Source: Spirochaetales bacterium
GTDB lineage: Bacteria > Spirochaetota > Spirochaetia > SZUA-6 > DRHE01
Reading direction: 5' to 3'
DNA length: 15,250 nt
Assembly (NCBI GenBank): GCA_023136785.1
Contig: JAGLQP010000010.1
Coordinates: 1-15,250 of the forward strand
In this document: positions 1 to 15,250 of the stretch, piece after piece
How positions within the stretch are numbered: the stretch's first letter is position 1
Layout: each line of letters starts with the position of its first letter
Translations under genes and position numbers: made by a program
The notes under the pieces: model-generated
Seen by the model: only the letters and a program-made list of their open reading frames with translations
What the model was told of the DNA's origin: nothing
Databases searched by the model: none

Positions 1-40
1 TTGTTGGCAGACTGGGCATGCCGAATCAAGTATAGAGTCA

Positions 41-850
41 TCACTGGTCCTTTGCGGAAACTACCGCTTTGATCTTTCCCGGATGATTGGAAATCAAGCC
101 CCGAACACCGAGATGTACCAGGCGAGTGGCTTCTTCCGGGTCATCCACCGTCCAGGTAAGGATCTGGCTTTTGAGCACCCTCCGGATGAAAAAAGAGCTG
201 AACAGGTTCACCTGATTAGACCAGGGTTTCATGAAGGGGGTGGGGATTGCGATCCCTGCTTCCCCGTGACGAAGAAGTAAGGGGATGCTGGAATGTCTCG
301 AGTATATATGGGCTGTAGGAATATCCGGGACAAGCTGCCGGGTTTTGCGGATGCAGTAGGGATTGAACGAGGAGATCAAACAGCGCTCTACGAGGGCATG
401 GGAGCGAATTCGTTCAACAACCGCTTCCTCCAAACCACAGCTCCGGCGTTGTCCCCATTTCAGTTCCACATCGTAGTAAACCTTGTCCCCGAGAAGCTCA
501 AAAACCTCATCGAGGAGGGGAATCCTCTGGCCCCGAAAAGATTTGTTGAACCAGCCTCCGGCATCGAGCTTTCGCAGCTCCCGCGCGGAGCAATCCTGAA
601 CCAGAGCATCCAGACCGGTTACCCGTTTCACATTCTCGTCGTGGATGACAACAACTTTTCCATCCCGGCTCAGTTGAACATCCAACTCTACACCGGGAAT
701 CTTGTGTTCCAATAGAACTGTAAAGGCGGCCAGGGTGTTTTCCGGAGCCAGGGCGGAGTAGCCCCTATGTCCGAAAAGTAATAAAGGATGGGTTGAACCG
801 GCAGCATCGGAGGCAGGTGCGAAGATGGATTTGTGATTATTGATTTCCAC
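41..850 (-). CDS. Glycerophosphodiester phosphodiesterase (GDPD family)
   Basis: Predicted to hydrolyse glycerophosphodiesters to glycerol-3-phosphate and an alcohol, as in phospholipid turnover. The 269-residue protein has the GDPD TIM-barrel signature: HRG at 28-30 with PEN at 36-38 (H28, R29, E37), ELD at 55-57 and VIHD at 68-71 (metal ligands E55 and D57, catalytic H70), DVELK at 127-131, and the terminal WTVDD and SNHP segments at 233-237 and 254-257. All core catalytic residues are present. No signal peptide is seen, so it is probably cytosolic, like UgpQ rather than periplasmic GlpQ. The start is GTG, preceded on its strand by GGGGGA. It overlaps the last 14 bases of the upstream coiled-coil gene in another frame, so the two are probably co-transcribed and translationally coupled. 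The family call is firm; the true substrate is unknown. Confidence 0.93.
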   Translation of the reverse strand: MEINNHKSIFAPASDAAGSTHPLLLFGHRGYSALAPENTLAAFTVLLEHKIPGVELDVQLSRDGKVVVIHDENVKRVTGLDALVQDCSARELRKLDAGGWFNKSFRGQRIPLLDEVFELLGDKVYYDVELKWGQRRSCGLEEAVVERIRSHALVERCLISSFNPYCIRKTRQLVPDIPTAHIYSRHSSIPLLLRHGEAGIAIPTPFMKPWSNQVNLFSSFFIRRVLKSQILTWTVDDPEEATRLVHLGVRGLISNHPGKIKAVVSAKDQ

Positions 851-1286
851 TTTCCCCCATCTTCTTCTTCAAGGCTTCCAATGCCTGCGCTGCCTCCTCG
901 TCCCGCAGCTTTTCTTTTAATGTGTCCGGCTCTCCTACCAGCATCTGCATCTGGGCCAGCAGGGCATCGGCATCCACCTGCAAGGAGGAGCGTATTTTCG
1001 CCGCTTTCAATTTTTCTTTCAGCACATCCACCTTGCGCTTCAGATCCAGCTCTTCTTCGAGCAATCGTTGACAGTGGGTTTGGAGCCCCGCAACCCGTTC
1101 TTCCGCTCCCCTTTTCAGAACCGGTTCTTCCCGGCTCTCCGCCAGCTTGATTCGGCTTCGCCAGTGAGCCAGTTCTTCTTCAGCCACGGCTCTGTCTCTC
1201 TGGGTCTTTTTCAGGGTGGTGACAAAGGCGAGCACATATTCTCGAGCGGACTCGAAGTCCATGAAATCTATTTCCGTATCTCTCAT
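837..1286 (-). CDS. Small acidic coiled-coil protein of unknown function
   Basis: A 149-residue, highly charged protein that I do not recognise. From about residue 25 to 75 and again from 78 to 145 it is rich in E, K, R, L and A with heptad-like spacing, so long helices or a coiled coil are likely. No membrane segment, signal peptide or cysteine motif is visible. The ATG start has AGGAG about 7 bases upstream and is the best-supported start in this region. It is divergent from mnmE and precedes the GDPD gene, overlapping it by 14 bases. The look is loosely that of a FlgN-like chaperone or a short PspA-like helical protein, but no diagnostic motif supports either. It is real rather than an ORF shadow: it has a good ribosome site, a promoter-like sequence upstream, and no competing ORF of coding quality. 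Confidence 0.8.
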   Translation of the reverse strand: MRDTEIDFMDFESAREYVLAFVTTLKKTQRDRAVAEEELAHWRSRIKLAESREEPVLKRGAEERVAGLQTHCQRLLEEELDLKRKVDVLKEKLKAAKIRSSLQVDADALLAQMQMLVGEPDTLKEKLRDEEAAQALEALKKKMGESGNQ

Positions 1287-1294
1287 TTTCCACT

Positions 1295-1306
1295 CCTGGT
1301 ACCAGG
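1295..1306. repeat. Perfect 12-bp palindrome over the ribosome site of the coiled-coil gene
   Basis: CCTGGTACCAGG is its own reverse complement. It lies between the predicted transcription start and the ATG at 1286, and its AGG forms part of the AGGAG ribosome site. Flanking TTTTC (1287-1291 region) and GAAAA (1307-1311) extend it as an imperfect inverted repeat. It could be an operator for a dimeric regulator, an mRNA hairpin hiding the ribosome site, or chance. Confidence 0.4.
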
Positions 1307-1315
1307 GAAAAGATA

Positions 1316-1344
1316 CTTATAAACTGCTGGGTTGTTAAGCGCAA
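1316..1344 (-). promoter_or_regulatory. Candidate sigma70-type promoter for the coiled-coil/GDPD pair
   Basis: On the minus strand a -10 TATAAG (1321-1316) lies 17 bases after a weak -35 TTGCGC (1344-1339). The -10 matches the consensus at 5 of 6 positions; the -35 matches only in its TTG. Transcription would begin near 1309, giving a leader of roughly 20 bases before the ATG at 1286. Placement and spacing are good, but this is a pattern match only. Confidence 0.45.
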
Positions 1345-1410
1345 ATACTCACACCGGAGGGACATCACCCGCTTGAGGCTGTATTGAACGGCTGAAGTAA
1401 AAACCGTATC

Positions 1411-2814
1411 TTGTCTTTGATGGACGAGGATTTGTTCTATCCGCAAGATTCGATTGCAGCCTTAGCCACACCCTGGGGCGAGAGTGCCCTGGCTGTCATC
1501 CGCGTATCCGGCCCGGATAGCCTTCGGCTTCTGGCTTCCGTGTTCGAGCCCGCTTCGGCAACGGGAAAAACTCTGGAAGAAATTCCGGGACATACGGTCC
1601 ATCGTGGGGTAATCACCGCCCCGGGAGAGAATGGCCGGCGAGAGATCGTCGATGACGTGCTGGCTGCCGTGTACCGGGGTCCCAAGAGCTTCACCGGCGA
1701 GGATGGAGCTGAACTATTCTGTCACGGAAGCCCGATCATCATTCGCCGCCTGCTGGCGCTGCTCGAGGAGGCGGGGTTTCGCTTTGCAGGACCGGGAGAG
1801 TTCACGCTGCGGGCATTCCTCAACCGCAAGCTCGACCTCACTCAGGCTGAAGCTGTCAATGAGGTGGTTCGAGCCAAGACCGATAGAGCTCGAGCCATCG
1901 CCCTGAATCGCCTGTCGGGCGCAATCGAACAGAAGATCAATCAGATAAAATCGACCCTCATCCGTTTATCCGCCGCCGTAGAGCTTCGCCTGGACTATCC
2001 CGATGACGAGATCGAGGAAAGCGACAAAATCCTAGGCGAAGAAGAGGTCACCGGCTGCCAGCAGGAGTTGGAACGGCTCCTGTCTACCTACCGAATCGGG
2101 AAAATCTATCAGGAGGGAATTTCCGTCGTGCTCGCCGGCAGCACCAATTCCGGCAAATCCACCCTGTTTAACAGGATGTTGAGAGAGGACCGGGCAATCG
2201 TTTCCGAGATCCATGGAACCACCCGGGATTATCTGGAAAGGTTCGTCTCCGTAGAGGGGATACCTATAAAGCTTTACGATACGGCAGGGTACAGGGAACA
2301 AGCGGAGGGAGTCGACGCGGAAGGGATGCGCCGCACCGACAGCATCGTGAGCAACGCCGACATTATCCTCTATCTTGTGGACGGCGAATCAGGATTTACC
2401 GCCAAAGACGAGGAGTTCTTGCACGGAAGCGGCGGCGAGAAACGGCTGATTCCGGTCTGGAACAAAATCGATCGGCAGAGCAGCCGCTGTCCTGCAGGAT
2501 TTATACCGATCAGCGCCAAGGAGGGGGACGGGCTGGAGGAGCTGGGCCGGGCGATCGCCGACAAGGTCCTGACCGGAGTGGGAATGGTGGACAGCGGAGA
2601 GCCGATCATCGATTCCCTTCGCCAGAAGAGATTGTTGGAGCGCGCCCTGCAAGGGATCAAAGACTTTCGCGCCGGTTTGCAGGCTGCCCAACCCTTGGAT
2701 GTGCTGGCGGTGGATCTCAAAGAGGCACTCGATGCCCTCGGGGAGATCACCGGGGAAGTCACGTCTCAGGATATCCTCAACCAGATATTCTCCCAGTTCT
2801 GCGTGGGGAAGTGA
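1411..2814 (+). CDS. mnmE: tRNA uridine-5-carboxymethylaminomethyl modification GTPase MnmE (TrmE)
   Basis: With MnmG it makes the 5-carboxymethylaminomethyl (or aminomethyl) group on wobble U34 of certain tRNAs, in the cytosol. The N-terminal folate-binding domain (about 10-130) contains IAALATP, FTGEDGAE and GPGEFTLRAFLN. A helical region follows, then the G domain with the P-loop GSTNSGKS at 243-250, GTTRDY at 269-274, DTAG at 290-293 and NKID at 351-354. The protein ends in FCVGK, the family's C-terminal motif, with the catalytic Cys at 464. The length of 467 is normal. The start is unsure: TTG at 1411 and ATG at 1420 are both in frame and neither has a good ribosome site; homologues begin only a few residues before the DxIAA motif, which favours 1420. 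It leads the mnmE-mnmG-rsmG operon and overlaps mnmG by 4 bases (GTGA). Confidence 0.98.
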   Translation: MSLMDEDLFYPQDSIAALATPWGESALAVIRVSGPDSLRLLASVFEPASATGKTLEEIPGHTVHRGVITAPGENGRREIVDDVLAAVYRGPKSFTGEDGAELFCHGSPIIIRRLLALLEEAGFRFAGPGEFTLRAFLNRKLDLTQAEAVNEVVRAKTDRARAIALNRLSGAIEQKINQIKSTLIRLSAAVELRLDYPDDEIEESDKILGEEEVTGCQQELERLLSTYRIGKIYQEGISVVLAGSTNSGKSTLFNRMLREDRAIVSEIHGTTRDYLERFVSVEGIPIKLYDTAGYREQAEGVDAEGMRRTDSIVSNADIILYLVDGESGFTAKDEEFLHGSGGEKRLIPVWNKIDRQSSRCPAGFIPISAKEGDGLEELGRAIADKVLTGVGMVDSGEPIIDSLRQKRLLERALQGIKDFRAGLQAAQPLDVLAVDLKEALDALGEITGEVTSQDILNQIFSQFCVGK

Positions 2815-4721
2815 TCGTGGATTTCGACGCTATTGTTATAGGCGGCGGTCATGCCGGTATAGAGGCCGCCGGTGCTCTTGCTGCTTTAGGCTACAACACC
2901 ATGCTGGTCACTCAGAACCTGGACTGCATCGGAAAGATGTCCTGTAATCCTGCCATCGGTGGATTGGCCAAGGGAAATCTGGTGCGGGAGATCGATGCGC
3001 TCGGCGGTCGAATGGCTCGCCTGATCGATCAGACCATGATCCAGTTCCGGATTCTCAACCGCAGCAAGGGTCCGGCGGTGCAGGCGCCCCGAGCCCAGGC
3101 GGACAAGGCCCACTACAGCCTGTTGGCGAAACAGACCCTGGAACAAACCGCCAATCTCACCCTCTTTCAGGACACAGTAGTTGATTTTCTCCTTGACGGA
3201 GCGGATTCGACGATTCAGGGTGTTCTCACCGAGCGGGGTAGACGCTTTCGATCCCGGGCCGTTGTCCTGACCACCGGAACCTTTCTTGAAGCCACCATCT
3301 TCATCGGTGAGTACAACGCCCCCGGGGGACGGTTGGGAGAACCTCCGGCCTGCGGCTTGGGTACCCGTCTGCGGGAGATGGGTTTTGCCGTGGGCCGGCT
3401 GAAAACCGGTACCCCGGCCCGGGGACTGCGCTCCTCTTTGAATCTGGAGCGCATGGAGGAGCAGAGAGGGGACTTAATAATTCTGCCCTTCAGCTTCTCC
3501 GCCGAGAGTGACGTGCTGAACCGGCCCTCAGTTTCCTGCTACCTCACCTATACAACTCCGGAAACGCACCGAATCATCCGGGAAAACCTGCACCGCTCTC
3601 CGCTGTACGGAGGCAAGATCAAAGGTGTCGGGCCGCGGTACTGCCCCTCCATCGAAGATAAGGTAGTCCGTTTCCCCGACCGGGAACGGCACCAGATCTT
3701 CGTTGAGCCCGAGGGCTTGAGCACCGGGGAGGTTTACCTGAACGGCATCTCCTCTTCCCTGCCCGAAGAGGTCCAGGAGCGGTTCCTTCATACCGTGCCC
3801 GGGCTGGAAAAACTTGAGATCCTGCGCCCCGGCTACGCCGTAGAGTACGATTTCATCAATCCTACGCAGTTGTATCCTTCTTTGGAGACCAAACGGATCC
3901 GAGGACTGTTTGCCGCCGGACAGACCAACGGAACCTCCGGGTACGAAGAGGCAGCTGCTCAAGGATTGATGGCGGGAATCAACGCAGCCTGCTATCTGCA
4001 GGGAAAACCGCCGTTGATCCTGTCGCGTGCGGAAGCCTACATCGGGGTGTTGATTGACGATCTGGTCACCCTGGGAACCGAGGAACCGTACCGTCTTTTC
4101 ACCTCCCGAGCCGAGTATCGCCTCTGCCTTCGCCACGATACGGCGGATCTGCGCCTGCTGGAGAAGGGACATCAAATCGGTCTGCAGAACAGCGAGGCGG
4201 TAGAGGCTCTAAAGGCGAAACGTAGGGGTATCGATGAGATTCGCGAGCTTCTTCGCCAGAGAAACCTCCACGAGCGGGACTGCAAAAAATTTCCTGTGTT
4301 CAGGAAACACCTCGGCGGCACTTTGGAACACGTGCTCAAGGATCCGGAGGTCCACATAGAAGATCTGCTGTCCTTCGACGAGGGATTAAAGGATAAAAAC
4401 TCAGAGTGGCTTCACCTGAGCGAGCTGGACGTGAAATACGAAGGATATATAAAGCGACAGGAGAAGCAGGTCGAGCGATTCCGCGAGCTGGAAGACTTAA
4501 AGATCCCTCGAGATTTTGACTACGACACCGCCACGGGGCTCTCTGCGGAGAGCCGTCTCAAGTTCAAGGAGATCCGCCCGCTGTCGGTCGGACAGGCATC
4601 CCGCGTTTCCGGGGTCCGCTCCTCCGACATCGCGGTGCTGCTGGTTCATCTGCGCCGCGGCCGGGGTACCCAGGGCAACGTTCAGGGTCATGATAACGGA
4701 AAAGCTCACGGAGGGGCCTGA
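2811..4721 (+). CDS. mnmG: tRNA uridine-5-carboxymethylaminomethyl modification FAD enzyme MnmG (GidA)
   Basis: FAD enzyme that partners MnmE in U34 modification of tRNA. The N-terminal dinucleotide-binding motif GGGHAG is at 11-16, followed by the conserved CNPAIGG (45-51) and AKGNLVREIDALGG. The two classical GidA signatures are present: GPRYCPSIE at 274-282 and AGQTNGTSGYEEAA starting at 369. The C-terminal helical domain ends near SGVRSSDIAVLLVHL, followed by an unusual Gly/His-rich tail of about 20 residues. The length of 636 is close to the E. coli enzyme (629). The GTG at 2811 overlaps the mnmE stop; a second in-frame GTG at 2817 has better spacing (about 8 bases) to the GGGG at 2805-2808 and may be the real start. 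The stop codon shares one base with the rsmG ATG, so translation is coupled. Confidence 0.98.
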   Translation: MIVDFDAIVIGGGHAGIEAAGALAALGYNTMLVTQNLDCIGKMSCNPAIGGLAKGNLVREIDALGGRMARLIDQTMIQFRILNRSKGPAVQAPRAQADKAHYSLLAKQTLEQTANLTLFQDTVVDFLLDGADSTIQGVLTERGRRFRSRAVVLTTGTFLEATIFIGEYNAPGGRLGEPPACGLGTRLREMGFAVGRLKTGTPARGLRSSLNLERMEEQRGDLIILPFSFSAESDVLNRPSVSCYLTYTTPETHRIIRENLHRSPLYGGKIKGVGPRYCPSIEDKVVRFPDRERHQIFVEPEGLSTGEVYLNGISSSLPEEVQERFLHTVPGLEKLEILRPGYAVEYDFINPTQLYPSLETKRIRGLFAAGQTNGTSGYEEAAAQGLMAGINAACYLQGKPPLILSRAEAYIGVLIDDLVTLGTEEPYRLFTSRAEYRLCLRHDTADLRLLEKGHQIGLQNSEAVEALKAKRRGIDEIRELLRQRNLHERDCKKFPVFRKHLGGTLEHVLKDPEVHIEDLLSFDEGLKDKNSEWLHLSELDVKYEGYIKRQEKQVERFRELEDLKIPRDFDYDTATGLSAESRLKFKEIRPLSVGQASRVSGVRSSDIAVLLVHLRRGRGTQGNVQGHDNGKAHGGA

Positions 4722-5371
4722 TGAGCGGGAACGTGTCCCCTGTTCTTGAGGAAGGCCTCGCACAGCTGGATATCCCCTTCAACGTTGACCAGCTGCTCAA
4801 GCTTCACGTTTTTCTTCAAGAGCTCGAACGCTGGAACAAGGCATACGGTTTTGTGAAGGCTGCGGGGCAGCAGCTGATCATCCGGCACGTCCTCGATTCT
4901 CTTTCGGCCTGGCGGAAGATCTCCGCACTTCCCCGGAGAGCGCAGGTGGTGGATGTGGGAAGTGGAGCAGGATTTCCCGGTATCCCGCTGGCAGTTTTCC
5001 TGGCAGACTCACGTTTCACTCTTTTGGAACCATCCGCAAAAAAGGCCGCCTTCCTTCGCAATGTCGCAATTCTTGCACATCTGGATAATGTCGAGGTGGA
5101 GGAGGCTCGCCTCGAAGATGTGGAGCGCCGCTTCGACCTGGTCGTCTTCCGCGCTTTTACCCCCCTTCACAGGGAGATAGACGCTTTACGGCGTATCCTA
5201 AATCACAACGGTGTGATTATCGCCTACAAGGGAAAAAGAGCTCGCATCCTTGAAGAAATAGATGAGGCAGGTATCAGCCTGGAGCAGGTCCTGATCGAGG
5301 CCGTAGAGGTACCCTTTCTGTCGGAGGAACGTCACCTGGTGATTCTTTCTACATTTTTTTCAGAATCTTGA
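4721..5371 (+). CDS. rsmG: 16S rRNA (guanine-527-N7)-methyltransferase RsmG (GidB)
   Basis: SAM-dependent methyltransferase forming m7G527 in the 530 loop of 16S rRNA; loss in other bacteria gives low-level streptomycin resistance. The 216-residue protein shows RHVLDSL at 55-61, the SAM-binding motif DVGSGAGFPG at 78-87, LEPSAKKAAFLRN at 102-114, RAF at 144-146 and YKGK at 169-172, all in the family order. The helix before motif I has the expected WNK (38-40), though the usual NLT that follows is replaced by YGF. The ATG has GGAGGGG 4 bases upstream and its first base is the last base of the mnmG stop. It is the last gene of the mnmE operon. Its final 23 bases are antisense to the end of the TPR gene, so no terminator separates the two. 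Confidence 0.97.
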   Translation: MSGNVSPVLEEGLAQLDIPFNVDQLLKLHVFLQELERWNKAYGFVKAAGQQLIIRHVLDSLSAWRKISALPRRAQVVDVGSGAGFPGIPLAVFLADSRFTLLEPSAKKAAFLRNVAILAHLDNVEVEEARLEDVERRFDLVVFRAFTPLHREIDALRRILNHNGVIIAYKGKRARILEEIDEAGISLEQVLIEAVEVPFLSEERHLVILSTFFSES

Positions 5372-6701
5372 TCAGGTTTTCTTTGTCCACCAGATCGATC
5401 ATGCGGGCTTCTACGAATTCCAGAGCTTGTTCGCTGAATGTCCCGGCGGCCACGCAGACACCGCGGGGCGCCCGGACCTCCTTTGTGTGGGCGTAGAGAT
5501 CCCGGAGGAGCAGCTCGCCGATCGTCCCTTGAGAGCGGACGAAGCGAAATAGCACCTGATCTTCCCACTGAGCGGTTCGTACATGAGCCAGGATATCTGC
5601 GTGCTCTCCCTTTCGCAGAGAGATGTTGACCAACTTGGTGTTGGAGTTGGCAAAGTAGCGCGTGACGATCCGGCGGCACAGAGTAATGAACTCCGAGCTT
5701 ACCGCCATGAGGAATGTTTGTAAGAACCTGTTGGTGTTGACTTCCTGGTATTGGCCTATCTTCTCAAGCACATCTTTATAATCCGGCCGGAGGGTGTTGA
5801 TCTCCTTCCACAACCTGAGAGCGTTGGAAAGCTCCCCCAGTTTGAGGTTGGCCTCGGCCATTCTGTACTTCAGCTCGACGAAGACTGCCTGAGGAACGTT
5901 TTCGTGACGTACGCCGATGTCAAAATCCACGAGAGCTGTGTCGTATTTCTTGGCATTGCTGTTCAGAACTCCCGAGTGCAGCGCCGATACGGCGCCGATT
6001 TTAGGATCGGTGCGCAGGCGTGAAAAAATCTGTAGGGCCTGATCGTTGTTTTTCAATGCATAGTATGACTTCGCCAGTACGAATTGTGCCTTTTTGTCTT
6101 CAGGCTCAAAGTCCAACACCCGCTGCAGGGCCTCGATCGCCTCTTTGTAGTTTTTCAGGGCATACAGGCTGTGGCCTAAATAGCGGTTCGTAGCTACGTC
6201 GTCCGGACGCTGGCTGCGGGCTATGCCGAGGTAGCCGGATGCCCTTTGATAGTTTTTCTGCGCATATTCCATGACGCCCAGGTTGAAATTGACTTCAAAT
6301 TCGTCCTGTCGGAGAGTGCGTGCGACCATGAGGTGTTTGTGGGCTTCCTCGGCATCTTTCAGTTTGAAAGCCGACTGTCCAAGCCGCAAGTTCACCTCGA
6401 ACTCATCGATATCGGGATTAGCCCCGCACATTGAGACGAGGGATCGATAGTACTTGTAGGAATTGGGGTAGTCCTGTTCTTCAAAGGCTATATAAGCCAA
6501 ATCCTGAAGAGCCTGAACATCTCGCGGGTCTTGAGCGAGGCGGCGGCTCGCCTCTCGAATCACAACATTTCTGTCTCTACGTTGAACCCGTTTATGCCCC
6601 CGTGTGTCCTTTTCGTGGTCCCGTTTGATAAACAGTACGACGGCGATTCCCAAAAGTCCCACAGCGGCCAGCGCTATCAGGATGTAGAAAAGCAAATCCA
6701 T
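5349..6701 (-). CDS. Membrane-anchored TPR protein with a degenerate Mrr-like C-terminal domain
   Basis: With the start chosen here it has 450 residues: an N-terminal transmembrane segment (about 3-25) followed by KRDHEKD, several tetratricopeptide-like repeats (about 60-310, for example the units around ALKNYKEAIEALQRVL and ALKNNDQALQIFSRL), and a C-terminal domain (about 336-450). That domain has the run of an Mrr-type restriction-endonuclease fold: EHADILA, then LFRFVRSQGTIG, RDLYAH, GVCVAAGTFSEQALEFV and MIDLVDKENLIKIL. The catalytic QxK expected at R386-V388 is absent. The body is cytoplasmic if the basic residues after the helix stay inside. A scaffold role is inferred. The reading frame stays open upstream to an ATG at 6806, but the ATG at 6701 places the hydrophobic segment at the N-terminus; neither has a clear ribosome site. 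It overlaps rsmG by 23 bases, tail to tail. Confidence 0.88.
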   Translation of the reverse strand: MDLLFYILIALAAVGLLGIAVVLFIKRDHEKDTRGHKRVQRRDRNVVIREASRRLAQDPRDVQALQDLAYIAFEEQDYPNSYKYYRSLVSMCGANPDIDEFEVNLRLGQSAFKLKDAEEAHKHLMVARTLRQDEFEVNFNLGVMEYAQKNYQRASGYLGIARSQRPDDVATNRYLGHSLYALKNYKEAIEALQRVLDFEPEDKKAQFVLAKSYYALKNNDQALQIFSRLRTDPKIGAVSALHSGVLNSNAKKYDTALVDFDIGVRHENVPQAVFVELKYRMAEANLKLGELSNALRLWKEINTLRPDYKDVLEKIGQYQEVNTNRFLQTFLMAVSSEFITLCRRIVTRYFANSNTKLVNISLRKGEHADILAHVRTAQWEDQVLFRFVRSQGTIGELLLRDLYAHTKEVRAPRGVCVAAGTFSEQALEFVEARMIDLVDKENLIKILKKM

Positions 6702-6710
6702 GCTTTCTGT

Positions 6711-6739
6711 ATTGTCATGAAGAACAATAGGGTTGTCAA
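6711..6739 (-). promoter_or_regulatory. Candidate promoter for the TPR gene, nearly leaderless
   Basis: On the minus strand a consensus -35 TTGACA (6739-6734) is followed after exactly 17 bases by GACAAT (6716-6711, 4 of 6 matches to TATAAT). Transcription would start about 3 bases before the ATG at 6701. There is no clear ribosome site before that ATG, which fits a nearly leaderless mRNA. If translation instead starts at 6806, this match is accidental. Confidence 0.4.
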
Positions 6740-6812
6740 GTTTTGACCGCTCTGCAGCCGACTCTATAAACAGGGTGCAGTCGTTGGGCGCCTTGTGCCC
6801 GTACATCGTGCG

Positions 6813-6841
6813 TTGACAAACGGGATGCGGCGAGCTACGAT
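6813..6841 (+). promoter_or_regulatory. Sigma70-type promoter of the LysM-slt-uppP-ftsK operon
   Basis: A perfect -35 TTGACA (6813-6818) and a -10 TACGAT (6836-6841) are separated by 17 bases, the ideal spacing. Predicted transcription starts near 6848, about 20 bases before the TTG start at 6869, leaving room for the strong GAGGAGGAG ribosome site. It is the best promoter match I found in the window. The four downstream genes follow with at most 57 bases between them, so it probably serves all of them. Confidence 0.7.
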
Positions 6842-6857
6842 TTGTTTTGGGAGGGAT

Positions 6858-6866
6858 GAGGAGGAG
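6858..6866 (+). promoter_or_regulatory. Strong ribosome binding site deciding the TTG start of the LysM gene
   Basis: GAGGAGGAG ends 2 bases before TTG 6869, with an AGGAGG core 4 bases away. There is no in-frame ATG until well inside the first domain, and the ATG at 6856 is in another frame, so TTG 6869 is the likely start. Confidence 0.7.
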
Positions 6867-6868
6867 AT

Positions 6869-7783
6869 TTGAACGGACAACAGATAGGAATCAAGCTGGC
6901 AGATGGCTCTTTCTATCCGGTGCTGCCGGGGGGAGGGCGGGGCAGGAAGAAGCTGATCCTTACCACGGTTCGGGACAATCAGGAAACTGTACAAATCGAC
7001 CTGTACAGGGGCGAGGGTGAATTCGCAGAAGAGACCCAATATGTCGGCAGTTTGATGATCGAAAACATCCAACCCGCTCCAATGAAAGAACCGGAGGTGG
7101 AAGTAGTTCTTGGAGTGGATGAACAGGGCAATCTGGAGGCCACTGCCAGTGATGCTCTTACCGGGGAGAGCCAGAGTCTTTCGGTTAGTCTGCAATCTCT
7201 ATCCGAAGGTCCGGCCGCCGGTCCGGAGTTTGAGCTGGAGAGAGAAGGGGCAGCCTCCAGAGGGGAAGGGGAGAGCGATGAATTCGAGGAGTCCCTTCTT
7301 ACTGGAGAGACCTATCCTTTGGCGGATACGGATCGCCGCCGGGAGCATCTGCATAAAAAGCGTAGAAATCCACTTCTTCTCATCGGTTTCATTTTGCTGA
7401 GCCTGATCCTTATCGGAGGCATTGCCTTTGTTGTTTTCAGGGCCCTAGACGGGCAACCGATTCCGCCTCTGTTCGGAGGAAAGAGCGAAGCTGCGGAGAG
7501 CGAGGAAGCAGCACCTGTGGATGAAGCGGAACCCCAGGAGACGGAACCGGCGACAGAGGAACAGCAGGTTGGTCAAGCCACGGCGGCCGGTGGGACCGAA
7601 TCAGAGGCTGAAAGCGCCGCAGGTGGCCTATGGTATGAGATTAAGTGGGGGGACACACTGTGGGATATCTCCGCTACCTACTATCGCAATCCTTGGCTGT
7701 ACCCAAAAATAGCTAAAGAGAACAGCATCACCAATCCGGACCTTATTCTTGCAGGTACAAAACTCTTCATTCCAGAGAATTAG
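6869..7783 (+). CDS. Bitopic membrane protein: Hsp70 substrate-binding-like domain, TM helix, LysM domain
   Basis: A 304-residue protein in three parts. Residues 1-106 read like the beta-sandwich substrate-binding domain of DnaK/Hsp70: a T-x-x-DNQ-x-x-V motif (33-41) followed by a Gly-Glu turn (48-49), a YVGSL strand (58-62) and IxPAP (67-71), then EVEVVLGVDEQGNLEATASD (76-95) and TGE (98-100). There is no Hsp70 ATPase domain. After an acidic linker and a basic HKKRR, a single membrane helix spans about 169-190. An Ala/Glu-rich periplasmic linker leads to a LysM domain (255-302: WYEIKWGDTLWDIS, then NPDLILAGTKLFIP) that should bind peptidoglycan. The basic flank and lack of signal peptide put the Hsp70-like part in the cytosol. 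The TTG start has a strong ribosome site. It heads an envelope operon and its end overlaps the transglycosylase gene by 35 bases. LysM and TM are clear; the Hsp70-like call is by eye but strong. Function unknown. Confidence 0.93.
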   Translation: MNGQQIGIKLADGSFYPVLPGGGRGRKKLILTTVRDNQETVQIDLYRGEGEFAEETQYVGSLMIENIQPAPMKEPEVEVVLGVDEQGNLEATASDALTGESQSLSVSLQSLSEGPAAGPEFELEREGAASRGEGESDEFEESLLTGETYPLADTDRRREHLHKKRRNPLLLIGFILLSLILIGGIAFVVFRALDGQPIPPLFGGKSEAAESEEAAPVDEAEPQETEPATEEQQVGQATAAGGTESEAESAAGGLWYEIKWGDTLWDISATYYRNPWLYPKIAKENSITNPDLILAGTKLFIPEN

Positions 7784-9950
7784 TACAAGCATATCTCTTT
7801 TGTTCCTCCTCCTCTCACTGACCCAGTGCAGGGCGGATACGGTGTGGGGCATATCCCGGTCCACCTTCCTGGAGCGGCTGGCCAGACAGGAAAACGCGTT
7901 TCTAGCGGATCTTCAAATCGAAGAAGGGAATCTGGCGGAGGTTTTTCGTCTTGGGCCGGGAGCGCCCTACTACCTGTCTTTGATCTTCACCTCATTGGAA
8001 CGGGAACAGACGGCTGAGAAACTGCTGACACTTCAGTGGCAGCGAGGAGACTCGCCCTGGCGGGAAGAGGCGGCCTTCCTGCGCTTGAGTATCCAGATGG
8101 AGAACCGTCGCTACGAAGAAGCCGAGACTTTGGCCAGACAGATTCTCCGACGCGCACGGGAGGAAAGATATACGTTCCCGGCGGAGAGGAAGTTGGTGGC
8201 GGCCCTCTACTGGCAGGAGCAGGACGAGGAGGTATTGACCCTCCTCGAGGAGATGCGAAACAGCGGCGCACCCTGGGACGACGAGTTGGATCTTTTCACC
8301 GCCGTGTCCAGTCAAAGGCTCGAGAGGCAGGGATGGCAGCAGCTTTTCATCGATCTGTTTTACAGCAAGCGCACCTCGATTCTTCACTCCCGTGCCTATG
8401 CGTACCTGGAGCAGGAGGGTGTGCTGGATTCTTTTCCACAGGCGGGCTTGTTGTTTTTTCAGGGCAAGGACCTTCTCTACCGAGGCCAGAACTCTGAAGC
8501 GATCGATCTGATCGAGAGATCCCTGCCGGGGCTCGAGATCGAGCGGCTGGACCTGGACATCCTGATAGAGGAGATGGGGGCTGCCTATTTTGCCGTGGCG
8601 GGGCACAACAGGGGCGCCGAAGTGCTGTTGGATCTCTCCGAGAGGTTTTCCCCCTCCCAGCGCCTCGTTGCCGTGGAGATGGCGGGTAGGTTGTATCGAA
8701 AGGAGGGGAACTTCTCGGAGGCGAGGCGACTGCTCTCCGAAGTGGTTCGGGATACCGGCTCTCCGAAGCTGAGGGACAGAGCCATCTGGTTTGCCCTGGA
8801 TATGGCCAGAAGTCTCTCCCCTGGAGAGCTTCTCGACCAGGTCGAGGAGATGGCCTCTCTATGGCACGAGCCGGTCTTTTTCAAAGCTATCCTCGAGCCG
8901 GAGATCTCTCGGCTGATCGCTCAGAGGAACTGGCAGGACCTGCACCGTCTCTACCGTTTGCTCAAAGGGTTCGGCCCGCCGGAAACAATGGCCAGACTGG
9001 CCTATATCAACGCACGGGCCGTTAGTTTGGGCCTGCTGGATTCTTCCGGTTCTCAGGCTTCCCTGTCCCCCCAATCCCTGTTTTTGGAGGCTCGCAGTGC
9101 AGGTGAGGGTTATTACAGGTATCTTTCCGAAGCGGCCTTGATCGATATGGGGTTTCCCCTTCAGTGGAAGCTTGATGGATCGGACCAGCAAAGCGACTCC
9201 TCGCGTGGGGAGGAGCAAGTCAGCGAGGATGATTCACTGGAAATCTTGATCCGGGGATACTTCGAGTATGGACTCTACGAGCGTGGAATGGAACTCCTTC
9301 GATCGCATTGGCGCACCCTCTCCCCGGGGTTGATTCTTGATAGTGCGCTCACTCTACAAAACCGCGGGGAGTATCTGTCTTCAGTTCGCCTCATGAATCT
9401 CTACGTTCTGAGGAAGCCCACGGCGGTGGAGCGGGGGGATCTCGAACTTCTGTACCCGCAAGCCTTCGGAAAGCAGATCGGCGGGCTGGCGAAGAGCGAG
9501 GATATCCCGGCTTCAGTGTTTTTTGCTCTGGTGCGGGAGGAGAGCTACTTTGATCCACAGATCGTATCCCGTTCCGGAGCGGTCGGCCTGACCCAGCTGA
9601 TGCCGGAGACGGCCGGGGATTCCGCTCGCAGGCTTCGTATGGAGGAATACGACCTTCGGGATCCCGATCAGAATCTACGCCTGGGAGCTCGTCATTTTTC
9701 CAGGCTGTTATCCCGGCTTGAAGACATACCTAAGGCACTGATGGCCTACAACGCCGGGTTGTCCCGGCTGAGGAGCTGGGAGCGGAACTTCGCCGGTTTG
9801 CCCACGGATCTGCTCGCCGAGGCTGTTCCCTACCCGGAAACCCGTAACTATGTACGCAAGATCCTTGTATCTGCTGTATACTACGGTGGTTTGTACTACG
9901 ATCAGTCCCTCGAAGAAACGGTGTTTCTCTTCTTCCCGGGGCTAAAGTGA
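7749..9950 (+). CDS. Exported Slt70-type lytic murein transglycosylase
   Basis: Cleaves the MurNAc-GlcNAc bond of peptidoglycan to give 1,6-anhydromuropeptides, in the periplasm. The 733-residue protein starts with a signal peptide (hydrophobic run about 13-25, probable cleavage after CRA). A long helical-repeat region (about 40-570), like the Slt70 doughnut, follows. The catalytic SLT domain covers about 575-715: REES with catalytic E598, GAVGLTQLMPETA, AYNAG at 666-670 and PYPETRNYVRKI. Every hallmark is intact. The TTG start lies inside the end of the LysM gene (35-base overlap) with no good ribosome site and no ATG alternative in the signal region, so its exact start is uncertain and translation may depend on the upstream gene. 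UppP follows after 18 bases. The pairing with a LysM protein fits wall remodelling. Confidence 0.95.
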   Translation: MQVQNSSFQRISTSISLLFLLLSLTQCRADTVWGISRSTFLERLARQENAFLADLQIEEGNLAEVFRLGPGAPYYLSLIFTSLEREQTAEKLLTLQWQRGDSPWREEAAFLRLSIQMENRRYEEAETLARQILRRAREERYTFPAERKLVAALYWQEQDEEVLTLLEEMRNSGAPWDDELDLFTAVSSQRLERQGWQQLFIDLFYSKRTSILHSRAYAYLEQEGVLDSFPQAGLLFFQGKDLLYRGQNSEAIDLIERSLPGLEIERLDLDILIEEMGAAYFAVAGHNRGAEVLLDLSERFSPSQRLVAVEMAGRLYRKEGNFSEARRLLSEVVRDTGSPKLRDRAIWFALDMARSLSPGELLDQVEEMASLWHEPVFFKAILEPEISRLIAQRNWQDLHRLYRLLKGFGPPETMARLAYINARAVSLGLLDSSGSQASLSPQSLFLEARSAGEGYYRYLSEAALIDMGFPLQWKLDGSDQQSDSSRGEEQVSEDDSLEILIRGYFEYGLYERGMELLRSHWRTLSPGLILDSALTLQNRGEYLSSVRLMNLYVLRKPTAVERGDLELLYPQAFGKQIGGLAKSEDIPASVFFALVREESYFDPQIVSRSGAVGLTQLMPETAGDSARRLRMEEYDLRDPDQNLRLGARHFSRLLSRLEDIPKALMAYNAGLSRLRSWERNFAGLPTDLLAEAVPYPETRNYVRKILVSAVYYGGLYYDQSLEETVFLFFPGLK

Positions 9951-9968
9951 AAACAGGGAGGGAAAGCC

Positions 9969-10769
9969 GTGAGCACCGTTCAATCCTTGCTGCTCGGCGC
10001 ACTTCAGGGAGTCGCCGAGTTCCTGCCGATTTCCAGTTCAGGTCATCTGGTGCTGCTGAGAAACGTGATGAACTTGGGGGATATTCCACTGCTCTACGAC
10101 GTGCTTCTTCATGTCTCCACATTGATCGTGGTCATCATCGTTTTTCGAAAGAAAATCCTTTCGATCCTGTCCTCGATCTGGAGATGGCTGAGAAGAGCTT
10201 CGGCGCCCGAGGATCGGGAGAATCTGAATCTAACCCTCTATATCCTCGTCGCGACCGTGGTGACAGGCGGCGTTGGTCTGGTTCTTTCGGGCTTTGAAGA
10301 GATCTTCTTCCGGCAGCCCCGACTCGTATCCCTTCTCTTCCTTATCACGGCCCTGATTTTGATCTCAACCCTTCTTGTCCGAGGCCGGCGGGATTATCTG
10401 CAGATGGGAATCTTTGGAGCACTGATCGTAGGACTGGCCCAGGGAATCGGCGTTCTTCCCGGAATCTCGCGTGCGGGGATCACGATCTCCGTCGCCCTTC
10501 TGTGGGGCCTGGACAGACAGAGAGCGGGGGAGTTTTCGTTTCTAATCGTGATTCCTGCGATTCTCGGTGCCCTGCTCCTGCAGCTGCGCGAAGCCGGCTC
10601 GCTCTTCGAGGTGGTCGATCCGGCAGCCCTCGTGGCGGGTTTTGCCGCTTCCTTGGTTGTCGGTCTGATCTCGCTGCTTCTGCTGTTGACAGTCATACGG
10701 AAGGGTAGGCTGGCTCTGTTCAGCATCTACCTCGTGCCGCTGGCGGTGGCCACTTTTATCCTGCTCTGA
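9969..10769 (+). CDS. uppP: Undecaprenyl-diphosphate phosphatase UppP (BacA)
   Basis: Integral membrane phosphatase that recycles undecaprenyl pyrophosphate to the monophosphate lipid carrier for peptidoglycan and other wall polymers; overexpression gives bacitracin resistance in other bacteria. The 266 residues match the family length. Motif 1, QGVAEFLPISSSGHL at 13-27 (catalytic E17 and the SSSGH run), and motif 2, LPGISRAG at 163-170, are complete, and about eight hydrophobic segments are visible. The GTG start has GGGAGG 7 bases upstream. It sits 18 bases after the transglycosylase gene and 57 bases before ftsK, in the same orientation. Confidence 0.98.
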   Translation: MSTVQSLLLGALQGVAEFLPISSSGHLVLLRNVMNLGDIPLLYDVLLHVSTLIVVIIVFRKKILSILSSIWRWLRRASAPEDRENLNLTLYILVATVVTGGVGLVLSGFEEIFFRQPRLVSLLFLITALILISTLLVRGRRDYLQMGIFGALIVGLAQGIGVLPGISRAGITISVALLWGLDRQRAGEFSFLIVIPAILGALLLQLREAGSLFEVVDPAALVAGFAASLVVGLISLLLLLTVIRKGRLALFSIYLVPLAVATFILL

Positions 10770-10826
10770 GACAGGGGCTCTTTCACTCTTCCTTCTTTTG
10801 TTCCGATAACAGACGTAGAGGGAACT

Positions 10827-12944
10827 TTGAAGCGTAGTATTTCAAGCATTTCTTATATCCTGGCCTTGCTCCTGACAGTTGTTGCCGCCGGGATCCTTGT
10901 CTCGCTGCTACGGGCCATCAACGCTCAGCAAGGTCTGTTGTCGGTACCGGGGGAGTTTCTCTTCGCCACCTTTCTGTGGGCTTCCTTTTTTATTCCCGTG
11001 TACTTGATTTTCCTGGCCTTATTTCTGCTCTCGCGAGGTTTCTCCGGCCGGGGTCTGTTTGTCTTGAATCTGTTTATCCTGCCCTTTATCACCGCCAGCG
11101 TCTTTCACAAGGTGGTGCTGCACGGGACCATACCCGGTTCCTTTCTCCCTGATCTGATGGTCGACACCTTTGGTCGCACCCTGTCGGCCATTTTTCTCTT
11201 TCTCATCGTTTTGTTCGAGCTCTTTCTCATCTTTACCCTGCGCGGTGTTCTGAGAGCACGTGCCGGGGCGGGTACAGCGGAGGCAGAAACACCAGCCAGA
11301 AGAGCTCGGCCCCGTAAACCAAAACGGAAACGCACCGCGGCAGCGGCGACCGCTTCCGCCGGGCTCGGTTTCGGGCAGGGAGCGGGGTTGCCGGAGCTGG
11401 AGATAGTGGTGGAGGAAGGTACCCCGGTGGTGAAGCCGCGACCCGCCCCGGAGGCTGAAGCCAGGGAGCGAATCCTCTCTCGACAGAAGGTGAGTCCGCG
11501 GAGCAGCCGTGGTTCCGGAGGGAAGACGGGATCCTCGGTTTACTCCTTTCCCATCAAGGGCCTGCTCAAGGACTATCCGGACGGGGAGTACTGGGAGATC
11601 GATGCCGAGACCCGCCGTTCCGCTGAAGTGCTGATGGAGACTCTGAAGGAGTTTAAGATCAGTGCCGAGGTCACGGGAATCCGCAAGGGCCCGGTGATCA
11701 CGATGTTCGAGATCCTTCCCTCTCCCGGAGTGAAGATCTCCAAGATCGCCAATCTGGCCGACAATATCGCCCTGCGTTTGGCCGCCTCCAGGGTCAGAAT
11801 CGTGGCGCCCATCCCGGGGAAACACGCCGTGGGGATTGAAGTGCCCAACAAGAGACGAGCCATTGTCTCATTCAAAGAGATTGTCAGCCTGAAGGATTTT
11901 CAGCATGCCCGGATGGAGATTCCCATTGCACTGGGCAAAGACATCTCCGGAGAGGCTCAGCTGATCGATTTGACCCAGACCCCTCATCTCCTCATTGCCG
12001 GGGCAACGGGCAGCGGAAAGTCCGTCTGCGTCAACTCCATCATCTGTTCGATCCTGTACAGGAGGGCACCGGAAGATGTTCGCATCCTGCTCATCGATCC
12101 GAAGATCGTAGAGCTGAAAGCCTATAACGACATTCCTCATCTGTTGACCCCTGTGGTTACCGAACCGAAAAAGGCCTTTCAAGCGCTGCAATACTGCATT
12201 AACGAGATGGAGCGACGCTACTCCATGTTGGACTACACCGGAGCCCGGGATATTCGTTCCTACAACAAGAAGGCGGCCAAGCACAAGCTGACCATCGAGA
12301 AGATCCCCTACTGGGTGATTCTGATCGACGAGTTCGCCGATCTCATGGCCACCACCGGCAAGGAGATGGAGGCGGTACTGGCCAGACTGGCCGCCATGGC
12401 CCGGGCGGTTGGGATTCATCTGGTCCTGGCAACCCAGAGGCCGTCGATCGACGTGATCACCGGCCTGATTAAAGCCAACATCCCCTCCCGGATCGCCTTC
12501 ATGGTGGCCGGCAAGTTTGATTCACGTATCATCATCGATTCTGTCGGAGCGGAGAAGCTCCTCGGCCAGGGAGATATGCTCTTCACCCCGGCCTGGGACC
12601 CGATCCCCGTACGCATCCAAGGAACGTATCTCTCCGAAGAGGAAGTGGAAGCCATCACAGATCACGCCCGGACTCTTGGCGAGCCGGAGTATCTCGACGA
12701 GGAGATGTTCTTCGATGAGGAAGAGGAGGAGTATGAGGGATCCGGCTCCGAAGATCCGCTGATGGACAAGGCTATCGAGATCGTCTTGGCCGCCGGGAAG
12801 GCTTCCGCCTCGTATATCCAGCGCCGGTTAAAGGTAGGCTACAACCGGGCCGCTCGGATGGTCGAAGAGATGGAACGAATGGGTATTGTCGGACCCGCCC
12901 AGGGCAGCAAGGCCCGCGAGATCCTTCACGTGCCCAACAGCTGA
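10827..12944 (+). CDS. ftsK: DNA translocase FtsK/SpoIIIE
   Basis: Septum-located ATPase that pumps chromosomal DNA and aids dimer resolution during division. The 705 residues comprise four N-terminal membrane segments (about 8-30, 44-69, 75-95 and 112-142), a short basic linker (RPRKPKRKR at 161-169), the alpha/beta motor with Walker A GATGSGKS at 392-399 and Walker B LIDEFADLM (D501, E502), and a C-terminal gamma winged-helix domain (about 643-703, with SYIQRRLKVGYNRAARMVEEME) that reads polar DNA motifs. An acidic patch of consecutive Glu (631-635) separates motor and gamma domain. It is compact, more like SpoIIIE (about 790 residues) than E. coli FtsK (1329), because the linker is short. 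TTG start with GAGGGAA upstream. Last gene of the envelope operon; it converges on the DOMON gene with a 42-base gap that shows no clear terminator. Confidence 0.97.
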   Translation: MKRSISSISYILALLLTVVAAGILVSLLRAINAQQGLLSVPGEFLFATFLWASFFIPVYLIFLALFLLSRGFSGRGLFVLNLFILPFITASVFHKVVLHGTIPGSFLPDLMVDTFGRTLSAIFLFLIVLFELFLIFTLRGVLRARAGAGTAEAETPARRARPRKPKRKRTAAAATASAGLGFGQGAGLPELEIVVEEGTPVVKPRPAPEAEARERILSRQKVSPRSSRGSGGKTGSSVYSFPIKGLLKDYPDGEYWEIDAETRRSAEVLMETLKEFKISAEVTGIRKGPVITMFEILPSPGVKISKIANLADNIALRLAASRVRIVAPIPGKHAVGIEVPNKRRAIVSFKEIVSLKDFQHARMEIPIALGKDISGEAQLIDLTQTPHLLIAGATGSGKSVCVNSIICSILYRRAPEDVRILLIDPKIVELKAYNDIPHLLTPVVTEPKKAFQALQYCINEMERRYSMLDYTGARDIRSYNKKAAKHKLTIEKIPYWVILIDEFADLMATTGKEMEAVLARLAAMARAVGIHLVLATQRPSIDVITGLIKANIPSRIAFMVAGKFDSRIIIDSVGAEKLLGQGDMLFTPAWDPIPVRIQGTYLSEEEVEAITDHARTLGEPEYLDEEMFFDEEEEEYEGSGSEDPLMDKAIEIVLAAGKASASYIQRRLKVGYNRAARMVEEMERMGIVGPAQGSKAREILHVPNS

Positions 12945-12986
12945 TAGTTCGACCGTGGACCCCGCCGAGCACACCCCTATCACTTT

Positions 12987-14036
12987 CTACAGTATACCTG
13001 CCTGAAACAGTCCCAGCACGATCGTGGCTGCCATAAACAGCAGGGTGACCCTGCCGAGCCAGCGGTGGAAGGCCCGGGCTTTCTTGGCCCTGCTCGGTAC
13101 CTTTCGGATCTTCAGCATGAAATGCCCCAAGAAGGGTGTGAAGATCATGAGGGTGATGGCGATCCCTCCGATGTAGGAGTGAAGGACTTGCAGATGCATT
13201 TGAGTGGTTTGTGAGATCATGTACACGGCCATGCCGACACCCACCACCCCGGTCGAAGAGCCGGCAATGTTTATCCGGCGGTGAGTTTTCAGCCACCACT
13301 TCTTTCGCTTGAAATAGCGGGGAAATAACATACCCACGAAGAGCAGCACGAAGGCGGTTGCCATCAAGACCCCATGCACCGGATAGAGCAGGGCGTACAG
13401 GTCCCGCTGCGGTCCGGGTTGGGCCTGAGCTGATGTTTGCCCCCCTGACAGGCGAATCGTAGCTCCGCCCTTCCTGCTGTGCAGGTCCCGGTAGTCATCG
13501 GAGCCGCTGTAGGCCCAGATAATCTTGATCTCCCCGTCTTGGGACAGGGCTTTGTCGTAGGCATCCCCTGAGTCGAGAGGACGGGTGAACTCGAAGGTGG
13601 TAATGCCCCCCTGCTCGCTTCCTGCAAAGGAGAGGATATCCTGTCCTCCCCCCAACTCCTCGTCCGGAGGATGGGGACCGGACAACCCTGTTGAGTAGCA
13701 GTCCAGTGCTCCCGCACTTCCGCCGGCCTCGACCCAGCCGAAGACCATGTCCGCTTCTGCCATTGCTTGGGTCGGATCGATCCCCAGGCATACCCAGCCC
13801 CCGGTCCGGGCCTGGATGCCGAAATGGGCGGTATCCTGATCAACCTCCCAGTACAGGAGATAATCCCCGGCGGCGAGGGATAGCAGATTCCCATACTCCC
13901 CTTCGGTAATTGTACCGTCGATATCCACAGCAGATACGGAGGAAACGCTTCCCAGAATCAGGAGGACGGTCACCATTCGCCGGATCCGACTCCACCTGGA
14001 ACCCGTTATTTTCATGATAATCATGGGGCATAGCAT
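12987..14036 (-). CDS. DOMON-cytochrome b561 fusion, putative transmembrane electron carrier
   Basis: Predicted to pass electrons across the cytoplasmic membrane through bound haems. After a signal peptide (hydrophobic about 21-35, likely cut after VSA), residues 38-198 form a DOMON domain: GWVCLGIDP, AMAEADMVFGW, DCYSTG and DLHSRKGG. M92 and H186 are candidate haem ligands by analogy with the cellobiose dehydrogenase cytochrome (Met/His). The rest is a cytochrome b561-type domain with four membrane segments and a histidine in each expected place: H221 (YPVHG), H252 (KTHRRIN), H286 (VLHSYIGG) and H324 (FHRWLGR), enough for two b haems. The DOMON part would be periplasmic. ATGs at 14036, 14024 and 14015 are all possible starts; the last gives the most usual signal peptide and none has a strong ribosome site. 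It lies 79 bases after the ROK kinase; a functional link to it is not evident. Confidence 0.9.
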   Translation of the reverse strand: MLCPMIIMKITGSRWSRIRRMVTVLLILGSVSSVSAVDIDGTITEGEYGNLLSLAAGDYLLYWEVDQDTAHFGIQARTGGWVCLGIDPTQAMAEADMVFGWVEAGGSAGALDCYSTGLSGPHPPDEELGGGQDILSFAGSEQGGITTFEFTRPLDSGDAYDKALSQDGEIKIIWAYSGSDDYRDLHSRKGGATIRLSGGQTSAQAQPGPQRDLYALLYPVHGVLMATAFVLLFVGMLFPRYFKRKKWWLKTHRRINIAGSSTGVVGVGMAVYMISQTTQMHLQVLHSYIGGIAITLMIFTPFLGHFMLKIRKVPSRAKKARAFHRWLGRVTLLFMAATIVLGLFQAGIL

Positions 14037-14115
14037 ATATCAGTTGTCCATGACCTGTAAACCCGAACTGCGAGGTGGGCAGTCAGGACGGTTCTACTAC
14101 CGTGCAGCCTCCGAC

Positions 14116-15012
14116 TCAATCTTCGAAGAGTGAAACGGCTCCGTACAGTACCGCTTCATCCCAAAGCTCAGCCTTGCGGATCGGGGCGAGACGATGCTCC
14201 TCGAAGTAGGCGATTTTCGGCAGGGCTTTTCGGATCGGATTGATCATGCAGTCAGCGGAGCCGGCGAGCCCGCCGCCGATCAGAACAACCTCGGGATCTA
14301 CAACCAACAGTACGGTAACGATCGCGTGGGCCATGTTACGGGCGGCATTGTTCATTACTCTGCGGGACAGTGAATCTCCCAATTCTGCCTGCTTGAATAC
14401 ATCTTCTGCGTCGAAGCTCTCCAAGGATGAAAGGGATGAGGGCTGACCCTTGTCCATGAGCATCTTGGCGGTGCGGAGGATCCCTGGGCCAGAGGAGCTG
14501 TTCAAGAGGATATCCTTTTTCCCAAAATTACTGACCGGCAGTGCCCAAATCTCACCGGTCAGGTGATTGGCTCCGTTGACGATCTTGCGATCAACAATGA
14601 AACCACCGCCGATCCCGGTGCTGATAGTGATATAGTAGACAGACCTGCAGCCTCGACCGCCGCCGTGGAATGCCTCGCCAAGAGCAGCGGCATTGGCGTC
14701 GTTTTGGATCCGAACGGGGACTCGGTAGGAAGAGGCCAACGCTCCACGAATATCGAACCCCTCCCAGTCGGGAAGATTAGGTAATTTCTTGAAGACCCCC
14801 GTGTCCAGGTCGAGCGGACCCGGCGCTCCGATACCGATTGCTTCGATGCTGTCGCGATGTCGACCTAAAAACTCTTGGACCAGCTTTTGGAGATCTTGGA
14901 GAAATCGGTCCGAGTCGGAGTGGGTTCGGATCTTTTTGCTCTTCACCAACTTGCCGTCTCGCAGACATGCAAGCCAGGTCTTTGTTGCACCGATATCGAC
15001 GCCTAGAATCAT
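14116..15012 (-). CDS. ROK-family sugar kinase lacking the zinc motif
   Basis: Probably phosphorylates a sugar (glucose, N-acetylmannosamine or similar) with ATP in the cytosol. The 298 residues show the ATP-binding DIGATKT at 6-12, GIGAPGPLD at 60-68, NDANAAALGEA at 104-114 with catalytic D105, STGIGGG at 131-137 and a second phosphate motif LIGGGLAG at 244-251. It has no N-terminal winged helix, so it is a kinase and not a ROK repressor. Unusually, the region that normally reads GEIGH followed by CxCGxxGC here reads GEIWALP with no cysteines, so the structural zinc site is missing. The ATG overlaps the stop of the sugar ABC permease gene (ATGA), so transport and phosphorylation are translationally coupled. 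The substrate cannot be told from sequence. Confidence 0.93.
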   Translation of the reverse strand: MILGVDIGATKTWLACLRDGKLVKSKKIRTHSDSDRFLQDLQKLVQEFLGRHRDSIEAIGIGAPGPLDLDTGVFKKLPNLPDWEGFDIRGALASSYRVPVRIQNDANAAALGEAFHGGGRGCRSVYYITISTGIGGGFIVDRKIVNGANHLTGEIWALPVSNFGKKDILLNSSSGPGILRTAKMLMDKGQPSSLSSLESFDAEDVFKQAELGDSLSRRVMNNAARNMAHAIVTVLLVVDPEVVLIGGGLAGSADCMINPIRKALPKIAYFEEHRLAPIRKAELWDEAVLYGAVSLFED

Positions 15013-15250
15013 CCTTTAATAGAGCCGGACATCAAGCCGCGTACGAAGTAGCGTCCCGATATGAGATAGATCAGCAGCGTGGGAAGGGCTGCGATCAAAG
15101 CGCCGGCAAAGTGGACATTATACTCCTTGACACCGGTTGAAGAGCTGACCAGATTGTTCACGGCCACGGTCATGGGTTGAGACAAGGCATCGGCGAATGA
15201 GGCGCCGAACAAAAAGTCGTTCCAGATATTGGTGGTTTGCCAGATAACCG
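15009..15250 (-). CDS. Carbohydrate ABC transporter permease, MalG type (C-terminal part only)
   Basis: The reading frame is open to the window edge and its start lies outside. The last 80 or so residues are visible. They include TNIWNDFLFGASFA, the region just after the EAA loop in MalG-type permeases, a final membrane helix (AALPTLLIYLISG) and the characteristic end RYFVRGLMSGSIKG. It is an inner-membrane subunit of an ABC importer for a sugar or oligosaccharide; the partner permease, binding protein and ATPase are not in the window. Its stop overlaps the ROK kinase start by 4 bases, suggesting that the kinase acts on the imported sugar or a product of it. Confidence 0.92.
   Translation of the reverse strand, partial: VIWQTTNIWNDFLFGASFADALSQPMTVAVNNLVSSSTGVKEYNVHFAGALIAALPTLLIYLISGRYFVRGLMSGSIKG

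Follow-up and report, generated by a model that had tools for sequence, protein, structure and literature searches.

A transmembrane protein carrying a lidless Hsp70 substrate-binding domain and a LysM domain, encoded beside a flagellar lytic transglycosylase in Spirochaetia: a candidate wall-anchored docking hub

Results

Organization of the locus

The window analysed here is a stretch of 15,250 nucleotides from a Spirochaetales bacterium (assembly GCA_023136785.1, contig JAGLQP010000010.1). It contains a gene for a protein which combines an Hsp70 substrate-binding domain (SBD), a transmembrane (TM) helix and a LysM domain, together with the following features.

5349..6806, minus strand: divergent neighbour with an N-terminal TM segment (by eye), TPR repeats and an Mrr-like nuclease-fold domain (ORF and Pfam)
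6813..6841, plus strand: sigma-70-like promoter TTGACA-17-TACGAT, 5' of the SBD-LysM gene (consensus match only)
6859..6864, plus strand: AGGAGG, likely Shine-Dalgarno sequence for the TTG start at 6869 (read from the sequence)
6869..7783, plus strand: SBD-TM-LysM protein, 304 aa (ORF, profile matches and predicted structure)
6869..7204, plus strand: Hsp70 substrate-binding beta domain, aa 1-112, predicted cytosolic (profile matches and predicted fold)
7205..7369, plus strand: cytosolic linker, aa 113-167, acidic, turning basic right before the membrane
7223..7237, plus strand: PEFEL, the form taken in the window by the family motif [ILVM]P[DE]F, with G in place of the first hydrophobic residue
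7298..7318, plus strand: LTGETYP, juxtamembrane motif conserved among near relatives
7370..7444, plus strand: transmembrane helix, aa 168-192 (predicted)
7445..7624, plus strand: periplasmic linker, aa 193-252, pLDDT mostly low (predicted structure)
7625..7780, plus strand: LysM domain, aa 253-304 (profile match and predicted structure)
7749..9950, plus strand: BB0259-type flagellar lytic transglycosylase, 733 aa (ORF and NCBIfam)
9969..10769, plus strand: UppP/BacA undecaprenyl-diphosphatase (named by eye; homologous ORFs found at related loci by tblastn)
10827..12944, plus strand: FtsK/SpoIIIE-type DNA translocase, 705 aa (ORF and NCBIfam)

The initial annotation had described a stand-alone Hsp70 substrate-binding beta domain lacking ATPase and lid, in an N-in protein with a TM helix and a periplasmic LysM domain, whose gene opens a run that also contains a wall hydrolase, UppP and FtsK; profile matches, structure prediction and the ORFs bear out this description on every point. 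The comparison with the DnaK SBD that it called for gave both an Hsp70 match, limited to positions 418-499 of the 599 of the Pfam HSP70 profile, and a predicted beta sandwich. In the alignment to DnaK the protein begins at about residue 394 and has no interdomain linker. The N-terminal nucleotide-binding (ATPase) domain is absent, as judged from Pfam and from the 62 bases that separate the gene from its divergent neighbour, and instead of a helical lid the predicted structure features a short helix, 108-112, alone after the sandwich. The predicted topology is N-in, with a single TM helix and a periplasmic LysM, whose last residue is 302 of 304. The Pfam and NCBIfam family searches gave no signalling domain. 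What is added to the earlier description is the nature of the hydrolase, which is of the flagellar BB0259 type, an acidic linker with a recurring motif, and the existence of OmpA-bearing and chemotaxis-linked relatives.

The juxtamembrane LTGETYP motif, present as LTGE[TS]YP in 102 of 116 homologues among those listed, resembles the DnaK model peptide NRLLLTG, and docking of the motif into the protein's own groove was considered and set aside: among 46 loci, LTG[ED] near the TM helix was seen solely in the order of the window, and residues 127-148 of the cytosolic linker have pLDDT below 50 in the AlphaFold model, so that the idea found no support. Promoter-like sites in 6600-13100 are two, equal to the number in shuffled sequence (mean 2.0). 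Downstream of the run, on the minus strand at 12987-14036, lies a DOMON domain fused to a cytochrome b561-like membrane domain.

Conservation of gene order

The transglycosylase matches the NCBIfam family NF047373 with an E value of 4.9e-157 and 524.7 bits, above the cut-off of 234, and shares 35 bases with the SBD-LysM gene, provided that its start is the TTG at 7749. As read from coordinates, it lies directly 3' of the SBD gene in 40 of the 43 related genomes carrying the latter, in a few of them as a contig-end fragment; the other three (G035, G052 and G060) have no match to the BB0259-type family over its cut-off. The 35-base overlap recurs at 15 loci besides the window, among 39 ORFs with the enzyme found downstream, start codons being putatively taken as the first after a stop. 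In Borrelia, BB0259 is reported to be required for the hook to pass the cell wall (PMC8517470, in the text available).

Searches with the proteins of the window found the SBD and TPR-Mrr genes both present at 27 of 40 loci, and the TPR-Mrr, SBD, transglycosylase, UppP and FtsK genes all together at 10 of 40, many of the others ending at a contig edge. The TPR-Mrr gene also occurs in a Borrelia-type genome, and its product is a possible cytosolic partner of the SBD protein. In G035, G060 and G282 the SBD gene immediately precedes ftsK, without a transglycosylase, at gaps of 38, 32 and 93 bases, respectively.

Family spread and co-occurrence with flagella

At an E value of 1e-3 the window protein has 1717 homologues; of the 120 listed, those that carry a name from their source are mostly annotated as LysM, YgaU or hypothetical, and one as an Hsp70 family protein. 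Members of the family occur across Spirochaetia. Profile matches occur in 60 of 61 related genomes, many through DnaK alone; the search for further proteins of the same domain order, suggested in the initial annotation, assigned an SBD-TM(-LysM) gene to 43 of the 61, sorted by frame length, coverage and position. Outside the 43, probable degenerate copies lie in G043 (profile E value 1.2e-5) and G038 (position and TM only). In the phylum sample, profile matches were obtained in 244 of 246 genomes, again often through Hsp70. Three or more genomes from other classes, G061, G073 and G082 among them, have the full architecture; five tested genomes of other classes (G062, G063, G064, G069, G114) have rod genes and, among the matches listed, SBD matches confined to the E range of Hsp70.

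No homologue was found in viral contigs, and a first search of named genomes for the SBD-TM-LysM protein gave none. With LysM-derived patterns, at least 15 of 80 kept loci in named genomes match into the SBD, all 15 in spirochaete records; such patterns miss SBDs without a LysM of this kind, so that carriers in other phyla are possible. The gene is present also in a genome whose gene content fits Treponema pallidum. Following the TP numbering as we assume it to run, that gene content puts it across mnmG from TP0046-TP0048, and the motility link of these genes was discarded as evidence. TP0046-TP0048 are tied to motility in the available text of PMC2386257.

The rod protein family PF00460 occurs in 49 of the 61 related genomes, and the SBD gene is carried by 41 of these 49 as against 2 of the 12 without rod genes (Fisher p 2.3e-5, counting species as independent and ignoring relatedness). 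The flagella-less genomes fall in six families (f4, f8, f9, f14, f16, f22), in five of which no flagella-less member carries the gene; in f4 the flagellated G023 has it and G009, G014 and G019 do not. It is retained in the non-flagellated G035 and G060, from a single genus, and G251, which has no rod genes, may carry it too. Conversely, rod genes are present and no SBD copy was detected in G018 (69% complete), G031, G044, G045, G050 and G056; G038 and G043, likewise with rod genes, have just the degenerate copies.

The peptide groove

Alignment of 68 distinct SBD-TM-LysM rows with the DnaK pocket (DnaK numbering) shows that the pocket positions are hydrophobic: I401 is kept in 63 rows, V436 in 55 and I438 in 59, F426 is replaced by L or V in 66, and position 472 is I, V or L in all 68. 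Q433 is invariant, and M404, in the arch, is A in 59. At position 402, K or R stands in all 68 rows, while E is found in 17 of 20 rows assigned to Hsp70; one of these 20 (L102) is in fact an SBD-TM-LysM protein with an overlong ORF, leaving 19 true Hsp70 rows. Mean entropy is 0.82 in the pocket columns, compared with 1.87 in random columns, with a fraction of 0.0001 of random sets as low; against other hydrophobic columns the pocket is not more conserved (0.144 of random sets as low). It is likely that the groove is open and accepts a ligand of another type than that of DnaK, and the exchange of E402 for K or R throughout the family suggests a single type of ligand in place of a broad range of clients.

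In a tree of the SBD, based on 110 columns and weakly resolved (56 of 102 inner branches open), 19 of the 20 Hsp70-type rows, including E. coli DnaK, form one branch (99%) together with the SBD-only L087, and L092 is placed elsewhere on a long branch. Derivation of the family from a single spirochaete Hsp70, considered as its origin, is unsupported, these 19 Hsp70-type rows branching apart from the SBD-TM-LysM family.

Linkers and their motif

The cytosolic linker is acidic in 68 of 70 proteins (D and E exceeding K and R outside the last 15 residues) and varies widely in length (median 65.5, range 24-463 aa, n=70), long forms being frequent in family f29; the periplasmic linker has a median of 72 and a range of 39-133 aa. 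In the 70 cytosolic linkers [ILVM]P[DE]F was counted 55 times, spread over 39 proteins, where 200 shuffles gave a mean of 1.15 and a maximum of 5; the count is inflated by common descent, as shuffles leave kinship in. Such a motif lies no more than 40 residues past the SBD in 35 of the 70, and none was found in the 70 periplasmic linkers. Five f29 proteins carry 2-8 copies per linker of a slightly wider pattern, in tandem, within long linkers which by eye look unalike. In the ORFs of neighbouring genes, [ILVM]P[DEN][FY] was counted four times for FtsK (31 ORFs), once for TPR-Mrr (47 ORFs) and 14 times for the transglycosylase (59 ORFs). The FtsK of G060 (L027 6970-9309) contains VPDFELPEPE, resembling the linker motif of the SBD protein.

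Relatives with other parts

In two relatives, L089 (5998-7224) and L090 (7216-8316), OmpA takes the place of LysM, giving an SBD-TM-OmpA protein (OmpA PF00691, E values 1.2e-16 and 1.2e-10; SBD family profile, 2.7e-17 and 2.6e-16, respectively). SBD-TM-OmpA-like genes occur in five of five f2 genomes among 26 of the order, one of them split over two contigs, OmpA having been checked in two of these relatives; in the phylum sample, which may include no carriers, the form was found in 0 of 247 genomes. The genes 5' of the L089 form look by eye like a MoxR/Bat-type cluster. Other copies, at the equivalent locus, lack LysM (L023, L029, L060, L066, L067, L144). The use of two wall-binding domains argues that anchoring the SBD to the wall may be the point of the architecture, and the LysM-less copies argue that anchoring may not be indispensable.

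Two paralogues are linked to chemotaxis. One, an SBD-TM-LysM protein of G002, is encoded in a chemotaxis cluster (L040 6214-16791) among CheW, Hsp70, DnaJ, GrpE-like, HEAT-cyclase and MCP genes, and a weaker one in G005 precedes CheY-like, CheX, CheA and CheW genes. One of the two was found in a single genome among 26 of the order; the SBD match of the other is very weak (E value 0.0058), its full length giving 1.4e-19 against the window protein. No Pfam family was found in either at 1e-5.

Hsp70-related genes also accompany flagellar ones. In a Borrelia-type genome a lidless Hsp70, presumably bb0264, adjoins flagellar genes near the SBD locus (L021 10074-11585), and in G017 a flagellar cluster ends in an SBD-only ORF of 202 aa, followed by a J-domain gene (L087 3142-4373).

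Discussion

Little is known of how spirochaetes position their periplasmic flagella close to the poles, and we know of no LysM landmark described for them. In agreement with the initial annotation, which knew of no function for this architecture, no paper on an SBD-TM-LysM protein was found in the open-access literature, among the matches listed; PMC3726837, in the part available, concerns a LysM/M23 peptidase of Borrelia instead.

We propose, with a probability of roughly 0.4, that the protein acts in flagellar assembly as a transmembrane docking hub anchored to peptidoglycan, built from other parts than the proteobacterial polar landmarks HubP and FimV and similar to them in its working. LysM would pin it to one place in the wall, the single helix would span the membrane and connect LysM to the cytosolic part, and the SBD, together with the acidic motif-bearing linker, would gather cytosolic partners without an ATP cycle. 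Such a hub would most likely place or hold the flagellar machinery, or the chemotaxis machinery in the case of the paralogues, where the transglycosylase opens the wall. The proposal is favoured because HubP and FimV share the same plan, as detailed below, and it builds on observed domains, predicted fold and topology, conservation of the family, gene order and co-occurrence with flagella. Support comes from the position before the transglycosylase with its recurring overlap, from the unequal distribution between genomes with and without rod genes, from the hydrophobic groove, the acidic linker and its motif, from the OmpA exchange and the two chemotaxis-cluster paralogues, and from the need of the hook for BB0259 in passing the wall. 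From these we infer peptide binding by the groove, localization of the protein and the identity of the recruited partners. Against the hub speak G035 and G060, which keep the gene without flagella, and the flagellated genomes without a copy or with a degenerate one, together with the five tested genomes of other classes that have rod genes; the LysM-less copies and the Borrelia form, by which wall binding would not always be needed; the isolated occurrence of the chemotaxis paralogues; and a pocket no more conserved than other hydrophobic columns.

In a further elaboration, which we regard as improbable, the protein would be a self-assembling landmark: the SBD would grip the [ILVM]P[DE]F motif in the linkers of neighbouring molecules, the invariant K/R402 matching the acidic flanks of the motif (in tandem in treponeme-type proteins), to form a wall-anchored scaffold marking the passage of the flagellum through the wall. 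The module might then have been combined with more than one wall-binding domain (LysM, OmpA) and with more than one set of clients (flagella, chemotaxis arrays).

Other roles have to be weighed against the docking hub. As a membrane-tethered holdase, the SBD would grip exposed hydrophobic stretches of proteins awaiting flagellar type III or Sec export and keep them close to a wall site, from where they might pass to the lidless Hsp70 of the flagellar operon. The hydrophobic groove, the lidless Hsp70 beside flagellar genes and near the locus in the Borrelia-type genome, the SBD-only ORF and J-domain gene closing the G017 cluster, the Hsp70, DnaJ and GrpE-like genes around one paralogue, and an flgB operon given as spanning bb0294 to bb0264 (PMC10802407, in the text available) would all fit, but a protein without ATPase, linker and lid has no release switch, and K or R at position 402 in every row suggests one kind of ligand; we consider this role doubtful. 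The place of the gene directly before ftsK, with no transglycosylase, in G035, G060 and G282, and its retention in the first two without flagella, would fit a division or pole-building factor linked to FtsK, which would mark the septum or new pole, flagella depending on it indirectly. The gene is, however, absent from 10 of 12 flagella-less genomes, which must still divide, and a role in division is unlikely.

Adjacency in 40 of 43 carriers and the recurring overlap would also be explained by a dedicated partner of the transglycosylase, which would anchor or switch the enzyme so that the wall is cut solely under a new flagellar rod. Yet the two are separable, G035, G052, G060 and G282 having the SBD protein and no BB0259-type enzyme over the cut-off, and G031, G045, G050 and G056 the enzyme over the cut-off and no detected SBD protein; moreover, the enzyme is periplasmic, which leaves a cytosolic SBD unexplained, and such a partnership appears unlikely. 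The sensor between cytosolic clients and the wall suggested in the initial annotation, relaying client load in the cytosol or the state of the wall outside across the membrane, agrees with the presence of domains on either side of a single TM helix. The long linkers on both sides, largely of low confidence in the model, make direct conformational signalling unlikely, and a signalling domain was not found; the sensor obtained no direct support and is very improbable, anchoring or docking fitting the comparative evidence better.

A conserved wall-anchored protein encoded with a flagellar wall-cutting enzyme is a concrete candidate for flagellar placement. Were the docking hub correct, an Hsp70 peptide-binding domain could serve simply for docking, with no need of ATP, and [ILVM]P[DE]F offers a testable motif.

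Comparison with known systems

The likeness to the SBD beta domain of Hsp70/DnaK resides in the sequence and predicted fold of the beta sandwich and in the hydrophobic groove residues. The family differs in having no nucleotide-binding domain (NBD), interdomain linker or lid, in the exchanges of E402 to K/R and M404 to A, and in being tethered to the membrane; lacking ATPase, linker and lid, the window protein is not an Hsp70. Oligomers of Hsp70 are reported to form through an SBD that holds the interdomain linker (PMC3696110), and the DnaK SBD is reported to be bound by GrpE tails (PMC12915176), both in the text available. The BB0264-like lidless Hsp70 resembles the family in placing an Hsp70 SBD in a flagellar setting, but has an NBD (Pfam HSP70 positions 2-501) and neither TM nor LysM. 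A Borrelia protein, recorded as hypothetical, lies between the BB0259 homologue and the TPR-Mrr gene, as the SBD gene does, and has an acidic linker, a TM helix and a weak SBD match (1.2e-5; hhalign E value 2.6e-4, with a probability of only 42.6); it differs in having no LysM and no Pfam match.

The closest parallel in plan is HubP/FimV, reported to combine a periplasmic LysM, a TM helix and an acidic cytosolic region and, at the pole, to be linked to clients of the flagellar and chemotaxis systems (PMC12918733 and PMC11236974, in the text available). Periplasmic LysM, one (predicted) TM helix, acidic cytosolic region and the link to flagella and chemotaxis are shared with the SBD protein, in which, however, the order is reversed, LysM being C-terminal, and the SBD beta domain replaces the FimV TPR domain. 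Neither a FimV family nor the C-terminal FimV TPR domain was among the NCBIfam matches of the window protein; the family of that domain, TIGR03504, has matches in 25 of the 61 genomes, one of them just over the cut-off, in a set with no control genome known to have FimV. The window protein is thus not a HubP/FimV, having no FimV domain, and most plausibly works like one.
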